Below, piece by piece: positions 1 through 64,000 of a stretch of 64,000 nt of DNA. The notes under the pieces are model-generated. The model had not been told where the DNA came from. It saw nothing but the letters and a program-made list of their open reading frames with translations, and made no database searches. Within the stretch, counting starts at the first letter, position 1; each line of letters starts with the position of its first letter. Position numbers and translations under genes: made by a program. This DNA is from Flavonifractor sp. An112. GTDB taxonomy: Bacteria > Bacillota > Clostridia > Oscillospirales > Oscillospiraceae. Location: positions 62,001-126,000 of the forward strand of contig NZ_NFLU01000005.1 in NCBI RefSeq assembly GCF_002161085.1. The letters run 5' to 3'.

Positions 1-1
1 G

Positions 2-184
2 GTCAGCTTCCGCCAGCGGAATGAGTATATGGTGGATCAGGCTGACTGTTTACTGGCGGTCTATGACAATGACCGTACTATCCGCAGCGGGACAGGTATG
101 ACGGTAAACTATGCCCAAAAAGTGGGAAAGCCGATTATCCTTATTCACCCAGATACTGGAAAGATTACAAATAGTCTATGTTAA
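2..184 (+). CDS. SLOG/DUF1273-family protein, C-terminal part (5' end outside window)
   Basis: Sixty codons run open from the window edge to TAA. The residues NEYMVDQADCLLAVYD, then SGTGMTVNYAQKVGKP and IILIHP, match the end of Firmicute SLOG-fold (DUF1273, YpsA-like) proteins, where a hydrophobic strand ending in YD precedes a Gly-rich turn and a second strand. SLOG domains bind nucleotides or nucleotide-derived ligands. Genes of this type are common cargo in integrative elements, so this may be the edge of another element. The N-terminus and upstream context cannot be seen. Confidence 0.6.
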   Translation, partial: VSFRQRNEYMVDQADCLLAVYDNDRTIRSGTGMTVNYAQKVGKPIILIHPDTGKITNSLC

Positions 185-637
185 AACAAAGGACAACTCA
201 TAATTGCCGATCCTTTTTAATAGCAGCCCTTTGTCGGGTAACGCTCCGCCTAACTACACGCAGGATACAAAGAAGTGCGGAAAGATTTTTTGCATGATTT
301 CCGCTTGCTTTGTGCCGTTTCCGCTCCATTCCATTTGCTTTCCGTCACTCTCTAAAGCTGCTATTTCCACGTGTTCCGCACCGCACTGTGGCTGAAAATG
401 TGGTCAAAAACGCTCCCTGTCCTTTGCCGGAGACGGTTCCCCGGCTGTGGTAGGGAGCCTCCTTATATCTCTGTATATCCGTTTTGCCAGTAAGAGCAGG
501 ACAAGGCAGGCGATTTCCGTTGTCTGCGGCTCAAGATTTACGCCGCTGTAAACAAAGCAAGAATGTCCCCACGGGTATCATAAAACAGATAGGCTTCCTG
601 ATTTCTCATGCAAAAGCGAAAGTTAAATCTAACCGTG
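185..637. other. Intergenic stretch, no convincing gene
   Basis: This 450-bp stretch lies between the SLOG fragment and the 3' end of the kinase-like gene. Short open frames exist on both strands. On the minus strand, one of about 50 codons ends at 254-256 and another, MRNQEAYLFYDTRGDILAL..., ends near 545. None has a ribosome site and a family I recognise. They may be decayed element genes. I see no tRNA or terminator. Confidence 0.4.
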
Positions 638-1243
638 TCACCAAGTGCCTCTGGCCCAGGTGATGATCTGTTCCGCTGTCCCCTCGATCCCCATCACAGA
701 ACTGTTGATGCAAAAATCGTAGTTCTCCGGCGCACCCCAGTTTCGCCCGGTATAGGTATCATAGTATTTCTTCCGCTGCTTATCAATTTTCCTGACGGCA
801 TCTTCCGCCTCTTTTTGCCCGATGCTCTCGATCTCCATCCGGCGTCTGACCCGGTCCTCAAAGGGGGCGCAGATGAACAGGCTGACCGTCGGGATGCCGG
901 TGGCGCGGAGAACAACATCGGCGCACCGCCCCACGATGATGCAGGGACCCATCCGGGCCAGTTCCAGGATCACCTGGCTCTGCATCTCAAACAGGATGTC
1001 CTCCGCCGGCTGGCCCTTCCGCACCTGTGGGCCGCCCTCATAGACGCCGGTAAACAGCCACGGGTTCGGGGCCTTTTCTTCCCTGCCCGCGAACAGTTCC
1101 TCCCGTACTTCCGCCTTCTGTGCCGCCAGCGTAATCAGTTCCCGGTCATAGCACCTGACGTTCAGTCTCTCCGCCAGCTGTTTCCCGATTTCCCGGCCGC
1201 CGCTGCCGAACTGTCGGCCCAAAGCGATGATTGACGTATTCAT
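638..1243 (-). CDS. Cytidylate kinase-like family protein
   Basis: A 201-residue protein opening with a beta strand and a glycine-rich P-loop, GRQFGSGGREIG, near residue 9. This is the nucleotide-binding signature of the cytidylate-kinase-like family (AAA_26). The later RRRMEIESIG and RKIDKQRKKYYDTYTG segments look like the lid and Arg-rich phosphate-binding region. True Cmk proteins phosphorylate CMP or dCMP; members of this side family have no settled substrate. It starts one base after the TetR gene on the same strand, so the two are surely co-transcribed. The pairing suggests the kinase answers the same inducer, but nothing in the sequence names a ligand. Confidence 0.8.
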   Translation of the reverse strand: MNTSIIALGRQFGSGGREIGKQLAERLNVRCYDRELITLAAQKAEVREELFAGREEKAPNPWLFTGVYEGGPQVRKGQPAEDILFEMQSQVILELARMGPCIIVGRCADVVLRATGIPTVSLFICAPFEDRVRRRMEIESIGQKEAEDAVRKIDKQRKKYYDTYTGRNWGAPENYDFCINSSVMGIEGTAEQIITWARGTW

Positions 1244-1244
1244 A

Positions 1245-1877
1245 TCACGTTTCCTCCCTGCAAGTCTGTTCTGCGGCCGGGTGCGGCTCCGCCATCCGCA
1301 GGGCCGCTCCCCGGACGTGGTCCTTCAAAAGCTGATCGGCAAACCGAATCAGCTCCTCGGGCGTTTCCTGAATGTTCCCCAGCAGCCACTCCTCCATCAT
1401 GCTTGCCAGCGCCCCCACATAGAACTTTGTCAGCAGATCAATTTCTCCGTCGGATACCTGATAGTTCAGTTCCTCGGCGATCCTTTGGATCGTGCCCTGT
1501 ATGATAACATGCACATCCGTCTGAAAGAATCGTTTCAGATGCTCCCGGCTGATGGAGTGCAGGGCGCACAGACACACCGCCCGGTTCTCCTGGAGGTACT
1601 GAAACATCTGGAGCAGGCCGTCCTGCCACAGCATGACTCCCTCGTGCTCCCGCAGCAGCGCCACAGCCTCCTGGTCGAACATCCAGCGCACCGCGTCGTA
1701 GATGTCCTCAAAGTGATAGTAGAAATGCTGCCGGGCCATGCTGCAGGACTGCATGATCTCCGCAACGGTGATTTTGTTCAGGGGCTTTTGTGCCATCAAC
1801 GCTTTCAATACGGCACAGATCTCCCGCTTGGCGGCCTCACTGGCCTCATATGTTCGTTTTTTCATCCCAACTGCCAC
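1245..1877 (-). CDS. TetR/AcrR family transcriptional regulator
   Basis: About 210 residues. The N-terminal helix-turn-helix reads KITVAEIMQSCSMARQHFYYHF, the classic TetR recognition helix. The C-terminal ligand domain is of the type found in DhaS-like Firmicute regulators, with the ending GALASMMEEWLLGNIQETPEELI. An alternative start, MKKRTYEAS, lies four codons in. The gene is divergent from the MMPL operon, with a 50-bp palindrome and that operon's promoter between them, so it probably represses both units. It shares the KITV...FYYHF signature with the TetR genes at 18.9 and 26.5 kb. The ligand is unknown. Confidence 0.88.
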   Translation of the reverse strand: MAVGMKKRTYEASEAAKREICAVLKALMAQKPLNKITVAEIMQSCSMARQHFYYHFEDIYDAVRWMFDQEAVALLREHEGVMLWQDGLLQMFQYLQENRAVCLCALHSISREHLKRFFQTDVHVIIQGTIQRIAEELNYQVSDGEIDLLTKFYVGALASMMEEWLLGNIQETPEELIRFADQLLKDHVRGAALRMAEPHPAAEQTCREET

Positions 1878-1935
1878 AGACCTTTCTTCTCGCTGTTTCC
1901 CTTATTTTAGCACAGCTTCTGGAACTTATCATAGA

Positions 1936-1985
1936 TGCAGAATGGGGTCAAGTGTCAGAAATCTGACACTTGACCCCATTCTGCA
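1936..1985. repeat. 50-bp perfect palindrome (24-bp arms, 2-nt centre)
   Basis: The left arm begins TGCAGAATGGGGTCAAGTG and the right arm is its exact reverse complement, with AA at the centre. It sits between the divergent TetR gene and the MMPL operon, two bases upstream of the operon's -35 box, and each arm carries TTGACC. It could be a regulator site, a REP/MITE-like element or a cruciform former. It is much longer than an ordinary TetR operator. Confidence 0.85.
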
Positions 1986-1987
1986 CC

Positions 1988-2016
1988 TTGTATTCTCTGG
2001 CCCGGTTTTCTATGCT
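1988..2016 (+). promoter_or_regulatory. Predicted sigma-A promoter of the MMPL operon
   Basis: TTGTAT, a 17-bp spacer, then TATGCT, ending 31 bases before the start codon at 2048. It directly abuts the palindrome, so a protein bound there could block or aid RNA polymerase. Confidence 0.55.
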
Positions 2017-2047
2017 GGAATGAGCAAATGGAAAGGAGCGCAGCGAT

Positions 2048-2368
2048 ATGACGGAGCAGTATCAAGTCACGATCCAGAGCCAGATGGGCCCGCGGGAGGG
2101 GGTTTTGACCCTCCGCTATCAGGGAAGCTACATCACCGGCTCACTGGATCTGGTGGGCTATGTCAACACAATTCAAGGCGTGCAGGCGGCGGATGGGACG
2201 CTTCATCTCTTCCATCCCATCCAAACGGCGGTGAGCACCATTCCCTGCGAGACCGTCCTGAACCTGCGGGCGGGAAACCTGCAGGGCGCATCCACCTCAA
2301 AATCCGCCCGGATGCGGTGGGAGGGCACTCTCATCCATCCAGAATCCCAGGAGGAGTCGGAACTGTGA
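2048..2368 (+). CDS. Small conserved-looking protein, first gene of the MMPL operon
   Basis: A 106-residue protein with no signal peptide or membrane segment. An AAAGGAG ribosome site lies about nine bases before the ATG. The sequence alternates hydrophobic and polar residues with many Gly and Thr (VLTLRYQGSYITGSLDLVGY), which suggests a small beta-sheet fold. I do not recognise the family. Its stop overlaps the GTG of the MMPL gene (GTGA), so translation is probably coupled. A regulatory or accessory role to the transporter is possible but is only inference from position. Confidence 0.7.
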   Translation: MTEQYQVTIQSQMGPREGVLTLRYQGSYITGSLDLVGYVNTIQGVQAADGTLHLFHPIQTAVSTIPCETVLNLRAGNLQGASTSKSARMRWEGTLIHPESQEESEL

Positions 2369-4869
2369 GTAAGGAAACGGGAAAGCCAACTTTTTTTGAG
2401 AAGCTGGCCACGGTCATCGTCGACAAGCGGAATCTGATTTTCTTCCTCTATGCCTGCGCCCTGATTTTTTGCCTGTTCTCTCGGAACTGGGTCAGCGTCT
2501 GCAACGACATCACAGAGTATCTGCCGGAGACCACGGAGACCCGCCAGGGCCTGACCCTCATGGAGGAGGAATTCACCACTTTCGGCACCGCCCGGGTCAT
2601 GGTTTCTCATGTGACCTATGAGATGGCGGAGGAGCTGGCGGCACAGATCGAGCAGATTGAGGGAGTTACTTCAGCCACCTTTGGGAGCGACACCACCGGC
2701 GTGGACTCAGAGGACAGCGACCCGGAGACGCCGGAGGACATCGCGGAATATTTCAAGGGGGCGGACGCCTTGATCTCCGTGACCTTTGACGGGGAGGAGA
2801 CGGACGAGATCAGCCTCACCGCCATGGCGGCCATCCGGGAACTGCTGGCGCCTTATGATTACTATATCGACAGCACTGTGGGCAGCTCCCAGGCGGATTC
2901 CCTGGCCAGCGAGATGGGGATCATTCTGGCGGTGGCGGCGGTGATCATCGTGCTGGTGCTGCTGCTCACCTCCCGCTCCTACGCGGAGATCCCGGTACTG
3001 CTGCTCACCTTCATCGCGGCAGCCCTGCTGAACCTGGGCACCAATTTTATCTTCGGGGAGATCTCCTTTGTGTCCAACTCGGTGACCGTGGTGCTGCAGC
3101 TGGCACTGGCCATAGACTATGCCATTATCATGCTCCACCGTTTCCTGGAGGAGCGGGAGCACGCCGGGGACCGAGAGGCCTGCATTGCGGCGGTGAGCGC
3201 CGCCATCCCCTCCATCTCCGCCAGCAGCCTCACCACCATCTCGGGGCTGGCGGCCATGATGTTCATGCAGTTCCGCATCGGCTTTGACATGGGCATCGTC
3301 CTCATCAAGGCCATCCTGTTCAGCATGCTCTCGGTCTTTACCCTGATGCCGGGCCTGCTCATGCTCTTCTCCAAGGCCATGGCCAGGACCCAGCACCGCA
3401 GCTTTATCCCCAAGATCGACCGCTGGGGCAGGTTTGCCCTGAAGCTGCGCTATGTGGGGGTGCCCCTGTTCGCCGTGGCCATCGTGGCGGGCTTTCTGCT
3501 GTCCAACCAGTGCCCCTATGTCTACGGCTACAGCCAGATCGAGACCGCCCGGCAGAACGAGACACAGATCGCCGAGGAGAAGGTCAACGAGACCTTCGGC
3601 ACCCAGAATGTGATGGCGCTGATCGTGCCGAAAGGGGACTATGCCAGCGAGAAGGCCCTGCTGAACCGGCTGGAGACCTACGACCAGGTGGACTATGCCA
3701 TGGGTCTGTCCAACGTGGAGGTCATGGACGGCTACATGCTCACCGACTCCCTGACGCCCCGGCAGTTTGCCGAGGCCACCGATATGGACTACGAACTGGT
3801 GTGCTTGGTCTATGCCGCCTACGCGGCGGAACAGGAGGAGTACGGCCGGATCGTGGGCGGCATAGACGACTATACCGTTCCCCTGATGGACATGTTCTTC
3901 TTTGCCTACGACAAGGTGGAGGAGGGCTATGTGGATCTGGACGAGGCGGATCAGGCGAATCTGGACGACCTCTATGACCAGCTGTCCGACGCCCAGGCGC
4001 AGCTACAAGGAGAACACTACACCCGGATGCTGGTCAGCCTGGACCTGCCGGAGGAGGGGGAGGAGACCTTCGCCTTCCTCCAGACCATCCACCAGGAGGC
4101 GGAGCGATACTATGACGCCGACCATGTCTATCTGGTGGGGGACTCCACCAGCGACTATGATCTGTCCACGTCCTTTGCCAGGGACAACGTGATGATCAGC
4201 GTGCTGTCGGTGGTTTTTGTCATCATCGTGCTGCTCTTCACCTTCCAATCCGTGGGCCTGCCCATCCTGCTGATCCTGGTGATTCAGGGCAGTATCTGGA
4301 TCAATTTCTCCTTCCCCGGGGTGACCCAGCAGCCGATTTTCTTTATGAGCTATCTGGTGGTGACCTCCATCCAGATGGGCGCCAACATCGACTACGCCAT
4401 CGTCATCTCCTCCTGGTACAACGAACTGAAAGAGAAGATGTCCCGGCGGGAGGCCATCATCCAGGCGCTGAACCTGTCCTTCCCCACGGTGCTCACCTCC
4501 GGAAGCATCCTGTCCGCCGCCGGGTTCCTGATCGGCCGGATCACCACGGAGCCCGCCATCGTGGGCATCGGGGAGTGCCTGTGCCGGGGGACGCTCATCT
4601 CCATGTTCCTGGTCATGTTCATCCTGCCCCAGATCCTGTACCTGGGGGACAGGATTGTGGAAAAGACCCGGTTCAACATCAAGGTCCCGGAGGTCAACCG
4701 CAGCGCCAGCGGAACCGTCTATGTGAACGGCCGGGTCCGGGGCCGGGTGTCCGGCATGGTGGACGCAAACATTCAAGGCGTGATTCGCGGAGATGTTTCC
4801 GGTATTCTGGAAACTGGAAGTTATCAGACTGAGGAGGTTCCCGAAAAAGATGAAACAGAAAGCCAGTAA
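2365..4869 (+). CDS. MMPL/RND-family transporter
   Basis: An 834-residue integral membrane protein. The GTG start overlaps the previous stop and is preceded by GGAGGAG at 2350-2356; the open frame extends further upstream but has no start signal there. The layout is RND-type: a membrane helix (LIFFLYACALIFCLF), a large extracytoplasmic loop, a helix bundle, then a second loop and bundle. Two matching Asp-Tyr motifs (AIDYAIIM near residue 250, NIDYAIVI near 675) are the proton-relay pairs of MmpL proteins. MMPL transporters move lipids or hydrophobic molecules to the cell surface. The last 60 residues form an unusual cytoplasmic tail rich in short G-V-x-G-x-V repeats, reminiscent of bactofilin-type beta repeats. 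The gene end overlaps the next gene by 20 bases. Confidence 0.88.
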   Translation: MSKETGKPTFFEKLATVIVDKRNLIFFLYACALIFCLFSRNWVSVCNDITEYLPETTETRQGLTLMEEEFTTFGTARVMVSHVTYEMAEELAAQIEQIEGVTSATFGSDTTGVDSEDSDPETPEDIAEYFKGADALISVTFDGEETDEISLTAMAAIRELLAPYDYYIDSTVGSSQADSLASEMGIILAVAAVIIVLVLLLTSRSYAEIPVLLLTFIAAALLNLGTNFIFGEISFVSNSVTVVLQLALAIDYAIIMLHRFLEEREHAGDREACIAAVSAAIPSISASSLTTISGLAAMMFMQFRIGFDMGIVLIKAILFSMLSVFTLMPGLLMLFSKAMARTQHRSFIPKIDRWGRFALKLRYVGVPLFAVAIVAGFLLSNQCPYVYGYSQIETARQNETQIAEEKVNETFGTQNVMALIVPKGDYASEKALLNRLETYDQVDYAMGLSNVEVMDGYMLTDSLTPRQFAEATDMDYELVCLVYAAYAAEQEEYGRIVGGIDDYTVPLMDMFFFAYDKVEEGYVDLDEADQANLDDLYDQLSDAQAQLQGEHYTRMLVSLDLPEEGEETFAFLQTIHQEAERYYDADHVYLVGDSTSDYDLSTSFARDNVMISVLSVVFVIIVLLFTFQSVGLPILLILVIQGSIWINFSFPGVTQQPIFFMSYLVVTSIQMGANIDYAIVISSWYNELKEKMSRREAIIQALNLSFPTVLTSGSILSAAGFLIGRITTEPAIVGIGECLCRGTLISMFLVMFILPQILYLGDRIVEKTRFNIKVPEVNRSASGTVYVNGRVRGRVSGMVDANIQGVIRGDVSGILETGSYQTEEVPEKDETESQ

Positions 4870-7800
4870 ATTCCTGAGCCTCCTGTTGGCGGCAATTCTG
4901 CTCCTTTCCCTCATGGCCCCAGCCGCTCTGGCGGCTGGGAGTGCCGATACCGTCTACCTCCGCACGGCGGAGGATCTGACGGAGTTCTCACAAAACTGCA
5001 CCCTGGACAGCTGGTCCCAGGGGAAAACCGTCTATCTGGAGGCGGACATCGACCTGACCGGCGTGGACTTTACCCCCATCCCCACCTTCGGCGGGACCTT
5101 CGAGGGGCAGGGACACACCATCTCCGGGCTGTTCCTCACGGGCAGCGGCAATGTACGGGGCCTGTTCCGGTACATACAGCCTACCGGCGCTGTACGGGAT
5201 CTCAACGTCACGGGCACCATCTCCCCCAGCGACCGCAAGAACACCCTGGGCGGCTTGGTGGGGGAAAACCAGGGGGCCATCACAAACTGCTCGTTTTCTG
5301 GGACGGTGAGCGGGGCAGACAGCATCGGCGGGATCGCGGGTATCAACGAGGCCCAGGGGCAGATCATCAACTGCACCTTCTCCGGCTCTGTCACCGGGGA
5401 GCACTATGTGGGCGGCATCGCCGGGCAGAACTACGGCTCCATCATCCAGTGTGAAAACAGCGGCAGCATCAACACCACGGAGGTGGATGCGGAGCTGAAC
5501 CTGGACAATTTGAATCAAGAACAGCTCAACGCCGCAGAGAATGTGCCCGTGTGTACCGACATCGGCGGCATCACTGGTTTCTCCTCCGGCATCCTGCAAA
5601 GCTGCGTCAACACCGGGGCGGTGGGCTATGCCCATGTGGGGTACAACATCGGCGGCATCGTGGGGCGGCAGTCCGGCTACCTGAACGGCTGCGCCAATTC
5701 CGGGACAATCTTGGGCCGGAAGGATGTGGGCGGCATCGCCGGACAGCTGGTGCCGGAGGTGCGGCTGCTCTACAACGAGGGACAGGTGGGCGACCTGCTG
5801 GACGAATTGGATGTGCTGCGCGAGTTGATCAGCCAGACGGGGGACGACGTCCGCGGCGCCTCCGATGAACTCTCGGAGCGGATGCAGGCCATCTCCGACC
5901 GGGCGGGAGAGGCCCAGGAGGCCATGAGTGATCTGATGGACTCCACCACAGACTGGGCCAATGAAAATATTGACGAGATCAATGACTTGTCCGCCCGGCT
6001 CTCCTGGCTCACGGACAAGACAGCGCCTATCCTGGATGACACCTCCGATGTTCTGGACCTGGCAGAAGAGTTGGCCGGGCAACTGAACGATGTGCTGGAT
6101 GAAGGCCGAGCGGCAGGCGAGATCGGTGCCGATACAGCGGCGGAAGCGGAACATGCGATTCAGGCGCTGCGTTCTTCTCTGCGCCAGGCCCGCGCCTCAC
6201 GAGATCAGCTTCAGTCCGCTCTGGACCACCTGAAACAGGTTCTGGGTCGAGGAGAGGACACCGGCCCGGCCGTGGAGGCGTTTTTTGAAGCCTTCAGTGT
6301 CTTTGCGGAGGACTGCAGCGGAGCGGCCGGAGCCGCCGCACAGGCGCTGCGCATTTTGTGGGACGCCCGCGGCCCGGAGGGGATGACCGAGGAGCAGCGG
6401 GAGGCGTGGGATTCGGCACTGGCCGGCGTTCAGAGCGGCCTTGCCCAGGCAGCGTCTGCCCTGCCGGAGCTGGGGAAGGCTCTGGTCCGGCTGGCGGACT
6501 CCTTGACCCATCCGGAGGAGTTTGGCGCGGCCCTGGAGGATGTGAAAGGGACTGGCAGTTCCCTTGCCGCCGCCCTCCGCTCCCTGGCGGATGCTGCCAA
6601 GGAGGGGCAGGACACCATCGGCAGTCTGCGGGACCTTTTGGAGCAAGGCGGAAATATTGGAAGCGCACTGGAGAAAGTCGGGAATACCGCAGAGGAAATC
6701 CTGGGGCAGGCGGCCGGGATCTGCAGGGACTTGGCGGATACCGTGGAGGAACTGTCCGAGATGCCCACCATCACCATTCAGCCCATCAGCAGCGAGATTC
6801 AGGAGCAGGGAGACGCCCTGGGAGACATCTTCTCCGGCCTGCTGGACGACGGGGACGCCCTGCGGGAGTCCATGTCCAGCAGCACGGACATCCTGCTGGA
6901 CGATCTGGACGCCATCAATGAACAGTTCGGTGTCATTACCGACTTGCTGCGGGATATTCTGGATGGTTCCGGCGAGGAGGTTGAGGATCGCTTTGAAGAT
7001 GTGTCGGACGAAGCGCCCGAGACCACAGATACGGGGTATCTGTCCAATGCCCGGAACGACGGAACTGTGGAGGGCGACATCAATGTGGCCGGGATCGTGG
7101 GCTCCATGGCCATCGAGTACGACTTTGACCCGGAGGACGATCTGATCCAGGAAGGCGACCGCTCTCTGGACTTCCGGTATCAGACCAAAGCCGTGGTCGC
7201 CGCCTGTATCAATACGGGAGAGATCACCGGAAAACAGGACTACACCGGCGGTATCGTGGGTCTGATGGATCTGGGACGAGTCGGGAACTGCGAAAATTAC
7301 GGCGCGGTCTTCAGCAGCAACGGCGACTACGTGGGGGGCATTGCCGGTGCCTCTTGGGGCAGCATCCGGGACAGCTGGAGTAAGTGCCGCCTGTCCGGCG
7401 GGGACTATGTGGGCGGCGTGGCCGGACTGGGGGCCACCCTGGTGAACTGCCATACGCTGGTGACCATCGACGAGGGCTCCGCCTATCTGGGCGCTGTGGC
7501 GGGAGACGTGGACAGCGATGGCACAGTGTCAGGCAACACATTCACCAGCGAGAGCCTGGGCGCTCTGGACGGCATCAGTTATGCCGGGAAAGCGGAGCCG
7601 GTGGATTTTGACACCCTTTGCAGCACGGAGGGCGTTCCGGAGCTGTTTTCCCAGCTGGAGCTAACCTTTGTGGCCGACGGGGTCACTGTGGCCGTGGTTC
7701 CCTTCCAGTATTGGAAGGGAATCGAAGCCCTGCCGGAGATCCCAGCGAAAAAGGGGTATTCTGCGTCTTGGCCAGACTTGGACTATACCCATCTGACTGC

Positions 7801-8272
7801 CAGCCGGACCCTGGAAGCGGAATACACACCCTACACCTCTGCCCTGACCGACGGCGGAGAACTGCCGGAGATCCTGGTGGACGGCAGTTTCAGCAGCCGG
7901 GCGGAGGTCTCCCACACAACGGAGGATGTGACCTGGACCGATGACCAGGGGCAGTCTCATAGCGCCACCGCCTATACTGTCACCGTAGAGGACCCGGATC
8001 TGGAGCAGGTGTCCTACACAGTCCACTACCGCCTGCCGGACTCCGGTAAACGCTGGGCCCTGTGGGTACAGGACGAGAACGGCTGGTCACAGGCAGATTT
8101 TACAATCGACGGGCAATATCTGCTGCTTACCAGTCAGGCCGAGGAGATCACCTTCTGCGTGACAGAGCGGCCCGGCAGCCTCTTTGCCTGGATTGCCGCC
8201 GGGGCAGGTTGCCTGATCCTTTTGGCAATTATCTTCTATGGATCACGCCGCATTCACAAAAAGAGGCATTGA
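4850..8272 (+). CDS. Large surface protein: GLUG repeats, long helical insert, C-terminal membrane anchor
   Basis: 1140 residues. The start at 4850 is chosen because it gives MKQK plus a clean signal peptide (FLSLLLAAILLLSLMAPAALAA), with GAGGAGG about 15 bases upstream. Residues about 95-310 hold GLUG-type repeats (GGIAGINEAQGQIINC, GGIAGQNYGSIIQC). Residues about 314-725 are a Glu/Asp/Leu/Ala-rich helical or coiled-coil insert. A second GLUG set follows, then beta-rich domains, a C-terminal membrane helix (LFAWIAAGAGCLILLAIIFYG) and a basic tail. The protein should sit outside the cell, anchored at its C-terminus. Co-translation with the MMPL transporter suggests it is a periplasm-spanning or cell-wall partner, comparable in idea to YhgE/Pip-type helical export proteins. 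Function is inferred. Confidence 0.8.
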   Translation: MKQKASKFLSLLLAAILLLSLMAPAALAAGSADTVYLRTAEDLTEFSQNCTLDSWSQGKTVYLEADIDLTGVDFTPIPTFGGTFEGQGHTISGLFLTGSGNVRGLFRYIQPTGAVRDLNVTGTISPSDRKNTLGGLVGENQGAITNCSFSGTVSGADSIGGIAGINEAQGQIINCTFSGSVTGEHYVGGIAGQNYGSIIQCENSGSINTTEVDAELNLDNLNQEQLNAAENVPVCTDIGGITGFSSGILQSCVNTGAVGYAHVGYNIGGIVGRQSGYLNGCANSGTILGRKDVGGIAGQLVPEVRLLYNEGQVGDLLDELDVLRELISQTGDDVRGASDELSERMQAISDRAGEAQEAMSDLMDSTTDWANENIDEINDLSARLSWLTDKTAPILDDTSDVLDLAEELAGQLNDVLDEGRAAGEIGADTAAEAEHAIQALRSSLRQARASRDQLQSALDHLKQVLGRGEDTGPAVEAFFEAFSVFAEDCSGAAGAAAQALRILWDARGPEGMTEEQREAWDSALAGVQSGLAQAASALPELGKALVRLADSLTHPEEFGAALEDVKGTGSSLAAALRSLADAAKEGQDTIGSLRDLLEQGGNIGSALEKVGNTAEEILGQAAGICRDLADTVEELSEMPTITIQPISSEIQEQGDALGDIFSGLLDDGDALRESMSSSTDILLDDLDAINEQFGVITDLLRDILDGSGEEVEDRFEDVSDEAPETTDTGYLSNARNDGTVEGDINVAGIVGSMAIEYDFDPEDDLIQEGDRSLDFRYQTKAVVAACINTGEITGKQDYTGGIVGLMDLGRVGNCENYGAVFSSNGDYVGGIAGASWGSIRDSWSKCRLSGGDYVGGVAGLGATLVNCHTLVTIDEGSAYLGAVAGDVDSDGTVSGNTFTSESLGALDGISYAGKAEPVDFDTLCSTEGVPELFSQLELTFVADGVTVAVVPFQYWKGIEALPEIPAKKGYSASWPDLDYTHLTASRTLEAEYTPYTSALTDGGELPEILVDGSFSSRAEVSHTTEDVTWTDDQGQSHSATAYTVTVEDPDLEQVSYTVHYRLPDSGKRWALWVQDENGWSQADFTIDGQYLLLTSQAEEITFCVTERPGSLFAWIAAGAGCLILLAIIFYGSRRIHKKRH

Positions 8273-8309
8273 GCCCATGTATGGGAGGCAAGCCAATGAA
8301 ATATAAAAA

Positions 8310-8857
8310 TTAAGTTTTCCAGATATAGATGGTATCAAGCTGATCCATAGCCTGCGCCGACTTGCCCAGGTGCCGATTTTGGCGTTTCGATGAAATATAC
8401 AACAGAGGAGGAGATCCAGGTTCTATTTGCGGGCGCTGACGACTATTTGGATTGCGGTGTTGTCTTGGACCCCGAACGTTGTCTGGCTCATATCACAGCT
8501 ATCACACGACGCTATCTTTGGAAAGATCGCCCAGAGCGCGCAGCGGTTCTTATTCCAGGAAACGGCCTCAAAATTAACTTGAAAAGAGGAAGGGCTTACT
8601 TTCATGGGGAAAATCTCAGTCTTACGCCGAAGCAGTTTATCGTCTTGCAGATCCTTGTGGAACGTATGGGTGAAGTAGTTACAAAGGAAGAACTTTGTGA
8701 GGCCGCTTGGGAAACAGATCATGATGTCTATGCGGATGATGCTCTCAAATACCATGTCAGGGAGATCCGCAGGAAACTCGGCTAACATGGTATGGAGGAT
8801 CTGATCGAGACCGTCTTGGGTGTAGGATGCCAGCTTTCTCTGGGAGAAAACAGTTAA
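8310..8857 (+). pseudogene. OmpR-type response regulator remnant (N-terminus missing, frameshift, premature stop)
   Basis: Reading from 8310, LSFPDIDGIKLIHSLRRLAQVPILAF is the middle of a receiver domain (phospho-Asp in PDIDG) and then hits TGA near 8389. The frame shifts to KYTTEEEIQVLFAGADDYLD, the receiver's end, and continues into a winged-helix DNA-binding domain (LTPKQFIVLQILV...VVTKEELCEAAW...HVREIRRKL). That frame meets TAA at 8783, yet the downstream codons (LIETVLGVGCQLSL) still encode the family's last strand up to 8857. The first 45 or so residues are absent. The gene is clearly dead. It lies just behind the surface-protein gene and may be what is left of that operon's own regulator or of a passing element. 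Confidence 0.8.
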
Positions 8858-8913
8858 GGGTGGTGAGAAACTCAAATTTTACTGGGCAGTAAACAAGAAA
8901 ACCTCTGTCCCAT

Positions 8914-8941
8914 TTGCAGACTTTCCATCCTCCGCTATACT
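8914..8941 (+). promoter_or_regulatory. Predicted sigma-A promoter
   Basis: TTGCAG, a 16-bp spacer, then TATACT. It ends about 30 bases before the start codon at 8971. Confidence 0.45.
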
Positions 8942-8970
8942 GAAGACAGAAAAAGAATGGAAATACGGCG

Positions 8971-9666
8971 ATGGCCGGCAGGCGGATCTGTGCCGGATAC
9001 TACCGGCGGTATGACGGCAAGGTGGTCTATGTGGTCTCCTTGGCCACGGATACCGACACCGGCGAGGAGGCCGTCATCTGGACCACCTATCCCTTTGCGG
9101 ATCTCCCCAGGTATTGGACCTCCAGCAAAAAGTCCTTCTGCGCCTTTGTAGGAGTGGACGGAGAGCACAAGCGTCTGACGAACATGAAGATCTCAGAGGC
9201 CGCCATCGAGAGGCTGGAAGACGAGGGCTTCCGGGGACCAGTGCGCAAAAGTCAGAAACAGCAGATGGATGAAGAATATGACTCCCGTAAGTATCAGCAG
9301 GCCGCCACATACCACGCGTTCGCCAAAGACCTGTGTGAAAACTACAACTTCGACCGGGGCAAATATCGTTTCTGCGTGAAAGAAAAGAGATTCGCAGCCA
9401 TCACACGAAGTGACTTCGCCAAACTGAAAGAGGACCTGCAGTTTCTGGACAATGCCATGAAAACTGTACTGGCTGAGTACAAGGACTATTTCCAAGAGCG
9501 GTTTATAGACGGACTGTCGGTTCGCAAGTACGCCGAGGCCCACGGTCTTAACCGCGGCAGCGTGGACTATCTGCAAAAGAAATTTTTCTCTGCCTTGGCT
9601 TGTTTGCTGAAAGAACGGGACGAGGCGGAGGGTAAATGCCGCCTGTGGAAACCAGGCCAAAACTGA
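8971..9666 (+). CDS. Element-type protein with DUF1653-like N-terminus and C-terminal HTH
   Basis: 231 residues. The N-terminus (YYRRYDGKVVYVVSLATDTDTGEEAVIW) resembles DUF1653, which usually reads YRHF-KG-Y-V-ATHSETGE. The C-terminus (LSVRKYAEAHGLNRGSVDYLQKKF) is a helix-turn-helix of the sigma-70 region 4 type seen in sigma-like proteins of Firmicute mobile elements. The middle is Lys/Arg-rich and may bind nucleic acid. The ribosome site is weak. A promoter lies upstream and a terminator directly behind, so the gene stands alone. Its probable role is transcriptional control in the mobilisable element that follows, but no target can be named. Confidence 0.6.
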   Translation: MAGRRICAGYYRRYDGKVVYVVSLATDTDTGEEAVIWTTYPFADLPRYWTSSKKSFCAFVGVDGEHKRLTNMKISEAAIERLEDEGFRGPVRKSQKQQMDEEYDSRKYQQAATYHAFAKDLCENYNFDRGKYRFCVKEKRFAAITRSDFAKLKEDLQFLDNAMKTVLAEYKDYFQERFIDGLSVRKYAEAHGLNRGSVDYLQKKFFSALACLLKERDEAEGKCRLWKPGQN

Positions 9667-9684
9667 ATTGAAACTCTCTTAAGT

Positions 9685-9719
9685 GGAGCGTCTGCTGACA
9701 AAGCGGGCGCTCCGTTTTT
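9685..9719 (+). terminator. Intrinsic terminator
   Basis: GGAGCG pairs with CGCTCC, with further pairing inside, followed by a run of five T. It lies 19 bases after the stop at 9666. Confidence 0.7.
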
Positions 9720-10053
9720 CTGTCAATCATATGTCAAAAAGATGTGGTTTCAGCAATAGAAAGTAGAGGGGCAAAAGTAGGAGGTGAGTATGACACTCCT
9801 ATGTCATACAACAAATGTTCTCGGGAAAGAAGTAGGAGGAGGTTTGGAGGCACGGAGTATCGCAGTGTCCGCACGTTTACAAAATCACTAAATCAAAACA
9901 TCCCGCTTTGGGTATGTCTCTGAACTTTACATCCTATGGTTGCTAAATCATTCCTTTCCGCCTCTATACAGTTGGAACAGAAAAATTCTTTTGTGAACTG
10001 CCCCGCTTAACGGGTAATAAAGTGAGTGGACCTTATGGAAGGAGGCTGTAATC
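9720..10053. other. Non-coding stretch before the xis-like gene
   Basis: I see no open frame with a credible start and no tRNA. GTAGGAGG-like motifs occur twice (near 9777 and 9832) without a following gene. The stretch may contain element promoter or attachment sequence, but I cannot point to one. Confidence 0.3.
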
Positions 10054-10263
10054 GTGAAAGAATCCAGTTACAAAAGCTACGACGACCTGCCGTTGTTTCT
10101 CAACTCAGAGACAGTGGCAAAAGTCCTGGGTGTCTCTCCATCGTCGGGATATGAGCTGATGCACGAACCAGGCTTCCCGGTGCTGCGTATCGGCAACAGG
10201 ATGGTGGTGCCCAAGGAGCAGTTCATCCAGTGGGTGAAAGAACACACGAGAGGTGATGTATGA
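10054..10263 (+). CDS. Excisionase-family / AlpA-like helix-turn-helix protein
   Basis: 69 residues. LNSETVAKVLGVSPSSGYELMHEPGFPVLRIGNRMVVPKEQFIQWV is the standard small excisionase or AlpA winged HTH: helix, recognition helix starting at SPSSGYEL, wing ending in RMVVPKE. GGAGG lies about ten bases before the start. Such proteins bend DNA at element ends or activate element genes. Its stop overlaps the next start (ATGA). Here the partner integrase is only a fragment, so an excision role has probably been lost. Confidence 0.85.
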   Translation: MKESSYKSYDDLPLFLNSETVAKVLGVSPSSGYELMHEPGFPVLRIGNRMVVPKEQFIQWVKEHTRGDV

Positions 10264-10680
10264 GATACAGCAAATACAGTGGGCGCGGAAATTTTTTCTC
10301 TCTGCCCAACGAAGTGTTTCTCCTGGGTCTGAGTGCCGGAGAATTGGTGGTGTATAGTTTCCTGAAACGGTGTGAGAATCGCAAGACGCATCAGTGCTGG
10401 CCCAGTATCAAAACCATTGGACAAGCAGTGCGGATGAGTGAAAATACTTACTGTCCGCAAGTACATCCGGCAGCTGGAGGAGCGCGGACTCATCGTGACA
10501 GAACCCACCGAGGTGATTACCAAGGCAGGAGAAAAGCGCAACGGCAATCTGCTGTTCACCCTCCGGCCGATCCAGGAGGTGATTGACCAGCACTATGCCC
10601 GCCAGCTGGAGGAATTGGAGTTGGCTACAGAGCGCCAGCGCGCGGCCACCCTCCTGCGGCAACAGGAAAGCCCCGCGTGA
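10260..10680 (+). pseudogene. Replication-type helix-turn-helix gene broken by a 4-bp tandem duplication
   Basis: The first frame gives GNFFSLPNEVFLLGLSAGELVVYSFL and QCWPSIKTIGQAVRMSENT, the winged HTH used by RepA-like proteins of Firmicute elements. Right after SENT the frame is lost and continues one register over as VRKYIRQLEERGLIVTEPT to a stop at 10680. The cause is visible: TACT occurs twice in tandem at 10445-10452. Removing one copy restores SENTVRKYIRQLEE, the family's normal sequence. The intact product would be about 138 residues. This looks like a recent slippage event. Confidence 0.8.
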
Positions 10681-11040
10681 CCGCCTGTGAGCCGCTGTGT
10701 GGCCCGATCACGGGAGGGGCAGAGCCCCTGCCCCTCCCAGCAAGTACAGGCCGGATTTGGGCCATTGTTCCGCCATTACGAAGGAGCGCCTATCCGTGGT
10801 ATCTGCCGCTCTCTAACCGATTTACGAGGGACGAAAAGAAAAGCAGGATAAATGCCGGGGTCACCGGTGGCGCCTCCGGCCGGTCACAACTGCCCGCAGT
10901 GCGGGCAGTTACGGGGGTTTTGGGTGTATCAAAAGTGGGGTCAAAAACAGGCAACGGGGATCACGCTTGCGGTCACAATCCCCAAACCCCTACTGCCATA
11001 ACGAAAAAACAGGGGTCACGCCCCGGAAAGGAGCAGTTTA
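10681..11040 (+). other. Non-coding stretch, possible oriT/mobilisation region
   Basis: An open frame crosses this stretch but its composition is not protein-like. It lies just upstream of a MobC-like gene, where mobilisable elements often keep oriT. It contains a perfect hairpin at 10888-10910 (AACTGCCCGC, AGT loop, GCGGGCAGTT) and, at 10912-11030, GGGG/CCCC-rich segments that can pair. The oriT call is positional inference only. Confidence 0.3.
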
Positions 11041-11273
11041 TGGGCAAAAAAGAGAGATTTGCTTTCTATCTCACCCCGGAAAAGAAAGCCATCCTGGAGC
11101 GCCGGTATCAGGAGGACGGAAACCGGAGTATGACCGCTTTCGTCGAGCGGGCGGTGGACTTTTACCTGGACTACCTCAGCGCCAACGACGCCGGCCTTTT
11201 GCAACCACCGCCTTGGCCTATGGGATGGATATCAAGACGCTGTCCACCATCCTGGGTCATGTGTCCTGTGTGA
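11041..11273 (+). pseudogene. MobC/CopG-like relaxosome protein, truncated by deletion
   Basis: AAAGGAGCAGTTT precedes the ATG. MGKKERFAFYLTPEKKAI, then NRSMTAFVERAVDFYLDYL, is the ribbon-helix-helix N-terminus typical of element-borne mobilisation accessory proteins. The family sequence holds to NDAGLL near 11200. After that the frame reads unrelated residues (PWPMGWISRRC) to a stop at 11273, because from about 11198 the DNA belongs to an integrase gene in another frame. Roughly 53 native residues remain. The relaxase expected downstream is gone. Confidence 0.72.
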
Positions 11274-11443
11274 CCACGCTGAACACCTACTCCCATGTAA
11301 CCGACGAGATGAGACAGCGGGCGGCGGTGAAAATCGACCAGGGTATCGCCAAGGCGGAAATCAAACCACAAGAGGAAAATCCCAAGGAGCGCACCATGAC
11401 CACCTTCCAGGCGAGGAAGCGATGGAGCCGAAAGGCAAGTTGA
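11195..11443 (+). pseudogene. Tyrosine recombinase (integrase), C-terminal fragment
   Basis: The frame from 11198 reads FATTALAYGMDIKTLSTILGH, then CVTTLNTYSHVTDEM. This is the last catalytic segment of Tn916/Tn1549-type integrases: the LGH histidine and the nucleophilic tyrosine in NTYSHV. The RHT motif that should precede FATT and all upstream domains are missing. There is no start codon. The fragment begins at the junction with the MobC-like gene, so the DNA between the two was deleted. A strong terminator follows. Confidence 0.8.
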
Positions 11444-11454
11444 ATGACAGAGAA

Positions 11455-11496
11455 CCGGCCCGCCGGGAGAGAGAAATCCCCGGCGGGCCGGTTTTT
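11455..11496 (+). terminator. Strong intrinsic terminator after the integrase fragment
   Basis: The 13-bp arms CCGGCCCGCCGGG / CCCGGCGGGCCGG are perfect, and the right arm is followed by TTTTT. Confidence 0.85.
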
Positions 11497-11716
11497 GCTG
11501 TCTGTGGGCAAACATGTGGTCAAGAGGTGCTTGGCTGGAAAAAGGAACCGAAATTTGTGCTGGGGATGGGGTAGTTTGAGCGATAATGGGCAATCTTCAA
11601 GGAGAATAATTGAGAGCGCCTAACCTGTGCTGACACAAACAAAAGGACAATAGTTGGTCCTCTTGTAATAAAGATGCGCCAAATACCCCCCATCAAAATG
11701 GTGGCTATTTACTCAT

Positions 11717-13510
11717 CTAATAGGTGTTTGCACCGTCCTGTTTTATATCCATTAGGAGGGCTGAGAATGGTTGCAGAGTGCAGGTAAGGTTGCTCTTTTT
11801 CATTTGAAAAACAGCCTTCCCTCTGGGGGTTGTGCCGCCAAATTCTTCCCAATCACTATACACCAAAGGGGAAGCGACGATTGCTCCTGGGATGGCCACG
11901 GTATAATCCATCTGTACTTGGTCGCTGAAATTGAAAACGGCGGCAAGGTATTCGCCTTTGCCTTTCCGGCAGATCGCATAGATACATCGGTTCTCCTGAT
12001 GGCAGTCCAACCAGTAAAAACCGTCTGTTCGATAATCCCACTCGAATAAGGCCGGATGAGATATATAGATATCGTTCAGCTTTGCCATATAATGATAAAA
12101 CGCATCATGATTTGGATATTTTCGCAAGTCCCAATCCTGTTCTCTTTTTTCGTTCCACTCCCGCAGTTGTCCAAATTCACTTCCCATAAAATTTAGCTTT
12201 TTCCCGGGATGCACCAGCATATAGAGATACATTGCCCGCGCCTGGGGGAATTTCTGCTCGTATTGTCCGTTCATCTTTTGGAGAATAGTGGCTTTTCCGT
12301 GTACCACCTCATCATGGGAAAAAGGCAAAAGATATTTCTCATTTTGAAAGTACATCATGGAGAAAGTCAGTTTGTGGTACAGGGCTGTCCGCTGCGCTGG
12401 AGCCGCTTGGAAATATGTCAGCGTATCGTGCATCCATCCCATGTCCCACTTGTAATCAAACCCTAATCCTCCGTCATGGACGGACTTTGTAATGCCGGGA
12501 TAATTGGTGCTGTCTTCCGCAATTAGAATGCAGTCCGGATTGTTCTCTTTCAGGCCCAGGTTCATTACTTTGATAAAATCGACAGCGTTGCCATTTACAC
12601 CCCGCTTTTCGTCTCCCTGCCAGTATATTATGCGGCTGATCGCATCCATCCGCAGACCGTCGAAATGGTATTCTTTCAGCCAAAAGTTTGCCGCAGATTG
12701 CAGAAAGCTCCGCACCTCACCGCGAGAGTGCATAAAATTATAGCTGCCCCACTCGCTGACACCCACATCACTATGGGGATACTCATAGAGCGCCGTCCCG
12801 TCATACTGTGCCAGCGCATACCAGTCCACCGCAAAATGGACGGGTACAAAATCCAGGATAACGCCGATCCCGCTTTGATGGAGCAGGTCGATCAGCCGTT
12901 TCAAATCGTCGGGCTTTCCGTAACGTCTGGTGGGCGCATAAAACCCAGTGTTCTGGTACCCCCAGCTTTCATCGCAGGGATGCTCACAAAGCGGAAGAAA
13001 TTCCACATAATTATAGCCGCTCTCTTTCAAATAGGGGATAAGGAGCGGGGCAAGCTCGTCATAACGATACCACTCATTGTCGCTGGGTTTTTTCCATGAG
13101 CCGAGGTGCATCTCATAGATGTTCATAGGCCGTGCGAGCTGGTTTCCCCTTTGCTTCATCCATTTTCCATCGGCAAAACAATAGGCCGATAGATCGACCA
13201 CAACAGACTTGTGGTCGGGGCGCAATTCCATCCCAAATCCGTAGGGGTCACAATGATCGGTATAGCCGCCGTTTTGCATATAAATGCGGTATTCGTACGG
13301 TTGCCCTACCTTTACATTCGGCACAGCAATCTCATAGAAATTCCCATCATAAACCGGCAGCATAGGAATTTCCTCGTCAGCGTAAAGCAGACTAACACGA
13401 GCGGCGTTAGGGGCAAAGGTACGAAATGTTGTCCTTCCTACCGTGAAATGCGTACCCAAATATTCGTATGCGTTTAGAATTTGCCCTTTATAAAACCCAT
13501 ACATATCCAC
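11717..13510 (-). CDS. glgB: 1,4-alpha-glucan branching enzyme
   Basis: 597 residues, GH13. The N-terminal CBM48-like domain (TTFRTFAPNAARVSLLY) is followed by the (beta/alpha)8 barrel. The catalytic residues are in their usual motifs: nucleophile Asp289 in GLRMDAIS, acid/base Glu332 in LIAEDST, and the stabilising Asp400 in PFSHDEVVHG. The enzyme cuts alpha-1,4 chains and rejoins them as alpha-1,6 branches in glycogen. It is shorter than the roughly 640-730-residue enzymes that carry an extra N-terminal domain, but it is complete. No other glycogen genes are nearby. It lies 42 bases downstream of a broken patatin gene on the same strand. Confidence 0.93.
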   Translation of the reverse strand: MDMYGFYKGQILNAYEYLGTHFTVGRTTFRTFAPNAARVSLLYADEEIPMLPVYDGNFYEIAVPNVKVGQPYEYRIYMQNGGYTDHCDPYGFGMELRPDHKSVVVDLSAYCFADGKWMKQRGNQLARPMNIYEMHLGSWKKPSDNEWYRYDELAPLLIPYLKESGYNYVEFLPLCEHPCDESWGYQNTGFYAPTRRYGKPDDLKRLIDLLHQSGIGVILDFVPVHFAVDWYALAQYDGTALYEYPHSDVGVSEWGSYNFMHSRGEVRSFLQSAANFWLKEYHFDGLRMDAISRIIYWQGDEKRGVNGNAVDFIKVMNLGLKENNPDCILIAEDSTNYPGITKSVHDGGLGFDYKWDMGWMHDTLTYFQAAPAQRTALYHKLTFSMMYFQNEKYLLPFSHDEVVHGKATILQKMNGQYEQKFPQARAMYLYMLVHPGKKLNFMGSEFGQLREWNEKREQDWDLRKYPNHDAFYHYMAKLNDIYISHPALFEWDYRTDGFYWLDCHQENRCIYAICRKGKGEYLAAVFNFSDQVQMDYTVAIPGAIVASPLVYSDWEEFGGTTPRGKAVFQMKKSNLTCTLQPFSALLMDIKQDGANTY

Positions 13511-13552
13511 GGTTATTCTCCTCTCGTTGATTCTGTCGTTAAATGAGGCACT

Positions 13553-14264
13553 CTATTTGATTGAAGAGAGGAATGCAGCAATCGTCCCCCCATCCTGATA
13601 CCCCTTCGCATACAGCTTTTGCAGGGCATCCTTATCTCGGGTTAAAGTATCAACGCCACAGGTATCATCAGGCGACACAATCAGAACTTGCCCTCGGGCT
13701 TCATAAAGTTTTGCCAAGTCTACGCCATCGTTGTAACGCCGGGCCCGGAGGCGAAGCTGTTTTGCCGCTTTTGGGTAGCGTCTCTCAATCCTTTTGGCAA
13801 AGGAAGGGTCTTTCCCCGGCTGACGAAATAGGTTCTTGGGCTTGGAGAGAATTAAAACTACCCGGTCACAGCCCATTTGGAACGCCTTTTTTATGGGGAT
13901 GGGATCGCCTAAAGCGCCGTCATAGTATAGGTGCCGCTTCACTTCATAGGGGTGACAAACAAAGGGGATGGCACTGGAGGCTTTCAGAATGCTGTAATCA
14001 TCCTGCTGGATATCGTCTTTTCCAAAATATTTGACTTCTCCCGTCTCCGCATCACAGGCAACAATACATAATTCCATAGAGCTTGCCATGATTGCGGGAA
14101 AGTCAAGTGGATTTTCTCCCCCAGAATTGCTGAGGGTACCGTATATATAGTCCAGATCCAGATAAGACCTTTTCCGAAGAAAATTCCCCCAACTCATGTA
14201 TTCCTTGCGAAAAGGATATTCCGCATAGAAAGGGTAGTTTCGCCCCCGCTGTCCAGCAGCATAC
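13553..14264 (-). pseudogene. Patatin-like phospholipase, 5' end lost at a join with metK
   Basis: From the junction the frame reads [13 protein letters not shown], then [21 protein letters not shown], and continues in frame to the stop. This is the body of a YjjU-type patatin. DGALGDPIPIKKAFQMGCDRVVLIL carries the catalytic Asp (DGA). The glycine-rich oxyanion loop and the GxSxG serine motif, which belong upstream of YAAGQ, are absent because the DNA there is metK. An internal ATG at 14197 could give a 214-residue product, but it would lack the nucleophile. Confidence 0.8.
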
Positions 14265-14801
14265 CGTCACCTGGCTCTTGCCGTCGGGGCGGAGCCAGGG
14301 AAGGTTCCCAGCCCTGCGGACCTGGGTCAGGCGGCGGCAGAGCTGATGGGCCAGAGAGATGGGGGCAGGCATCAGCTCGGGTGTCTCATCGCAGGCATAG
14401 CCAAACATCATACCCTGATCGCCCGCGCCGATGAGGTCGGCCTCATCGGTGTCACCATTCTGATGCTCATAGGACTGATTTACTCCCATGGCAATGTCGG
14501 GAGATTGCTTGTCGATGGAGCTCATCACAGCGCAGGAGCGGAAATCGAAGCCATAATCGGGGTTGGTATAGCCGATACGCTCGATGGTTCGCCGGGCGAT
14601 GCCGGGGATGTCGGCATAATGGGAGGTGGTGATCTCTCCCATAACCACCACCATGCCGGTGGTGGTAAAGGTCTCACAGGCCACATGGGCCATAGGATCG
14701 GCTGCGATAATATCGTCTAATATTGCATCAGAGATCTGGTCGCAGACCTTGTCGGGGTGGCCTTCCGTGACGGACTCAGAGGTGAAAAGACGTTTTGCCA
14801 T
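14260..14801 (-). pseudogene. metK: S-adenosylmethionine synthetase, N-terminal fragment (metK remnant)
   Basis: [29 protein letters not shown] is an unmistakable MetK start, with AAGGA upstream. Methionine/ATP-binding motifs continue through [16 protein letters not shown] to [11 protein letters not shown] near residue 178. The reading frame then runs into patatin DNA and ends after 54 foreign residues at 14103. The second half of the roughly 395-residue enzyme, with the remaining active-site segments, is gone. Since MetK is essential, an intact copy must exist elsewhere if this is a true genomic arrangement. Confidence 0.87.
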
Positions 14802-14833
14802 ACGATGTATTCCTTCTTTCTTTTATTGTGAGC

Positions 14834-16021
14834 TTACTCTTTAGGAGTTTCCTCCGGGGAGACGTTTTGGAGTTTCCCTTCCAACTTTTCCAGCGCCCTT
14901 CCAGCAAAGTCTTTGCCACCAACGCCAAAGGAAATAGCAAAGGCAACGGCAAGAGCGGCCAGAATCAGAATGAACGCTGCATTTACCAGCTCCTTCGCAA
15001 TCCCAAGCTGGCTCAGGATCAAAAAAGCGCCAACGGTGTAAATGGCACACTGGGTCACAAGGGCAGCAGTCTTATGACCATTCTTCACAAGCACCTTTTT
15101 AGCAAAGGCATTGCCAATCCAACATCCGATGAAGATGATTGCGGCAGCCAATACATAGGGCAGATACCCAATTACCGTGGCGCCGATTTGAGTCAGCACC
15201 TCCATATGAAGTGCGTTGATTCCCTCTACCACAAAGAAGATGACCAGAACAGTCCGTAAGGTTTTGCCGATAACGGAAGAGAGGACCCACTTGCTCTCCT
15301 CCTGTCCCACGGCTGTGCGGAGTTTAGCGTCCACGCCGGTGGCGGCAATGACCCGTTCCGCAATAGCGCCCAGCAGCTTCGCAATCACCCAGCCCACCAC
15401 GAAGATGATGACGGCAGCAAGCAGATAGGGTAAAAACTTAAAGATCATGGTCAGCATCTGCACTGCGGGCTCAGAGATCGCCCGGATATTCAGAGCTTGG
15501 AGTGCGGTGATAATAACCGGGATCAAAATGAGGACATAGACCAAATAGGCCAGCGTATTGGAGAGCTTGCCGGTTTCGGATACCTCCATACCTGCCATTT
15601 TTTGCAGACGGTTGACCTCCAGCTTATTCAGAGCGGGGGCCAGCAGTTCCCGCACCAGTTTCGCAATGTAGCAACCAATCCAGAGAATGAGGACGGCTGC
15701 CAGAATGTTGGGCAGGTATCCCCAGATGGTATTCAGCAGACTCAAAATGGGTGCCGAGACATTGTTCAAGCCCAGGCTTTCAAAGATGCCGGGGACAAAG
15801 AGCAAAAACACCACCAGATGGACCAGCTTGCCAATCATCGTCAAGGCGTTGCCAGCCTCCTGTCCTTCTGCTCCCTTACCCAGCTTGGTCTTTGCCAGGA
15901 GCTTTGTGACCGCGGATTTGACAACGGCTGAGACGATAAAGGCCAGGAGAAGGATAAGGACGGCTTTGATCACGGCCCACAGGCCTGCGCCAAAAAAGGC
16001 TTCCAGTGTTTCAACGAACAT
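14834..16021 (-). CDS. Mechanosensitive channel-type protein with conserved TM-helix repeats
   Basis: 395 residues. The start at 16021 is chosen because AGGAGG lies eight bases upstream; an earlier in-frame ATG at 16072 has no such signal. The protein is built from repeated Gly/Ala-rich helix pairs (WGYLPNILAAVLILWIGCYIAK, FKFLPYLLAAVIIFVVGWVIAK, IGYLPYVLAAAIIFIGCWIG). Each matches the conserved TM-helix repeat found in MscS-related membrane proteins. No typical MscS beta domain follows; the C-terminus is short and soluble. It is probably a small-conductance channel or channel-like membrane protein. It heads the leftward run in front of the metK remnant. Confidence 0.75.
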   Translation of the reverse strand: MFVETLEAFFGAGLWAVIKAVLILLLAFIVSAVVKSAVTKLLAKTKLGKGAEGQEAGNALTMIGKLVHLVVFLLFVPGIFESLGLNNVSAPILSLLNTIWGYLPNILAAVLILWIGCYIAKLVRELLAPALNKLEVNRLQKMAGMEVSETGKLSNTLAYLVYVLILIPVIITALQALNIRAISEPAVQMLTMIFKFLPYLLAAVIIFVVGWVIAKLLGAIAERVIAATGVDAKLRTAVGQEESKWVLSSVIGKTLRTVLVIFFVVEGINALHMEVLTQIGATVIGYLPYVLAAAIIFIGCWIGNAFAKKVLVKNGHKTAALVTQCAIYTVGAFLILSQLGIAKELVNAAFILILAALAVAFAISFGVGGKDFAGRALEKLEGKLQNVSPEETPKE

Positions 16022-16078
16022 GATTGATTCCTCCTGTTTTAATTCAATGGCGTGAAGTGCCTTTGAATCCAAACACAG

Positions 16079-16963
16079 TTATCTTCTTTTTCCCCAAAAG
16101 CAAACCGAGAGCATTCCCGGGCCAGTGTGAGCGCCGGTATATGGGGAAAGCGGTGTGATAAAAACCCGGACATCAGAAGAAGCTGCCTCACGGATCATAT
16201 CAGCCGAAAGTTCCCCATCCTCTCGGCAACCAGCGTAGTTTATAAATACGACAGGCAAAACGCCTTGAAAATCTGAACTGATGCGGAACAGCTCCACCAG
16301 CCGTTTCATGGATTGCTTGCGTCCCCGGACTTTTTCGGCAACGACCAGCTTACCATTACGATCAATCGTAAGAATTGGCTTAATTTGCAGTGTGCTCCCC
16401 AGAAAGGCAACGGTGGGCGAAACTCTCCCGCCTCGCTTTAAAAAGTCCAGATCATCTACCAGAAACCAGTGGTTCATGTTCTGGAGATGTTCCTCCAGCC
16501 ATTTGGCGTTTTGCTCCAAAGACATTCCGCGTTCTTTCAATGCGGCGGCCTGGATCACGATCAATCCTTGTCCCGCTGAGGAACTCAGGGTATCCACGCA
16601 CCGGATCGCCCGCTCCGGGTATTGTTCCTTCAGCATCTCACTTGCCAGCAGCGCATTATGCCAGGTACCGGACATACCAGAGGAAAAACAACAGTAGAGG
16701 ATATCGTTTCCTGCCTCCAGCACAGGGGAAAAGGCCTCTATGTATTTGTATGGAGTCGCCTGGGTAGTGGATGTTTTTTCACCCTTGCGCAGAGCGTCAT
16801 AAAAGCAGTCGCTGTTTTCCTCTGCGTCCGCTTTGCCGGGGAAGATCGTATTTGTTTCCTCTGAAAGCATATAATCCATAGATACTCCCTGAATATCGTA
16901 CCGACAATACCATTCAAGGGGAATATCTGCGGCGGCATCGGTAAAAATCGTATAGTCGGCCAT
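16079..16963 (-). CDS. DegV family protein (FakB-like fatty-acid binder)
   Basis: 294 residues with GGAGG before the ATG. The DegV hallmarks are present: YTIFTDAAADIP at the start, TSTTQATPYKYIEAF (TSQPS-type motif), CFSSGMSGTWHNALLASEML, LKRGGRVSPTVAFLG and the late TGPGMLSVCFWG. DegV/FakB proteins hold a fatty-acid chain and present it to the kinase FakA, which makes acyl-phosphate for phospholipid synthesis. A second DegV gene lies directly upstream on the same strand, 50 bases away. Two differing paralogues suggest different acyl-chain preferences, as seen for FakB1/FakB2; that is inference. Confidence 0.88.
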   Translation of the reverse strand: MADYTIFTDAAADIPLEWYCRYDIQGVSMDYMLSEETNTIFPGKADAEENSDCFYDALRKGEKTSTTQATPYKYIEAFSPVLEAGNDILYCCFSSGMSGTWHNALLASEMLKEQYPERAIRCVDTLSSSAGQGLIVIQAAALKERGMSLEQNAKWLEEHLQNMNHWFLVDDLDFLKRGGRVSPTVAFLGSTLQIKPILTIDRNGKLVVAEKVRGRKQSMKRLVELFRISSDFQGVLPVVFINYAGCREDGELSADMIREAASSDVRVFITPLSPYTGAHTGPGMLSVCFWGKRR

Positions 16964-17013
16964 AAAATTTCCACTCCTCCCTTACTTTTCCTCTGAGGTC
17001 AGCTCTCTTCTCA

Positions 17014-17871
17014 TTACGTCTGTCTGCTGATCCCTACCCCGAAAGCATTGGGGCCGGTATGACAGGCAATACTGAAAGAAAGGGGCTCATAGTGGACATT
17101 CTCCCATGGAAACGCTTTCCGGACCTGCTGTTCCCAATCCTTCTCAGCATCGGAACACACAAATGAGCTGGCCGCTCCAATATTTAGTTTCCCACTGGAG
17201 GTTCGCAGGGTGTCTGCCATATTACTTGCACGCTCAAGCAAAGCCTTTTGGCAGGCAGATGTACTACGCGGCAGGCAGCAACGGTCAAAACGACCGCCTT
17301 GGCAAATAAGCAGCGGCTTAATATTGAGAACATCCCCCAAGGTTGCCACAGTAGGGGTGCAGCGGCCATTTTTCTTAAGATATTTCAGGGTATTTACACC
17401 CAAATAGATCATGGAATCCATGGCAGTGGCTTCTAAGGCAACGCGAATTTCTTTTGCCCTGATGCCCTGATCCGCCAGAGATTTGGCATAAAGGACGGAA
17501 TCATGGAGCGTCACAGAGATCCGATGGTTGTCCACAATCTGGGCCCTTTCCTCGTACTCTTCCGAAAGCATTTGCGCTGTTTGATAAGAGGAGCTGAGAC
17601 CACTGGACATGGGGATGTAGACCAGTTCGTCATATCCCTCGGAAAAGATCCGGTCAAACATGGAGATGACATCTCCCGGAGACGGCTGAGAGGTTGATAC
17701 ATCGGCACCCTCGGCTATGTGCTGATAAAATTCGTTTGGAGTGAGGTTTACCCCCTCGAAGTATTCCTTTCCATCCAAAATGACCGGCATGGGAAGCACA
17801 AATATTCCCAGCCGTTCTCCCTCTTCCGGGAAAATACCACTGTTGCTGTCTGTCAGAATCGCTGTCTTCAT
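17014..17871 (-). CDS. DegV family protein (second copy)
   Basis: 285 residues with GGAGAAGGAG before the ATG. Motifs: AILTDSNSGIFPEEGE at the start, STSQPSPGDVISMF (ligand-proximal TSQPS loop), MSSGLSSSYQTAQML, LKKNGRCTPTVATLGDVLNIKPLL and the C-terminal HTGPNAFGVG. It differs clearly from its neighbour. Its start overlaps the upstream membrane-protein gene by four bases (ATGA), so the two are translationally coupled. Its role is as for the other copy: fatty-acid carriage towards phospholipid synthesis. Confidence 0.9.
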   Translation of the reverse strand: MKTAILTDSNSGIFPEEGERLGIFVLPMPVILDGKEYFEGVNLTPNEFYQHIAEGADVSTSQPSPGDVISMFDRIFSEGYDELVYIPMSSGLSSSYQTAQMLSEEYEERAQIVDNHRISVTLHDSVLYAKSLADQGIRAKEIRVALEATAMDSMIYLGVNTLKYLKKNGRCTPTVATLGDVLNIKPLLICQGGRFDRCCLPRSTSACQKALLERASNMADTLRTSSGKLNIGAASSFVCSDAEKDWEQQVRKAFPWENVHYEPLSFSIACHTGPNAFGVGISRQT

Positions 17872-18758
17872 TGTAATCGCTCCTTCTCCTCATGTACATG
17901 TACAGTCAAGCCGGTCTCAGCGTCTTTGTCTCCCTCTCTCACCGCAAGAAGATAATCCTTGTCGGTATCCTTTTGTATAGGGATAAATCGCTGTATCGGG
18001 TCTGCTTTATCCCGGTGCTTTGCATATCGGTATCCGAAAACGGCAAACACTACCGCACCGACAAAGTTCACAAACAGATCGGCCATGGTATCAATAAGGC
18101 CAATATCCAGATAACCGCCTACGCCCAGCGGCTCTCCGTTGATATAGACCTCGGAGATTCCATTGATTTTATATGGAATTCCACTGCCGCCTGTTTCCAG
18201 CAGTACAGAAGAAATAGAGTGGATGACAGTATCCTTCTGCATGTCCAGGCCAAAAACCATGTCCATGGTGAACTCGAAAAACTCCCATAGGACCCCTACG
18301 GTCATGGAAAAGCATAGGGCCACCAGAACGGTAAAGAAAGGCGAGAGCTGAAACACCAGCTTTTGATTTCGGTTGAGGAGCTCCACCAGGGAGAATCCGA
18401 TGGCTGCCGCTAAAAAACCGTTTAACGTATGGAGAATGGTATCCCAATAAGGGATCGCCGTATAAAACTGATGGATCTCCCCCAAGATTTCTGCGGCGTA
18501 GACAAAGAGGAAAATAATGATCTCCAATGTGGTAGGCAGCTCCACCCGTAGGGTGATTTGCGCAATGCTGGGACCGATCAGGAGCAGGAGCGTCAGCAGG
18601 CACAAGAACACGCTTTCATAGTTTCCATTAAATAGCTGACGCACCATAACGAGAATGACAGAAAGCCTGAGAATCGTAAATACGATAAAAGAACTTTTGT
18701 GTTCTCTTTGTTCTATCCTCATGGCTTTCAGAAACTGCTTGATCCTCCTCATTTTCAC
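17868..18758 (-). CDS. Multi-pass membrane protein, YjdF/DUF2238-like
   Basis: 296 residues with about seven membrane helices. The central segment WDTILHTLNGFLAAAIGFSLVELLN and the following GVLWEFFEFTMDMVFGLDMQKDTVIHS, with the late DTMADLFVNFVGAVV, match the YjdF/DUF2238 pattern of conserved His, Glu, Asp and Asn at membrane edges. The GTG at 18758 and the ATG at 18752 are both possible starts. It is the first gene of a unit with the two DegV genes and is divergent from a TetR gene, which probably represses it. Function is unknown; the context points to lipids. Confidence 0.75.
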   Translation of the reverse strand: MKMRRIKQFLKAMRIEQREHKSSFIVFTILRLSVILVMVRQLFNGNYESVFLCLLTLLLLIGPSIAQITLRVELPTTLEIIIFLFVYAAEILGEIHQFYTAIPYWDTILHTLNGFLAAAIGFSLVELLNRNQKLVFQLSPFFTVLVALCFSMTVGVLWEFFEFTMDMVFGLDMQKDTVIHSISSVLLETGGSGIPYKINGISEVYINGEPLGVGGYLDIGLIDTMADLFVNFVGAVVFAVFGYRYAKHRDKADPIQRFIPIQKDTDKDYLLAVREGDKDAETGLTVHVHEEKERLQ

Positions 18759-18816
18759 TATTACCTCGCTCTCTTCCCTTACAAAACAAAAAACCTCAAA
18801 ATTCGTTACTTAGCTC

Positions 18817-18845
18817 TTGCAACCAGCAAGGTTAGACTGTATAAT
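18817..18845 (+). promoter_or_regulatory. Promoter of the 18.9-kb TetR gene with overlapping repeats
   Basis: TTGCAA, 17 bp, TATAAT: a near-consensus sigma-A promoter. Two direct copies of ACTGTATA (18836-18843 and 18849-18856) overlap the -10, and CTTGC-N5-GCAAG spans the -35. These are candidate autoregulatory operators. Confidence 0.65.
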
Positions 18846-18920
18846 TAAACTGTATATTTTTATCATCTATAGCATGGGTGAGTGGCTGAAATATGACCTT
18901 GAGGGGAAAGGAGGGTTTCC

Positions 18921-19475
18921 ATGGAACGGACAAAAAAAGCAATCATTGAGGCTTTTCAAGAAATTCTGGAGGAGACCCCCATCAATAAGATTACGGTAAA
19001 AACTATTGTTGAGCGGTGTGAGATCAACCGAAATACATTTTACTACTACTTTGATGGAATCCCGGAGCTTGTGGAGTACCATCTGACTACGATGGTCAAT
19101 CAACTGTTAGATTCCTTTGACCAGCCGGATCCGGCAACAGAGTTGGAGCGAGTGGTCAACTATTTTAAGCAGAGAAAAATGTCTGTACTTCATATTTACC
19201 GTTATTACCCCAGAGAGCAGTTTTTGCCTGCATTAGATAAAATAACAACTCATATAGTTGAAAGGTGTATGAAGCAGGCAACAGAGGGAGTTCCTATTCC
19301 AGAAGAAGATTTGGACGTCCTGATTCGGTATTATAAAGGTGCTTTGGTCGGTGGGCTCCTGGACTGGCTGGAGTCCGGAATGAGTTATGACATGAATGCG
19401 ATGGTGGAGCGGCTGTGCAAGCTGATGGAGGGCTCTACCCGTAACGCCATTGAAAAATCCCAGATCAAACAATGA
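18921..19475 (+). CDS. TetR/AcrR family transcriptional regulator
   Basis: 184 residues, with GGAAAGGAGGG before the ATG. The HTH reads NKITVKTIVERCEINRNTFYYYFDGI. The C-terminal domain (YYKGALVGGLLDWLESGM) is the DhaS-like type shared by the other TetR proteins in this window. It is divergent from the membrane-DegV-DegV unit, with a strong promoter and repeat motifs in between, so it probably represses that unit and itself. A bidirectional terminator follows. The ligand is not identifiable; a fatty acid or acyl-CoA would fit the neighbours. Confidence 0.88.
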   Translation: MERTKKAIIEAFQEILEETPINKITVKTIVERCEINRNTFYYYFDGIPELVEYHLTTMVNQLLDSFDQPDPATELERVVNYFKQRKMSVLHIYRYYPREQFLPALDKITTHIVERCMKQATEGVPIPEEDLDVLIRYYKGALVGGLLDWLESGMSYDMNAMVERLCKLMEGSTRNAIEKSQIKQ

Positions 19476-19484
19476 AACAGGTTC

Positions 19485-19521
19485 AAAAGTGGGAGGGTGC
19501 CCCTGGCACCCTCCCACTTTT
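19485..19521. terminator. Bidirectional terminator
   Basis: The 17-bp perfect arms AAAAGTGGGAGGGTGCC / GGCACCCTCCCACTTTT have a CCT loop. It sits between the convergent TetR and radical SAM genes, with A and T runs on the two sides serving both strands. Confidence 0.85.
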
Positions 19522-19533
19522 GTGTCAGCGCCA

Positions 19534-20934
19534 TTATTTCTCTTCGCCTCTGGTGTTTTTCCGCTCCCGGTCAGCAATGTCGGCCAGCTCGGGTCGCTGG
19601 GCGCACTCGGCCTGCCAAAGTTCGTCCGCCTTGCCCTTCCAGTGCGCGGCGTACTGGTCGCACTTGGCGCACAGGTGTTCCACGCTCTCGGGGCTCATGG
19701 GGTCGGTGGAGTGGGCGCCAGTCTCGGCCACCATCTTCCGCAGGAACTCCGGGTTCTCCAGCATGGGGCAGGGCCGGAGCATATTGTCGTTGAAGGGCAT
19801 ATTGTCGTGATAGGCCATGAAAATGGGGCTGCGGAGAGCGTCCAGCAGGCTCATCTCACGAATGTTGGCGTTGGAGTAGTGGATGAACACACAGGGGTCC
19901 ACATCGCCGTTGGCATTGATGTGGAGATACCGCTTCCCGCCGGCAATGCACCCGCCCACATACTCGGCGTCGTGCTGGAAGTCCATGGCGAAGAGGGGCT
20001 TCTCGGCCCGGAGCTTACGGATGCGGTGGTAGACCCACTCCCGCTGCTCCGGGTTAGGAAGCAACTCGGGAGCGGCGTCGTTGCCCACGGGCATATAGTG
20101 GAAATACCAGATGAAGAAGGCTCCCATGTCGATCAGGCTCTGGTAGTACTCGTCCGAGGTGATGGATTTGTAGTTCACGCTGGTGTAGCAGGAGGAGATG
20201 CCGTAGGGCAGCCGCCGCTCCCGCATGATCTTCATAGCGTTCTGCACCTTCTGGTAGACCCCGTCGCCCCGGCGGGAGTCAGTGTCGCCCTGGTCTCCCT
20301 CCAAAGAGATGGCGGGAATGAAATTGCCCACCCGGAGCATCTCGTCGGCGAAGGCCTCGTCGATGAGGGTGCCGTTGGTGAAGGTGAGGAACAAGCAGTC
20401 ATCGTGCTTCTCACAGATCTTAATCAGATCGGCTTTCCGGACCATGGGTTCCCCGCCGGTGTAGATGTACATATAGATACCCAGTTCCTTGCCCTGGGTG
20501 ATGATGGAGTCGATCTCGTCAAAGGTCAGGTTCAGCTTGTTGCCGTACTCGGCGGCCCAGCAGCCGGTGCAGTGGAGGTTGCAGGCCGAGGTGGGGTCCA
20601 GCAGGATGGCCCAGGGGATGTTGCAGCCGTACTCCTTGCGCAGCTTCTCCTGCTTGGGCCAGCCGATCAGGTTGGCGTTGATGAAGAAGTTGGTGATGAG
20701 GGTCTTCATCACGTTGGGGTCGGTGTCGCGGAGCATGTGGAGGATGAACTCATGATAGGGGTGATCCTTGTTCTCAATGGCCTCCCGGATGGCCTTCCGC
20801 TGGGAGGGAAATTCCCCGCCGGAGAACTTGTCCGCCCAGTCCATGATCTTGGGCAGGCTTGTCTCCGGGTCCTTGTAGGCGTACTCGATGAGCTTGTCTA
20901 CCCCAACTTTTTGCAGTGTAGTCTTGAATCCCAT
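19534..20934 (-). CDS. Radical SAM protein with SPASM-like C-terminus
   Basis: 466 residues. DPTSACNLHCTGCWAAEYG carries the CxxxCxxC triad for the SAM-binding [4Fe-4S] cluster near residue 116. YTGGEPMVRKADL is the GGEP motif. Further cysteines (GGCIAGGKRYLHINANGDVDPCVF, RPCPMLENPEFLRKM, HLCAKCDQYAAHW) form a SPASM-like auxiliary cluster region. About 100 N-terminal residues form an extra helical domain. Proteins of this layout modify peptides or other substrates by radical chemistry, but the substrate here is not evident and no precursor peptide is seen nearby. Codon use is markedly more GC-rich than in its neighbours. AGAGGG precedes the ATG. Confidence 0.85.
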   Translation of the reverse strand: MGFKTTLQKVGVDKLIEYAYKDPETSLPKIMDWADKFSGGEFPSQRKAIREAIENKDHPYHEFILHMLRDTDPNVMKTLITNFFINANLIGWPKQEKLRKEYGCNIPWAILLDPTSACNLHCTGCWAAEYGNKLNLTFDEIDSIITQGKELGIYMYIYTGGEPMVRKADLIKICEKHDDCLFLTFTNGTLIDEAFADEMLRVGNFIPAISLEGDQGDTDSRRGDGVYQKVQNAMKIMRERRLPYGISSCYTSVNYKSITSDEYYQSLIDMGAFFIWYFHYMPVGNDAAPELLPNPEQREWVYHRIRKLRAEKPLFAMDFQHDAEYVGGCIAGGKRYLHINANGDVDPCVFIHYSNANIREMSLLDALRSPIFMAYHDNMPFNDNMLRPCPMLENPEFLRKMVAETGAHSTDPMSPESVEHLCAKCDQYAAHWKGKADELWQAECAQRPELADIADRERKNTRGEEK

Positions 20935-20971
20935 GATTTGTGTCCCTCTTTCATATATTTTTTGTGCTCTT

Positions 20972-21547
20972 TCAGATGAATTCTTCTGTATCCGTTTTAC
21001 TTGCGGCAGAGCGGTGGGGGAAGTAGACCATCAGCTTGACGATACAGTGGTTGATCGCGCCGCAGGCCAGCAGAACGATGCAGGCAAGGATATGGGTGGC
21101 CTGCGGGCTGGGGAAACCGCGGATGATCAGAAGTACGCTGAGGACCCCAGCGGCGATGGAAAGACCCAACACCAATTTCCATTCTTTTATGCCAAAATCC
21201 CGTGCTTCCTTGGCCATTTGAATGTGGAACAAACTATCCAGCAGTGCGATCCAGCCAAGCCCCGGTGTGAGATACTGTGCGACAGAGACGTTCTTCACCA
21301 GCAACAGCACCCCGACCACCATAAGGAGAAGTCCCCATGCCAAGTCATAACGAAACGCCAGGCAGTATAGATCCTCAGAGAAAAATCCCACCAGCTTGAT
21401 AATGCCGTAGAGGATCAGAATAACTCCGCTGAAACAGCTCAAAGCTAATGGTGGAAGGTCAGGGAAAATGAGATAGATCACAGCGGCAACATAAAAAACA
21501 AAGGAAATAAGGATGTATCCGCTGCGAGCAAATTGTAGTTTTTTCAT
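20972..21547 (-). CDS. DUF308 / HdeD-like membrane protein
   Basis: 191 residues with six predicted helices in three hairpins (SGYILISFVFYVAAVIYLIF, LALSCFSGVILILYGIIKLVGFF, LAWGLLLMVVGVLLLVKNVS and so on). This is the DUF308 repeat layout of HdeD-type proteins, linked in other bacteria to acid or membrane stress. GGAAG precedes the ATG. It lies 37 bases upstream of the radical SAM gene on the same strand, so they may be co-transcribed. A related gene lies at 23.4 kb. Confidence 0.78.
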   Translation of the reverse strand: MKKLQFARSGYILISFVFYVAAVIYLIFPDLPPLALSCFSGVILILYGIIKLVGFFSEDLYCLAFRYDLAWGLLLMVVGVLLLVKNVSVAQYLTPGLGWIALLDSLFHIQMAKEARDFGIKEWKLVLGLSIAAGVLSVLLIIRGFPSPQATHILACIVLLACGAINHCIVKLMVYFPHRSAASKTDTEEFI

Positions 21548-21667
21548 ATTTCACTTCCAATCTGTCAATAAGGGTCTATTGAGCAAATATATTTTTGTTC
21601 TTGGCTGTTTGGAAAGGTTCCCCTGCCGATGGTCAAATCATACTCTATGCGGATTTTGTCAACAACG

Positions 21668-21716
21668 GGCAAATGAGGTCGAATGCACAAAGTTTTGGCA
21701 TTCGGCCTCATTTGCC
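21668..21716. repeat. Long inverted repeat in the divergent intergenic region
   Basis: The 19-bp arms GGCAAATGAGG(T/C)CGAATGC, 11 bases apart, pair with a single G-T mismatch. It lies 80 bases before the LPG-synthase-type gene and 120 bases before the divergent DUF308 gene. It could act as an operator or as a 5'-UTR hairpin; there is no T-run, so it is not a standard terminator. Confidence 0.7.
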
Positions 21717-21795
21717 TATTAACAGATATAAAAAATCCTGCCAGAATAGAAAACACAAAAGCTTATTTTTTCTTATTTCTAAAGGGGATGCCACA

Positions 21796-22830
21796 ATGGA
21801 AAATCGCAGAAAGCCAGTAATTTCCAGCGTGATCACCCTTGCTGCCCTTACGCTGGTTTTGATGCTTTTGTTTCACGGTCAGGGCAGGGAGATTCTTCAG
21901 TGCCTTCATACTGTTCCAACTCTCGGCCTTCTGAGACTGCTGCTCCTGGGGCTCTCCTGCCCACTTTTGGAGGCCATTGCACTATGGGTTGCCCTGCGAC
22001 CTCAAATGCCAAATGTGACCCTTTGGCAGACGCTCACCGCATCCTTTCTTGGGATTTTCGGAAATGTGGCCACCATGGGAGCGGGCTCTATCCCCCTGCA
22101 AAGTTGGTATTTCTCCCTCTATGGCCTCTTGCCAGGTGCCGGCGTTGGAATGATGACGCTGTGCTACGCACTACAGAAACTTACCATATTGATTTACGCC
22201 ACAGTCATGCTGATATTTCAGGGCGGATGGCTACACGCCTCTAACCTAAACCTTTCCCGTTATATTCTGCTTGGATATATCGTCTGCGGCTTGATCATCC
22301 TGGCGCTGATTCTCCTTTGTACTTGGGAAAAAGTACAAAAGCTGGCGCTATGGTGTATTGGCAAACTACCCGATACGGGAAAATGGGCCAAGCGGAAATC
22401 CGAATGGAGTAAAAATATAGAGGTACTCCGTACCCAATCCAAAGTCCTGCTGACCGACCGAGGCCGCTGCGGCGCCGTAATGCTGCTATATGCGGGAAAG
22501 TATTGTCTGCTTTATACGGTTTCCTATTATGGTGTTTCCCTGCTGGGGCTTGAACAGCTTTCATTTGGGCAGGTACAGCTTCTCTCTGCAGTTATGGTTC
22601 TGATTGCCGGCGCGATCCCCAATGTGGGAGGCGTTGGACCAGCAGAGTTTGCCTTTACATTGCTCTATTCTCCCTATCTGGGAAGGGCCAGCGCTGCCTC
22701 CGCCATGATCCTGTACCGAATGGCAAGCTACTTTTTCCCCTTTCTGGTCAGCATTCTTTTTTTCGTTTCCTTCCACTGCTTGGTTCAGCAAAAGAAAAAG
22801 CAACAGGCTGAAAATAGGAGGCGCAAATGA
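21796..22830 (+). CDS. LPG-synthase-type membrane protein (UPF0104)
   Basis: 344 residues, start at 21796 behind AAAGGGGA. Eight or more helices. Key motifs are LGIFGNVATMGAGSIPLQSWYFSLYGL and the late GAIPNVGGVGPAEFAFTLLYSPYLG, which match the flippase/synthase membrane domain of MprF-like proteins (LPG_synthase_TM). The cytosolic aminoacyl-transferase domain of MprF is absent, as in stand-alone UPF0104 proteins. A role in lipid flipping or lipid modification is likely. It begins a rightward run of five overlapping or near-overlapping genes ending with a TetR gene. Confidence 0.82.
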   Translation: MENRRKPVISSVITLAALTLVLMLLFHGQGREILQCLHTVPTLGLLRLLLLGLSCPLLEAIALWVALRPQMPNVTLWQTLTASFLGIFGNVATMGAGSIPLQSWYFSLYGLLPGAGVGMMTLCYALQKLTILIYATVMLIFQGGWLHASNLNLSRYILLGYIVCGLIILALILLCTWEKVQKLALWCIGKLPDTGKWAKRKSEWSKNIEVLRTQSKVLLTDRGRCGAVMLLYAGKYCLLYTVSYYGVSLLGLEQLSFGQVQLLSAVMVLIAGAIPNVGGVGPAEFAFTLLYSPYLGRASAASAMILYRMASYFFPFLVSILFFVSFHCLVQQKKKQQAENRRRK

Positions 22831-23420
22831 TGGGAAAAGGTCAGACTTTTTTAAAAAAAGTGCATCATCTGGACGCATCTCTTCCATCTTCCAGTGAAGC
22901 CATTGCGGCAGAATACTTGTGCCCAGACGGAAAGGCTCAGATTGACGTTTCCTTGTATGAAGGCATGGAACTGCTTGATCCGCTTTCCGTTGGCCGGCAG
23001 CGGGATCTCAGGGCAGATATCTATGACTATATTGACCGCAAACTCTATGCAATTCCCACGCTCTATGACATCCGAATTTGTTTTCACGGGAAACTGCCCG
23101 AAGATGTTTCAGAAACGGAAATCGCAGCCATGCTCACAGAACACTATGCCTTTATTTTCCGGGACAAAGAAGCAGATTTGCGGATCAACTCTCTGAAGAT
23201 GCTTGGATTAGCTCTCTGTGGAATTGCCTTCCTGACCTTGTATTTTGCGCTGGAGCTATCCAATCTGAAACCCATATTCATGGAATTTTTAAGCATTATG
23301 GGAACATTTGCTCTTTGGGAGGCTGTAGATTGCTGGCTCCTGGAGCGTAAGGCCCTCAAAGCAGAGCGCCTATATGCGGGGCAAGCCGTACTAAGCGAGA
23401 TTTCCTTTACACATGAGTGA
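22827..23420 (+). CDS. Membrane protein of unknown function
   Basis: 197 residues. The start overlaps the previous stop (ATGA), with AGGAGG just upstream. The first 115 residues are soluble (QIDVSLYEGMELLDPLSVGRQRDLRADIYDYIDRK). Two membrane helices follow (LKMLGLALCGIAFLTLYFAL, IFMEFLSIMGTFALWEAVDCWLL) and then a short tail. I recognise the style from Firmicute operons but no named family. The tight operon makes a partner role with the flippase-like protein likely. Confidence 0.7.
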   Translation: MMGKGQTFLKKVHHLDASLPSSSEAIAAEYLCPDGKAQIDVSLYEGMELLDPLSVGRQRDLRADIYDYIDRKLYAIPTLYDIRICFHGKLPEDVSETEIAAMLTEHYAFIFRDKEADLRINSLKMLGLALCGIAFLTLYFALELSNLKPIFMEFLSIMGTFALWEAVDCWLLERKALKAERLYAGQAVLSEISFTHE

Positions 23421-23445
23421 AATATATAAGAAAAGAGGAAGAAAA

Positions 23446-24048
23446 ATGAGTGCAAAATGGATGTATGTTCGTAAATGGTTGATCGGTGTAAGCTGCTGCT
23501 CGTTGGTTCTCGGCACTGTTATGATGATCTGGCCTCAAGTTTCTGCTACAGCCTTGTGCTGGATATTGGGTCTGCTCATCGTGGGAGTGGGGATTCATGA
23601 AATCACAAGGTACTTCCAGCTCGGTTTTGCGGGGCTTTTTTTCCGCCTCGACCTCGTTTTGGGCATTTGCGATATTTTGATTGGAGTTGTTCTCCTGCCA
23701 CCGTTTATCGGCTCTTCGTTCCTCCCGTTTGCAGCAGGATTGTATGTTCTTGCGGGTAGTATATTCAACATTCAACTTGCCCTAAATATCTCCAAATACA
23801 AGATGGGAGCCTGGGGAACTTCTTTGGCTCTTGGAATAGTAGGGCTTGTGCTATCCATTTTTCTCTTTGCAGATCCCTTCCACGGAACTGCGGCGCTGAT
23901 GACCTTTATGGGAGTGTCCCTTATGGTCAACGGCATACAGGGACTTTATGATGTGTCCCGCCTTACAAAAGCCATAAAAATAAGTGAAGGACCAAAGGCT
24001 GAGAGCCAGTCTGAAGTAATTGGCGTAGAATGGAGACGCGTGGAGTAA
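23446..24048 (+). CDS. DUF308 / HdeD-like membrane protein
   Basis: About 200 residues. The start MSAKWMYVRKW at 23446 is chosen because AGAGGAAG precedes it; the earlier ATG at 23413 has no ribosome site. Six helices in DUF308 hairpins (GVSCCSLVLGTVMMIWP, ALCWILGLLIVGVGIHEITR and others) and a basic/acidic C-terminal tail. A paralogue in topology of the gene at 20972. It lies two bases before the P-type ATPase gene. Confidence 0.78.
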   Translation: MSAKWMYVRKWLIGVSCCSLVLGTVMMIWPQVSATALCWILGLLIVGVGIHEITRYFQLGFAGLFFRLDLVLGICDILIGVVLLPPFIGSSFLPFAAGLYVLAGSIFNIQLALNISKYKMGAWGTSLALGIVGLVLSIFLFADPFHGTAALMTFMGVSLMVNGIQGLYDVSRLTKAIKISEGPKAESQSEVIGVEWRRVE

Positions 24049-24049
24049 C

Positions 24050-26509
24050 ATGAGGAAAAAGAACCCGATTAACATCCCATACCCCAATATTGCCCGTTAT
24101 AATCCTTCCGTGGAGCATGGCCTCACCTCACGGCAGGTTCAGGGGAATACCGAAGCTGGACTTATCAATGTAACCAGCGATAAAGCATCCAAAACCGCTG
24201 GGCAAATCGTTTGCTCCAATCTGTTTACTTACTTTAACCTTATTTTCTTTCTTCTGGCAGGGGTCTTGGTCTATGAGGGTTCATACAACAATCTGACTTT
24301 CCTTGGCGTCGTATTTGCCAACACGATTGTAGGCATTGTGCAGGAACTGAAAGCCAAACGAGTATTGGACAAGCTCCAACTGGTAGCAGCCCCGGAGAGT
24401 ATTGTCATTCGAGACGGAAAGGAAATCCGGCTTCCAAGCGAGGAACTGGTGTTGGACGACATTGTACTTTTGACAGCGGGCAATCAGGTCTGTGCCGACT
24501 GCGTGGTCTGCGATGGAGAACTTACGGTCAATGAGTCGCTGGTCACTGGCGAAGCGGATGAGATCAAGAAAGCGGTCGGAGATACCCTTTTATCAGGTAG
24601 CTTTGTTGTGTCAGGGAAAGCCTATGTTCGGCTGGACAAGGTGGGAGATGACTCCTTTGCAGCTCAACTCTCTGTAGGGGCCAAGCAGATTAAAAAAAGG
24701 CAGCAGCCGGGAATGATGCGCTCTCTCACCTGTCTTATACAGATCATCGGAGTCATCATTATTCCTTTTGCCGCTATGATGTTTTGGAACCAGTATCATG
24801 TAATTGGCCTCACCGAGCGGGTCAGCGTGGAAAATACTGCCGCCGCCATTATCGGTATGATCCCGGAAGGGCTGTATCTGCTCACCAGCGTGGCCCTCAT
24901 GGCCAGTACCATCCGTCTTGCCAAACAGAACACTCTGGTCCATGACATGAAGTGTATTGAAACCTTGGCGCGGGTGGATGTGATATGCGTAGACAAAACC
25001 GGTACCATTACGCAGCCTCAGATGGAAGTAAGAAAAATCATCCCGCTACCAAATGCGCCATGTATCGACCCAAAGGATCTCCTCGGCCTTTTTGTACGTT
25101 CCATGCCCGGGGACAATGAGACAATGAAAGCACTAAAGGTGTACTTTGGCGATGGGAACAAGGAGCAGGCAGCTCGTATCCTCGGTTTTTCCTCGACGCT
25201 AAAGTTTAGCGCTTTGGATTTTGGCGATGGAGACACCTATGTGCTGGGAGCGCCAGAAATCATTTTGAAGGAGAACTACTCCGGTATAAAAGAGATGGCT
25301 GATCAGCAGGCGGCCCAAGGTCAGAGAGTGCTGGTGTTTGCCACATATCAATATATCGCTGGAAGTGAAAACGATATTTTTGAACAAGGCCGTCTGGATG
25401 GCAAGATAGCCCCTATTGCTTTGATAACCCTCTCCAATCCTATTCGTCCCAACGCAAAAGCTACCTTTGATTACTTTACACAGCAGGGTGTAGAGATCAA
25501 GGTCATCTCAGGAGATAACCCGTTGACAGCATCGGTGGCGGCGGTAGAGGCGGGAATACCAAATGCCGAACGCTATCTGGATTGCTCCAAAATCAGTGAC
25601 AAAAAGGCATTAGCAAAAGCCGCTGCCGACTATACCGTGTTTGGTCGAGTAACCCCAGAGCAAAAGCGGCTCCTTATTCAAGCCATTAAAAAAGCCGGTC
25701 ATACTGTGGCCATGACCGGAGATGGGGTCAATGATGTCCTTGCCCTGAAAGACGCCGATTGCAGCATTGCCATGGCGTCAGGGAGCGATGCGGCAGCCAA
25801 TGTGTCTGATTTGGTGCTTCTGAGTTCTGACTTTGCCTCAATGCCCCATGTAGTTGCAGAGGGCCGGAGGGTTATCAATAACATAGAGCGGTCTGCCTCG
25901 CTCTTTCTGGTTAAAAACATCTTCTCTTTTGCTCTGTCTCTCATTAGCTTGATCTCTGTTTCCCTATATCCACTGAAACCGGCACAGATCTCTTTGGCCT
26001 CTGTGATGATGATCGGGATCCCCTCGTTCTTCCTGGCGCTGGAGCCCAACACGGATCTGGTTCACGGTAAATTCCTGCGCAACGTCCTCTTTCGCGCCCT
26101 GCCCGCCGCCCTCACCTCGGTGATCCTGGTGGAGTGGTCCCTGCTCTTTGCCGATGCGTTCCAAATCCCCACCGAACTCGCTTCCACGGTGGCCTTTTTC
26201 CTCTATGCGATTGCGGCCTACCTCATGCTGTTTCGGGTCTGTAAGCCCATGACCGCCTGGCACGGGATCCTGTTCGGCGCCATGGGAGCGCTGTTTTTAG
26301 CGGCGGTCTTCCTTATCCCGGAGTGGTTCCACATTGTCCCTCTGAACTATGGTTGCGCCCTTATATTGTCCGCACTGCTATTGCTGTCCTTTCCCATTGA
26401 CCACACTTTACAACGGGCTTTTTTATGGTTGGAGTCCTGCATGCCGGGTGGAAAGCGAGTAATCAATGGGAGCGATAGGAAGGAGAATCCTCATGCACAA
26501 AACGACTAA
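24050..26509 (+). CDS. HAD-family P-type cation ATPase (CtpE-like)
   Basis: 819 residues. The phosphorylation motif DKTGTITQPQ, the hinge MTGDGVNDVLALKDADCSIAM and the actuator LVTGEADEIKK are all present. The membrane motif IIGMIPEGLYLLTSVALM (PEGL) places it with P2-like or CtpE-type pumps, which in mycobacteria carry calcium. The TGES loop is TGEA here. No heavy-metal-binding N-terminal domain or CPC motif is seen. The end of the gene, from about 26060, looks more GC-rich than the rest, hinting at recombination. Its last 17 bases overlap the TetR gene. Confidence 0.87.
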   Translation: MRKKNPINIPYPNIARYNPSVEHGLTSRQVQGNTEAGLINVTSDKASKTAGQIVCSNLFTYFNLIFFLLAGVLVYEGSYNNLTFLGVVFANTIVGIVQELKAKRVLDKLQLVAAPESIVIRDGKEIRLPSEELVLDDIVLLTAGNQVCADCVVCDGELTVNESLVTGEADEIKKAVGDTLLSGSFVVSGKAYVRLDKVGDDSFAAQLSVGAKQIKKRQQPGMMRSLTCLIQIIGVIIIPFAAMMFWNQYHVIGLTERVSVENTAAAIIGMIPEGLYLLTSVALMASTIRLAKQNTLVHDMKCIETLARVDVICVDKTGTITQPQMEVRKIIPLPNAPCIDPKDLLGLFVRSMPGDNETMKALKVYFGDGNKEQAARILGFSSTLKFSALDFGDGDTYVLGAPEIILKENYSGIKEMADQQAAQGQRVLVFATYQYIAGSENDIFEQGRLDGKIAPIALITLSNPIRPNAKATFDYFTQQGVEIKVISGDNPLTASVAAVEAGIPNAERYLDCSKISDKKALAKAAADYTVFGRVTPEQKRLLIQAIKKAGHTVAMTGDGVNDVLALKDADCSIAMASGSDAAANVSDLVLLSSDFASMPHVVAEGRRVINNIERSASLFLVKNIFSFALSLISLISVSLYPLKPAQISLASVMMIGIPSFFLALEPNTDLVHGKFLRNVLFRALPAALTSVILVEWSLLFADAFQIPTELASTVAFFLYAIAAYLMLFRVCKPMTAWHGILFGAMGALFLAAVFLIPEWFHIVPLNYGCALILSALLLLSFPIDHTLQRAFLWLESCMPGGKRVINGSDRKENPHAQND

Positions 26510-27065
26510 GCAGGCGATGGAGGAATCACTGAAACGATTGCTGCTCCAAAAGCCGTTGAATAAAATCACCATCAGCGACATTACCGAAGAATGTGAGGTC
26601 AACCGTATGACCTTTTACTATCACTTCAAGGATATCTATGATTTGGTGGAATGGTCCTGTGAGGAGGATGCCAGACGGGCATTGAACGGAAAAAAGACCT
26701 ATGAGACCTGGCAGGAAGGGTTTTACCAGATTTTCCAGGCGGTGGCAGAGAACAAGCCCTTTATTATGAATGTGTATCACTCGGTGAGCCGGGAGCAGGT
26801 AGAGAACTATCTATACAAGGTCACGTATGATCTGGTCATCGGCGTAGTGGAAGAAAAATCGGCGGTTATGGCGGTGCGGCAGGATGATAAAGAATTCATT
26901 GCTCACGTCTGGAAGTACGCCTTTGTAGGTTTGATGCTGGATTGGATCCGGAACGACATGAAAAGTGACCCCAAAGAGCTTGTGGCCCGGTTTTCTACTG
27001 TGATCCACGGCAGTATCACCAGCGCTTTGGAGCAGGTGCGGACAGATAAAAACCATCACCCATGA
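26493..27065 (+). CDS. TetR/AcrR family transcriptional regulator
   Basis: 190 residues; the start at 26493 follows GGAAGGAG. The HTH reads NKITISDITEECEVNRMTFYYHFKDIYDLVEW. The C-terminal domain ends VWKYAFVGLMLDWIRNDM. It is close in design to the TetR proteins at 1.2 and 18.9 kb. It is last in the rightward operon and immediately upstream of the oleate hydratase gene, with a 12-bp inverted repeat in the gap. It probably senses fatty acids or a membrane-active compound and controls both units. That ligand is inference from neighbours. Confidence 0.88.
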   Translation: MHKTTKQAMEESLKRLLLQKPLNKITISDITEECEVNRMTFYYHFKDIYDLVEWSCEEDARRALNGKKTYETWQEGFYQIFQAVAENKPFIMNVYHSVSREQVENYLYKVTYDLVIGVVEEKSAVMAVRQDDKEFIAHVWKYAFVGLMLDWIRNDMKSDPKELVARFSTVIHGSITSALEQVRTDKNHHP

Positions 27066-27068
27066 CCT

Positions 27069-27118
27069 TTTGATAAAAAAGCAGACATTTTTCCTCATAT
27101 GACGGATTTTTTATCAAA
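27069..27118. promoter_or_regulatory. Inverted repeat upstream of oleate hydratase
   Basis: TTTGATAAAAAA and its exact complement TTTTTTATCAAA are 26 bases apart, beginning three bases after the TetR stop. It may act as a weak terminator for the TetR operon, as two half-operators, or both. Confidence 0.5.
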
Positions 27119-27208
27119 GCGTTCAGGTTGCTGATTGAGCGGGGGATAAAACTGCGTTACCATTGGTTATGTCAAGAGGCCCTAAAACAATAATAGGAGG
27201 TATAATTT

Positions 27209-28984
27209 ATGTATTATTCCAGCGGTAACTATGAAGCTTTTGCCCGTCCCCTGAAGCCGGAGGGTGTGGATCACAAGTCGGCCTACTTCATCGGCACCGG
27301 CCTGGCGGCCCTGTCCGCCGGCTGCTTCCTGGTGCGGGACGCCCAGATGCCCGGCAAGAACATCCACTTCTTTGACCGTGACCCGGTGGCCGGCGGTGCC
27401 TGTGATGGGTGGAAGTACCCCGAGATCGGCTATGTCATGCGGGGTGGCCGGGAGATGGACAACCACTTCGAGGTCATGTGGGATCTGTTCCGCTCTATCC
27501 CCTCCATTGAGACCGAGGGGGTCAGCGTTCTGGACGAGTATTACTGGCTGAACAAAAAGGATCCCAACTACTCCCTGTGCCGGGTCACCGAGAACCGGGG
27601 CCAGGACGCCCACACGGACGGGAAGTTTGGCATCTCTGACAAGGGGGCCATGGAACTGATGCGGCTGTTCTTTACCCCCAATGAGGAGCTGGAGGACAAA
27701 CGGATCACCGACATCTTTGATGACGAGGTGTTCAACTCCAACTTCTGGACCTACTGGCGCACCATGTTTGCCTTCTACAACTGCAACAGCGCCCTGGAGA
27801 TGAAGCTCTACATGCAGCGCTTCATCCACCATATCGACGGGCTCCCCGACCTGCGGGCCCTCCGTTTCACCAAGTACAACCAGTATGAGTCCATGATCCT
27901 GCCCATGGTGAAATACCTGGAGGACCACGGCGCCCAGTTCCACTTCAACACCCAGGTGATGGATGTGCGCTTCGATATTCGGGACGGCCGGAAGGTGGCC
28001 AAGCGGGTGGAGCTACTCCATGACGGTAATCAGGAATTCCTGGATCTGACCGAGGATGACTACCTCTTTATCACCAACGGCAGCAACGTGGAGAATTCCA
28101 CCATCGGCGGTCAGGATAAGCCCTGCGAGTACATTCCTACCCCCCAGCCCGGCGGCTCCTTCGACCTGTGGCGGAAGATCGCGGAGCAGGACCCCGCCTT
28201 CGGCCATCCCGACAAGTTCTGTGGCGACCCCGAGGAGTGCAAGTGGATGGGCGTGACCGTCAACACTCTGGACGAGAAGATTCTGCCCTACATCAAAAAT
28301 ATCTGCAAGCGGGATCCCCTGTCCGGCAATGTGGTCACCGGCGGCATTGTAACAGCTCAGGACTCTGGGTGGCTTTTGAGCTGGACTATCAACCGACAGC
28401 CCCAGTTCCACTCCCAGCCCAAGGATCAGTGCCTGGTGTGGCTCTACGGTCTGTTCCCCAACGCGGAGGGCGACTTTGTGAAGAAGCCCATGAAGGACTG
28501 CACCGGCAAGGAGATCTGCATGGAGTGGCTCTACCACATCGGGGTGCCCGAGGATCAGATCGAGGAGTTGGCCACCCACAGCGCCAACACGGTGCCCACC
28601 ATGATGCCCTTCGCCAGCGCCTACTTCATGCCCCGCGCCAAGGGCGACCGGCCCCAGGTGGTGCCTAAAGGAGCGGTGAACTTTGCCTTCCTGGGCCAGT
28701 TTGCCGAAGTGGAGCGGGATACCGTGTTTACCACTGAGTATTCCATGCGTACCGCTATGGTGGCTGTCTACACCCTCTTCAATGTGGATCGGGGCGTGCC
28801 CGAGGTCTGGAGCAGTCTCTATGACATCCGGGATCTGCTGAAAGCCTCCATCAGCCTCCGGGACGGCAGACCTCTCACCGAGATGGACCTGGGTTTCAAG
28901 GAGCGGATGGCGGTGAAAAAGGTGCTGGAGAAGATCGAAGGCACCGATGTGGAAAAGCTGCTGAAGGAGTATCATGTAATCTAA
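27209..28984 (+). CDS. ohyA: Oleate hydratase
   Basis: 591 residues, with AGGAGG before the ATG. FIGTGLAALSAGCFLVRDA is the FAD-binding dinucleotide fold. GGREMDNHFEVMWDLFRSIPS, FNSNFWTYWRTMFAF, HSALEMK-type NSALEMKLYMQRFIHHIDGLPDL and NQYESMILPMVKYL are signatures of myosin-cross-reactive-antigen / oleate hydratase proteins. The enzyme adds water across the cis-9 double bond of free unsaturated fatty acids to give 10-hydroxy acids, which detoxifies them; it needs FAD as a structural or electrostatic cofactor. GC-rich and core-like. The TetR upstream and the hydrolase downstream suggest inducible fatty-acid handling. Confidence 0.95.
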   Translation: MYYSSGNYEAFARPLKPEGVDHKSAYFIGTGLAALSAGCFLVRDAQMPGKNIHFFDRDPVAGGACDGWKYPEIGYVMRGGREMDNHFEVMWDLFRSIPSIETEGVSVLDEYYWLNKKDPNYSLCRVTENRGQDAHTDGKFGISDKGAMELMRLFFTPNEELEDKRITDIFDDEVFNSNFWTYWRTMFAFYNCNSALEMKLYMQRFIHHIDGLPDLRALRFTKYNQYESMILPMVKYLEDHGAQFHFNTQVMDVRFDIRDGRKVAKRVELLHDGNQEFLDLTEDDYLFITNGSNVENSTIGGQDKPCEYIPTPQPGGSFDLWRKIAEQDPAFGHPDKFCGDPEECKWMGVTVNTLDEKILPYIKNICKRDPLSGNVVTGGIVTAQDSGWLLSWTINRQPQFHSQPKDQCLVWLYGLFPNAEGDFVKKPMKDCTGKEICMEWLYHIGVPEDQIEELATHSANTVPTMMPFASAYFMPRAKGDRPQVVPKGAVNFAFLGQFAEVERDTVFTTEYSMRTAMVAVYTLFNVDRGVPEVWSSLYDIRDLLKASISLRDGRPLTEMDLGFKERMAVKKVLEKIEGTDVEKLLKEYHVI

Positions 28985-29002
28985 ACGCCTTCAAAAAATG
29001 AG

Positions 29003-29040
29003 AATGGCGCCGGAAACCGATTGGGATCCGACGCCATTTT
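29003..29040 (+). terminator. Probable terminator after ohyA
   Basis: AATGGCG pairs with CGCCATT around a 22-base loop, followed by TTT. Moderate strength. Confidence 0.55.
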
Positions 29041-29081
29041 CAGAAAAGGGATGACAAGAATCATTTAAAAGGAGTATAGCA

Positions 29082-30065
29082 ATGGATATGGACAGGGGAA
29101 AAATGCGGGTTTCCTCTTATGTGCTGTTATCCGCTTCTGCTGTAGCGGGGGCAACCGCCTATGCAGTCACAAGGCTCCTTGCAAAAACGGCTCTTGACCG
29201 GGAAGCGCCTAAAGTTGCCCCCGTGATTTCAGGAGCAATGAGTCAGCTAATTGCTGGCTCCCTTGCAGATGAGGAGGTTCTAACCCTACAGAAAGAGGCA
29301 GCCCAAAGATTACGGGAGAAAAATCTGGAAACCGTTGAAACCCGAGCCCATGATGGAATTGAGCTTGTAGGTCATTGGTACCCATGTGAAAACCCCAAAC
29401 GGGTTGTGATCGCCATGCACGGCTGGCGTTCTTCCTGGGATATGGGTTGTGGGCTGATTGCGGATTTTCTGCATGACAATCACTGCTGTGTTCTTTTTGC
29501 GGAGCAACGGGGGCAGAACAGCAGCGGAGGCGACTACATGGGGCTGGGTGTCACAGAACGATTTGACTGCCTGCAATGGATTCGCTGGGCAACAGATGAG
29601 CGGGCACTTGACCTCCCAATCTATTTAAGTGGAGTATCCATGGGTGCGACTACTGTTTTAATGGCGGCGGGGTTGGATCTTCCACGGAACGTTCATGGAA
29701 TTGTGGCTGACTGTGCCTATACCTCTCCTGATGAGATTGGGAAACACATTTCCAACGAAAATCTCCATCTGCCCTATCACCTTCGTCGAAAAATCATGGC
29801 TGGTATCTATGAGCAAAAGAACCAGGTCAAGGGTTTTGACTACTCAACTCTTGACGCACTAAAGACAAACTCTGTTCCAATTTTGTTTATCCATGGGGCG
29901 CAGGATCAATTTGTCCCTGTGGACATGACCTATCAAAATTATATTGCTTGTGCAGCCCCCAAGCGGTTGTTAATCGTTCCAGGGGCGGGACATGGAGTGA
30001 GTTACTTGGTAGAGAAGGAACGATATGAAAATGCAATCAAAGATTTCTGGGCCGATTTTGACTGA
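29082..30065 (+). CDS. Alpha/beta hydrolase, membrane-tethered
   Basis: 327 residues. An N-terminal helix (SYVLLSASAVAGATAYAVTRLL) should anchor it. The hydrolase core shows the oxyanion strand VVIAMHGWRSS, the nucleophile elbow GVSMGATT (Ser about 190), the acid Asp in FIHGAQDQFVP and the His in GAGHGVSY. It resembles YqkD/FrsA-like serine hydrolases. The substrate is unknown; its place behind oleate hydratase suggests an acyl ester or lysophospholipid, as inference. AAAGGAG precedes the ATG. Confidence 0.87.
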   Translation: MDMDRGKMRVSSYVLLSASAVAGATAYAVTRLLAKTALDREAPKVAPVISGAMSQLIAGSLADEEVLTLQKEAAQRLREKNLETVETRAHDGIELVGHWYPCENPKRVVIAMHGWRSSWDMGCGLIADFLHDNHCCVLFAEQRGQNSSGGDYMGLGVTERFDCLQWIRWATDERALDLPIYLSGVSMGATTVLMAAGLDLPRNVHGIVADCAYTSPDEIGKHISNENLHLPYHLRRKIMAGIYEQKNQVKGFDYSTLDALKTNSVPILFIHGAQDQFVPVDMTYQNYIACAAPKRLLIVPGAGHGVSYLVEKERYENAIKDFWADFD

Positions 30066-30154
30066 GCAGCTTTATCGTTGAAATGGGCGTGAACAGCAAA
30101 TAGGTCGGTGGGATATCCTAAATAGCTCCAAGGGATAAAGGAAAAAGTTAGAAT

Positions 30155-30364
30155 TCATATAGTATCGTCCTCGATTTCGATGGTAGCTCCGCCATAGATG
30201 GCGTCCGCCAGCCCCTGCACACGCTCGGGGTACCCGCCGAATCGCAGGGCGATGAGGGTCGGCGCGGGCTTGGTATCCCACACCACGGTATCCGCATAGC
30301 AGAGCAGGCGGATGTCGCTTTTGGGGTCGAAGTAAGTGACCTTCATCAGTTTGCTTGCATTCAT
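30155..30364 (-). CDS. Small protein of unknown function
   Basis: 69 residues: MNASKLMKVTYFDPKSDIRL, then a Trp-Asp-Thr segment, RFGGYPERVQGLADAIYGG and an acidic end. The residue use is protein-like. AAAGGAG lies about twelve bases upstream. No signal peptide or helix-turn-helix is visible and I do not recognise the family. It lies alone and may be left over from a mobile element. Confidence 0.5.
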   Translation of the reverse strand: MNASKLMKVTYFDPKSDIRLLCYADTVVWDTKPAPTLIALRFGGYPERVQGLADAIYGGATIEIEDDTI

Positions 30365-30388
30365 TCATGTGGTAGCTCCTTTCTTTTT

Positions 30389-30440
30389 TGCACAAAAAAA
30401 GCCGCAGCCACCCCGGGCCGGGGTAACTGCGGTTTTTGTG
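30389..30440. terminator. Long hairpin, possible bidirectional terminator
   Basis: GCACAAAAA..CCGCAG..CCCCG pairs with CGGGG..CTGCGG..TTTGTGC. T-runs flank it on both strands. On the minus strand it lies just upstream of the ribosome site of the small gene at 30364, so it may insulate it. Bases 30441-30779 hold nothing else I can support except AT-rich sequence before the sigma-factor gene. Confidence 0.6.
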
Positions 30441-30779
30441 CGTGGTAGATTCGGTATTTAGGTTTGGGCAAGTCTCCGTAGGGCGCACTGGCCCCTCCGG
30501 GTGAAAATCTGACCTACAAAATCTGACCTAAATACACTTAGAGCATACCATTCCCATTCTCTTTTGAGTAGTTGCGATTTTTGCTATATATGATAAAATT
30601 AAATAGTTTGAACTAATTTTTAGAAATGGGTTATCAATACTACAGTTTTCCTCAGTTCATCGTGAGCTTCACCAACAGAGCTATGCGCACTTGCCGTATA
30701 GTAATTCCTATTTGAACACTGGACTTTTTTCGTTGGGACAGCTATCATTTAAGTGTTACTGCTAGGGGGGTGAAGCCCA

Positions 30780-31310
30780 ATGCTTATTTATTTTCAAGTA
30801 ATCGAAACAGACGATGACAAATCAAAGTTTGAGGCCATATATAAAGCTTACTATGGGCTTATGTACCATGTTGCTTATGACAAACTGCACCATCCTCAGG
30901 ATGCTGAAGATGTCGTACATTATGTTTTTGTGAAAATAGCGGAAAATATAAAAATAATTGAGCCAGTCAGTCCAAAAACGAGGCAGCTTGTCGTAACTAT
31001 GGTATATAACCGAGTAATTGACCTATATCGAGTACGAAGCAAACATGCGGTTGTTCCCTTCAATGAGGAATTGCAGAATCATGTAACTTTAGAAGCGGAA
31101 GGTGAAGATATTCTGACCAAATGTATCCTGAAACTGCCAGACCAGCAGCGCATGGTGATCTGGCTCAAATATATACATGGGTATAACCTTCATGAGATTT
31201 CAAAGTTACTTGGCATTTCCCTGAGATGGGCACAGAAGATTGATCAACGCGCTAAAAAGAAACTTGAAGAACTTTATCGGAAGGAGGGTGGATTTTTTGA
31301 TGAACGATGA
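30780..31310 (+). CDS. ECF-type RNA polymerase sigma factor
   Basis: 176 residues. Region 2: KSKFEAIYKAYYGLMYHVAYDKLHHPQDAEDVVHYVFVKI. Region 4: LKLPDQQRMVIWLKYIHGYNLHEISKLLGISLRWAQKIDQRAKKKLEEL. GGGGGG precedes the ATG. The gene overlaps the next by 11 bases, the usual arrangement with an anti-sigma factor. It is AT-rich relative to the core, so it was probably acquired. Targets are not evident; the small secreted proteins and the ABC unit nearby are candidates. Confidence 0.9.
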   Translation: MLIYFQVIETDDDKSKFEAIYKAYYGLMYHVAYDKLHHPQDAEDVVHYVFVKIAENIKIIEPVSPKTRQLVVTMVYNRVIDLYRVRSKHAVVPFNEELQNHVTLEAEGEDILTKCILKLPDQQRMVIWLKYIHGYNLHEISKLLGISLRWAQKIDQRAKKKLEELYRKEGGFFDER

Positions 31311-31977
31311 CAAGATCCGGAATGCTGCGCTAAGGTCTCGTACTATTTTTGTAGAAGAATTAGATAGTAATTTTAATCCCGAATGTCAACAAAAGCCTTC
31401 TCCTGATTTTGATAGAAAAATGAAGAAATTGCAGCGCAGGGCAGATCATCCTTTGTTATATCGCTCACTTTATAAGATCGCCTCCATCGTCCTTGTACTC
31501 TTAATATCTGGAGGCACATGGATTACTGTGGATGCCGAAGCGAGAGCAGCTTTCTTGGGATGGGTCAAAGAAATCTATGAAACATATTTTGTTTATCGTA
31601 TCGAAGACAGTGACAGCAGCATTCCTGCAAACAGTGATTACCGGCCGACATGGCTTCCGGATGGCTATACCGAATCTATCATAGATTCAACCGGATCAAC
31701 GGTAATGATCATATATACAAATGCCGATAATCAGATGTTGACCTTCCGGTACACTTATTCACTGGATGAAGTCGATTGGTTTGTTGATGTCGAGCAGGCA
31801 CAAATAAAATCGACAATAGTAAATGGTTATTCAGCAGATATTCTTGTCGCAGAGGATGTTGACTGTGCCAATGTAATCATGTGGACGATTGATGACAAAT
31901 GCGCATTTTATATCTCGGCATTTTTAAGTGAGTCAGAGCTGGTTCAGATGGCGGAAAGCGTCCAACAAATTAAATAG
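31300..31977 (+). CDS. Probable anti-sigma factor with DUF4367-like domain
   Basis: 225 residues, start at 31300 behind AAGGAGGG. A cytoplasmic N-terminus of about 60 residues precedes one membrane helix (LYKIASIVLVLLISGGTWITV) and an outer domain beginning YRPTWLPDGYTESI, which is the DUF4367 opening. This is the standard topology of Firmicute membrane anti-sigma proteins. It should hold the adjacent ECF factor at the membrane until an outside signal is sensed. No zinc-binding anti-sigma motif is visible in the N-terminus. Confidence 0.78.
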   Translation: MNDDKIRNAALRSRTIFVEELDSNFNPECQQKPSPDFDRKMKKLQRRADHPLLYRSLYKIASIVLVLLISGGTWITVDAEARAAFLGWVKEIYETYFVYRIEDSDSSIPANSDYRPTWLPDGYTESIIDSTGSTVMIIYTNADNQMLTFRYTYSLDEVDWFVDVEQAQIKSTIVNGYSADILVAEDVDCANVIMWTIDDKCAFYISAFLSESELVQMAESVQQIK

Positions 31978-32051
31978 TCTTTAGTTGTCCAAAATCGCCT
32001 CCTTTCATCGTATTAACTTTATAAGTTCAAGGAAGGAAGGAGGTGATTATT

Positions 32052-32405
32052 TTGAAGAGGCGTATTATGCCATTTCTGGTTATCATTGCGCTGCTCCTTG
32101 CTACCCCGGCTTATGCCGTAAGCACAAGGCTCATATCGGTAGTACCCGACATCCAGTTCAACGGTACGAATGCTACCTGTATGGTCCAAATAGTGGGCGA
32201 CCGAACCACGGATAAGATTTCGGCAACAATGGAGTTATGGCAGGACGATGAAATGATCGATAGCTGGTCTGGAGCAGGATATGGTTTCCTCAAGCTTGAA
32301 GGAGATGCCACTGTACGTAGATATGAAACTTATCAGCTGACTGTAAGCTATTCGGTTAATGGGACGACAAAAACTCCAATTTCGATTGAGCGAACAAACA
32401 AATAG
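32052..32405 (+). CDS. Small secreted protein
   Basis: 117 residues. I place the start at the TTG of 32052, which follows AAGGAGGTGATT at the right distance; the GTG at 32043 overlaps that ribosome site. A signal peptide (MPFLVIIALLLATPAYA) is followed by an all-beta domain of about 95 residues (MVQIVGDRTTDKISATMELW, GDATVRRYETYQLTVSYSV). It is third in the sigma/anti-sigma unit, so it may be a target or a signal partner. I do not recognise a named family with certainty. Confidence 0.72.
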   Translation: MKRRIMPFLVIIALLLATPAYAVSTRLISVVPDIQFNGTNATCMVQIVGDRTTDKISATMELWQDDEMIDSWSGAGYGFLKLEGDATVRRYETYQLTVSYSVNGTTKTPISIERTNK

Positions 32406-32481
32406 AGTGCAGAGCCATTTCACGTGATGGAAATTAGAAGCGTACTGTTTTCTCTTGCGCTGCTTTATTGCTCTCCTGGGT

Positions 32482-32700
32482 TTAGATCTCCTTGAGCATC
32501 TTGACTACCAACTTCACTTTGGAACGAAGCGCTACAGAGAACATATTACGGTAGACGCGGACAGTAAACCGCTGGAACTTGACCTCAGGGAATAATTCGC
32601 TCAGGTCTCCAGAAACTCGTTGAGGATTTCTTCTGCACTTCCTCTCACAAATTCCTTGCGCTACCCCTTGATAACAGCTGCAAAATCTTTCCCGACATGG
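32482..32700 (-). pseudogene. IS256-family transposase remnant with internal deletion
   Basis: On the minus strand KDFAAVIKG, then RKEFVRGSAEEILNEFLET, is the N-terminus of IS256-type transposases, with a stop between. It is joined to SELFPEVKFQRFTVRVYRN and MFSVALRSKVKLVVKML, which belong far downstream in the intact protein. The DDE active site is missing. The remnant is about 220 bases of an element that would be about 1.3 kb. Confidence 0.72.
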
Positions 32701-32820
32701 TTTGCTATCTCCTTTCAAATGGTGACAGCGCAACGTCATTCTAGCAGAGATATGCAAACCATGTCTCTTTTTATCCACTATTCAATTTGTATAGCTTATT
32801 CTACCTATTAAAAGAAGTTT

Positions 32821-32860
32821 GGACAGGGACACCGGACTGACTGTCCGGTGTCCCTGTCCG
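32821..32860. terminator. Perfect hairpin terminator
   Basis: The 17-bp arms GGACAGGGACACCGGAC / GTCCGGTGTCCCTGTCC have a TGACT loop, followed by GTTTTATTT on the plus strand. It directly abuts the stop of the leftward ABC permease gene and probably ends that unit too. Confidence 0.75.
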
Positions 32861-32862
32861 TT

Positions 32863-33594
32863 TTATTTGGAAAAATTAAATAGTTTGAATGTGTGCTTTC
32901 CATAAAAAAGCAAGACGATAGAAAATAGAATTGGAAGGGTAAAAATCATCCACAGTATATTGGGTGGGAAATAATCGTAGTAATTTGGCGCACTAAAAGC
33001 TCCAGCAAACATCGAATACTCTTTAAGAATGTTATTAAGTGGGCCAGCCTCCAGTGCGCAATAGGCCATTAGTAATATGACTGGTATCATGGGATCTTTG
33101 AATAGAAGCATTAAAAAAAGAGTCAGTACAATATAAAAATTGATTGCAACAGCACATTGAAAAAGTGGTACAGTTATATCTATTATTGGAAATGGAGCGT
33201 TTTGGGGATAAAGTTCAAGGAAACTCATTATTGAAGAATTTACTTCACGGAATAAGATAACAACAACTATACTATGTGGAATTAGTATAGCCACAACTAA
33301 TCTTATATAGCGCAATACAATGATTTGCAATGGTGAAATATGAAGCGATCTTAAATATTCGCTTGTGGACGCACGGAAACACTCACCAAACATTTTTCCC
33401 GTAATCATTACAACAAAAATACAGGTAATAAATTGAAGATAAAAATATACACTATTATAGACAATGGGACTTCCATTTTTCCAAGCAACTGTAGAAAAGG
33501 TAATATTCCTCAACATCAACGTAACTGCTAAAAACCCTAGGAAACCCAAATAGTATTTCCATGTGGTTAGGAGGTCAATTCTTCTGCTCCACAT
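32863..33594 (-). CDS. ABC transporter permease
   Basis: 243 residues with about six helices (YYLGFLGFLAVTLMLRNITF, FYLQFITCIFVVMITGKMF, IILPHS-like ILIPHSIVVVILF and more). It resembles the ABC-2 type permeases of small exporters. It overlaps the ATPase gene by 20 bases and follows it on the same strand. AT-rich, like the rest of this island. The substrate is unknown; bacteriocin or peptide export and immunity is the usual role of such three-gene sets. Confidence 0.78.
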   Translation of the reverse strand: MWSRRIDLLTTWKYYLGFLGFLAVTLMLRNITFSTVAWKNGSPIVYNSVYFYLQFITCIFVVMITGKMFGECFRASTSEYLRSLHISPLQIIVLRYIRLVVAILIPHSIVVVILFREVNSSIMSFLELYPQNAPFPIIDITVPLFQCAVAINFYIVLTLFLMLLFKDPMIPVILLMAYCALEAGPLNNILKEYSMFAGAFSAPNYYDYFPPNILWMIFTLPILFSIVLLFYGKHTFKLFNFSK

Positions 33595-34450
33595 TATCTA
33601 AATCTCCTTGGTAATATAGCCAAACATCTTCGAGTGTAGGTTGAATTGGTATAGCACTAGTTGGCATTGCCTCCGAGTTGCCTACCACCGTATAAATAAT
33701 GTCTTCTCCAACTTTTTCTGTGGATAATATTTTACAATCTCCAAAATGATTGATTGATGAGCTTTGAGCAGTGATCTTGAATAAGCGATTATTTAACGAA
33801 TTGCGAAAATCATTAAAACGCCCATTAAATGTAATTTTACCTCCAGACAACATTAATACATTATCTGCTAGAATTTCAATATCATCTAAAATATGAGTTG
33901 AGATAATGACGCTTTTATGTTCAAAGCAAGATTTAGTGGTTTTATAAAATGCAATTCGCTCTTTAGGGTCAATTCCTACTGTTGGTTCATCCAGAATTAC
34001 AAATTTAGGATTTCCAATAAGAGCAGTTGCAATGGCTACTCTGCGCTTCATTCCGCCAGAACACTTTTTGAATATTTTATTAAGTATACTTTCAAGATTA
34101 AGCAAACCAGTAATATTATCAATTTCCCTTTTAGCATCAATAGTTTTTTCCCCTTTAAGAGAAGCGACAAAATATAAGATATCTTTTACCTTTAGATTTG
34201 GGTAAATGTCAAAGTCTTGAGGTAAGTAAGAGATCACGCTATTATATTCACATGTGTCGTTTTTTATGCCGTCAATGGTAATAGAACCAGAGGTAGGTAG
34301 GATAGAAGCTAATGCTTTGAGTAATGTAGACTTTCCGCTCCCATTTTCACCGATTAAAAACGTTATACCATCCTCCAATTCAAAACTTAGATCATTTAAT
34401 ATTGGGCAGTTTTTTTTATACGAATATGTTATATGTTCGACTTTTATCAT
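33575..34450 (-). CDS. ABC transporter ATP-binding protein
   Basis: 291 residues; I take the ATG at 34450 (MIKVEHITYSY), which follows AAAGGATT, over the TTG four codons earlier. Walker A GENGSGKST, Q-loop in SYLPQDF, signature CSGGMKRRVAIA, Walker B FVILDEPTVGID and switch ISTHI are all intact. The C-terminal 80 residues form the regulatory tail of ABC-2 type ATPases. It drives the permease downstream and very likely the large membrane protein upstream. Confidence 0.92.
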   Translation of the reverse strand: MIKVEHITYSYKKNCPILNDLSFELEDGITFLIGENGSGKSTLLKALASILPTSGSITIDGIKNDTCEYNSVISYLPQDFDIYPNLKVKDILYFVASLKGEKTIDAKREIDNITGLLNLESILNKIFKKCSGGMKRRVAIATALIGNPKFVILDEPTVGIDPKERIAFYKTTKSCFEHKSVIISTHILDDIEILADNVLMLSGGKITFNGRFNDFRNSLNNRLFKITAQSSSINHFGDCKILSTEKVGEDIIYTVVGNSEAMPTSAIPIQPTLEDVWLYYQGDLDNVEQKN

Positions 34451-34513
34451 AGCTATGACCAATCCTTTCCACAGTGGCCAGAGAAGCCAAAGGTCAGTAC
34501 ATGTTTACTTTTG

Positions 34514-36102
34514 CTAACTTGTAAATCCGTAGTTCAGCATCATGTAGTTGTCAAAAACAACTGGATATCCAACAACACCATAAAGATAATAAATCATAAA
34601 AACCTTTTGTGGCCTAAAAGGTATGTCTTCCTGCAACGTCCCTGTATAGGGATCTAAGTACCTTCTTGACAAACTAGCTTGATATTCATTCCAATAGTCT
34701 GTAATTTGATTATACTTTGCCTTATATATTGTTGTGCCGTTTATATCCATGGTTTCAAGGAAGCCAGAAAAAATACAAAAAGAAGAAGCAGAGCCGCTTA
34801 TTTCATAATGGTTGCTATTGTCTAAATTGTCTACATCTAAATTGGAAATAACATTATTACTACTAACAACATCAAAGTTACAGTTTTTAACTGACATATC
34901 ACCATCAATAATAGGTATAAAAGCAAAATTGGGTGGAAGCGCTGAAGAAATAAATGAGGTGTATATATTCACACAGTTAACATCATTTATGTATTGTACT
35001 CGGCCAGAATAAGAAAATTCAATTGTAAAAGATTGAGCCGCAGGTAGCCCAACCTGCGGAATGCTAATATAATCTCCTGATTTTGAAAAATTGACACTAT
35101 TTCCATTTACAGTTATATCCTCAATTTGAAAGGCTCTATCTAACCTTATAATTAAGTCTCCTTCTCCTTTTTCGACATCAAGAACACAATAGAAATTGCT
35201 GTTTTCACTAAGTTTTATTTTCCCTTCGTAAGATCGAACTTTATATCCATTATCGATGTCTTCTAATGCATACAATTTATCTGAGTATTCATATGATTGA
35301 GGAAATAAGTTAATATACCCGCACGTAAACAACCCCAAAACTATAAAGGATGAACACAGATATACTATGGACTTTAGTTTTACTTTTTTGTTTGAAAGAA
35401 TCTTGATTATGGAAACCAGAAGGAACATAAGCGTTAAAACGATTAACTGTTTAACTAAATAAAGCAGATCAATACGTGGGCCACTGTAATCAATGTCTAT
35501 TGCATTTATAAAAATTTTTTGCAAGGAAAAAAGATTAGAAACTTTGAGAAGTGTTTCTCCATCTAAAAATATATCGAAAAATGTTTCATTCAAGTGACTA
35601 AACAGGATTGAAAACGGTGCCGCCAAAAGATATACAAAATTTTTTTTAATTAATAGCCCTACGACATATCCAACAGCTTGAGATATTGAAAGAATAGAGA
35701 GCCATCTAAGTAAAAAATAAATAATGGATAAGAGATTAAAATATAGTCCGGTTCCTTCTTGTAATGATGCTATAAGAATATACGAAACAGGAAGAAAGCA
35801 CACCAGATAAGACACTAAAAGAGTGGCCAAAAAAGTAGCGATAACATATTTTGGCTTTTCGACGAAACAGATTTTTTCTAATGTGTGTTTTTTGTGAGAG
35901 AAATACACAGAGAGACAAAAGGATAAAATGAATAACGCTATTTCATAATAGGCTAAAGCATCAAGGAAAAATGTATAATTGATAAATGGCACACCATTCA
36001 ATACAATCAAAAAAACACGAAAAAAAACAAATTAAGTGCAAAAAATAAGTATGTCAAAATTGATGAAAACACTATTTTTAAGTTAAGATGGATAAGCTTC
36101 AT
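34514..36102 (-). CDS. ABC-associated membrane protein with M1-peptidase-like outer domain; frame break near 5' end
   Basis: The uninterrupted frame runs 34514-36010 (498 residues). The likely true start is the ATG at 36102 behind GGGGGA: it reads MKLIHLNLKIVFSSILTYLF into a membrane helix, then stops at a 7-T tract (36009-36015 on the plus strand). One extra T would join it in frame to LIVLNGVPFINYTFF. Six or so helices follow. The C-terminal half is an outer beta domain (LIIRLDRAFQIEDITVNGNSV, QSFTIEFSYSGRVQYINDV) like the N-terminal domain of M1 aminopeptidases that are fused to ABC permeases; the zinc-binding HExxH domain is absent. AT-rich. The frame break could be an indel, slippage or a sequencing error. 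Confidence 0.65.
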
Positions 36103-36214
36103 GTCATGTCCCCCAAAAGAGCTTGTTCCCCAATTTTACTCTTGTTTATGCAATAAGGGTGGGGTACCCCACCCTTATTGCATAAATTGTGTTTACTTGT
36201 TTTGCGATGTGGAT

Positions 36215-36610
36215 TTAGTTATATGCGGAAACAGTTCCGTTGACACCATAGCTGTCAGCGGGCTGTACGACGGCATAGTAACTGTTAGAGGTTTGAGGAA
36301 CAAAAGTATTGCTATTGCTGCCATCGCTCTTTGTCACACTATAACTGGTAATACTCTGGTCGGGCGCCCATACCTTGACCATCCAGAGAGTGGACGTAAC
36401 ACTGGTCCCATAAGTAAGGGTAGTTTTGAACGTGGCTTCATCCGTAGACGTAAACTTCCACAGATCCGTATCCTTCCCGCTCCAGGACGAAGAACTTCCC
36501 GTCCGGACAGAGAAGTCGGCACTGAACGAAGAAGCGAAAGCCGGAATGCACAGAACGAAAGCGAGAGCCAGCACCAAGACACACGATGCAATTCTTTTGT
36601 GCTTCAACAT
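36215..36610 (-). CDS. Small secreted protein
   Basis: 131 residues, start at 36610 at the proper distance from AAGGAGG; an ATG two codons earlier is too close to that site. A clear signal peptide (RIASCVLVLALAFVLCIPAFA) is followed by a Ser/Thr-rich beta domain (FSVRTGSSSSWSGKDTDLWKF, STLWMVKVWAPDQ) ending in NGTVSAYN. No cysteines remain in the mature part. It resembles in style the secreted protein at 32.05 kb. The role is unknown; it could be exported for cell-surface or competition use. Confidence 0.7.
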   Translation of the reverse strand: MLKHKRIASCVLVLALAFVLCIPAFASSFSADFSVRTGSSSSWSGKDTDLWKFTSTDEATFKTTLTYGTSVTSTLWMVKVWAPDQSITSYSVTKSDGSNSNTFVPQTSNSYYAVVQPADSYGVNGTVSAYN

Positions 36611-37071
36611 TGTCATTTCCTCCTTGAAAATGAATTTGCTCCGTAGGTTAATGCTATGCCAGATAAGAATCGCCTATTCTCAATCTAAGCCATCGGCCTC
36701 ACCACCTCTCCTTCGCGGCGTTTCACAGGAACATGTCCCGTGAGCGCACGCAATAATTGAACAGGTCGTGTAATCCTATTTCTTTATTTAATACGATGAG
36801 AGAGGAAGATTTTGGACTAGAAAAATTTATTTTTTTCAAAATGCAAAAAAGGCACTAAGCCAAAACGAAGATTATTTCCCAAAAAACGCAAAAAAGTTGG
36901 ATAGAATCACCGCATCGATGGTCCTCTCCAACTTTTTGTCGAAAAATTAATCACTACATGTATTTTGTAATAATCCTTTTATAAGTGGCTGTTTAGGAAG
37001 GGGACATTAACCACTCGACGATTATAGCCGGCGCTAACAGCGCTGTAGTATAAGGATATATAGATCGAAAT
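36611..37071. other. Non-coding AT-rich stretch with a terminator
   Basis: No gene is visible. The first part is the 5' leader of the secreted-protein gene. An 11-bp hairpin at 36891-36937 (AAAAAGTTGGA / TCCAACTTTTT) has a T-run on the minus strand and lies 135 bases after the stop of the ATPase gene at 37072, so it probably terminates that transcript. Confidence 0.55.
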
Positions 37072-38364
37072 CTACAGTAGGTATTTTGCCTTTCTGGCAA
37101 GATACAACGGCATATTGGTGATCAAACCGTTCTTCAAATAGGGACGTTTGGACAAGCGGATCGCGTGAGACGGCTGCTTCTCATTGGTGTACCGCTTGAA
37201 GGTCGGTGCAGATTTATCTTCCCCTCCTTTGACCTCTACCGGAATTATCTCCGTACCATATTGCAGGACAAAGTCTATCTCGCCGCTGCGGTCTGAATAA
37301 TATCTGGGTTCTATCTCAAATTGCCCACAGAATTGCTGCAAGACGTAATTTTCAGTGAGCGGCCCTTTGAACTGATAATTACTCTGTAGAAGGATTGCGC
37401 TGTTATCTACGCCGGCCATGTGCTTGAGAAGTCCTGTGTCAAAGACAAAGAGTTTGAAGCTGTCCAGTTTATCAAAGGCCGCAAGTGGATGCTCCATCTT
37501 GGAGACATTGTAGACACGATTGAGCATACCGGCGGACACAAGCCACTCGATTGCTTCCTCAAAGTCCCTTGCCCGGCCACCCTCACGGACGGCCCCGTAC
37601 ATGAACTTTTCATTTGGCTTGGCCAGCTGAGCAACAATACTGCGAAACACCATCAGGATGCGACCGCTGTTGACTTTCCCGTTATGTTTGGAGAAGTCGT
37701 TCTCATAGACCTCGATCAATTCATGCTGGATTTGAGAGATTTTTGCAGGGTCCTTGTGGTTGACCCACGAGGTCACACATTCCGGCATTCCTCCGATAAT
37801 CAAATAGAGGTTATATGCTTCCATGAGCCGATTATGAAAGATCTCTTCAATGGGCTGCTCTTTCTGAATGCTGCAATAATACTTGTATAGGCTTTCGTCC
37901 GTTGCCTCCAGAAATTCGTCAAAGGTTAATGGATGGACGTTCAATAGATTGACCATTCCGACCGGATAGGACTTAGGCTGCGCCAGCAGCGTTCCAAGCA
38001 GGCTGCCGGCCGCGATCACATGATACTCGTTGGCCTTCTCCTTAAAATATTTGAGGGTATTCAAAGCCTCTGGACACTCCTGAACTTCGTCGAAAATGAT
38101 AAGGGTGTCACCAGGTAAAATTTTCTCGTCGGCTATCATGGAGAGCAGCTCGATGATCCGTTGTGGATTCTTATTTTTCTCAAAGATGGACTTCAGTTCG
38201 TCCTCTTCATCGAAGTTAAAGTAAACATAGTTCTGGTAGTAGTTACTGCCGAACTCCTTCATGAGCCAGGTCTTGCCTACCTGGCGTGCGCCTTTGAGCA
38301 CCATTGGTTTGCGATCTTCGCTCTCTTTCCATTGAACCAGGTCACGCATCGCGTTACGTTTCAT
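37072..38364 (-). CDS. AAA-type ATPase with DUF4143 domain
   Basis: 430 residues; the start at 38364 follows GGAGGG. Walker A GARQVGKTW near residue 30 and Walker B LIIFDEVQECPEAL. The C-terminal DUF4143 region has the nuclease-like core RSGEIDFVLQYGTEIIPVEVKGG, with the D-x-V...E-V-K spacing of PD-(D/E)XK-type folds. Many such genes occur in prokaryotes, often several per genome, and their role is unsettled. The upstream region carries three 16-bp repeats exactly 33 bp apart, suggesting tight regulation. It is divergent from the VbhA/Fic pair. Confidence 0.87.
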   Translation of the reverse strand: MKRNAMRDLVQWKESEDRKPMVLKGARQVGKTWLMKEFGSNYYQNYVYFNFDEEDELKSIFEKNKNPQRIIELLSMIADEKILPGDTLIIFDEVQECPEALNTLKYFKEKANEYHVIAAGSLLGTLLAQPKSYPVGMVNLLNVHPLTFDEFLEATDESLYKYYCSIQKEQPIEEIFHNRLMEAYNLYLIIGGMPECVTSWVNHKDPAKISQIQHELIEVYENDFSKHNGKVNSGRILMVFRSIVAQLAKPNEKFMYGAVREGGRARDFEEAIEWLVSAGMLNRVYNVSKMEHPLAAFDKLDSFKLFVFDTGLLKHMAGVDNSAILLQSNYQFKGPLTENYVLQQFCGQFEIEPRYYSDRSGEIDFVLQYGTEIIPVEVKGGEDKSAPTFKRYTNEKQPSHAIRLSKRPYLKNGLITNMPLYLARKAKYLL

Positions 38365-38401
38365 CCAGATCGCCCTCCTTTCTATTGACAATCACAGTGT
38401 A

Positions 38402-38483
38402 ACACATTTTTTCAAGTAATTCAATCAAGCATGAACACGTTTTTTCAAATATATTCGAAGAGACTTTACACATTTTTTCAAGT
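38402..38483. repeat. Three iterons of 16 bp at exact 33-bp spacing
   Basis: ACAC(A/G)TTTTTTCAA(G/A)T occurs at 38402-38417, 38435-38450 and 38468-38483. The period of 33 bp is about three helical turns, so all three face the same side of the DNA. They lie between the DUF4143 ATPase gene and the VbhA gene. They are probably operator sites for an unknown regulator. Confidence 0.8.
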
Positions 38484-38511
38484 GGCGTTGTAGTCGATTT
38501 TAGCGCTATGC

Positions 38512-38540
38512 TGGAAATCAAAGCGCTCCTGTGCTATACT
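38512..38540 (+). promoter_or_regulatory. Predicted promoter of the VbhA/Fic pair
   Basis: A TGC extension precedes TATACT (38535-38540), with TGGAAA 17 bp upstream as a weak -35. It lies 33 bases before the TTG start. Confidence 0.5.
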
Positions 38541-38572
38541 GATTGAAAACCACGCGAGGAGGTGAAGGTGCA

Positions 38573-38776
38573 TTGAGTTCTTTGCTACAAAAGCGGACCG
38601 CAGCGGTTGAGACAGCAGATGCTGTAATTGCCATCGAAGGCACACCGATTTCTGACTATGCCAGAGCTCTTTCTGCAAGCTGGGCCCGAGGAGAACTTAC
38701 CGGAGAAGAAATGAAAGCTGCTCTGCTGACTTATCACCGCAATCTCGCAGATCAGGAGCGCCGGAGCCATGTCTGA
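38573..38776 (+). CDS. VbhA-like antitoxin
   Basis: 67 residues from a TTG start placed by AGGAGGTGAAGG eight bases upstream; an in-frame ATG at 38543 precedes that site and is less likely. AVIAIEGTPISDYARALSASWARGELTGEEMKAALLTYHR fits the VbhA fold: three helices with an inhibitory (S/T)xxxE(G/N)-type motif, here with the Glu in AIEGT. In class I Fic systems this small partner blocks the ATP site of the toxin. Its stop overlaps the Fic start by eight bases. Confidence 0.78.
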   Translation: MSSLLQKRTAAVETADAVIAIEGTPISDYARALSASWARGELTGEEMKAALLTYHRNLADQERRSHV

Positions 38777-39506
38777 TCCGTATTTCTATATAGATGCTCC
38801 CGTTTTCAGAAATAGACTGGGAACTAAGGATAAAACAACGCTGAATCGCATTGAAGCAGAACTATCCAGAGCCAATATGATGCTCTTATACGAGAAGGGA
38901 TTTGAGGACTTTTCTCCAGCCGGTCTGTGTGAGATCCACTTCGCGCTGTTTGGTAACCTCTACGATTGGGCGGGGCAATATCGTCACATCAGCCTTGAAA
39001 AACCGGAGCAGCTGCTGTGCGGGCGTAGCGTCTGGTATAGCAGAGAGAACGATATTTCGGAAGATCTGAAAGTGGCTTTTAGTAGACTGCTCTGCGTCCC
39101 CTGGGCCGAACTCAACCGGGAGCAGTTCGTCTATGAGATGGCCCGGATGTTTCCGCCCATCTGGCAGGTACACCCTTTCAGGGAGGGAAATACACAGTCT
39201 ATTCTTATGATGATGATGTTCTTTGCGGAGCACTATGGATACTCTGTAGATCAGACGCTCTTGGTGAGTAACGCAGGCAGTATTCGTGATGCCCTCGTGA
39301 TGGCCTCACTGGACCAATTCTCAGAGTGTGAACATCTGGAGCAACTCTTGCTTGATATTGTGCGTAGTACACTGATTGAGGGCTCAGGGAAGAGCCTGAG
39401 CCACGCTCCGGATTTGCCGGAAAAAAGAAATGGTCATCTAAAAGATAAAACAATGTTTACGCACGACAATAAAAATGAGAGATCAAAAGCACCAAACCCT
39501 GTCTGA
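38769..39506 (+). CDS. Fic-domain protein (toxin of a VbhA/Fic pair)
   Basis: 245 residues. The upstream helix shows IHFALFGNLYDWAGQYR, and the active loop is HPFREGNTQS near residue 136. The catalytic His, Phe, Glu, Gly and Asn of HxFx(D/E)GNGRxxR are present. However, the GR pair is TQ and the distal Arg is missing, which should affect ATP phosphate binding. Fic toxins AMPylate targets such as DNA gyrase. The C-terminal 40 residues are polar and probably unstructured. A terminator follows at 39577. Confidence 0.87.
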   Translation: MSDPYFYIDAPVFRNRLGTKDKTTLNRIEAELSRANMMLLYEKGFEDFSPAGLCEIHFALFGNLYDWAGQYRHISLEKPEQLLCGRSVWYSRENDISEDLKVAFSRLLCVPWAELNREQFVYEMARMFPPIWQVHPFREGNTQSILMMMMFFAEHYGYSVDQTLLVSNAGSIRDALVMASLDQFSECEHLEQLLLDIVRSTLIEGSGKSLSHAPDLPEKRNGHLKDKTMFTHDNKNERSKAPNPV

Positions 39507-39576
39507 GTTTCAGTATGCGCTCTGTGCTTCATATTGTTAATGAGATAAAAATTGTTTTGAATTGTTCGCAACTGAA

Positions 39577-39612
39577 AAGGCCCACAGAGTTGTTCCGAAC
39601 TCTGTGGGCCTT
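39577..39612. terminator. Bidirectional terminator
   Basis: The 15-bp perfect arms AAGGCCCACAGAGTT / AACTCTGTGGGCCTT enclose a 6-base loop. It lies between the convergent Fic and lipoprotein genes. Confidence 0.85.
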
Positions 39613-39652
39613 AATATGCGTTAAATGCCTATGGTAAGACTTCCAGTATCAT

Positions 39653-40456
39653 TTACTCCACTGAGGAAAGCACAGTAACTTGTTGCTCAAGGATTTCATA
39701 ATTCCCATCTGAGTCCCAAGTCAAAAAAGTTGTAATTTCTCCCCAAACATTTGCGTCTATAATTTCTGAAACACTTTGCTTTACTGATAGACACGTCCTT
39801 CCGTTGTGTTCAACCACCTCGACAGAACTGGGGCGATGAATGAAAATTTGTGGCTGATACATCACGATTCCATTCTCGTCGTAAATGCTATCTAGCCCAT
39901 CTGTTGTCATTTCAAAACTTGATTGAGGGCGGCTTATTTGTGTTGAATACCCTGTCTGAGGACATGATATTGTTACCTCATACATATTGAGATAGGTAAT
40001 ATCAAAATTGTAGCCAAAAACCCCGGATTCTATTTCTGGGAGGGGCAGCTCTTTTATTTTTTTATCTTGAACTGTCACCGCATAGATTGTTTTATTCCCC
40101 AACGCCCCTCCAACATCAAATGTTACAAGAATAATTGGAGAACGAGTATCAGATGTCAATGCCTGAATAGCCGCATCATAAATGTATGGCTCTTGGACTG
40201 GTATAACGGTTTCATTTCCCGAAATTACGACTCTAATGCATGGAGAATATGTATTATCCGCTTTTTCATCATTATCCGAATATAGTTGTTCGGGAGTCTG
40301 ATAATACACTTCGATCAAATCTTCTGTGCCATCTTGGTCAATATCCAGAGAAGATGAAATCGTGCTCTCGGCAGTTTGCGAAATCTGCGTTGACATACAA
40401 CCGGTCAGAATTAATAGACTACAGATTCCCACAATACCAGCTGCTATTTTTTTCAT
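39653..40456 (-). CDS. Lipoprotein of unknown function
   Basis: 267 residues. The lipobox ILTGC gives a lipid-anchored mature protein starting at Cys20. Just after a short linker, LDIDQDGTEDLIEVYY is an Asp-rich EF-hand/FG-GAP-like calcium loop. The rest is beta-rich with no further motif I recognise. It lies 23 bases after the SpoIID-type gene on the same strand, so they may work together at the cell surface. Confidence 0.75.
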   Translation of the reverse strand: MKKIAAGIVGICSLLILTGCMSTQISQTAESTISSSLDIDQDGTEDLIEVYYQTPEQLYSDNDEKADNTYSPCIRVVISGNETVIPVQEPYIYDAAIQALTSDTRSPIILVTFDVGGALGNKTIYAVTVQDKKIKELPLPEIESGVFGYNFDITYLNMYEVTISCPQTGYSTQISRPQSSFEMTTDGLDSIYDENGIVMYQPQIFIHRPSSVEVVEHNGRTCLSVKQSVSEIIDANVWGEITTFLTWDSDGNYEILEQQVTVLSSVE

Positions 40457-40479
40457 TCTTACCTACACCCCATAGCTGA

Positions 40480-42339
40480 TCAAGTAATTTTGAGCGCAGC
40501 ATCAAAATTACTTGCAGACTTCATCGTAGACACATTCACAAAGGCTTTCGAGCAAATCATGATGTAATAGGTTTTGCCCTTAGTCATGTTGCAAGAGAGC
40601 GTAGGATAGCCGGTAGCGTTTTTGCTCTCTACAAGCATACTGGAATTGCTATCAAGAATGGCCATATACAGGTTTTGGTTTGTAATAAATTTTGATGTTG
40701 TAAAAGTATATTTTTTTGTGGATGTCGGTACGAATTTCACCTGCTTATAGACGCAGCCTTGCATATAGTTCTGATACTTCGGTTCACTGTATACGAACAC
40801 CTCCGAATCTGCCTCGGGGCACCTGATGTCGAAAAACGCACTTAGGTTGCCAGTAGATTTGTTCTTAACGGTAACGCTATATCGTCCAGGCGAGAGCTGT
40901 TTGGTCAGAGTATTTGTTCCGGTACCTACTACAGTACCAGCCGAATTTTTTACAGTAATGCTTGCATTTACAGTCGCACTTGATGCACTCGATGCCAAGA
41001 AATAGTAGGAAGCGTTCTTACTCACAGTGAAAATGTACTCTACTGCTGTAGTACCAGAGATACGCTTCTTTTCGCCTGGATTTATTCCTTCCGTAGGAAC
41101 TTTTCCTGCTGTAACAAGTGCAGCAGCTTTACTTGAGGTCGTTGGATAATAGAAACTCAGAATATTGGAATATTTCTTTCCTTGCAGTGCCATTGCAACT
41201 GCTCCACTTTGGCACATTCCGCGATTATGAGCATAGGGTATTTGCGGAAGAGCATGCTTTGTGCAAGTCATGGTTTTCCCATTAAATGTGGTCGAACCTC
41301 GACACTGGCCATGGAATTCGGTCGCCAGCCGGTAGTTGCCAATATTATCGAACAATATCTGCCTTGAGGTGGCTTTTACTGCCTCAATAGCGGTTGTGTT
41401 GGTAACATAAGGACAATAAACTTGGCAATTATCTTTAGAGCAAATATAGGCGCCAGTATCCTTGTGTTTAGGATTTCGCATGAGATAATCAGCAAATGTT
41501 CTTGCGGCAACTGCCTGAGCTTTGTATGCCTCGGATTGCTGTGCCTGAGTCAATTTTACCGTGTAGAAATACATCTCTGAGGGTACAACATAGTAAAGGT
41601 ACTCGTCAATATTAGAAGACCCAAACGAATGGAATTCATATGTGCCGTCAGAATGGTAGTATTTCACGATCAAGTGCATCAAATTTGGAGGCGAATAAAG
41701 TCTGGCTTCAGGAGTTCTACTTGGCTCTGCACTGAGCATGTCGATTGCATCGTAATCTCCCTCCACAGGAGTGCTGCAGTCATCCATGCACATATCACTC
41801 ATGGTCTCCGGAGCAAGATATGATTCAATAACTGCGCACTCTTTATCCAGTGCCAACGAATAGATTTCTGTTCCGGCACCATCTTCCACAGGCATGCTTT
41901 TATATTCAGAATCCTGGAATCCAGCAGCAGTGATAAGGAGGTCGTATTGACCAACTGGCATGTTGCCAATGGCAAAGCGACCATTTTTATCCGTTGTTGC
42001 TGAGATACCAAGATCCTTCACCCCAACCGTGGCGCCTTGAACCGGTTTTTGAGTTTGCCTATCATATACCAATCCAACTACATCTGCTGTATTTTCTTCG
42101 ACAATCTGAGGGGTATCCATAGCGATGTTAAGAGTGCTTGAAATTACTCTTAACGGGACATTAACGGTAGTTGTAGTGTAGTTTTCGAAATTATTCTGAA
42201 TGTCTGCATCATTAAATGCTTGGACAAAAGAACCCATACTTACATCTCTTGGGACCAGGGTGGAATCTGCAGAAATTGCCATAGCTGAGGAACTCATGAT
42301 CAAAGCTGCTGCGATGAAACAAGCAATAATCCGTTTCAT
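40480..42339 (-). CDS. SpoIID/LytB-domain surface protein with carboxypeptidase-regulatory-like domain
   Basis: 619 residues; the start at 42339 follows AAAGGAG. A signal peptide (IIACFIAAALIMSSSAMAISA) is followed by a CarboxypepD_reg-like beta sandwich (GLVYDRQTQKPVQGATVGVKD, TTDKNGRFAIGNMPVGQYDLL). A SpoIID domain comes next (EYLYYVVPSEMYFYTVKLTQAQQ, EAYKAQAVAARTFADYLM, the late HNRGMCQSGAVAMALQGKKY). The last 200 residues are two beta domains. SpoIID proteins cut peptidoglycan glycan strands stripped of stem peptides during engulfment. Here the added domains suggest a cell-surface wall-remodelling role rather than classical sporulation. Confidence 0.85.
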   Translation of the reverse strand: MKRIIACFIAAALIMSSSAMAISADSTLVPRDVSMGSFVQAFNDADIQNNFENYTTTTVNVPLRVISSTLNIAMDTPQIVEENTADVVGLVYDRQTQKPVQGATVGVKDLGISATTDKNGRFAIGNMPVGQYDLLITAAGFQDSEYKSMPVEDGAGTEIYSLALDKECAVIESYLAPETMSDMCMDDCSTPVEGDYDAIDMLSAEPSRTPEARLYSPPNLMHLIVKYYHSDGTYEFHSFGSSNIDEYLYYVVPSEMYFYTVKLTQAQQSEAYKAQAVAARTFADYLMRNPKHKDTGAYICSKDNCQVYCPYVTNTTAIEAVKATSRQILFDNIGNYRLATEFHGQCRGSTTFNGKTMTCTKHALPQIPYAHNRGMCQSGAVAMALQGKKYSNILSFYYPTTSSKAAALVTAGKVPTEGINPGEKKRISGTTAVEYIFTVSKNASYYFLASSASSATVNASITVKNSAGTVVGTGTNTLTKQLSPGRYSVTVKNKSTGNLSAFFDIRCPEADSEVFVYSEPKYQNYMQGCVYKQVKFVPTSTKKYTFTTSKFITNQNLYMAILDSNSSMLVESKNATGYPTLSCNMTKGKTYYIMICSKAFVNVSTMKSASNFDAALKIT

Positions 42340-42798
42340 GAAGGTTCTCCTTTCTTTTGAGCGTAGCATTTTTGCTGGTAAAGCTGACTTATTACTTCTG
42401 ACTTAACCTAGTTCATACCCACCTCCCCTGTAACCATTCTTTTCTTCCCAGTCAGAATGGAATATTAAAAGCACTCACCTGTACGCTTTTGTAATATAAC
42501 AGACGTTTTTCTTTCCAAGTGAGCACATTTCATCGACTAATCTATCTATATTGATCAGTACATAGGCTAAAAAACTTTAATATCTTGTTCATATCATAAA
42601 TACGATGAAATACGCCAAATGGGGACACTTCATGTTTTTCTTTTATCAAAGCATCAAGCTTCAACACATAAATGAAGAAGTGACACCATATTGACATTCT
42701 GCAGAAGTAATGAACTTGGTTATCGAAATAAACAAAAAATCGGCCCCCTGAGATTTCGCTCAGGGGGCCGATTAACGTTTATAGCCTGTATTCTGCAG
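42340..42798. other. Intergenic stretch with a strong hairpin
   Basis: No gene is visible. The 5' leader of the SpoIID-type gene occupies the left part. A 15-bp perfect hairpin at 42738-42773 (AATCGGCCCCCTGAG / CTCAGGGGGCCGATT) has an A-run on its left, giving a T-run on the minus strand; it is the terminator of the leftward element operon that ends at 42799. Confidence 0.65.
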
Positions 42799-42975
42799 CT
42801 AAAAAAGCAGATAACATATCGCTTCTTTCCATTGCGCAGGAGAATAGTCCTCAGGACAAAGCTGCCTGATAGCCCTGTGAATGGGCTCACGATCAGGAAG
42901 GAAGCGCAGATCAGAGAGGTAATCGCACCCTACCAGCGTCTGCAGATCCTCCAAAAGCTGTTTATCCTGCCCCAT
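42799..42975 (-). CDS. Small conserved element protein
   Basis: 58 residues (MGQDKQLLEDLQTLVGCDYL, then LRFLPDREPIHRAIRQLCPEDYSPAQWKEAICYLL). It starts six bases after the S1-protein stop, behind no strong ribosome site other than GTGG, so coupling is likely. Helical, with no motif I can name. It is the last gene of the element operon and is followed by a strong terminator. Confidence 0.6.
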   Translation of the reverse strand: MGQDKQLLEDLQTLVGCDYLSDLRFLPDREPIHRAIRQLCPEDYSPAQWKEAICYLLF

Positions 42976-42980
42976 GCCGC

Positions 42981-44516
42981 TCACCACTTGGACAGGATGC
43001 GCCCATAAATGAGGTGCCGTTCATAGTCGAACTGCTTGATCGCCAGGATCACAGTGTCTCCAACGTGGAAGTCACTGTCCGAATGGCGGGTGGAATAGAG
43101 GCACAGGCACACCGTTTCATCGGGCAGCGTACAGAACACGCCGCCGCCGTATTTACCGGAAATGACGGCCTGTCTGCGGCTGCCGATGGGGTGGCGTTTG
43201 ATGGCGCCGAAGAAGGGGTTCGCCATGGTCTCCTTGACGGAGACCCACATCTGCCCGGACTGCCGGTTGTATTCTTTCAAAATGCAGTCCAGCTCCTGAC
43301 CAGGATGGTACCGCTCCCGGAGATCGGGGGTGGCCGTATAGGTCAAATCCTTCTGGCTCAGGCTCATGTCCCGGCCGCCGCACTCCACCAGGCACCGCTT
43401 GGGGCCCACAGACAGCACGCGGCAGGTGAGCTTTTCTCCAAGCTCGTGGCCGTTCCTTGCTGTATCGAAGAAATGCCGGCGCGCCAGCATGGCCATCCGG
43501 CGGGAGCCAATGGCTACGCCGCCCTCGCGGTCCACGTCCATAATGGTGTAGTCGATCTCAGCACCGGTCATATTGCGCAGCACATAGGGGGGGCGCTCCT
43601 GGCCGGGCATCCACACCTCCGTCTCCGGGACCAGCACCTTGACGCGATAGCTGATGATGACCGCGCACTGCATTCTGCGCCGCTCGATCTGGCCGGTCTC
43701 CCGGTTCCGGACCGTGAAGGAGTGGGTGTCAATGCCCATGATCCGCCCGGTCAGAAGGGACTTGGAACGGTAGGAGGCATAGATGGCATTCCATTCCTCC
43801 CGCTCTTCCTCCGTGAGGTCCCGGTCCAATTCATTCAGGTCCAAGGAGAGGAGCGCCGGTTTGTTTTTCAGCGGCCTGCTGGCAAACTGTTCCTTGGGGC
43901 CCGTTTCTGCAGCGGCCGTTCTCCGGACCCGCCGGGGCCTTGCTCCGCCGGCAGGCGGCGCCGCCGCAGGTGCAGACGCCGGTTCTTCCGCCGGCTCTTC
44001 CGCGTCCCCAGGGTCTGCGCCGTCCAAGGACGCTGCTTCCGGATCTTCCGGTTCGCCGGTTTCCTCCAGGACAAATGCTGCCGTCTCGGCGTCATGCTCC
44101 TCACCGCCGGGATCAGAAGCGTCCACCCCATCCGAAGCATCTTCGTCCAAGGCGGCCTCCACAGGGTCTCCATCCTCAGATTCGCCCTCACCGGGCGTCT
44201 CCTGGGGCGCCTCTGCGGGGCCCTCAGCCGCCTTTTTCCTGGATGTACGCTTACGCTTGGGTTTCTCTTCCGCGGGCTCCTGGGCCTCCTGAGCGGTCTC
44301 TCCGCTGTCCTCCATGGGAACATCGGGCTCCAGCTGCCCATCTCCCTGCTCGGCAAAGGAGGCGGCATCTTCCGCAGCACCGTCGTTTACCCCGTCACCG
44401 GCAAATTCACTTTCCCCGGCGGCGCCCTCCATGGGCACATCTTCAAGCAGCACAGCGCCGCTCTGCTCCCCGCCATCGTTGAGCTCTATCCGTTCTTCCT
44501 GTACGTCGTAATTCAT
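42981..44516 (-). CDS. S1 RNA-binding-domain protein of a conjugative element
   Basis: 511 residues, start at 44516 behind GGAAGGAG. The first 240 residues are Glu/Asp/Pro/Ala-rich and probably unstructured, with a basic patch KPKRKRTSRKKA and later RPRRVRRTAA. The C-terminal half has OB-fold S1-like repeats (LTCRVLSVGPKRCLVECGGRDMSLSQKDL, HPIGSRRQAVISGKYGGGVFCTL). Such proteins are standard cargo downstream of RepA in Tn1549-like elements. A role in translation or RNA binding on the element is supposed but not shown. Confidence 0.8.
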   Translation of the reverse strand: MNYDVQEERIELNDGGEQSGAVLLEDVPMEGAAGESEFAGDGVNDGAAEDAASFAEQGDGQLEPDVPMEDSGETAQEAQEPAEEKPKRKRTSRKKAAEGPAEAPQETPGEGESEDGDPVEAALDEDASDGVDASDPGGEEHDAETAAFVLEETGEPEDPEAASLDGADPGDAEEPAEEPASAPAAAPPAGGARPRRVRRTAAAETGPKEQFASRPLKNKPALLSLDLNELDRDLTEEEREEWNAIYASYRSKSLLTGRIMGIDTHSFTVRNRETGQIERRRMQCAVIISYRVKVLVPETEVWMPGQERPPYVLRNMTGAEIDYTIMDVDREGGVAIGSRRMAMLARRHFFDTARNGHELGEKLTCRVLSVGPKRCLVECGGRDMSLSQKDLTYTATPDLRERYHPGQELDCILKEYNRQSGQMWVSVKETMANPFFGAIKRHPIGSRRQAVISGKYGGGVFCTLPDETVCLCLYSTRHSDSDFHVGDTVILAIKQFDYERHLIYGRILSKW

Positions 44517-44563
44517 AGTCTGACTCCTTCCTGTATGGTTTGAGATTGGTCCGCCATTGCGCG

Positions 44564-45112
44564 TCATTGCCGGGCATCACCTCCCTTAAAGAACCGCAGC
44601 CTGCCTTCCTGCCGGATGACAAAGTAGTGCCGTTGGCGCAGGTGGAGAAGCTGATGCTGCTCCAGACTGGTGAGAAACAGGAGCACGGTCACATCCTGGG
44701 GCTGCTGGGCCAGGAGTATGCCGGTGATCGACTCGCGCCCGGGTTCCACCGGCAGCACGCCGAAGGCGTCGATCCGCCCGCCCTCCCGCTCCAACAGAAA
44801 ACATAGCTTATAGGGCGGCATCCGGCTGGTCAGCTGAATCGGCGGTCCAGACGCCAGCGAGAGGAGAACGTCAAGGGCGCACAGCATTGCATGGTCCGCC
44901 CCCTTTCCCCTGAGCTCCGCTAGACAGATCAGCCCGTCGTCCATGGGGATCAGCTCACCGGCGTAGCGGAGGTGGCGCAGGATGGCTTCGCAGTGGGACT
45001 GCACTTTGGCGGGATCATAAAGCCGCATAAGGGGAAGCACCTGATCCTGCCGCATCCATCCCGTTTCCCGCAGCACGCCGAGAAGAAACTGCTGGTCTTT
45101 CGTCAAAAGCAT
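44564..45112 (-). CDS. DUF5697-like element protein
   Basis: 182 residues. MLLTKDQQFLLGVLRETGW, then LRHLRYAGELIPMDDGLICL, looks like a winged-helix start followed by a second alpha/beta domain with LLFLTSLEQHQLLHLRQRHYFVIR. It matches the conserved small gene regularly found between RepA-like and S1 genes in Firmicute integrative elements. It lies 15 bases after the RepA stop. Function is unknown. Confidence 0.7.
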   Translation of the reverse strand: MLLTKDQQFLLGVLRETGWMRQDQVLPLMRLYDPAKVQSHCEAILRHLRYAGELIPMDDGLICLAELRGKGADHAMLCALDVLLSLASGPPIQLTSRMPPYKLCFLLEREGGRIDAFGVLPVEPGRESITGILLAQQPQDVTVLLFLTSLEQHQLLHLRQRHYFVIRQEGRLRFFKGGDARQ

Positions 45113-45127
45113 CTGCCCCGCCCCCTC

Positions 45128-46276
45128 TCACGCTCCGTCGCCGGAATACCCGCCGAGGCTGTTGAGATAGGGGTCAAGCAGAAGATCGCTTTGTGCCTCA
45201 CAGATCGCATTAAAAATGACCGCCATGGTATAGGCGGTCGAGTTCTTGATGGACCTCTGATTTTGATGCAGTTTTCGCTCCACAGTCTGGAGGGTGGTGC
45301 TGTCCAGATCCCACAGCCGGGAGCGTACGTTGGCCTGGGGCAATACGGCCCGCCCAATGCGGTATTCTTTCGTGTAGAACAGCCGCTCAATCGCGTTTTC
45401 AAACACCTTTGCCGTTTCCGCGTCGAACAGCCATAGCGAACAGTTCTCCAGGATCTGCTCCAACTGCTCCTGTTCGGAAAGATTTCTCCACCACTGTCCA
45501 AGTCTGTCCGTCCCCTCCGGATAGCCCCCCGGTGGGATAGATAGACTGACTTCAGTATGAATCCGCTCAGTATGACTTGAATCAATATAATTGGGGTCCC
45601 GCTGGTCGATCTCTGCAAGTTCTGTTTGCGCACCTCTTGAAGTTTCATCCCCGGCCCTCATGAAGTCCCTGTTTGGAACTTCTGAAGCAGACATAGGTGC
45701 GCCCGGTGCCTGCTGGTTGGGATCAAGAAGTTCTGAGCCGGCACTTCTGGCCAGTGCTTGTTCCTCCTGTGATCCTGCTGCAGGTGTCCCTTCCGCAGGC
45801 CCCTCAGGGGATTCGCCCGGGGCATTCATGGAACCCGGCTGTTCTCCGCCGGCTGCCTCGTGCTCCCGCGGAACAAACGGCGCGCTGCCGTCCACCACTT
45901 CCTCATGCTTGACCAAAGCCAGGTAGATTTGATTGGCGTCACCGCGCCCGCAGCGGCGCTCCCAGATCAGCCCGGAGGCCGACAGCTCTTTCATGGCCTC
46001 GATGATTTTGTGATAGCTCACCTGCATCTCTGCAGCTAGGGAGCGTCTGGTATAGACGATGAACACCTCGCCGTCATCGTTGATCCAGCCGTTGAGCCTG
46101 GAGAGCTGAAAGCGGTTGAGCAAAAAGGTGTAGGCCACCTTTGCCACCAAAGAGAGCTCCATGTATCTGGAGTCCGTGAACAGCCACCGGGGCATCTGGA
46201 GATGGTAGATATTTTGAATGTCGCCCTGCTTCATCAGCGGGAAAGACGGCTTTTTTGTCATGGGTGCTGCCTTCAT
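45128..46276 (-). CDS. Replication initiator protein A family (RepA_N)
   Basis: 382 residues. AAGGAG precedes the ATG. FYHLQMPRWLF-type opening (IYHLQMPRWLFTDSRYMELS) with VAKVAYTFLLNRFQLSRLNGWINDDGEVFIVYTR and MQVSYHKIIEAMKEL is the RepA_N winged-helix domain. An acidic, Pro/Gly-rich linker of about 100 residues precedes a C-terminal domain (LEQILENCSLWLFDAETAKVFENAIERLFYT, AVIFNAICEA) of the DUF6017 type. It starts replication of the circular form of plasmids and integrative elements. It lies about 90 bases after the VirD4 remnant. Confidence 0.87.
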   Translation of the reverse strand: MKAAPMTKKPSFPLMKQGDIQNIYHLQMPRWLFTDSRYMELSLVAKVAYTFLLNRFQLSRLNGWINDDGEVFIVYTRRSLAAEMQVSYHKIIEAMKELSASGLIWERRCGRGDANQIYLALVKHEEVVDGSAPFVPREHEAAGGEQPGSMNAPGESPEGPAEGTPAAGSQEEQALARSAGSELLDPNQQAPGAPMSASEVPNRDFMRAGDETSRGAQTELAEIDQRDPNYIDSSHTERIHTEVSLSIPPGGYPEGTDRLGQWWRNLSEQEQLEQILENCSLWLFDAETAKVFENAIERLFYTKEYRIGRAVLPQANVRSRLWDLDSTTLQTVERKLHQNQRSIKNSTAYTMAVIFNAICEAQSDLLLDPYLNSLGGYSGDGA

Positions 46277-46366
46277 GGTGATTCACTCCTTTTCCTATCA
46301 TTCAAATTTGGGAATTGCCGTCCTGCCAGGCAAAAGGGAAAGGAGGAAGAAATCTTCCTCCTCCGC

Positions 46367-47400
46367 CTATGGCCCGCCCACCTCGTCCGGCAGCATTTCA
46401 ATCAAATCAAAGGCTCCGTAGGGAGAATCCACATCCGGCTGATCCTCGCCGCCAGCGTCCGGCTCCGGGGCCCGCTCGCACTCTTGGCCGGTGCTCTTCC
46501 CAGCATCCGATGCGGGTTGGTGAGCCGCTTCTGGCTCGGAAACTGTCGGGACCGGATCGCCTGCAGACGGAACCGGCTGTTCTGCGGATTGTGCCGCAGC
46601 CTGCTCGGGCTCTGCTTTTGTAGTCTCTTCCAGGCGGCGCCATTCGGGAACATAATCGGAGATCCGAACATCATGCAGCTTGGAAAAGCTGGGATGCTCT
46701 TCCGGTGTGATCTTATAGAGCTTCAACGGCTTCTGGCCGCGCAGCAAAACGATGCTCTCCCGGTTATCCATCCGCAGGATCTCGTCCGGGAGCATAAGGG
46801 CGCGCTGGGTATTGCTCTTGGTCTGGCTGTATGGCCGGGTGGAATTATAGACTGGGGAGAAAAGCGGCTGGAGGGGCATCTGATTGTTTTCCACCTTGAT
46901 GGTGACCATGCCGCACTTTTTGGAGATATAGGTCGCCGTATCCACATCATTGCATCCAAGGCAGATCTGAATATCCGTGCAACCAATGAGCTCCTCCCAC
47001 TCGGTTTTGGGGTACCGGTCCTGCAGCTGAGGGATGGATTGAACCACGAGTTGGCAGAAGATCCCGGAGCCGCGGCAGAAATTCAAAACCTTTTTGAAAT
47101 CGGGCAGCTTTCCAATATTACAGAATTCCTCCAAGCAGACATTGACCTTGATGGGAAGCCGCCCATGCTCTCCGTGTCGGCGCCCATAGTCGATAAGCCG
47201 AGAAAAAAGTTGGGAGAAGAACAGCGAGCTTAAAAACTCCAGCGAAGAATCCTGAGCAGAGATACAGCAGAAAAACGCACAGGGTCTCCTGCCGGGTAAA
47301 GTCAGGTCGATCTCGTTGTAGGAAGTAATCTTGTCTACCAGCGGGTTTTGAAACACCGAGAGACGGTTGCCCAAGCCAATGGCGATGTTAGCCCTGATAT
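46367..47400 (-). pseudogene. VirD4/TraG-type coupling protein, C-terminal part only
   Basis: From about 47400 the frame reads IAIGLGNRLSVFQNPLVDKI, then IDLTLPGRRPCAFFCCISAQDS and LPIKVNVCLEEFCNIGKLPDF (Walker B region), then the AAA-type core through YISKKCGMVTIKV, and an acidic tail. This is the second half of a VirD4 coupling ATPase. The N-terminal membrane helices and Walker A are absent because the DNA before 47400 is the thioester-protein gene in another frame. Conjugation through this element is therefore impossible without help. Confidence 0.82.
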
Positions 47401-47789
47401 TTGTTCTCCAGTCCCAGCTCCTGCAGACTGCGGGTCGGATAACCGTTAGCGACGATGCCGACCACTTTGGGGTCGCTGGCCTTTTCATCCGCCAGATACT
47501 CGATGCTCTCCCCCTCCGGAACGGATTGGGGAACGCCATAGATATTGGGATTGACACAATATGCCGGTATCTCGCGGATTGAGCCGCTTCCATTGTCATA
47601 GTTGTAATAGGTATAAATCAGTTCCCGAACTCGGCCATTGATGGACAGGTAGGACATCTTATAGCCGCCATTGTAAATCTGGACCTCTCCCAGCGCCTCC
47701 TCAGGCGTTTCTGCAGCAAAAGCGGCAGTCGGGAGAAGTCCCATGACCACCAGAAGGGTCAAGAGTATCGAAATCAATCGTTTTTTCAT
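47388..47789 (-). pseudogene. Thioester-domain (TQXA-type) surface protein, truncated after 133 residues
   Basis: GGAGG precedes MKKRLISILLTLLVVMGLL and a signal peptide ending AAFAAETPEEALG. IREIPAYCVNPNIYGVPQSV holds the Cys that makes the internal thioester in cell-wall adhesins. The domain breaks off at LQELGLENKYQG-stop, where VirD4 sequence begins. The partner Gln, the Cna-B repeats and the sortase signal that should follow are missing. A secreted stub could still be made. Confidence 0.75.
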
Positions 47790-47891
47790 GAGCAACCTCC
47801 ATAAAAGTAGGGAGGATGCCCCTGACCGCAGTTGCATCCCCCCTTTGAATGGGTCTGATTAAATTGTGGTGAAGATGCAAACTGGGTAAAA

Positions 47892-47929
47892 AGAAAGACA
47901 GCACACCTTACTTGGCCTGCTGTCTTTCT
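47892..47929 (-). terminator. Terminator between SLH and thioester genes
   Basis: The arms AGAAAGACAGCA / TGCTGTCTTTCT enclose a 14-base loop, with a T-run on the minus strand. It begins 12 bases after the SLH-gene stop. Confidence 0.75.
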
Positions 47930-47940
47930 CTGCTCAAAAG

Positions 47941-49101
47941 TTAGATTACATGGATCTGATATTCTGTATGCAGGAATTTTCCGTCTTTATAAACGTCCCA
48001 TGCCTGCATGGAGTAGGTTCCAGGCGGAAGAGAATTAAAGAGGTTTACGATTTCGCTTGCTCGCCAAGGCCAAAACATTTGATAAGACAAGTCGTCAGGA
48101 ATGCTGAGATTGATGTGAACAAGCTGGTTTCCTTTCGACGAAAGCTTTGGTGCGCCATTTTCCCATGTCTCCGGGTTAGCGCCTATGGCATTATAAAGGG
48201 TATATTGCATTCGCCTGGTCTCGTAGAGATTGCGGACCCGGAGATGATCGCCAGTCTCATTTTGCCAGTGTCGCACTTCCATTTCCGGGAGCTCCGGCTG
48301 TTCCAAAAGGCTCCAGTCACAGGTGGGCTCCGGCAAAGCACCGATTGGTCCGGATGCGAACATGCTCTTATCCCAACGGCTCACATCTGTGATGGTATAA
48401 TTGGTCCCGTCATCACAGCGGATCACATCTCCGACCTGGGGAACATACTGAGAACCGTCAGCGGGCGGATTGATCGAACCATCCGGATTTTTACTGATAC
48501 CCGTGGTAGACGGAGTCTCCGACTCCTCTGTGTCCGTCGGACCTGTATTCCCCAAAGCCCGGTAGATCATGACTGCCAGATCGCCTCGCGTAACTTCTGC
48601 TTTGAGCGCAGCTTCGGATGTAATCAGCCCCTGCTCCAGGGCAGTTTGGCAAGCGGTGGAATAATCCCATTCAACCTCCGGCAAGGCCATATACCTTAGA
48701 ACAACTGTAGTGGCAGCCGCAGGGGTCACACCATCATAGGCGCCGAAGGCTCCAGTATCATAACCGACCATAAGGCCGTTAAAATAGCAGTAGCCTACAT
48801 AGAGACGGGCCCAATCTGGGACATCCCGGAATTTGCACTGATCGGAATAAAATACTTGTTCGGCCTGAACATGCTCTGGATTTCCATTCAAGCGAGTTAG
48901 AATCGTGGCCAGTTCTATCCGGGTAAGCCCTTTATCCAGATTCATGTTTCCAGCCTGATCGCCCACCATGATTCCTTGCTTTTTAAGATGGCTGGCCGCG
49001 GTCTCTTGTTCAGAGGAAACGGCAGCCGCAGCTACTTCTGCGGAAAAAACAAGCAGTAGACACAGGCTGAGAAGGAATGGCAAAAAGCGTTTCCAGTACA
49101 T
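47941..49101 (-). CDS. S-layer-homology (SLH) surface protein
   Basis: 386 residues; the start at 49101 follows AAAGGGGG. A signal peptide (FLPFLLSLCLLLVFSAEVAAA) is followed by three SLH-like repeats (LDKGLTRIELATILTRLNG; FRDVPDWARLYVGYCYFNGLMVG; VTRGDLAVMIYRALG). A Ser/Thr linker and a beta-rich C-terminal domain follow. SLH domains bind pyruvylated wall polymers. It belongs to the surface module of the element, beside a sortase and the thioester-protein stub. Confidence 0.83.
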   Translation of the reverse strand: MYWKRFLPFLLSLCLLLVFSAEVAAAAVSSEQETAASHLKKQGIMVGDQAGNMNLDKGLTRIELATILTRLNGNPEHVQAEQVFYSDQCKFRDVPDWARLYVGYCYFNGLMVGYDTGAFGAYDGVTPAAATTVVLRYMALPEVEWDYSTACQTALEQGLITSEAALKAEVTRGDLAVMIYRALGNTGPTDTEESETPSTTGISKNPDGSINPPADGSQYVPQVGDVIRCDDGTNYTITDVSRWDKSMFASGPIGALPEPTCDWSLLEQPELPEMEVRHWQNETGDHLRVRNLYETRRMQYTLYNAIGANPETWENGAPKLSSKGNQLVHINLSIPDDLSYQMFWPWRASEIVNLFNSLPPGTYSMQAWDVYKDGKFLHTEYQIHVI

Positions 49102-49105
49102 TGAT

Positions 49106-49315
49106 TTAAGCCCCCTTTCGATACAGCGTTGTTTGAGCACTCACCTTTAACTGCCGGCAATCCTGATCGTACTCACATTTCTGGAATGTATTGAGTCCCC
49201 ATAATTCAAGTTGTTCTGCGATCTCATTGGGGACGTCAAATGTCATATCCAAGCAAATGCGAAGAGTAGAGTCATCCGGTTTCCGGCCCCTTTCGCTTGG
49301 AAACTTCCATGTCAT
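49106..49315 (-). CDS. Small element protein of unknown function
   Basis: 69 residues, start at 49315 behind AAAGGGGG (the same style of ribosome site as the SLH gene). MTWKFPSERGRKPDDSTLRI, then LDMTFDVPNEIAEQLELWGL. No signal peptide or membrane helix. It ends four bases before the SLH start, so it is coupled to it. Bases 49316-49501 upstream hold no other gene I can support. Confidence 0.6.
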   Translation of the reverse strand: MTWKFPSERGRKPDDSTLRICLDMTFDVPNEIAEQLELWGLNTFQKCEYDQDCRQLKVSAQTTLYRKGA

Positions 49316-49501
49316 AACGGTGCCCCCTTTCCACCTGAAATGTTTCCTCAAGCCCAAAATAATGCGAAAAAGGAGCCGTGTCAAAGGTTTTTTTGAAACG
49401 CCTTTGCCGATAAATCAAAAGTCACTTATTATATTCCTGTTATTGCCGTTTTTTGCTTTTCGAGGGACGAATTGAGGCCATAAAAGTTTATTTTGAATTT
49501 T

Positions 49502-50254
49502 TTATGAACTGACCTCGACCGCCTGGACACAAACCCGTTTAGTAGGCTGGTCTGCCAGACAGGTGATAATGGTAATGCGGTTATCCGATGTGGCATTCAG
49601 ATAGCTCCAATCCGTCCTGTCGATGATCTTGACAGCGCTTACCGCATAGGTACGCGTTCCCAGACTGGTCTCATAGCGAATGGTATCGCCGACATCCAGG
49701 TTCTTGATTGAGCCGATGTTGTGACTCGATCCTCTGTTGTGACCACATAAGCCAATGTTTCCACCCCATGCACTGGTGCTGGGGAAGTGGCCCACACCAT
49801 TTCGCATGGCGGCCGAGTCTGTACTCTCATAGGCCTTATAGCGAATCCCAAGGCTAGGGATAACCAGGGTACCGATACTGCCATCGGAACGCTTTACTTC
49901 ACTGGCGGAAGTAAATTGCGTTGTCGGAAGTGTGGAAACATCTCCCCATTGGATGGGGTAACCGTCCGAACTGCTGTCCGGATAGATGCTTCCGTTGCCC
50001 GCGTTGATCCCATATTCCACAGTAGAGCCACCGCCCACCGTGGAGACCGGGGCGCCGTCAGCCAAGGGGTCAAGGAAGTCCACAGCGTTGATGCCGCCGT
50101 AATTGTACTGCGCACCGTAAACCTCCTCGTAGGAAGTGCTCCCATAATAATCCTTAGGCGACGGCGTTTCAAAATTGTAGTCCGCAGCAAAAGCAGGGGT
50201 GGTCATGAGCATCAAGCCCGCCAAGGAGAGCAATAGCCCTCTGCATCGTTTCAT
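49502..50254 (-). CDS. Class D-type sortase
   Basis: 250 residues. A signal peptide (LLLSLAGLMLMTTPAFAA) precedes a linker of about 90 residues and the sortase barrel: GTLVIPSLGIRYKAYESTD, the catalytic His in IGLCGHNRGS, Cys in ITIITCLADQPTKR and the Arg two residues past the loop. It lacks a C-terminal membrane helix. Sortases join LPxTG-type proteins to the wall; the natural client was probably the thioester adhesin that is now truncated. Confidence 0.85.
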   Translation of the reverse strand: MKRCRGLLLSLAGLMLMTTPAFAADYNFETPSPKDYYGSTSYEEVYGAQYNYGGINAVDFLDPLADGAPVSTVGGGSTVEYGINAGNGSIYPDSSSDGYPIQWGDVSTLPTTQFTSASEVKRSDGSIGTLVIPSLGIRYKAYESTDSAAMRNGVGHFPSTSAWGGNIGLCGHNRGSSHNIGSIKNLDVGDTIRYETSLGTRTYAVSAVKIIDRTDWSYLNATSDNRITIITCLADQPTKRVCVQAVEVSS

Positions 50255-51354
50255 AATTCATCATCCTCCTTTTCGTCTTCATTGATTGCAAACCAGTAGT
50301 TGTCATCCCCCTCGAAAGGTTCCACCAGGTGTGTACGACTCCCGCCATACATCTGGATGGTGATGATCCTGCCGGCAAGTTTGTGTGCCAGCTTGTTGGG
50401 CAACTCCACGCTTGCATCGCCCGCCGGGTACTCCCGCAGTTTAGTGAGATCCAATTTGGGGGTGCGGGTGGAAACCCGTTGCTTGCCCAGTTTTTTGTAG
50501 GCTACACCTCTTGCGTTCATGGCATAGATTACTGCATTGGGTCGGAAGCGCACTGCATACACGATGCCGCCTAATACCAGGAGCAGGAGAATCGCGCCAG
50601 GCACAGCCAGCCAGAGCGGCTGGAAAGTAACCGGCGTTTCAACAGGGGTGCCCAAGTAGGTGACCGTGTAAGCAATCGACTGAATGCCTTCAGCTATGAC
50701 TTCTCCGGTATAACTGGCGGTAGTCACATAGCCGGTAGCCACGCTCCGGCTCCCAGTTGCCGTATAGGTTGCCGTGGCCGTGTACGAGGTGGGGACGAGA
50801 GTGTCATCAGCCAGACCCGTGCCTGTTACGGTCCAGGAAATATCACTCAGCGTCAAGGTACTGCCGTTTTTCACGGTCGTTGTGGGGACGCAGGAAGGAT
50901 CGTTCCGGGACAGTCCCGGAAATTGCTTCGTATCAGTGATGGTATAGTATTTCGTGGTGTAGCCTGCGGCCTCAGTCTGAATGGTGGTATGATCCAGAGT
51001 TAACGTACCAGAATAGCCGTCTTTGTTGTATTCCATGGTAGGGGCCAGCTGCTCAAGTATTTTTGCCAGATCATCCGTATTGGTTTCCAATGTGACAACT
51101 TCCGTTTGTGCCTTGGAATCCTTAAATGCCTGCTCTTCCTTGACGGTTTCAAGGTGATGGTAGGTGTAGCCCTCCAGCTCAAAGGGTTCCTCGATCAATT
51201 CGCTGGGGTCGGCATCAGGGGGAAGGGTGTAGGTCTTGATGATCAGCTGCCTGCCGTCCCGGTTTTCCGATACCACATCTTCCGGGACATAGGCCGCAGA
51301 GGCCGTGACAGTCAGCATACACAGGAGCATCAATAATACAGCCGTTCTCTTCAT
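50251..51354 (-). CDS. Secreted, membrane-anchored element protein
   Basis: 367 residues starting MKRTAVLLMLLCMLTVTASAAY. I choose this start for its signal peptide; the frame is open for 35 codons upstream. The outer part is beta-rich with Thr/Ser runs (SYTATATYTATGSRSVATGYV). A membrane helix near residue 255 (PLWLAVPGAILLLLVLGGIVYAV) leads to an inner domain of about 90 residues. It overlaps the sortase gene by four bases and the upstream mini-gene by four. It is common in these elements; the function is unknown. Confidence 0.75.
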   Translation of the reverse strand: MKRTAVLLMLLCMLTVTASAAYVPEDVVSENRDGRQLIIKTYTLPPDADPSELIEEPFELEGYTYHHLETVKEEQAFKDSKAQTEVVTLETNTDDLAKILEQLAPTMEYNKDGYSGTLTLDHTTIQTEAAGYTTKYYTITDTKQFPGLSRNDPSCVPTTTVKNGSTLTLSDISWTVTGTGLADDTLVPTSYTATATYTATGSRSVATGYVTTASYTGEVIAEGIQSIAYTVTYLGTPVETPVTFQPLWLAVPGAILLLLVLGGIVYAVRFRPNAVIYAMNARGVAYKKLGKQRVSTRTPKLDLTKLREYPAGDASVELPNKLAHKLAGRIITIQMYGGSRTHLVEPFEGDDNYWFAINEDEKEDDEL

Positions 51355-51443
51355 ACCTTCGCCCACCAGCCTTTCCAGAGCGCCAGGAACAGCGTGGGAA
51401 GCCCAATGATGAGCCCCGCCCAGATCAATTTGTGTTTCGTCAT
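51351..51443 (-). CDS. 30-residue single-helix membrane peptide
   Basis: MTKHKLIWAGLIIGLPTLFL, then ALWKGWWAKV and stop. GGAGG lies nine bases before the ATG. Both ends overlap neighbours by four bases (ATGA at each junction), so it is a real link in the operon, not a chance frame. It is one membrane helix with Lys and Trp at the ends. The function is unknown. Confidence 0.7.
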   Translation of the reverse strand: MTKHKLIWAGLIIGLPTLFLALWKGWWAKV

Positions 51444-51844
51444 ACTGTGATACCTCCATTGAGAAAAAATTTTATGGATAGCTCCTGAATGGAGCATGAC
51501 CCATCCTTGATGTACGCCAGGTAGTCCAGAGAGCGTTCCAGCGCCTGCATGGTGTTTCTCTTATGGCGCTTGATGAACGGAGCTAGAAAGAGAATGTCGC
51601 CGCTGTCGGTGAGTGTGAAGATGATCCGAACCAAGTTCTTGCTTTTGGCTCGCAGCTCATAGAGAGCCTGGTATCGTTCGATGGAAAAATGCTTCACATA
51701 GGGTTCCCGCATCACTGCTGCGGGCGATTGCAAAAGCATGGCAAAAAGCGACATGAGCTTTTGTCGCTGCTTTTCATCCAGAGTATCGAAGAACTCCAGG
51801 AAGGGCGTAGCGCCCTCAACCGGTACAACAATCTGCAACTTCAT
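51440..51844 (-). CDS. RelE/HigB-like (phage Gp49-type) protein
   Basis: 134 residues from the ATG at 51844 behind GGAAGGAG. EPYVKHFSIERYQALYELRAKSKNLVRIIFTLTDSGDILFLAPFIKRHKRNT matches the fold of Gp49/HigB toxins: a strand with LYELR, a strand with RIIF and a Lys/Arg-rich helix. No antitoxin with a clear HTH lies next to it, since its neighbours are a membrane peptide and a 147-residue protein. Toxicity is uncertain. Confidence 0.7.
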   Translation of the reverse strand: MKLQIVVPVEGATPFLEFFDTLDEKQRQKLMSLFAMLLQSPAAVMREPYVKHFSIERYQALYELRAKSKNLVRIIFTLTDSGDILFLAPFIKRHKRNTMQALERSLDYLAYIKDGSCSIQELSIKFFLNGGITV

Positions 51845-52259
51845 GCGCAACTCTCTCCTTCCCAGTGCAGGCCTGGCCTTTCATCAGCTCCAGAAGCCGC
51901 TCCACAAATCCCAGACAGAATAGGGACAAGGCGGGGGCACAGCCGGCCAGCCACCAGATGGGATCAGGGAGCGGTTTGCGGATAGTATCATACTGGAGCG
52001 AAATCAGCAGATAGATATTCTGGCAGTCCTTTCGGGCGGACAGCTCAGAGAAAGCAGCCGCCACGGCAGAGACCTCCTCCTGGTCCGAGTAGAAATCACA
52101 CAGATCATCAAAGAACAGGCCTGCAAATATCTGCACAAAGGCGCGCATGGTCTCGATGTTTACTTCGCCGGTGGGGTGAAGAATTCCCATACGCTCCAAA
52201 CGTGCCGCTGTGGATTCATCAAAAGGATCTGGGACACGAAGATACAGGTTTTTTGGCAT
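51816..52259 (-). CDS. Conserved element protein of unknown function
   Basis: 147 residues with AGGAGG upstream. The N-terminal part reads MPKNLYLRVPDPFDESTAAR, then RMGILHPTGEVNIETMRAFV. A hydrophobic stretch near residue 105 (WWLAGCAPALSLFCLGFVERLL) could be a membrane helix. It overlaps the RelE-like gene by 29 bases. It could serve as that protein's partner, but no DNA-binding motif is visible. Confidence 0.6.
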   Translation of the reverse strand: MPKNLYLRVPDPFDESTAARLERMGILHPTGEVNIETMRAFVQIFAGLFFDDLCDFYSDQEEVSAVAAAFSELSARKDCQNIYLLISLQYDTIRKPLPDPIWWLAGCAPALSLFCLGFVERLLELMKGQACTGKERVAHEVADCCTG

Positions 52260-52295
52260 ATTACCTACCTCCTATTTATTTTGAAAAAGAAAGAC

Positions 52296-52320
52296 CCGAC
52301 GCTTCCTTATCGGAAGCGCC
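52296..52320 (-). terminator. Terminator after parB
   Basis: CGCTTCC pairs with GGAAGCG around TTATC, with TCTTTCTTTTT following on the minus strand. It lies between the ParB stop and the next gene. Confidence 0.6.
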
Positions 52321-52343
52321 GAGCCAGTACTTTTTGCTTGACT

Positions 52344-53417
52344 CTATAAAGAACTCTTTGTAGTCTTAAAATAAAGTTCAAGTGCCTTTTGAATGGTTTC
52401 TTCGATTTCTTTTGCAGTTGCCTTCTTTGGGAAATACGACTCAAAATCCGCTGAGAGCGTAACCGAGATGCGGCGCCCGGGCCGTTTTGCGGTGGTGGTC
52501 TCCTCGGTCAAAATAGCTTTGATTTGCGCTGCATCCAAATTTCCCGCTTCAAAGAGTGCCCGGAGTTTTTTACCTTTTGCAGTGGACAGTGCTGATTTCC
52601 CAGCGGAAATGTGCTGATAGATGCATTCCTGAAGGTCGTGATCTTCCACGAAACTGACTTCGTAAGCGGCCAGCTGTCCCAACTGCTTTCCGGTATCCAT
52701 GAGCAGCAGCAGGGGACGGTACAACGTTGCATATCGACAGTATTTGGACACCTTATCTCGGGTCAACTCATATTCCTGAGCAATCTTCTCGTCGGTATGG
52801 GACTTTTCCTGAGTGTCAGGAGAAGTGGCCGGATCACCCGTATCTGACTTTTCCTGAGTGTCAGGAGAAGTCTCTGCCGCTGTCAGAAGATCTGTGCGGC
52901 GCCCCTGTCGCTTCATCATATTGTAATGGGCCGCCACACAAAGCACCCGTTGGGAAAAGAGCATGTCTGCCAGGGATCGCTGCCGGAAGTTCATCTCAAA
53001 GAAGAGGTCCTCCGCAGTTTCCAAGGTCAAATCAGTCCGTACCACTGCCGGGATGGTAGTGCGGCCCGCAAGGACAGAAGCATTGACTCGATTATGTCCA
53101 CTGATGATGATGTAACGTCCATTGCTGGTTTTCCAGACTAGAATGGGTGTCTGCACCCCGAGCCGACGAATGCTGTCCACCATATCATCCAACCGCTGCC
53201 CGGTATAGAGAGGAAAATGTTCCTCATGTCCTGGAAAGCCATCCAGCTGTTTCAGCGGAAGGGTACACAGGGTCCCATTTTCCATAGGAGATGGAAGGTC
53301 ATCATGATGAAAAAAGCAATCATAAGCTTTTTCCTGTGTCTGCCCTGTGGCCTGGTTGGCACTTGCCTCGTCCTGCTTACGCTGTCTGAGCGCATTTTGC
53401 ACTCTATTTCTTGGCAT
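52344..53417 (-). CDS. ParB/Spo0J-family partition protein
   Basis: 357 residues. The ParB core is clear: RLGVQTPILVWKTSNGRYIIISGHNRVNASVLAGRTTIPAVVR, with the CTP-binding GHNR, then an HTH around TRDKVSKYCRYATLY. Between them TSPDTQEKS occurs twice, encoded by a 26-bp direct repeat (52801-52826 and 52846-52871, 45 bp apart). It overlaps the parA gene by 14 bases. It partitions or stabilises the element with ParA. Confidence 0.88.
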   Translation of the reverse strand: MPRNRVQNALRQRKQDEASANQATGQTQEKAYDCFFHHDDLPSPMENGTLCTLPLKQLDGFPGHEEHFPLYTGQRLDDMVDSIRRLGVQTPILVWKTSNGRYIIISGHNRVNASVLAGRTTIPAVVRTDLTLETAEDLFFEMNFRQRSLADMLFSQRVLCVAAHYNMMKRQGRRTDLLTAAETSPDTQEKSDTGDPATSPDTQEKSHTDEKIAQEYELTRDKVSKYCRYATLYRPLLLLMDTGKQLGQLAAYEVSFVEDHDLQECIYQHISAGKSALSTAKGKKLRALFEAGNLDAAQIKAILTEETTTAKRPGRRISVTLSADFESYFPKKATAKEIEETIQKALELYFKTTKSSL

Positions 53418-54231
53418 AGGACAGCACCTCCCGCGCTACCGCAGAATATGCTTTCGCTGCGGGATTGGTGGGCTCATATTCAAAAATACTTGCCGCGTCA
53501 ATCGGATGCTCCGCAACACGGATGGAGAAATCAATGGGGGCAGAGAAAACGGTGAAAGCATTGCCGTAGTCGGCTTGGATCTCGTCCTGGATACTGCGAC
53601 ACAGATTGGTGCGTCCCTGATACATGGTTAGCAGGATTCCACCTACTGTGAGAGCTGGGTTGATCCCCTGACGGATTGTTTTGATGACTTCCAACGTATC
53701 GGCCATATCCTCCATTGCCAGGTAATGCGCCTGCACGGGAACAATAGCCTGATCCGCGGCAGCCAAGGCGTTGATTGTCAGCAAATCCATGCTGTGACCA
53801 CAATCAATCAGGATGTAATCGTACTGATCCTGAAAATACTTTAGGACGCTGGCCATGACCATTTCACAGGGGGTACCACCACTGTCGCCGCCCCGGTACC
53901 GGCTGCTCATTTGCAGAGCCACCAGCCGACTGGACACAGCTGCCAGCTTTGAGTTCGCGGGGATGTAGTGGATGCCTTCTCTTTGGATGACGGCCTTATC
54001 TGCGAAGAGTTCAAATTCCGTATCGTCCAAAACTGCATTCATCAGGTTTGCCAAAGTGTATTTGAGGATTTTCGGGTCAGCTCGCATGACCTTTGTCAGG
54101 TCTCCTTGCGGGTCGTTGTCCACAAGAAGGACACGTTTACCCGCAGCGGCCAAGGCGGCACCTAGGTTAGCACAGGTTGTGGTCTTTCCGACGCCGCCTT
54201 TCGAGTTCGTAATCGCCAGAGTAATCGCCAT
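53404..54231 (-). CDS. ParA-family partition ATPase
   Basis: 275 residues, start MAITLAITNSKGGVGKTTTC at 54231 behind AAGAAGG; an upstream in-frame ATG has no ribosome site. The deviant Walker A KGGVGKTT, YILIDCGHSMD (Walker B region) and PVQAHYLAMEDMADTLEVI are typical. It is the first gene of the leftward element operon and works with ParB to segregate the circular form. Confidence 0.92.
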   Translation of the reverse strand: MAITLAITNSKGGVGKTTTCANLGAALAAAGKRVLLVDNDPQGDLTKVMRADPKILKYTLANLMNAVLDDTEFELFADKAVIQREGIHYIPANSKLAAVSSRLVALQMSSRYRGGDSGGTPCEMVMASVLKYFQDQYDYILIDCGHSMDLLTINALAAADQAIVPVQAHYLAMEDMADTLEVIKTIRQGINPALTVGGILLTMYQGRTNLCRSIQDEIQADYGNAFTVFSAPIDFSIRVAEHPIDAASIFEYEPTNPAAKAYSAVAREVLSYAKK

Positions 54232-54594
54232 CCTATTACCTTCTTTCTGTTCCATAAAGTTAAGCCCCGGAATAGAAAACGCCCACTCCGGTATTTCGGA
54301 GTGAGCGTTTCACACCCGCTCCGACATAGCCCTCCTTTCATCAAGGGTTTGGAATGTCGGAGCCTATAAAGATGGCAAATTAGTTTGAGATTTCGGACAA
54401 AATCAGCAAAAACTCCAGCCATTCATAGAGGTTTCCGACTTTGTCTTATTATATCTCATTCCTCGATCCGGCGCACGATACCAGTCGCTTTCATGTCGAT
54501 TCTCCTCCTGCGGTTGTGGTTACGCCTCTTAGTATCCGCAGGTTTCTTTTGCCTATGCAGGCCGGAGGATGGTTTCATTTGGAATCCATAGAAA
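54232..54594. promoter_or_regulatory. Leader region of the element operon with mini-ORF and hairpin
   Basis: On the minus strand AAAGGAGGG lies five bases before a five-codon frame MSERV-stop (54310-54327), whose stop overlaps the base of a 14-bp hairpin at 54277-54310 with one mismatch. This could be a translation-coupled leader for parA, or chance. The rest (54330-54594) holds no gene I can support. Confidence 0.35.
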
Positions 54595-54628
54595 AAACCG
54601 TCAGACAGGTTTTCCTGTCTGACGGTTT
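54595..54628 (-). terminator. Intrinsic terminator of the hydrogenase gene
   Basis: The 15-bp perfect arms AAACCGTCAGACAGG / CCTGTCTGACGGTTT have a four-base loop. On the minus strand a run of six T follows. It begins 18 bases after the stop at 54647. Confidence 0.88.
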
Positions 54629-54646
54629 GATGAGACTGAAAGAGGA

Positions 54647-56083
54647 TCAATCCTGAGATTCTGGCTGCTTTTCTGCCTCGGCCACGGCGCCCTCGATGGT
54701 GCGGCCCTCGGCCTGCTTGGCGTGACGGTCCACATCGCCCTGGTTCTTGGGGGAGCGGATGAGCTGGGCGGGGCCCTGGACACAGCCGCCCTCGCAGGCC
54801 ATGCCCTCGATGAAGTTGAAATCGCCGATGCCCTTGGCGGCCTTCAGGAAGGCCAGCCTGCAGGCCTCAAAGCCGCTGCAGGGCAGGGGCTTGGCCTGGA
54901 AGGAGCTGTTCCGCTCCTTCAGGGCCTGGGCCACGGCGGCGGACACGCCGCCGCTGTGGGCAAAGGAACGGCCAAAGCCGCTGGCCTGATCCAGTTCGGT
55001 ATACTCCAGCTTGGACACGTCGATGTTTTGAGATTCAAACATGGCGTACAGCTCTTCAAAGGTGAGGGCGATGTCCACCGCACCCATGGTCTTGCCCAGT
55101 TTGATCTCCATCTTCTTGGCCACGCAGGGCCCGATGAAGATGACCTTGGAGGAGGGGTCCTTCCGCTTGATGTACCGGGCGGCCATAATCATGGGAGAGG
55201 GGGTCTCGGAGATCAGATGGGCCTGGTCGGGGAAGTTCTTCTCCACATAGTCCACAAAGGCGGGGCAGCAGGAGGAGGCCAGCATCCCCTTCTCCTCCAG
55301 TTCACCGGCCTCGGTCTTGGCGGTCATATCGGCGCCCAGGGCCACCTCCACCACGTCGTGGAAGCCCAGCATCTTCAGGCCGGTGACCACCTGGCCCAGG
55401 TCGGCGGGGGCAAACTGGCCGGCGATGGAGGGCGCCACGGCGGCATAGACATGGAAGCCCCACTTTTCCGCGCCCTGAAGGGTCTGGATGGCGTCCACAA
55501 TAAAGGACTTGTCCATGATGGCGCCGAAGGGGCACTGGTAGATGCAGGCGCCGCAGGAGGTGCACTTGGCGGGATCGATGAAGGCCTTCTTGTCCTCTCC
55601 CATGGAGATGGCTCCCGCCTTGCAGCCCCGCTCACAGGGACGGGTCTTCTTTTCGATGGCGCCGTAGGGGCAGGCGTTGATACACTTGCCGCAGGTGATG
55701 CACTTCTTGTGGTCGATCTGGGCCTTGTGGTCCACAATGGTGATGGCGTCCTTGGGGCAGGTATGGATACAGCGGGTGGCGATACAGCCACGGCAGGAGG
55801 GGCCCACGGTGATCTCGGTGACGGGGCACTCGTCGCAGGCGATATCCAGCACCTCCACCAGGTTGGGGTTGGTCTTGTCGCCACCCATGGCCACCTTCAC
55901 ACGCTGAGAGATGATGGCCCGCTCCTTATAAATACAACAGCGCATTTTGGCCTCGGGACCGGGGATGATCTCCTCGGGAATATCCAGAATACCGGTCTGG
56001 AGATCGTCGTTCCAGGCCAGCCGGGCCACGGAACGCAGCACCTCATGCTTAAGTTCCTGTACACTGGTTTCAAATACGCGCAT
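54647..56083 (-). CDS. [FeFe] hydrogenase, group B type
   Basis: 478 residues with GGAAGGAG before the ATG. Ferredoxin-type [4Fe-4S] sites lie in residues 90-190 (CRGCIATRCIHTCP, CITCGKCINACP, CTSCGACIYQCP). The H-cluster ligands follow: SSCCPAF (about 270-276), IGPCVAKK (Cys320) and GMACEGGC (Cys430, Cys434). The ASSCCPAF and GPCVAKK wording is typical of the poorly studied group B enzymes rather than the TSCCPxW / MPCxxKxxE of group A. It catalyses H2 evolution or oxidation with ferredoxin. No maturation genes are in the window. Confidence 0.87.
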   Translation of the reverse strand: MRVFETSVQELKHEVLRSVARLAWNDDLQTGILDIPEEIIPGPEAKMRCCIYKERAIISQRVKVAMGGDKTNPNLVEVLDIACDECPVTEITVGPSCRGCIATRCIHTCPKDAITIVDHKAQIDHKKCITCGKCINACPYGAIEKKTRPCERGCKAGAISMGEDKKAFIDPAKCTSCGACIYQCPFGAIMDKSFIVDAIQTLQGAEKWGFHVYAAVAPSIAGQFAPADLGQVVTGLKMLGFHDVVEVALGADMTAKTEAGELEEKGMLASSCCPAFVDYVEKNFPDQAHLISETPSPMIMAARYIKRKDPSSKVIFIGPCVAKKMEIKLGKTMGAVDIALTFEELYAMFESQNIDVSKLEYTELDQASGFGRSFAHSGGVSAAVAQALKERNSSFQAKPLPCSGFEACRLAFLKAAKGIGDFNFIEGMACEGGCVQGPAQLIRSPKNQGDVDRHAKQAEGRTIEGAVAEAEKQPESQD

Positions 56084-56287
56084 TGGTCAACACTCCTTCC
56101 AATCATCATTCCTCTTCCAATTTCACTAACAGCATGATAACCGCAGGGTAAGTAACCTGTCAATTAGAATGTTTCCTTGTCTTACACATATTTTTACCCC
56201 TGTTTCTGAAAACCAAAAAGTTTATATGCCTGAACGGGGAAAACTGTGGTATACTGCAAGCAACTGTGGTGATAAGGAGGTGACGTT

Positions 56288-57637
56288 GTGGGCAAATCAG
56301 ACCTGTCAGCACTGCCCCGGATGGACACATTGCTGGCCAGTCCGGCCCTGGTGGACAGCGGCCTGCCCCGCTCCGCTCAGAAGGCGGGGGCCAACCGGGT
56401 GCTGGACCAGCTGCGCCGTGCCATTTGGGCGGGAGAGCCTCAGGTGCCTGAGCTGCACATCCTGGCCCAGCGGGCCCGGCAGGCGGCAGAAGAACTGGCC
56501 CGGCCCGGCCTGCGCCGGGTGGTCAACGCCACCGGCGTTGCCCTCCACACCAATCTGGGCCGGGCCCCGCTTAGCCGAAGGGCGGCGGAGGCGGTGGCCC
56601 AGGCGGCGGAGGGCTACTCCAACCTGGAGTACGACCTGACCGCAGGCAAGCGGGGCAGCCGCACCGGCCGGGTGGAGGAGCTGTTACAGGAGCTCACCGG
56701 GGCGGAGGGAGCCTTTGCGGTGAACAACAACGCCGCGGCGGTGCTGCTCATGCTGTCTGCCCTCACTCCCGGCATGGGAGTGGCCATCTCCCGGGGAGAG
56801 CTGGTGGAGATCGGCGGCTCCTTCCGGGTGCCCGACGTGATGGCCCGCAGCGGCGCCAAGCTGGTGGAGGTGGGGGCCACCAACAAGACCCGTCTGTCCG
56901 ACTACCAGCGGGTGTTGGAGAGCGGGGAGGCCCAGGCTCTGCTGAAGGTTCACCCCAGCAACTTCAAGGTGGTGGGTTTTACCCAGAGTGTGGAGGTGGA
57001 GGAGCTGGCCGCTCTGGCGGCCAGCTATCAGGTCCCCCTGCTGTGCGACCTGGGCAGCGGCGCGCTGGGCCCCGGCCCCTGGCCCCAGGACTACCCCACT
57101 GTGGAGAAGTGGGCGGCAGCTGCCGACGTGGTATGCTTCTCCGGGGACAAGTTGTTGGGCGGACCCCAGGCGGGTATCCTGGTGGGCAAGGAGGAGGCCG
57201 TCAGACGGCTGAAAACCGACCCCCTGGCTCGCGCCCTGCGGCTGGACAAGCTGTCTCTGGCGGCCCTGGAGGCCACCCTGCGGGACTGGCGGGACGGGGT
57301 GTCCGTCCCTGCCCGGGCCATGCTGGAGACCCGGCCCCGGGACTTGCGGCAAAAGGCTGAGAGATTGGCCGCTCTGCTTACGCCCTTCTGCCCCTGTGAG
57401 GCGGTGGAGACCGCCGGAGAGGCGGGAGGCGGTACCCTCCCCGGGGAGGAACTGCCCTCCTGGGCGGTGGCCCTGGACCCGGCGGAGGAACTGGAGGTCT
57501 TCCTCCGGGGGTGGACCACCCCCATTCTGGGGCGCATCCACAAGGGAAAGCTGCTGCTGGATGTGCGCACCCTGCTGCCGGGGGAGGAAAATATCATCCG
57601 GGATGCCCTGGGGGCGTGGAAAGGAGAACGGCCATGA
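56288..57637 (+). CDS. selA: L-seryl-tRNA(Sec) selenium transferase
   Basis: 449 residues from a GTG start behind AAGGAGG; an extended -10 (TGGTATACT, 56248-56255) lies just upstream. The PLP-enzyme motifs are clear: RRVVNATGVALHTNLGRAPLS at about residue 80, NNNAAAVLL, GGSFRVPDVMARSGAKLVEVGATNKT, LCDLGSG and CFSGDKLLGGPQAGILVG with the PLP lysine. It converts Ser-tRNA(Sec) to Sec-tRNA(Sec) with selenophosphate. It overlaps selB by four bases, and tRNA(Sec) follows, so the whole decoding set is one cluster. SelD is not in the window. Confidence 0.96.
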   Translation: MGKSDLSALPRMDTLLASPALVDSGLPRSAQKAGANRVLDQLRRAIWAGEPQVPELHILAQRARQAAEELARPGLRRVVNATGVALHTNLGRAPLSRRAAEAVAQAAEGYSNLEYDLTAGKRGSRTGRVEELLQELTGAEGAFAVNNNAAAVLLMLSALTPGMGVAISRGELVEIGGSFRVPDVMARSGAKLVEVGATNKTRLSDYQRVLESGEAQALLKVHPSNFKVVGFTQSVEVEELAALAASYQVPLLCDLGSGALGPGPWPQDYPTVEKWAAAADVVCFSGDKLLGGPQAGILVGKEEAVRRLKTDPLARALRLDKLSLAALEATLRDWRDGVSVPARAMLETRPRDLRQKAERLAALLTPFCPCEAVETAGEAGGGTLPGEELPSWAVALDPAEELEVFLRGWTTPILGRIHKGKLLLDVRTLLPGEENIIRDALGAWKGERP

Positions 57638-59169
57638 TCCTGGGCACCGCGGGCCATGTGGACCACGGCAAGACCGCCCTGGTGAAGGCCCTCACCGGGA
57701 TGGACACCGACCGGCTGGCGGAGGAACGCCGCCGGGGCCTCACCATCGAGCTGGGCTTTGCCCCCCTGACCCTGCCGGGCGGGGAGATGGTGAGCATTGT
57801 GGATGTGCCCGGCCATGAGAAATTTGTGCCCACCATGCTGTCCGGCTGTGCCGGTATGGATTTGGTGGTGCTGGCGGTGGCTGCCGACCAGGGCCCCATG
57901 CCCCAGACACGGGAGCATCTGGCCATCCTGTCCCTGCTGGGCCTGCGGGGGGGCGTCATCGCCCTCACCCGGGCCGACCTGGGCGTCAAGCCGGGGGTGG
58001 AGGAGCAGGTACGCGCTCTGGTAAAGGGCACCTTCCTGGAGAATGCCCCCATCATCCCCACCTCGGTGGTGACAGGGGAGGGGTTGGATGAACTGAAGAG
58101 AGCCCTGGCTGAGCTGGTCCAAAAGACGCCGGAGCGGTCGGACCGAGGAGACTATCGCCTCCATGTGGACCGGGTCTTTTCGGTGGCGGGCAGCGGCACG
58201 GTGGTCACCGGCACCCTCACCGGCGGCCCCCTCCGCCGGGGGGACAGGGTGCGCCTGTGGCCGGGGGACAGGATGGCCCGGGTGCGGGGCCTCCAGAGCC
58301 ACGGTACCGATCAGGAGAAACTGGCCCCCGGCAGCCGGGCGGCGGTGAATCTGGCGGGGGTGGACCGTGGGGAGGTGTCCCGCGGGGACACCCTGGCCCC
58401 GGCGGAGGGGCTTACTCTCACCCAGCGGCTGGATATGGCCCTGAAGGTGCTGCCTCAGGCCCCCTATGCCGTCAAAAACAATTCCACCCTCCATCTCCAC
58501 CACGGCGGGCGGGCGCTGATGTGCCGGTGTATCCTGCTGGGCCGGGACAAGCTGGAGCCGGGAGAGGAGGGCTTTGCCCAGCTGCGGCTGGACCAGCCTC
58601 TGGCGGCTCTGCGGGGGGATCGGTTTGTAGTTCGCTTCTTCTCTCCGGTAGTCACCGTAGGGGGTGGGGTAATTCTGGACCTGGAGCCCCCCGCCAAGGG
58701 ACGGATGGACCCGGCCCGGCTGACCCGGCTGGCCGCCCTGGCGGCGGGGAAGGAACTGCCCCGCCCGGCGGAACCGGTCAGAGAAGCGCCGCCGCCCCCA
58801 GCGCCGGAAAGCGACCCGGAGCTGGAGGAGAAACTATGTGAGATCTACCGGGCTGCTGGACTGGAGCCCCCCGCCAACGAGGAGATAGAGCGGGCTTTCC
58901 CTGGTGGGGCCGCAGCCTGCCGCCGGGCAGGCAGAGCCCTGGCCGACCGGGGGGTGCTGACCCCGCTGTCCCCCAAGGTGCGGGCCTGGGGGGAGAGCTG
59001 CCTGGAGGCTCAGAGCAGAATGAAGGCCCGGTTTGGCACAGAAATGTTCACTCTGGCCCAGGCCAGGGACCAGTTGGGAGTTTCCCGCAAGTACGCCCTG
59101 CTGCTGCTGGAATACTGGGACCGGGTACGGATCACCCAAAAAATCGGGGAGGGGCGGAGATTTCTGTAA
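57634..59169 (+). CDS. selB: Selenocysteine-specific translation elongation factor
   Basis: 511 residues from the ATG overlapping the selA stop (ATGA). GTPase motifs: G1 GHVDHGKTAL, G2-side RGLTIELGFA, G3 DVPGHEKF, G4 TRAD in place of NKxD. Domains II and III follow (GSGTVVTGTL, the late RFFSPVVTVGGGVILD). Winged-helix repeats at the C-terminus bind the SECIS hairpin. At 511 residues it is shorter than the roughly 614-residue E. coli protein, so it has fewer or smaller winged-helix domains. It brings Sec-tRNA(Sec) to UGA codons. Confidence 0.96.
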   Translation: MILGTAGHVDHGKTALVKALTGMDTDRLAEERRRGLTIELGFAPLTLPGGEMVSIVDVPGHEKFVPTMLSGCAGMDLVVLAVAADQGPMPQTREHLAILSLLGLRGGVIALTRADLGVKPGVEEQVRALVKGTFLENAPIIPTSVVTGEGLDELKRALAELVQKTPERSDRGDYRLHVDRVFSVAGSGTVVTGTLTGGPLRRGDRVRLWPGDRMARVRGLQSHGTDQEKLAPGSRAAVNLAGVDRGEVSRGDTLAPAEGLTLTQRLDMALKVLPQAPYAVKNNSTLHLHHGGRALMCRCILLGRDKLEPGEEGFAQLRLDQPLAALRGDRFVVRFFSPVVTVGGGVILDLEPPAKGRMDPARLTRLAALAAGKELPRPAEPVREAPPPPAPESDPELEEKLCEIYRAAGLEPPANEEIERAFPGGAAACRRAGRALADRGVLTPLSPKVRAWGESCLEAQSRMKARFGTEMFTLAQARDQLGVSRKYALLLLEYWDRVRITQKIGEGRRFL

Positions 59170-59182
59170 CTCCCCGCCATAT

Positions 59183-59278
59183 GGGGGCGGAAGGGTATCT
59201 GGTGAGCCCCGCGGTCTTCAAAACCGTTGGGGACGGCGTTCCCGTCCTGGTGTGTTCGATTCGCACCCGCCCTCGCCA
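59183..59278 (+). tRNA. selC: tRNA-Sec (anticodon TCA)
   Basis: 96 nt. The 8-bp acceptor stem GGGGGCGG / CCGCCCTC, the anticodon stem GCGGT / ACCGT with loop CTTCAAA (TCA anticodon), a long variable arm (GGACGG-CGTT-CCCGTCC) and the T stem GTGTG / CGCAC all fold. CCA is encoded. Eight acceptor pairs and the long extra arm are the bacterial tRNA(Sec) hallmarks. It lies 13 bases after selB. Confidence 0.95.
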
Positions 59279-59303
59279 TTTTTAAAATAAAGGAGGAAGC
59301 CCC

Positions 59304-59579
59304 ATGGAATTTCAGAGTAAGCCCGGCCGGCTGTGGGCCGAAAATGAGGAGGGCAAGCTGATTGCCGAGATCACCTTCCCGGAGGAGCGGCCCGGCGTGG
59401 CCAACATCGACCACACCTTTGTGGACGGCTCCCTTCGGGGCCAGGGGGTGGCGGGCCAGCTGGTGCAGGGGGCTGTGGACCAGATCCGCAGTCGGGACAT
59501 GAAGGCGGTGGCCACCTGCGCTTACGCCGTCAAATGGTTTGAGAGCCACCCGGATCAACGGGATCTGCTGGCGGAATAA
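59304..59579 (+). CDS. Small GNAT-family N-acetyltransferase (YjdJ-like)
   Basis: 91 residues with AAAGGAGG before the ATG. LIAEITFPEERPGVANIDHTFVDGSLRGQGVAGQLVQGAVDQIRSRDMKAVATCAYAVKWFESHPD matches the minimal acetyl-CoA-binding GNAT fold (RGQGVA as the pyrophosphate loop, then the Cys in ATCAYA and HP near the end). Proteins of this group are about 90 residues, so it is complete. The acceptor is unknown. It follows tRNA(Sec) and ends in a strong terminator. Confidence 0.87.
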   Translation: MEFQSKPGRLWAENEEGKLIAEITFPEERPGVANIDHTFVDGSLRGQGVAGQLVQGAVDQIRSRDMKAVATCAYAVKWFESHPDQRDLLAE

Positions 59580-59589
59580 CTGAAGTGAA

Positions 59590-59631
59590 AAAAGCGCTGG
59601 GCGCGGCCAAACGGCCGCGCCCAGCGCTTTT
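59590..59631. terminator. Strong bidirectional terminator
   Basis: The 19-bp perfect arms AAAAGCGCTGGGCGCGGCC / GGCCGCGCCCAGCGCTTTT have an AAAC loop. It lies between the convergent GNAT and AtuA-like genes. Confidence 0.9.
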
Positions 59632-59663
59632 TATGAGGGAAAATAGGGAGAAACAGGGAGAGA

Positions 59664-59963
59664 TCAGATCTCCATGTCCAGCAGGTAGGAGGACAGGCCC
59701 TTGCCGTGCATATCCACGGACAGGGAGCGGGTGACGCCGCCGCCCAGAGCGGCGTACATCACGAAGTTGAGGGCGTGGATGTTGGGCAGCTCATAGCGAA
59801 CCACCTCGCCCTTGACCATGCCCTTGAAGTGCTCCTTCACCTTCTCGGGGGTGACCTTCTCCTTGAGCAGGTCGTAGTCCTTGGGGTCGTAGGCGATGAG
59901 GGAGATGTTGGAGATGTTGCCCTTGTCGCCGGTACGGGAGTGTGCAATATCCCAGAGTTTCAT
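59664..59963 (-). CDS. AtuA-like small ferredoxin-fold protein
   Basis: 99 residues. WDIAHSRTGDKGNISNISLIAYDP and VVRYELPNIHALNFVMYAALGGGVTRSLSVDMHGKGLSSYLLDMEI match the C-terminal domain found fused to or beside AtuA (DUF1446) proteins. AAAGGAAG precedes the ATG. It is the last gene of the sigma-54-controlled operon, 27 bases behind atuA. It is probably the second subunit of the AtuA enzyme; the reaction is unknown. Confidence 0.82.
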   Translation of the reverse strand: MKLWDIAHSRTGDKGNISNISLIAYDPKDYDLLKEKVTPEKVKEHFKGMVKGEVVRYELPNIHALNFVMYAALGGGVTRSLSVDMHGKGLSSYLLDMEI

Positions 59964-59990
59964 AGCAAATGCTTCCTTTCTGTCCCAGTA

Positions 59991-61337
59991 TCAGACGGTG
60001 AAGATCTCGGCCTCGGGCTTGACGTCGTAGCGGCTCACCAGAATGGAGGCCACGGACACGATGTCCCGGGTGCGCTTCACAGCGCCGCAGCCGCCGGCGG
60101 GGCCGTTGGTGTACAGGGCCTCCACCTCATTGCCAATGATGTCAGCCTCAGCCTTGGTCTTGGCGCGGCCGGCCACCCGCACCCGCACCTCGCTGGGCTC
60201 CTGGTTGTACTGGTAGTCGGGGTTCCAGTACAGGCTGTTGCAGCCGATGAGGTCGAACTTCAGCTCCTCAAACACGTTGGGGGCCACCAGCTCCAGCCGC
60301 TCCTTCAGGATCTCCAGGGCCAGCTTGCCCCGGGCCACGCAGCCGGGACCGCCATAGCTGATCTCGCCGTCGCCGATGAAGCAGTCCTTGTAGCCGATGG
60401 AGCACTTGAAGGTCTCGGTGCGGGGCTTGCCGGTGATGCCCTCCACCTTCACCATATCCTTGCCGATCTCGGTAAACTTGATCTGCTTGCAGTCGGCCAC
60501 CACGTCGGGAGTCAGGTAGTTCTCAGGATCATGGATCTCGTAGCAGATCTGCTCGGAGCAGGTCTCCACGGTGACCTTGCCGCCGGCCTCAGGCACCTTG
60601 GTGACGAAGAAGGAGCCGTCCTCGGACACCTCAATGATGGGGAAGCCCAGGTGGCCGACGCCGGGCACGTCCTTCTTGCCGGGCTCGGCGAAGTAGCCGC
60701 CGGTGACCTGGCCGCCGCACTCCAGCAGGTGGCCCATGATGGTGCCCTTGCCCAGCTTGTCCCAGTCCTCCAGGGACCAGCCGAACTCGTGGATCATGGG
60801 GGCCATGAAGATGGCGGGGTCGGCCACACGGCCAGTGATGACCACGTCGGCGCCCATATCCAGGGCCTTCAGGATACCTTCCACGCCCATGTAGGCGTTG
60901 GCGGACACGATCTCGCCGCCCAGCTCCTTCAGGGGCTTGTGGTTCTCCCATACCTCGGTATCCATGTACTTGTCGATGACGGGCAGCAGGTCGTCGCCGG
61001 TGACGCAGGCGATCTTCATGCCGGTCAGACCGTGCTTGCGGGCGATTTCCACGCACTTCTGAGCAGCGGCCTGGGGGTTGGCGGAACCCATGTTGGTGAT
61101 GAGCTTCACCTTGTGCTGCCAGCACAGGGGAAGGGCCTTCTCCATGCGGTGCTCCAGCAGGCCGTTGTAGCCCTTGGTGGGGTCCTTCAGTTTGGCCTGC
61201 TGGCCGATGGCGATGGTGCGCTCGGCCAGGCACTCGTAGCTGATGTAGTCCAGATTGCCCTTCTCGATGAGTTCCAGGGAGGGCTCCAGGCGGTCGCCGG
61301 CATAGCCGGCGCCGCTGCCGATGCGGATGCTTTTCAT
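59991..61337 (-). CDS. AtuA family protein (DUF1446)
   Basis: 448 residues. IRIGSGAGYAGDRLEPSLELIEKGNLDYISYECLAERTIA is the family opening (GAGYAGDR), and ITNMGSANPQAAAQ, VVITGRVADPAIFMAPMIHEFGW and ECGGQVTGGYFAEPGKK are further signatures. It is named from acyclic-terpene use in Pseudomonas, but its biochemical role there is undefined, and in anaerobes it is found with organic-acid transporters. AAAGGAAG precedes the ATG. Its place between a CitMHS transporter and the AtuA-like protein suggests it acts on the imported acid or its CoA ester. Confidence 0.87.
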   Translation of the reverse strand: MKSIRIGSGAGYAGDRLEPSLELIEKGNLDYISYECLAERTIAIGQQAKLKDPTKGYNGLLEHRMEKALPLCWQHKVKLITNMGSANPQAAAQKCVEIARKHGLTGMKIACVTGDDLLPVIDKYMDTEVWENHKPLKELGGEIVSANAYMGVEGILKALDMGADVVITGRVADPAIFMAPMIHEFGWSLEDWDKLGKGTIMGHLLECGGQVTGGYFAEPGKKDVPGVGHLGFPIIEVSEDGSFFVTKVPEAGGKVTVETCSEQICYEIHDPENYLTPDVVADCKQIKFTEIGKDMVKVEGITGKPRTETFKCSIGYKDCFIGDGEISYGGPGCVARGKLALEILKERLELVAPNVFEELKFDLIGCNSLYWNPDYQYNQEPSEVRVRVAGRAKTKAEADIIGNEVEALYTNGPAGGCGAVKRTRDIVSVASILVSRYDVKPEAEIFTV

Positions 61338-61386
61338 ACAATGACTTCCTTTCTGACCAAAAAGGTGGATAGGTGAAGGGAATGGA

Positions 61387-62781
61387 TTAGATGGCGATGG
61401 CGCCAGTGATGAAGGCCACAGCCACCATCACCAGGGAGACCAGCCAGGCCAGGGGAATGGTCTTCTTCTGATGCTCGCCCAGATCTACGCCGGACAGACC
61501 CACCAGCAGGAAGGTGGAGGCGGTGAGGGGAGAGATGGGGAAGCCCACGGTCATCTGGCCCAGAATGGCAGCGCGGCCCACATCGGCGCCCACAATGCCG
61601 AAGCCCTGAGCGGTGGTGGCCAGTACGGGCAGCACGCCATAGTAGAAGGAGTCGGGGTCAAAGAGCAGGGAAGCGGGCATGGCGATGATGCCGATGATGA
61701 GGGGGAAGAACTGCCCCATGGAGTCGGGGATGATGGCCACCAGGGCGGTGGACATCTCGGAGATCATGCCGGTGCCCTGCATGATGCCGGTAAAGCAGCC
61801 GGCGGCAAAGAGCACGGAGCACATCATGAGGGCTTCCTTGGCGTGGGCGTCCACACGGGCCTTGGAGTCCTTCACGCGGGGGTAGTTGATGACGGTGGCC
61901 AGCACGTAGAACACCATGAACACCACAGCGGGAGCAAAGCCGGAGAACAGCAGGGAGATGATGGCAGCGATGATGAGGACGATGTTCACCCAGAACAGGT
62001 GGGGCCGCAGCAGGGCCTTCTGCTCGTCGGTGAGCTCCTGCTCGGTATGACCCACAGCCTGGAGAGCCACGGCGCCGATGCGCTTCTTTTCGCGGCTGCC
62101 CAGGAAGGCGGCGATGAGCAGCACACACACCATACCGGCCAGCACAGCGGGCAGGACAGGCATAAAGAACTCGGTGACGGTGGCCTCGGTGCCCTCCATG
62201 GTGGCCAGAGCGGTGTGGGCGCGGATGGTGGGGCCGCCCCAGGGCAGGATGTTCATGGTGCCGGCGGACAGGGCCACGATGGTGGCCAGGGTGGTGCGGC
62301 GCATACCCAGCGCGTCATACAGGGGGAGCAGGGCGGGCACGCAGATCAGGAAGGTGACGGCGCCGGAGCCGTCCAGGTGCACGATGGCGGCCAGCACAGC
62401 GGTGCCGATGCCGATCTTGATGGGATCGGTGCCCACCAGGTTCAGGATGCCCTTGATGATGGGACGGAAGGTGCCGGCATCGGTGAGAATGCCGAAGAAC
62501 AGGATGGAGAAGATGAACATAACGCCGGTGGCGGCCACCGAGCCGATGCCCTTGGAGCCGGTGATCATACCGCCCAGGGACTTGAAGTTGGCCACAAAGT
62601 CAACGACGCCCTGTGTGCCCTCCGGGGCACCCTCGGGAACCACGGCCATAAAGAAACAGGCGATGATGCCGGTGACCACAGGAACCACAATCAGGGCCAC
62701 CAGGGGGGATGCCTTCTTGGTCATGATGAGCACCAGCATGATCACAACCGTCAGGAATCCCAGGATTGCTAAAGGTGACAT
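61387..62781 (-). CDS. CitMHS-type organic-acid transporter
   Basis: 464 residues, start MSPLAILGFLTVVIMLVLIM at 62781 behind AGAGGAGG. Twelve or so helices. Motifs such as SILFFGILTDAGTFRPIIKGIL, HLDGSGAVTFLICVPALLPLYDALGMRR and the re-entrant-like MNILPWGGPTIRAH fit the CitM/citrate-Mg symporter branch of the ion transporter superfamily. CitM carries divalent metal-citrate complexes; the substrate here could be citrate or another di- or tricarboxylate. It is first in the operon, 60 bases downstream of a perfect sigma-54 promoter. Confidence 0.86.
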   Translation of the reverse strand: MSPLAILGFLTVVIMLVLIMTKKASPLVALIVVPVVTGIIACFFMAVVPEGAPEGTQGVVDFVANFKSLGGMITGSKGIGSVAATGVMFIFSILFFGILTDAGTFRPIIKGILNLVGTDPIKIGIGTAVLAAIVHLDGSGAVTFLICVPALLPLYDALGMRRTTLATIVALSAGTMNILPWGGPTIRAHTALATMEGTEATVTEFFMPVLPAVLAGMVCVLLIAAFLGSREKKRIGAVALQAVGHTEQELTDEQKALLRPHLFWVNIVLIIAAIISLLFSGFAPAVVFMVFYVLATVINYPRVKDSKARVDAHAKEALMMCSVLFAAGCFTGIMQGTGMISEMSTALVAIIPDSMGQFFPLIIGIIAMPASLLFDPDSFYYGVLPVLATTAQGFGIVGADVGRAAILGQMTVGFPISPLTASTFLLVGLSGVDLGEHQKKTIPLAWLVSLVMVAVAFITGAIAI

Positions 62782-62841
62782 GAACGATACCTCCTCTTGA
62801 TTTCGACGGCCCTCTCTCCGACCGCCGTTGCCTCTGGATAA

Positions 62842-62857
62842 AGCAAGACATGTGCCA
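62842..62857 (-). promoter_or_regulatory. Sigma-54 (-24/-12) promoter of the CitMHS-AtuA operon
   Basis: On the minus strand TGGCAC, five bases (ATGTC), TTGCT: an exact match to the sigma-54 consensus TGGCAC-N5-TTGCW. It lies 60 bases upstream of the transporter's ATG and in the right direction, next to a sigma-54 activator gene. Confidence 0.85.
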
Positions 62858-62944
62858 AATGCGGAATAAAGGCGAAAAAAAGGGGAAAGCCCTTGCGGCA
62901 CAGTGCCTTTCTTGCTTTGCTGCGCCAGAGGAAGGGAGATGGGA

Positions 62945-63054
62945 ATTCTAATATTCTGGAAATCAGGAGGGGATGGCGGAGAGAGAAGGGACGCTCAGAG
63001 GAGACCGCTCAACGCATTCTAATATTCTGGAACAACATTCCAGTATTTTAGAAT
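62945..63054. promoter_or_regulatory. Three upstream activator-type repeats
   Basis: ATTCTAATATTCTGGAA occurs at 62945-62961 and 63016-63032, and in reverse with two mismatches at 63038-63054. The last two form a 39-bp inverted repeat. They lie 90-200 bases upstream of the sigma-54 promoter, the normal place for enhancer sites of the adjacent activator. Confidence 0.75.
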
Positions 63055-63055
63055 T

Positions 63056-64000
63056 CTACTTGCCGAGCTTATTGTAGAGGCTGGCCAGGGAGATGCCCAG
63101 CTGGGCGGCGGTCCGCTTTTTCCCCTCCAGGGAGAAGCCGTTTTTCTCCAGCAGGTTGAGAATGACCCGCTTTTCAAAGGCGCGGGTCCGCTGGGCCAGG
63201 GTGAGACCCACGTCCTCCTGCTGGTGGACCAGGTCGCTGGGAAGGGCCTCCTGATTGATCACCCCGGAGGGGGTGAGGTAGGCGGAGAACTCCAGCACAT
63301 TGCGCAGCTCCCGCACGTTGCCCGGCCAGCTGTGGGCCTGGAGGCAGGCTACCGCGTCCTCGGTAAGCCGGAAGGGGCGGCGCAGCTTGTGGGAGAAATC
63401 CTCCAGAATGGCCTGGGCCAGGGCGGGGATGTCCCCCGGCCGCTCCCGCAGAGGGGGAATATGGAGGGGGAAGGTGCTCAGCCGGTAGTACAGGTCCTTG
63501 CGGAACTTGCCGGCGGCCACATAGGCGGGCAGGTCGGCGTTGCAGGCGGCGATGACCCGCACGTCCACCGCCACCTCTTTCAGGCCGCCCACGGGGCGGA
63601 TGGTGTGCTCCTGAAGGACCCGCAGCAGCTTGGCCTGGAGCCCCACGTCCATCTCGGAGATCTCGTCCAGAAAGAGGGTGCCGCCGGAGGCCGCCTCGAA
63701 GAGGCCCATCTTGCCCCCCCGCTTGGCGCCGGTAAAAGCCCCCTCGGCGTAGCCGAAGAGCTCCGATTCCAGCATATTGGCGTTGAAGTTGGAGCAGTTG
63801 ATGGCCACAAACACTCCGTCATGCCGGGGACTGGCGTTGTGGATGGCTTGGGCGTACAGCTCCTTGCCGGTACCGCTCTCGCTCTCCAGCAGCACGGTGG
63901 CGTCAGTGACGGCGATCCGCTGGGCCAGATCTTTCACCCGGGCTACCGCCGGGGTCACCGCCACGATGTCGTCAAAGGTGTACCGGGCGCCGTTGGCCTT
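63056..64000 (-). CDS. Sigma-54-dependent transcriptional activator (5' end outside window)
   Basis: 314 residues are visible, the frame staying open to the window edge. The AAA+ domain has Walker A ESESGTGKEL, the sigma-54-contacting loop GYAEGAFTGAKRGG, Walker B GGTLFLDEISEMD and the arginine finger region FRKDLYYRLSTFPLHIPPLRERPGDI. A Fis-type HTH closes the protein (RTAAQLGISLASLYNKLG). The sensory N-terminus is not visible, so the signal is unknown. It should bind the repeats at 62945-63054 and open the promoter at 62842. Confidence 0.95.
   Translation of the reverse strand, partial: KANGARYTFDDIVAVTPAVARVKDLAQRIAVTDATVLLESESGTGKELYAQAIHNASPRHDGVFVAINCSNFNANMLESELFGYAEGAFTGAKRGGKMGLFEAASGGTLFLDEISEMDVGLQAKLLRVLQEHTIRPVGGLKEVAVDVRVIAACNADLPAYVAAGKFRKDLYYRLSTFPLHIPPLRERPGDIPALAQAILEDFSHKLRRPFRLTEDAVACLQAHSWPGNVRELRNVLEFSAYLTPSGVINQEALPSDLVHQQEDVGLTLAQRTRAFEKRVILNLLEKNGFSLEGKKRTAAQLGISLASLYNKLGK

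Follow-up and report, generated by a model that had tools for sequence, protein, structure and literature searches.

A putative sigma-54-controlled operon for 3-hydroxy-3-methylglutarate breakdown in Flavonifractor sp. An112

AtuA genes are common, yet they are named only for terpene use. What does AtuA do in Flavonifractor sp. An112, where its gene lies between those for a citrate-type carrier and a small protein, and how is this operon switched on? We analysed the whole 64,000-nucleotide stretch of DNA that contains it (the window). A preliminary description of the same DNA had left the pathway open. Our analysis confirmed what it had observed and partly supported its interpretation, and the pathway can be narrowed. 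With a probability of roughly 0.6, we propose that the operon serves to break down 3-hydroxy-3-methylglutarate (HMG), which is the methyl analogue of citrate. The switch at this locus and the gene neighbours in relatives would give the free-acid branch of AtuA an assayable reaction, apart from terpene breakdown.

Operon structure and the sigma-54 switch

The three genes were described as one unit, and this stood: all are on the same strand, and a hairpin closes the operon just beyond the end of the small gene (Table 1). This hairpin was absent from a consensus terminator scan. Around the operon we named by eye a GNAT-like ORF, SelB-like and SelA-like ORFs, and an ABC transporter. Neither geranyl-CoA carboxylase nor any other atu gene was found beside the operon, in the window or in the completed locus (L009). 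Terpene breakdown was rejected for this lack of a carboxylase context.

Table 1. Features of the operon and its control region (positions in the window)
Feature	Position	Strand	Details
Sigma-54-dependent activator	63056..64000	-	C-terminal 314 of 447 aa in window; open at window edge
Enhancer-like repeat	63037..63053		76% identical to the other two; centre at about -214 from predicted start
Enhancer-like repeat	63016..63032		Centre at about -193 from predicted start
Enhancer-like repeat	62945..62961		Centre at about -122 from predicted start
-24/-12 promoter, TGGCAC-N5-TTGCT	62842..62857	-	TGGCACATGTCTTGCT; zero mismatches
CitMHS-type carrier, 464 aa	61387..62781	-	TIGR00784, 404.8 bits (cut-off 259.7)
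AtuA, 448 aa	59991..61337	-	PF07287, 537.2 bits (cut-off 22.8)
AtuA_ferredoxin-like small protein, 99 aa	59664..59963	-	PF23544, 132.1 bits
Terminator-like hairpin, 20-bp stem	59589..59632		Minus-strand fold, -43.2 kcal/mol, z -9.8

All parts of the switch had been called visible. This was true of the promoter, the repeats and the three genes, but the activator runs off the window, and we completed it in L009 (7057-8400, minus strand). Profile searches of the full protein found a PAS domain (PF13188, 21.9 bits, marginally over the 21.8 cut-off), an AAA+ domain (Sigma54_activat, 213.9 bits) and a Fis-type helix-turn-helix (PF02954, 25 bits; cut-off 22), and GAFTGA was read directly. The window fragment scored under the cut-off for all 25 NCBIfam families listed of the 28 matched.

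The exact promoter also held up. No other zero-mismatch site lies in the window, and the 2.96-Mb genome has just one more, on contig C12, next to another sigma-54 activator gene. Sites with up to one mismatch are frequent genome-wide, at 70 places compared with 46 for the reversed pattern. From the -12 position, transcription is predicted to start near 62831. The three enhancer-like repeats are near-palindromes (TTC-N10-GAA). A degenerate 16-bp pattern occurs exactly at three places in the genome, all at the operon, and with one mismatch at three more, all elsewhere; the reversed pattern, used as a control, occurs at one place with up to one mismatch. This uniqueness is partly by construction because the pattern was derived from these very repeats, and the independent test is conservation in relatives.

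The preliminary description had staked the switch on that conservation. All 14 AtuA loci of the genus carry a -24/-12 match, none with more than one mismatch, and 13 of them carry at least two repeats. Among 77 wider loci, 42 had such a promoter match and 42 had at least two repeats, whereas 0.67 and 0.01 were expected from shuffles that preserve base composition only. This count omits four loci with less than 300 bp upstream (L055, L060, L063, and L079), and L089 (incomplete, AtuA not called) was excluded from it and from the 81-locus neighbour count below. A home-made ORF caller set the gene starts, which leaves the upstream distance wrong at some loci; the L037 promoter was missed here, yet the genus comparison found an exact one. 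Rumen loci such as L077 and L080 to L083 kept the repeats and had no promoter match in this count. A sigma-54 gene (rpoN, PF04552) is present in 18 of 20 genus genomes, including our own (contig C11). The genome-wide counts and the conservation together rule out a chance promoter.

The anatomy of a sigma-54-type unit is therefore well supported at the sequence level. We infer that the PAS-containing activator opens the -24/-12 promoter from the three repeats, to which it would bind about 90 to 200 bp upstream; the operon would then be sigma-54 dependent. Its signal is probably the substrate itself or a related compound. NtrC/PrdR/PrpR-type units likewise combine an AAA+ domain containing GAFTGA, a Fis helix-turn-helix, upstream repeats, and a -24/-12 promoter, but this activator has a single PAS input. 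Among the literature matches listed, there was no sigma-54 unit with a CitMHS-AtuA target operon.

AtuA and its small partner as a lyase

AtuA was said to have no defined reaction. However, Pseudomonas AtuA has been tentatively assigned as an acetate lyase acting on a 3-hydroxy-3-alkylglutaryl-CoA (PMC4847356). The two proteins are alike by name, by family label, and by the proposed removal of acetate. The Pseudomonas Atu system, as described there, uses a CoA-ester substrate and has geranyl-CoA carboxylase partners, whereas the operon has a split protein and a carrier without a carboxylase. A Thauera AtuA homologue in the same source is 615 aa, longer than the operon's AtuA.

Predicted structures pointed to a lyase as well. 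The top PDB match of the AtuA model (pLDDT 90.1) was 9evf_A (E 8.9e-25, TM 0.71), and the next match was far behind (E 1.2e-4, TM 0.15). The small-protein model (pLDDT 86.8) had 9evf_B, which is CmlB, as its top match (E 3.8e-5, TM 0.71; next match, E 1.6e-2). The entry is titled "Citramalate lyase - ADP - pyruvate complex". Like the operon pair, CmlAB (PDB 9erq and 9evf; E. coli ECs_0760 and ECs_0759) consists of a large AtuA-family subunit and a small one of about 100 aa, but identity over the two structural matches is only 17% and 19%. For the large subunit, sequence agreed with structure. A profile comparison of AtuA with CmlA-type proteins, made without L174 and L138, gave E 6.4e-21 over 397 columns; GRxxDPA, LEC, and YExxDP motifs are common to both, and CmlA is itself a PF07287 member (68 bits).

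The small protein had been called AtuA-like, but it matches PF23544 (AtuA_ferredoxin) only, a family distinct from AtuA. The CmlAB small subunit is instead a DUF4387 protein. Comparison of the small protein with CmlB by hhalign was not significant (E 0.024, probability 2%), and therefore the link between them is a structural one. A DUF4387 profile search of the genus was uninformative, as it matched nothing, controls included.

Therefore, the lyase class of the pair is well supported, and the models make a two-subunit, acetate-releasing C-C lyase most likely. We propose AtuA as its large subunit and the PF23544 protein as its small one, which would form a complex with the citramalate-lyase fold. 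The CitMHS carrier would import HMG, and the lyase would remove the carboxymethyl arm as acetate, leaving acetoacetate. Alternatively, HMG might first be CoA-esterified, in which case the product would be acetoacetyl-CoA. That the pair is a nucleotide-using, thioester-free lyase for free HMG, which with a CocE hydrolase would make up a gut and rumen HMG-ester pathway, is a tentative and rather doubtful extension. Nucleotide use is suggested by analogy because the solved relative 9evf holds ADP and pyruvate, and an acyl-phosphate might perhaps conserve energy. Flax lignan is reported as an oligomeric ester of HMG (PMC12471293). If the extension were true, CocE and the lyase would strip HMG esters of plant glycosides and turn the acid into acetate and butyrate under sigma-54 control.

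Gene neighbours and the substrate

If acetate is one product, what is the other? In the Flavonifractor genome, no acetoacetate- or HMG-handling gene lies beside the operon, but such genes are present there in some relatives, whose AtuA proteins are 33 to 85% identical. An AtoD-type CoA-transferase gene lies directly 3' of the small gene at five loci (L063, L096, L097, L099, and L112). Of the six AtoD-type genes that the 81 loci contain, five occupy this downstream slot (binomial 5.9e-5, treating related loci as independent). The same placement recurred at L169; a search of 391 genomes sampled from the class gave eight strong matches outside the operon's own genome, of which L169 is one. A thiolase gene follows AtoA at L096, L099, L112, and L169. 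Neighbour clusters were built from BLASTP links with profile checks of some members, namely AtoD, AtoA, and thiolase of L099 and AtoD of L063, L112, and L169; the other assignments are by sequence similarity only. AtoD of L099 (318.3) and L169 (316.0) exceeded the "acetate CoA-transferase alpha" cut-off of 315. AtoD of L063 and L112 matched at subfamily level only, and therefore acetoacetate and 3-oxoadipate are not told apart at these loci.

Other neighbours pointed the same way. An ADC-family gene (PF06314, 74.1 bits) adjoins the AtuA paralogue at L037, although it scored only 22.5 against the NCBIfam acetoacetate decarboxylase family (cut-off 150). A 3-hydroxyacyl-CoA dehydrogenase cluster occupies the downstream slot in four of its six places (L102 profile-checked). 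A degradative HMG-CoA reductase gene (TIGR00532, 430.7 and 475.5; cut-off 259.95) adjoins AtuA and the small gene at L124, from the archaeon Salinigranum, and at L175, from a genome of the operon host's own class. L176, the sister of L175, has the order AtuA, small gene, family III CoA-transferase, CitMHS. In the tree, the HMG-CoA reductase loci sit on a different AtuA branch from the window AtuA, and the substrate there may be a CoA ester.

These associations are not general. At most of the 81 loci the downstream slot holds some other gene or is empty, with no gene called there at 9. Among the eight strong class matches, an AtoD-AtoA-thiolase, an HMG-CoA reductase, a family III CoA-transferase, and a CocE neighbour occur once each, and at the remaining four loci (L170, L171, L173, and L174) the only reference-list genes next to AtuA are CitMHS, the small gene, or an activator. 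Even so, what stands near AtuA in relatives, namely genes for CoA-transferase, thiolase, an ADC-family protein, and HMG-CoA reductase, suggests that the other product is acetoacetate. A 3-oxoacid CoA-transferase and a thiolase encoded elsewhere in the genome would then lead acetoacetate to acetyl-CoA or into butyrate formation; the genome has a thiolase-AtoD-AtoA cluster on contig C3 (L184, 4717-7401) and a second AtoD-AtoA-like pair on C39. HMG is preferred over citrate and citramalate because it fits both these neighbours and the citrate-type carrier. Mevalonate degradation, by degradative HMG-CoA reductase and HMG-CoA lyase, converges on the same HMG chemistry, but the operon is proposed to use free external HMG, and TIGR00532 is absent from its genome (present in 3 of the 20 genus genomes).

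The obvious competitor is citrate, with the pair acting as a prosthetic-group-free citrate lyase that yields acetate and oxaloacetate in place of CitDEF. The carrier exceeds the citrate:proton symporter cut-off, the acetate-releasing geometry of citrate is the same, and no genus genome of the 20 gave a CitF match above the cut-off, with one sub-threshold match (G005); as a control, the search matched in three named genomes, in one of them over the cut-off. However, the symporter name is insufficient by itself to infer citrate use, and a citrate analogue is what the genes accompanying the carrier in relatives suggest. If oxaloacetate were the product, genes for CoA-transferase, thiolase, an ADC-family protein, and HMG-CoA reductase would not be expected in these neighbourhoods, which are partly annotated. 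On account of these genes, the ADC-family one aside, we consider citrate unlikely. Citramalate, cleaved to acetate and pyruvate after import, is the substrate of the solved CmlAB, which is the top structural match of both subunits, and AtuA is homologous to CmlA-type proteins over its whole length. Still, CmlA-type proteins form a separate branch of the family (support 100/100; 31-row alignment thinned at 85% identity, L114 omitted). CmlA adjoins genes for glutamate mutase, methylaspartate ammonia-lyase, and fumarase, the ammonia-lyase gene in three of seven CmlA-type rows (L132, L179, and L181), whereas the operon's AtuA adjoins CitMHS. Glutamate mutase E was absent from the 20 genus genomes, a weak result because the search exceeded its cut-off in no control, and pyruvate would need neither a 3-oxoacid CoA-transferase nor a thiolase. 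The separate branch and the gene context therefore leave citramalate quite improbable.

A further reading keeps the chemistry and changes the acid. Another branched 3-hydroxy acid, such as a 3-oxoadipate precursor or a 3-hydroxy-3-alkylglutarate, would give a different 3-oxo acid; it might be bound as an ester or amide in a conjugate from which the CocE or M20 hydrolases of relatives release it. A CocE/NonD-cluster hydrolase gene adjoins the AtuA unit in 12 of its 13 occurrences (two members profile-checked). In two genus genomes (L030 and L036), an SSS carrier and an M20 dipeptidase-like gene replace CitMHS, a swap for which HMG gives no obvious explanation. The subfamily-level AtoD genes also fit such an acid. 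Against it, the HMG-CoA reductase genes that adjoin AtuA in two distant genomes establish a methyl-substituted glutaryl skeleton, albeit on a related branch, and we regard another acid as improbable. The preliminary description had favoured a di- or tricarboxylic or branched acid over a terpene; we judge this right for a branched di- or tricarboxylic acid. If HMG is the substrate, the operon would give this acid a bacterial fate that links the breakdown of plant conjugates to acetate and butyrate formation.

Occurrence of the gene set

Neither an AtuA-HMG link nor a CitMHS-AtuA operon appeared among the literature matches listed; a search for citramalate lyase together with AtuA returned nothing, and one for AtuA together with mevalonate gave a single unrelated paper. 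The CitMHS-AtuA-small set is not confined to Oscillospiraceae: it is also present at two Spirochaetota loci (L094 and L095) and on plasmids. The operon's AtuA matched 162 plasmid records, of which we viewed 14, two of them unannotated. In none of the 12 annotated regions are AtuA and the small gene followed immediately by an AtoD-AtoA pair, and several are carboxylase or acyl-CoA contexts. Five of the 12, from Alphaproteobacteria, Betaproteobacteria, and a Bacteroidota member, have the three-gene set, and in three of these five it adjoins a LysR gene. A two-peptide screen of a species-level genome collection found relatives in 136 stretches.

Relationship of AtuA and the small protein to citramalate lyase

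A PDB sequence search with AtuA returned just a weak match, "citramalate lyase subunit A." The predicted AtuA structure (pLDDT 90.1) had a clear best PDB match, 9evf chain A, "Citramalate lyase - ADP - pyruvate complex" (E 8.9e-25, TM 0.71); the second-best match had an E value of 1.2e-4 and a TM of 0.15. When the small protein was modeled alone (pLDDT 86.8), its best PDB match was 9evf chain B (E 3.8e-5, TM 0.71). That two separate queries, both predicted models, lead to the same two-subunit complex is the strongest individual finding. The large citramalate lyase subunit (CmlA) is a PF07287 member by profile match. Compared by profile, AtuA and CmlA-type proteins match with an E value of 6.4e-21 over 397 columns and have the motifs GRxxDPA, LEC, and YExxDP in common. 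PMC4847356 names Pseudomonas AtuA as an acetate lyase of 3-hydroxy-3-isohexenylglutaryl-CoA and places it among "characterized or tentatively identified" enzymes. It shares its chemistry with citramalate lyase: the carboxymethyl arm leaves as acetate from a hydroxyl-bearing carbon. We consider it quite likely that AtuA and the small protein belong to this acetate-releasing lyase class.

A conserved sigma-54-type switch

The genes for the CitMHS carrier, AtuA, and the 99-aa small protein are on the minus strand, downstream of a same-strand sigma-54 activator gene. The window edge truncates the activator gene; its complete product has 447 aa, with profile matches to PAS, AAA+, and Fis-type HTH domains. 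Activator gene and operon are separated by a 274-bp gap. It contains a -24/-12 promoter that fits the pattern exactly, as well as three 17-bp repeats that are near-palindromic and whose starts lie 71 and 21 bp apart. The preliminary description had noted the parts of a sigma-54-type unit, and these were confirmed: activator, exact promoter, three repeats, and three same-strand genes are all present.

The window is bases 62001-126000 of contig C37, and its named near relatives place it with Flavonifractor. The 2.96-Mb genome has rpoN and three strong sigma-54 activator genes. The exact -24/-12 pattern occurs in two places genome-wide, at the operon and next to another of these activator genes; with one mismatch it is common. 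The exact repeat pattern occurs in three places, all at the operon, with three further places at one mismatch. AtuA was found in 13 of 20 genus genomes (this one included), at 14 loci. All 14 loci have an upstream promoter match (at most one mismatch), and 13 have at least two repeat copies (at most one mismatch each). The other locus, L037, is a paralogue with a different activator. When the comparison was broadened to 77 loci whose upstream sequence was long enough, 42 had a promoter match versus 0.67 expected from shuffles, and 42 had at least two repeats versus 0.01 expected (the shuffles preserve base composition only). Promoter or repeat matches extend to Sedimentibacter (L091), Clostridium (L097 and L111), and Spirochaetota (L095) relatives. 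The switch is more than chance, and we predict with high confidence that the operon depends on sigma-54.

The activator, exact site, and ORFs on contig C12, the ORFs being named by eye, make up a second complete switch. Judged by eye, loci L098, L114, and L117 encode a short PAS-like protein (135 to 177 aa as called) upstream of AtuA that resembles the activator's N-terminal part and lacks the AAA+ part in the same called gene.

Locations of operon-associated and side features
Feature	Location	Context	Basis
Terminator-like hairpin, 20-bp stem	window 59589-59632	ends operon	fold computation
SelA-like and SelB-like ORFs (selenocysteine incorporation)	window 56288-59169	just past operon hairpin	by eye
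Other exact -24/-12 site	L011:2989-8984 (own genome, C12)	between sigma-54 activator gene and amidohydrolase-like, M20 peptidase-like, and carrier-like ORFs	ORFs by eye
Third sigma-54 activator gene	L010 (own genome, C1:118000-134000)	7 one-mismatch -24/-12 sites within ~8 kb, 6 of them TGGCAT-type; near thiolase-like and iron-type alcohol dehydrogenase-like genes	dehydrogenase by eye
DAPG-hydrolase-family gene	L026:10165-12579 (genus relative G001)	just downstream of AtuA operon; divergent from second sigma-54 activator gene	PF18089, 277 bits
SSS symporter and M20 dipeptidase-like gene	L030:4172-7053 (G006)	instead of CitMHS	
SSS symporter and M20 dipeptidase-like gene	L036 (G010)	instead of CitMHS	

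Neighboring genes and the substrate

If acetate leaves, the remainder is an oxo compound, and neighboring genes hint at its use. Five loci have AtoD/AtoA-type CoA-transferase genes directly after the small gene: L063, L096 (C. thailandense), L097 (C. beijerinckii), L099, and L112. In L096, L099, and L112 a thiolase gene comes next. The same order, from small gene to thiolase, was seen in L169, one of eight strong matches (own genome aside) in a class sample of 391 genomes; four of those eight loci had no reference-list genes other than carrier, small gene, or activator. AtoD occurred six times among 650 non-core genes, five times in the slot directly after the small gene (binomial 5.9e-5, kinship ignored), a slot also occupied in four of six cases of a 3-hydroxyacyl-CoA dehydrogenase cluster. 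Paralogue L037 has an ADC-family gene, a name backed by Pfam without NCBIfam support. In L175 and in the archaeon Salinigranum, AtuA and the small gene have a degradative HMG-CoA reductase gene as an immediate neighbor. The tree sister of L175 (support 100/99), L176, has a family III CoA-transferase and CitMHS. Acetoacetate genes are absent from the neighborhood of the operon studied here; its genome has a thiolase-AtoD-AtoA cluster elsewhere, no match to degradative HMG-CoA reductase, and no CitF over the cutoff.

Acetoacetate and a methylglutaryl skeleton together suggest 3-hydroxy-3-methylglutarate (HMG). We propose HMG, free or as HMG-CoA, as the operon's substrate, with a probability of roughly 0.6. 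HMG is citrate with a methyl group replacing one carboxyl, a resemblance that would explain the citrate-type carrier. The earlier reading, a di- or tricarboxylic or branched acid, is partly supported and is extended by a proposed specific acid and lyase reaction. The sigma-54 unit and the gene families are of known, ordinary kinds; what is new is that the free-acid AtuA branch is given one specific proposed reaction, which can be tested.

Degradative HMG-CoA reductase was over the cutoff in 3 of 20 genus genomes (G003:C39, G005:C120, and G008:C209; the G005 copy has one internal stop). Because of this, some genus members may break down mevalonate.

Carrier exchange and distribution

L030 and L036, the two genus members with the carrier swap, have an activator, repeats, and a promoter of the kind found at the CitMHS operon. 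CocE/NonD-cluster hydrolase genes occurred 13 times, 12 of them immediately next to the AtuA unit (L044 and L107 were profile checked), and those of L044 to L046 have, by eye, signal-peptide-like N-terminal stretches. The carrier swap and these hydrolases both hint that the acid may reach the cell as an ester or amide conjugate. PMC12471293 describes one dietary HMG ester, the flax lignan oligomer.

The analysis covered 94 loci, 13 of which are genus loci from the initial retrieval and overlap the set named later. Of the 94, 93 had a called AtuA gene, 86 had the small protein, 70 had a sigma-54 activator, and 67 had CitMHS. Plasmids gave 162 records with a match, of which 14 were examined and 12 of these were annotated. 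CitMHS, AtuA, and the small gene were together in 5 of the 12 annotated regions (Azospirillum, two Roseomonas records, Mycetohabitans, and Spirosoma), which argues that the enzyme set is general. The other seven had different carriers or CoA-ester contexts. A LysR gene adjoins the operon in the Azospirillum and Roseomonas copies, and sigma-54-type control of AtuA loci was seen in Bacillota and Spirochaetota.
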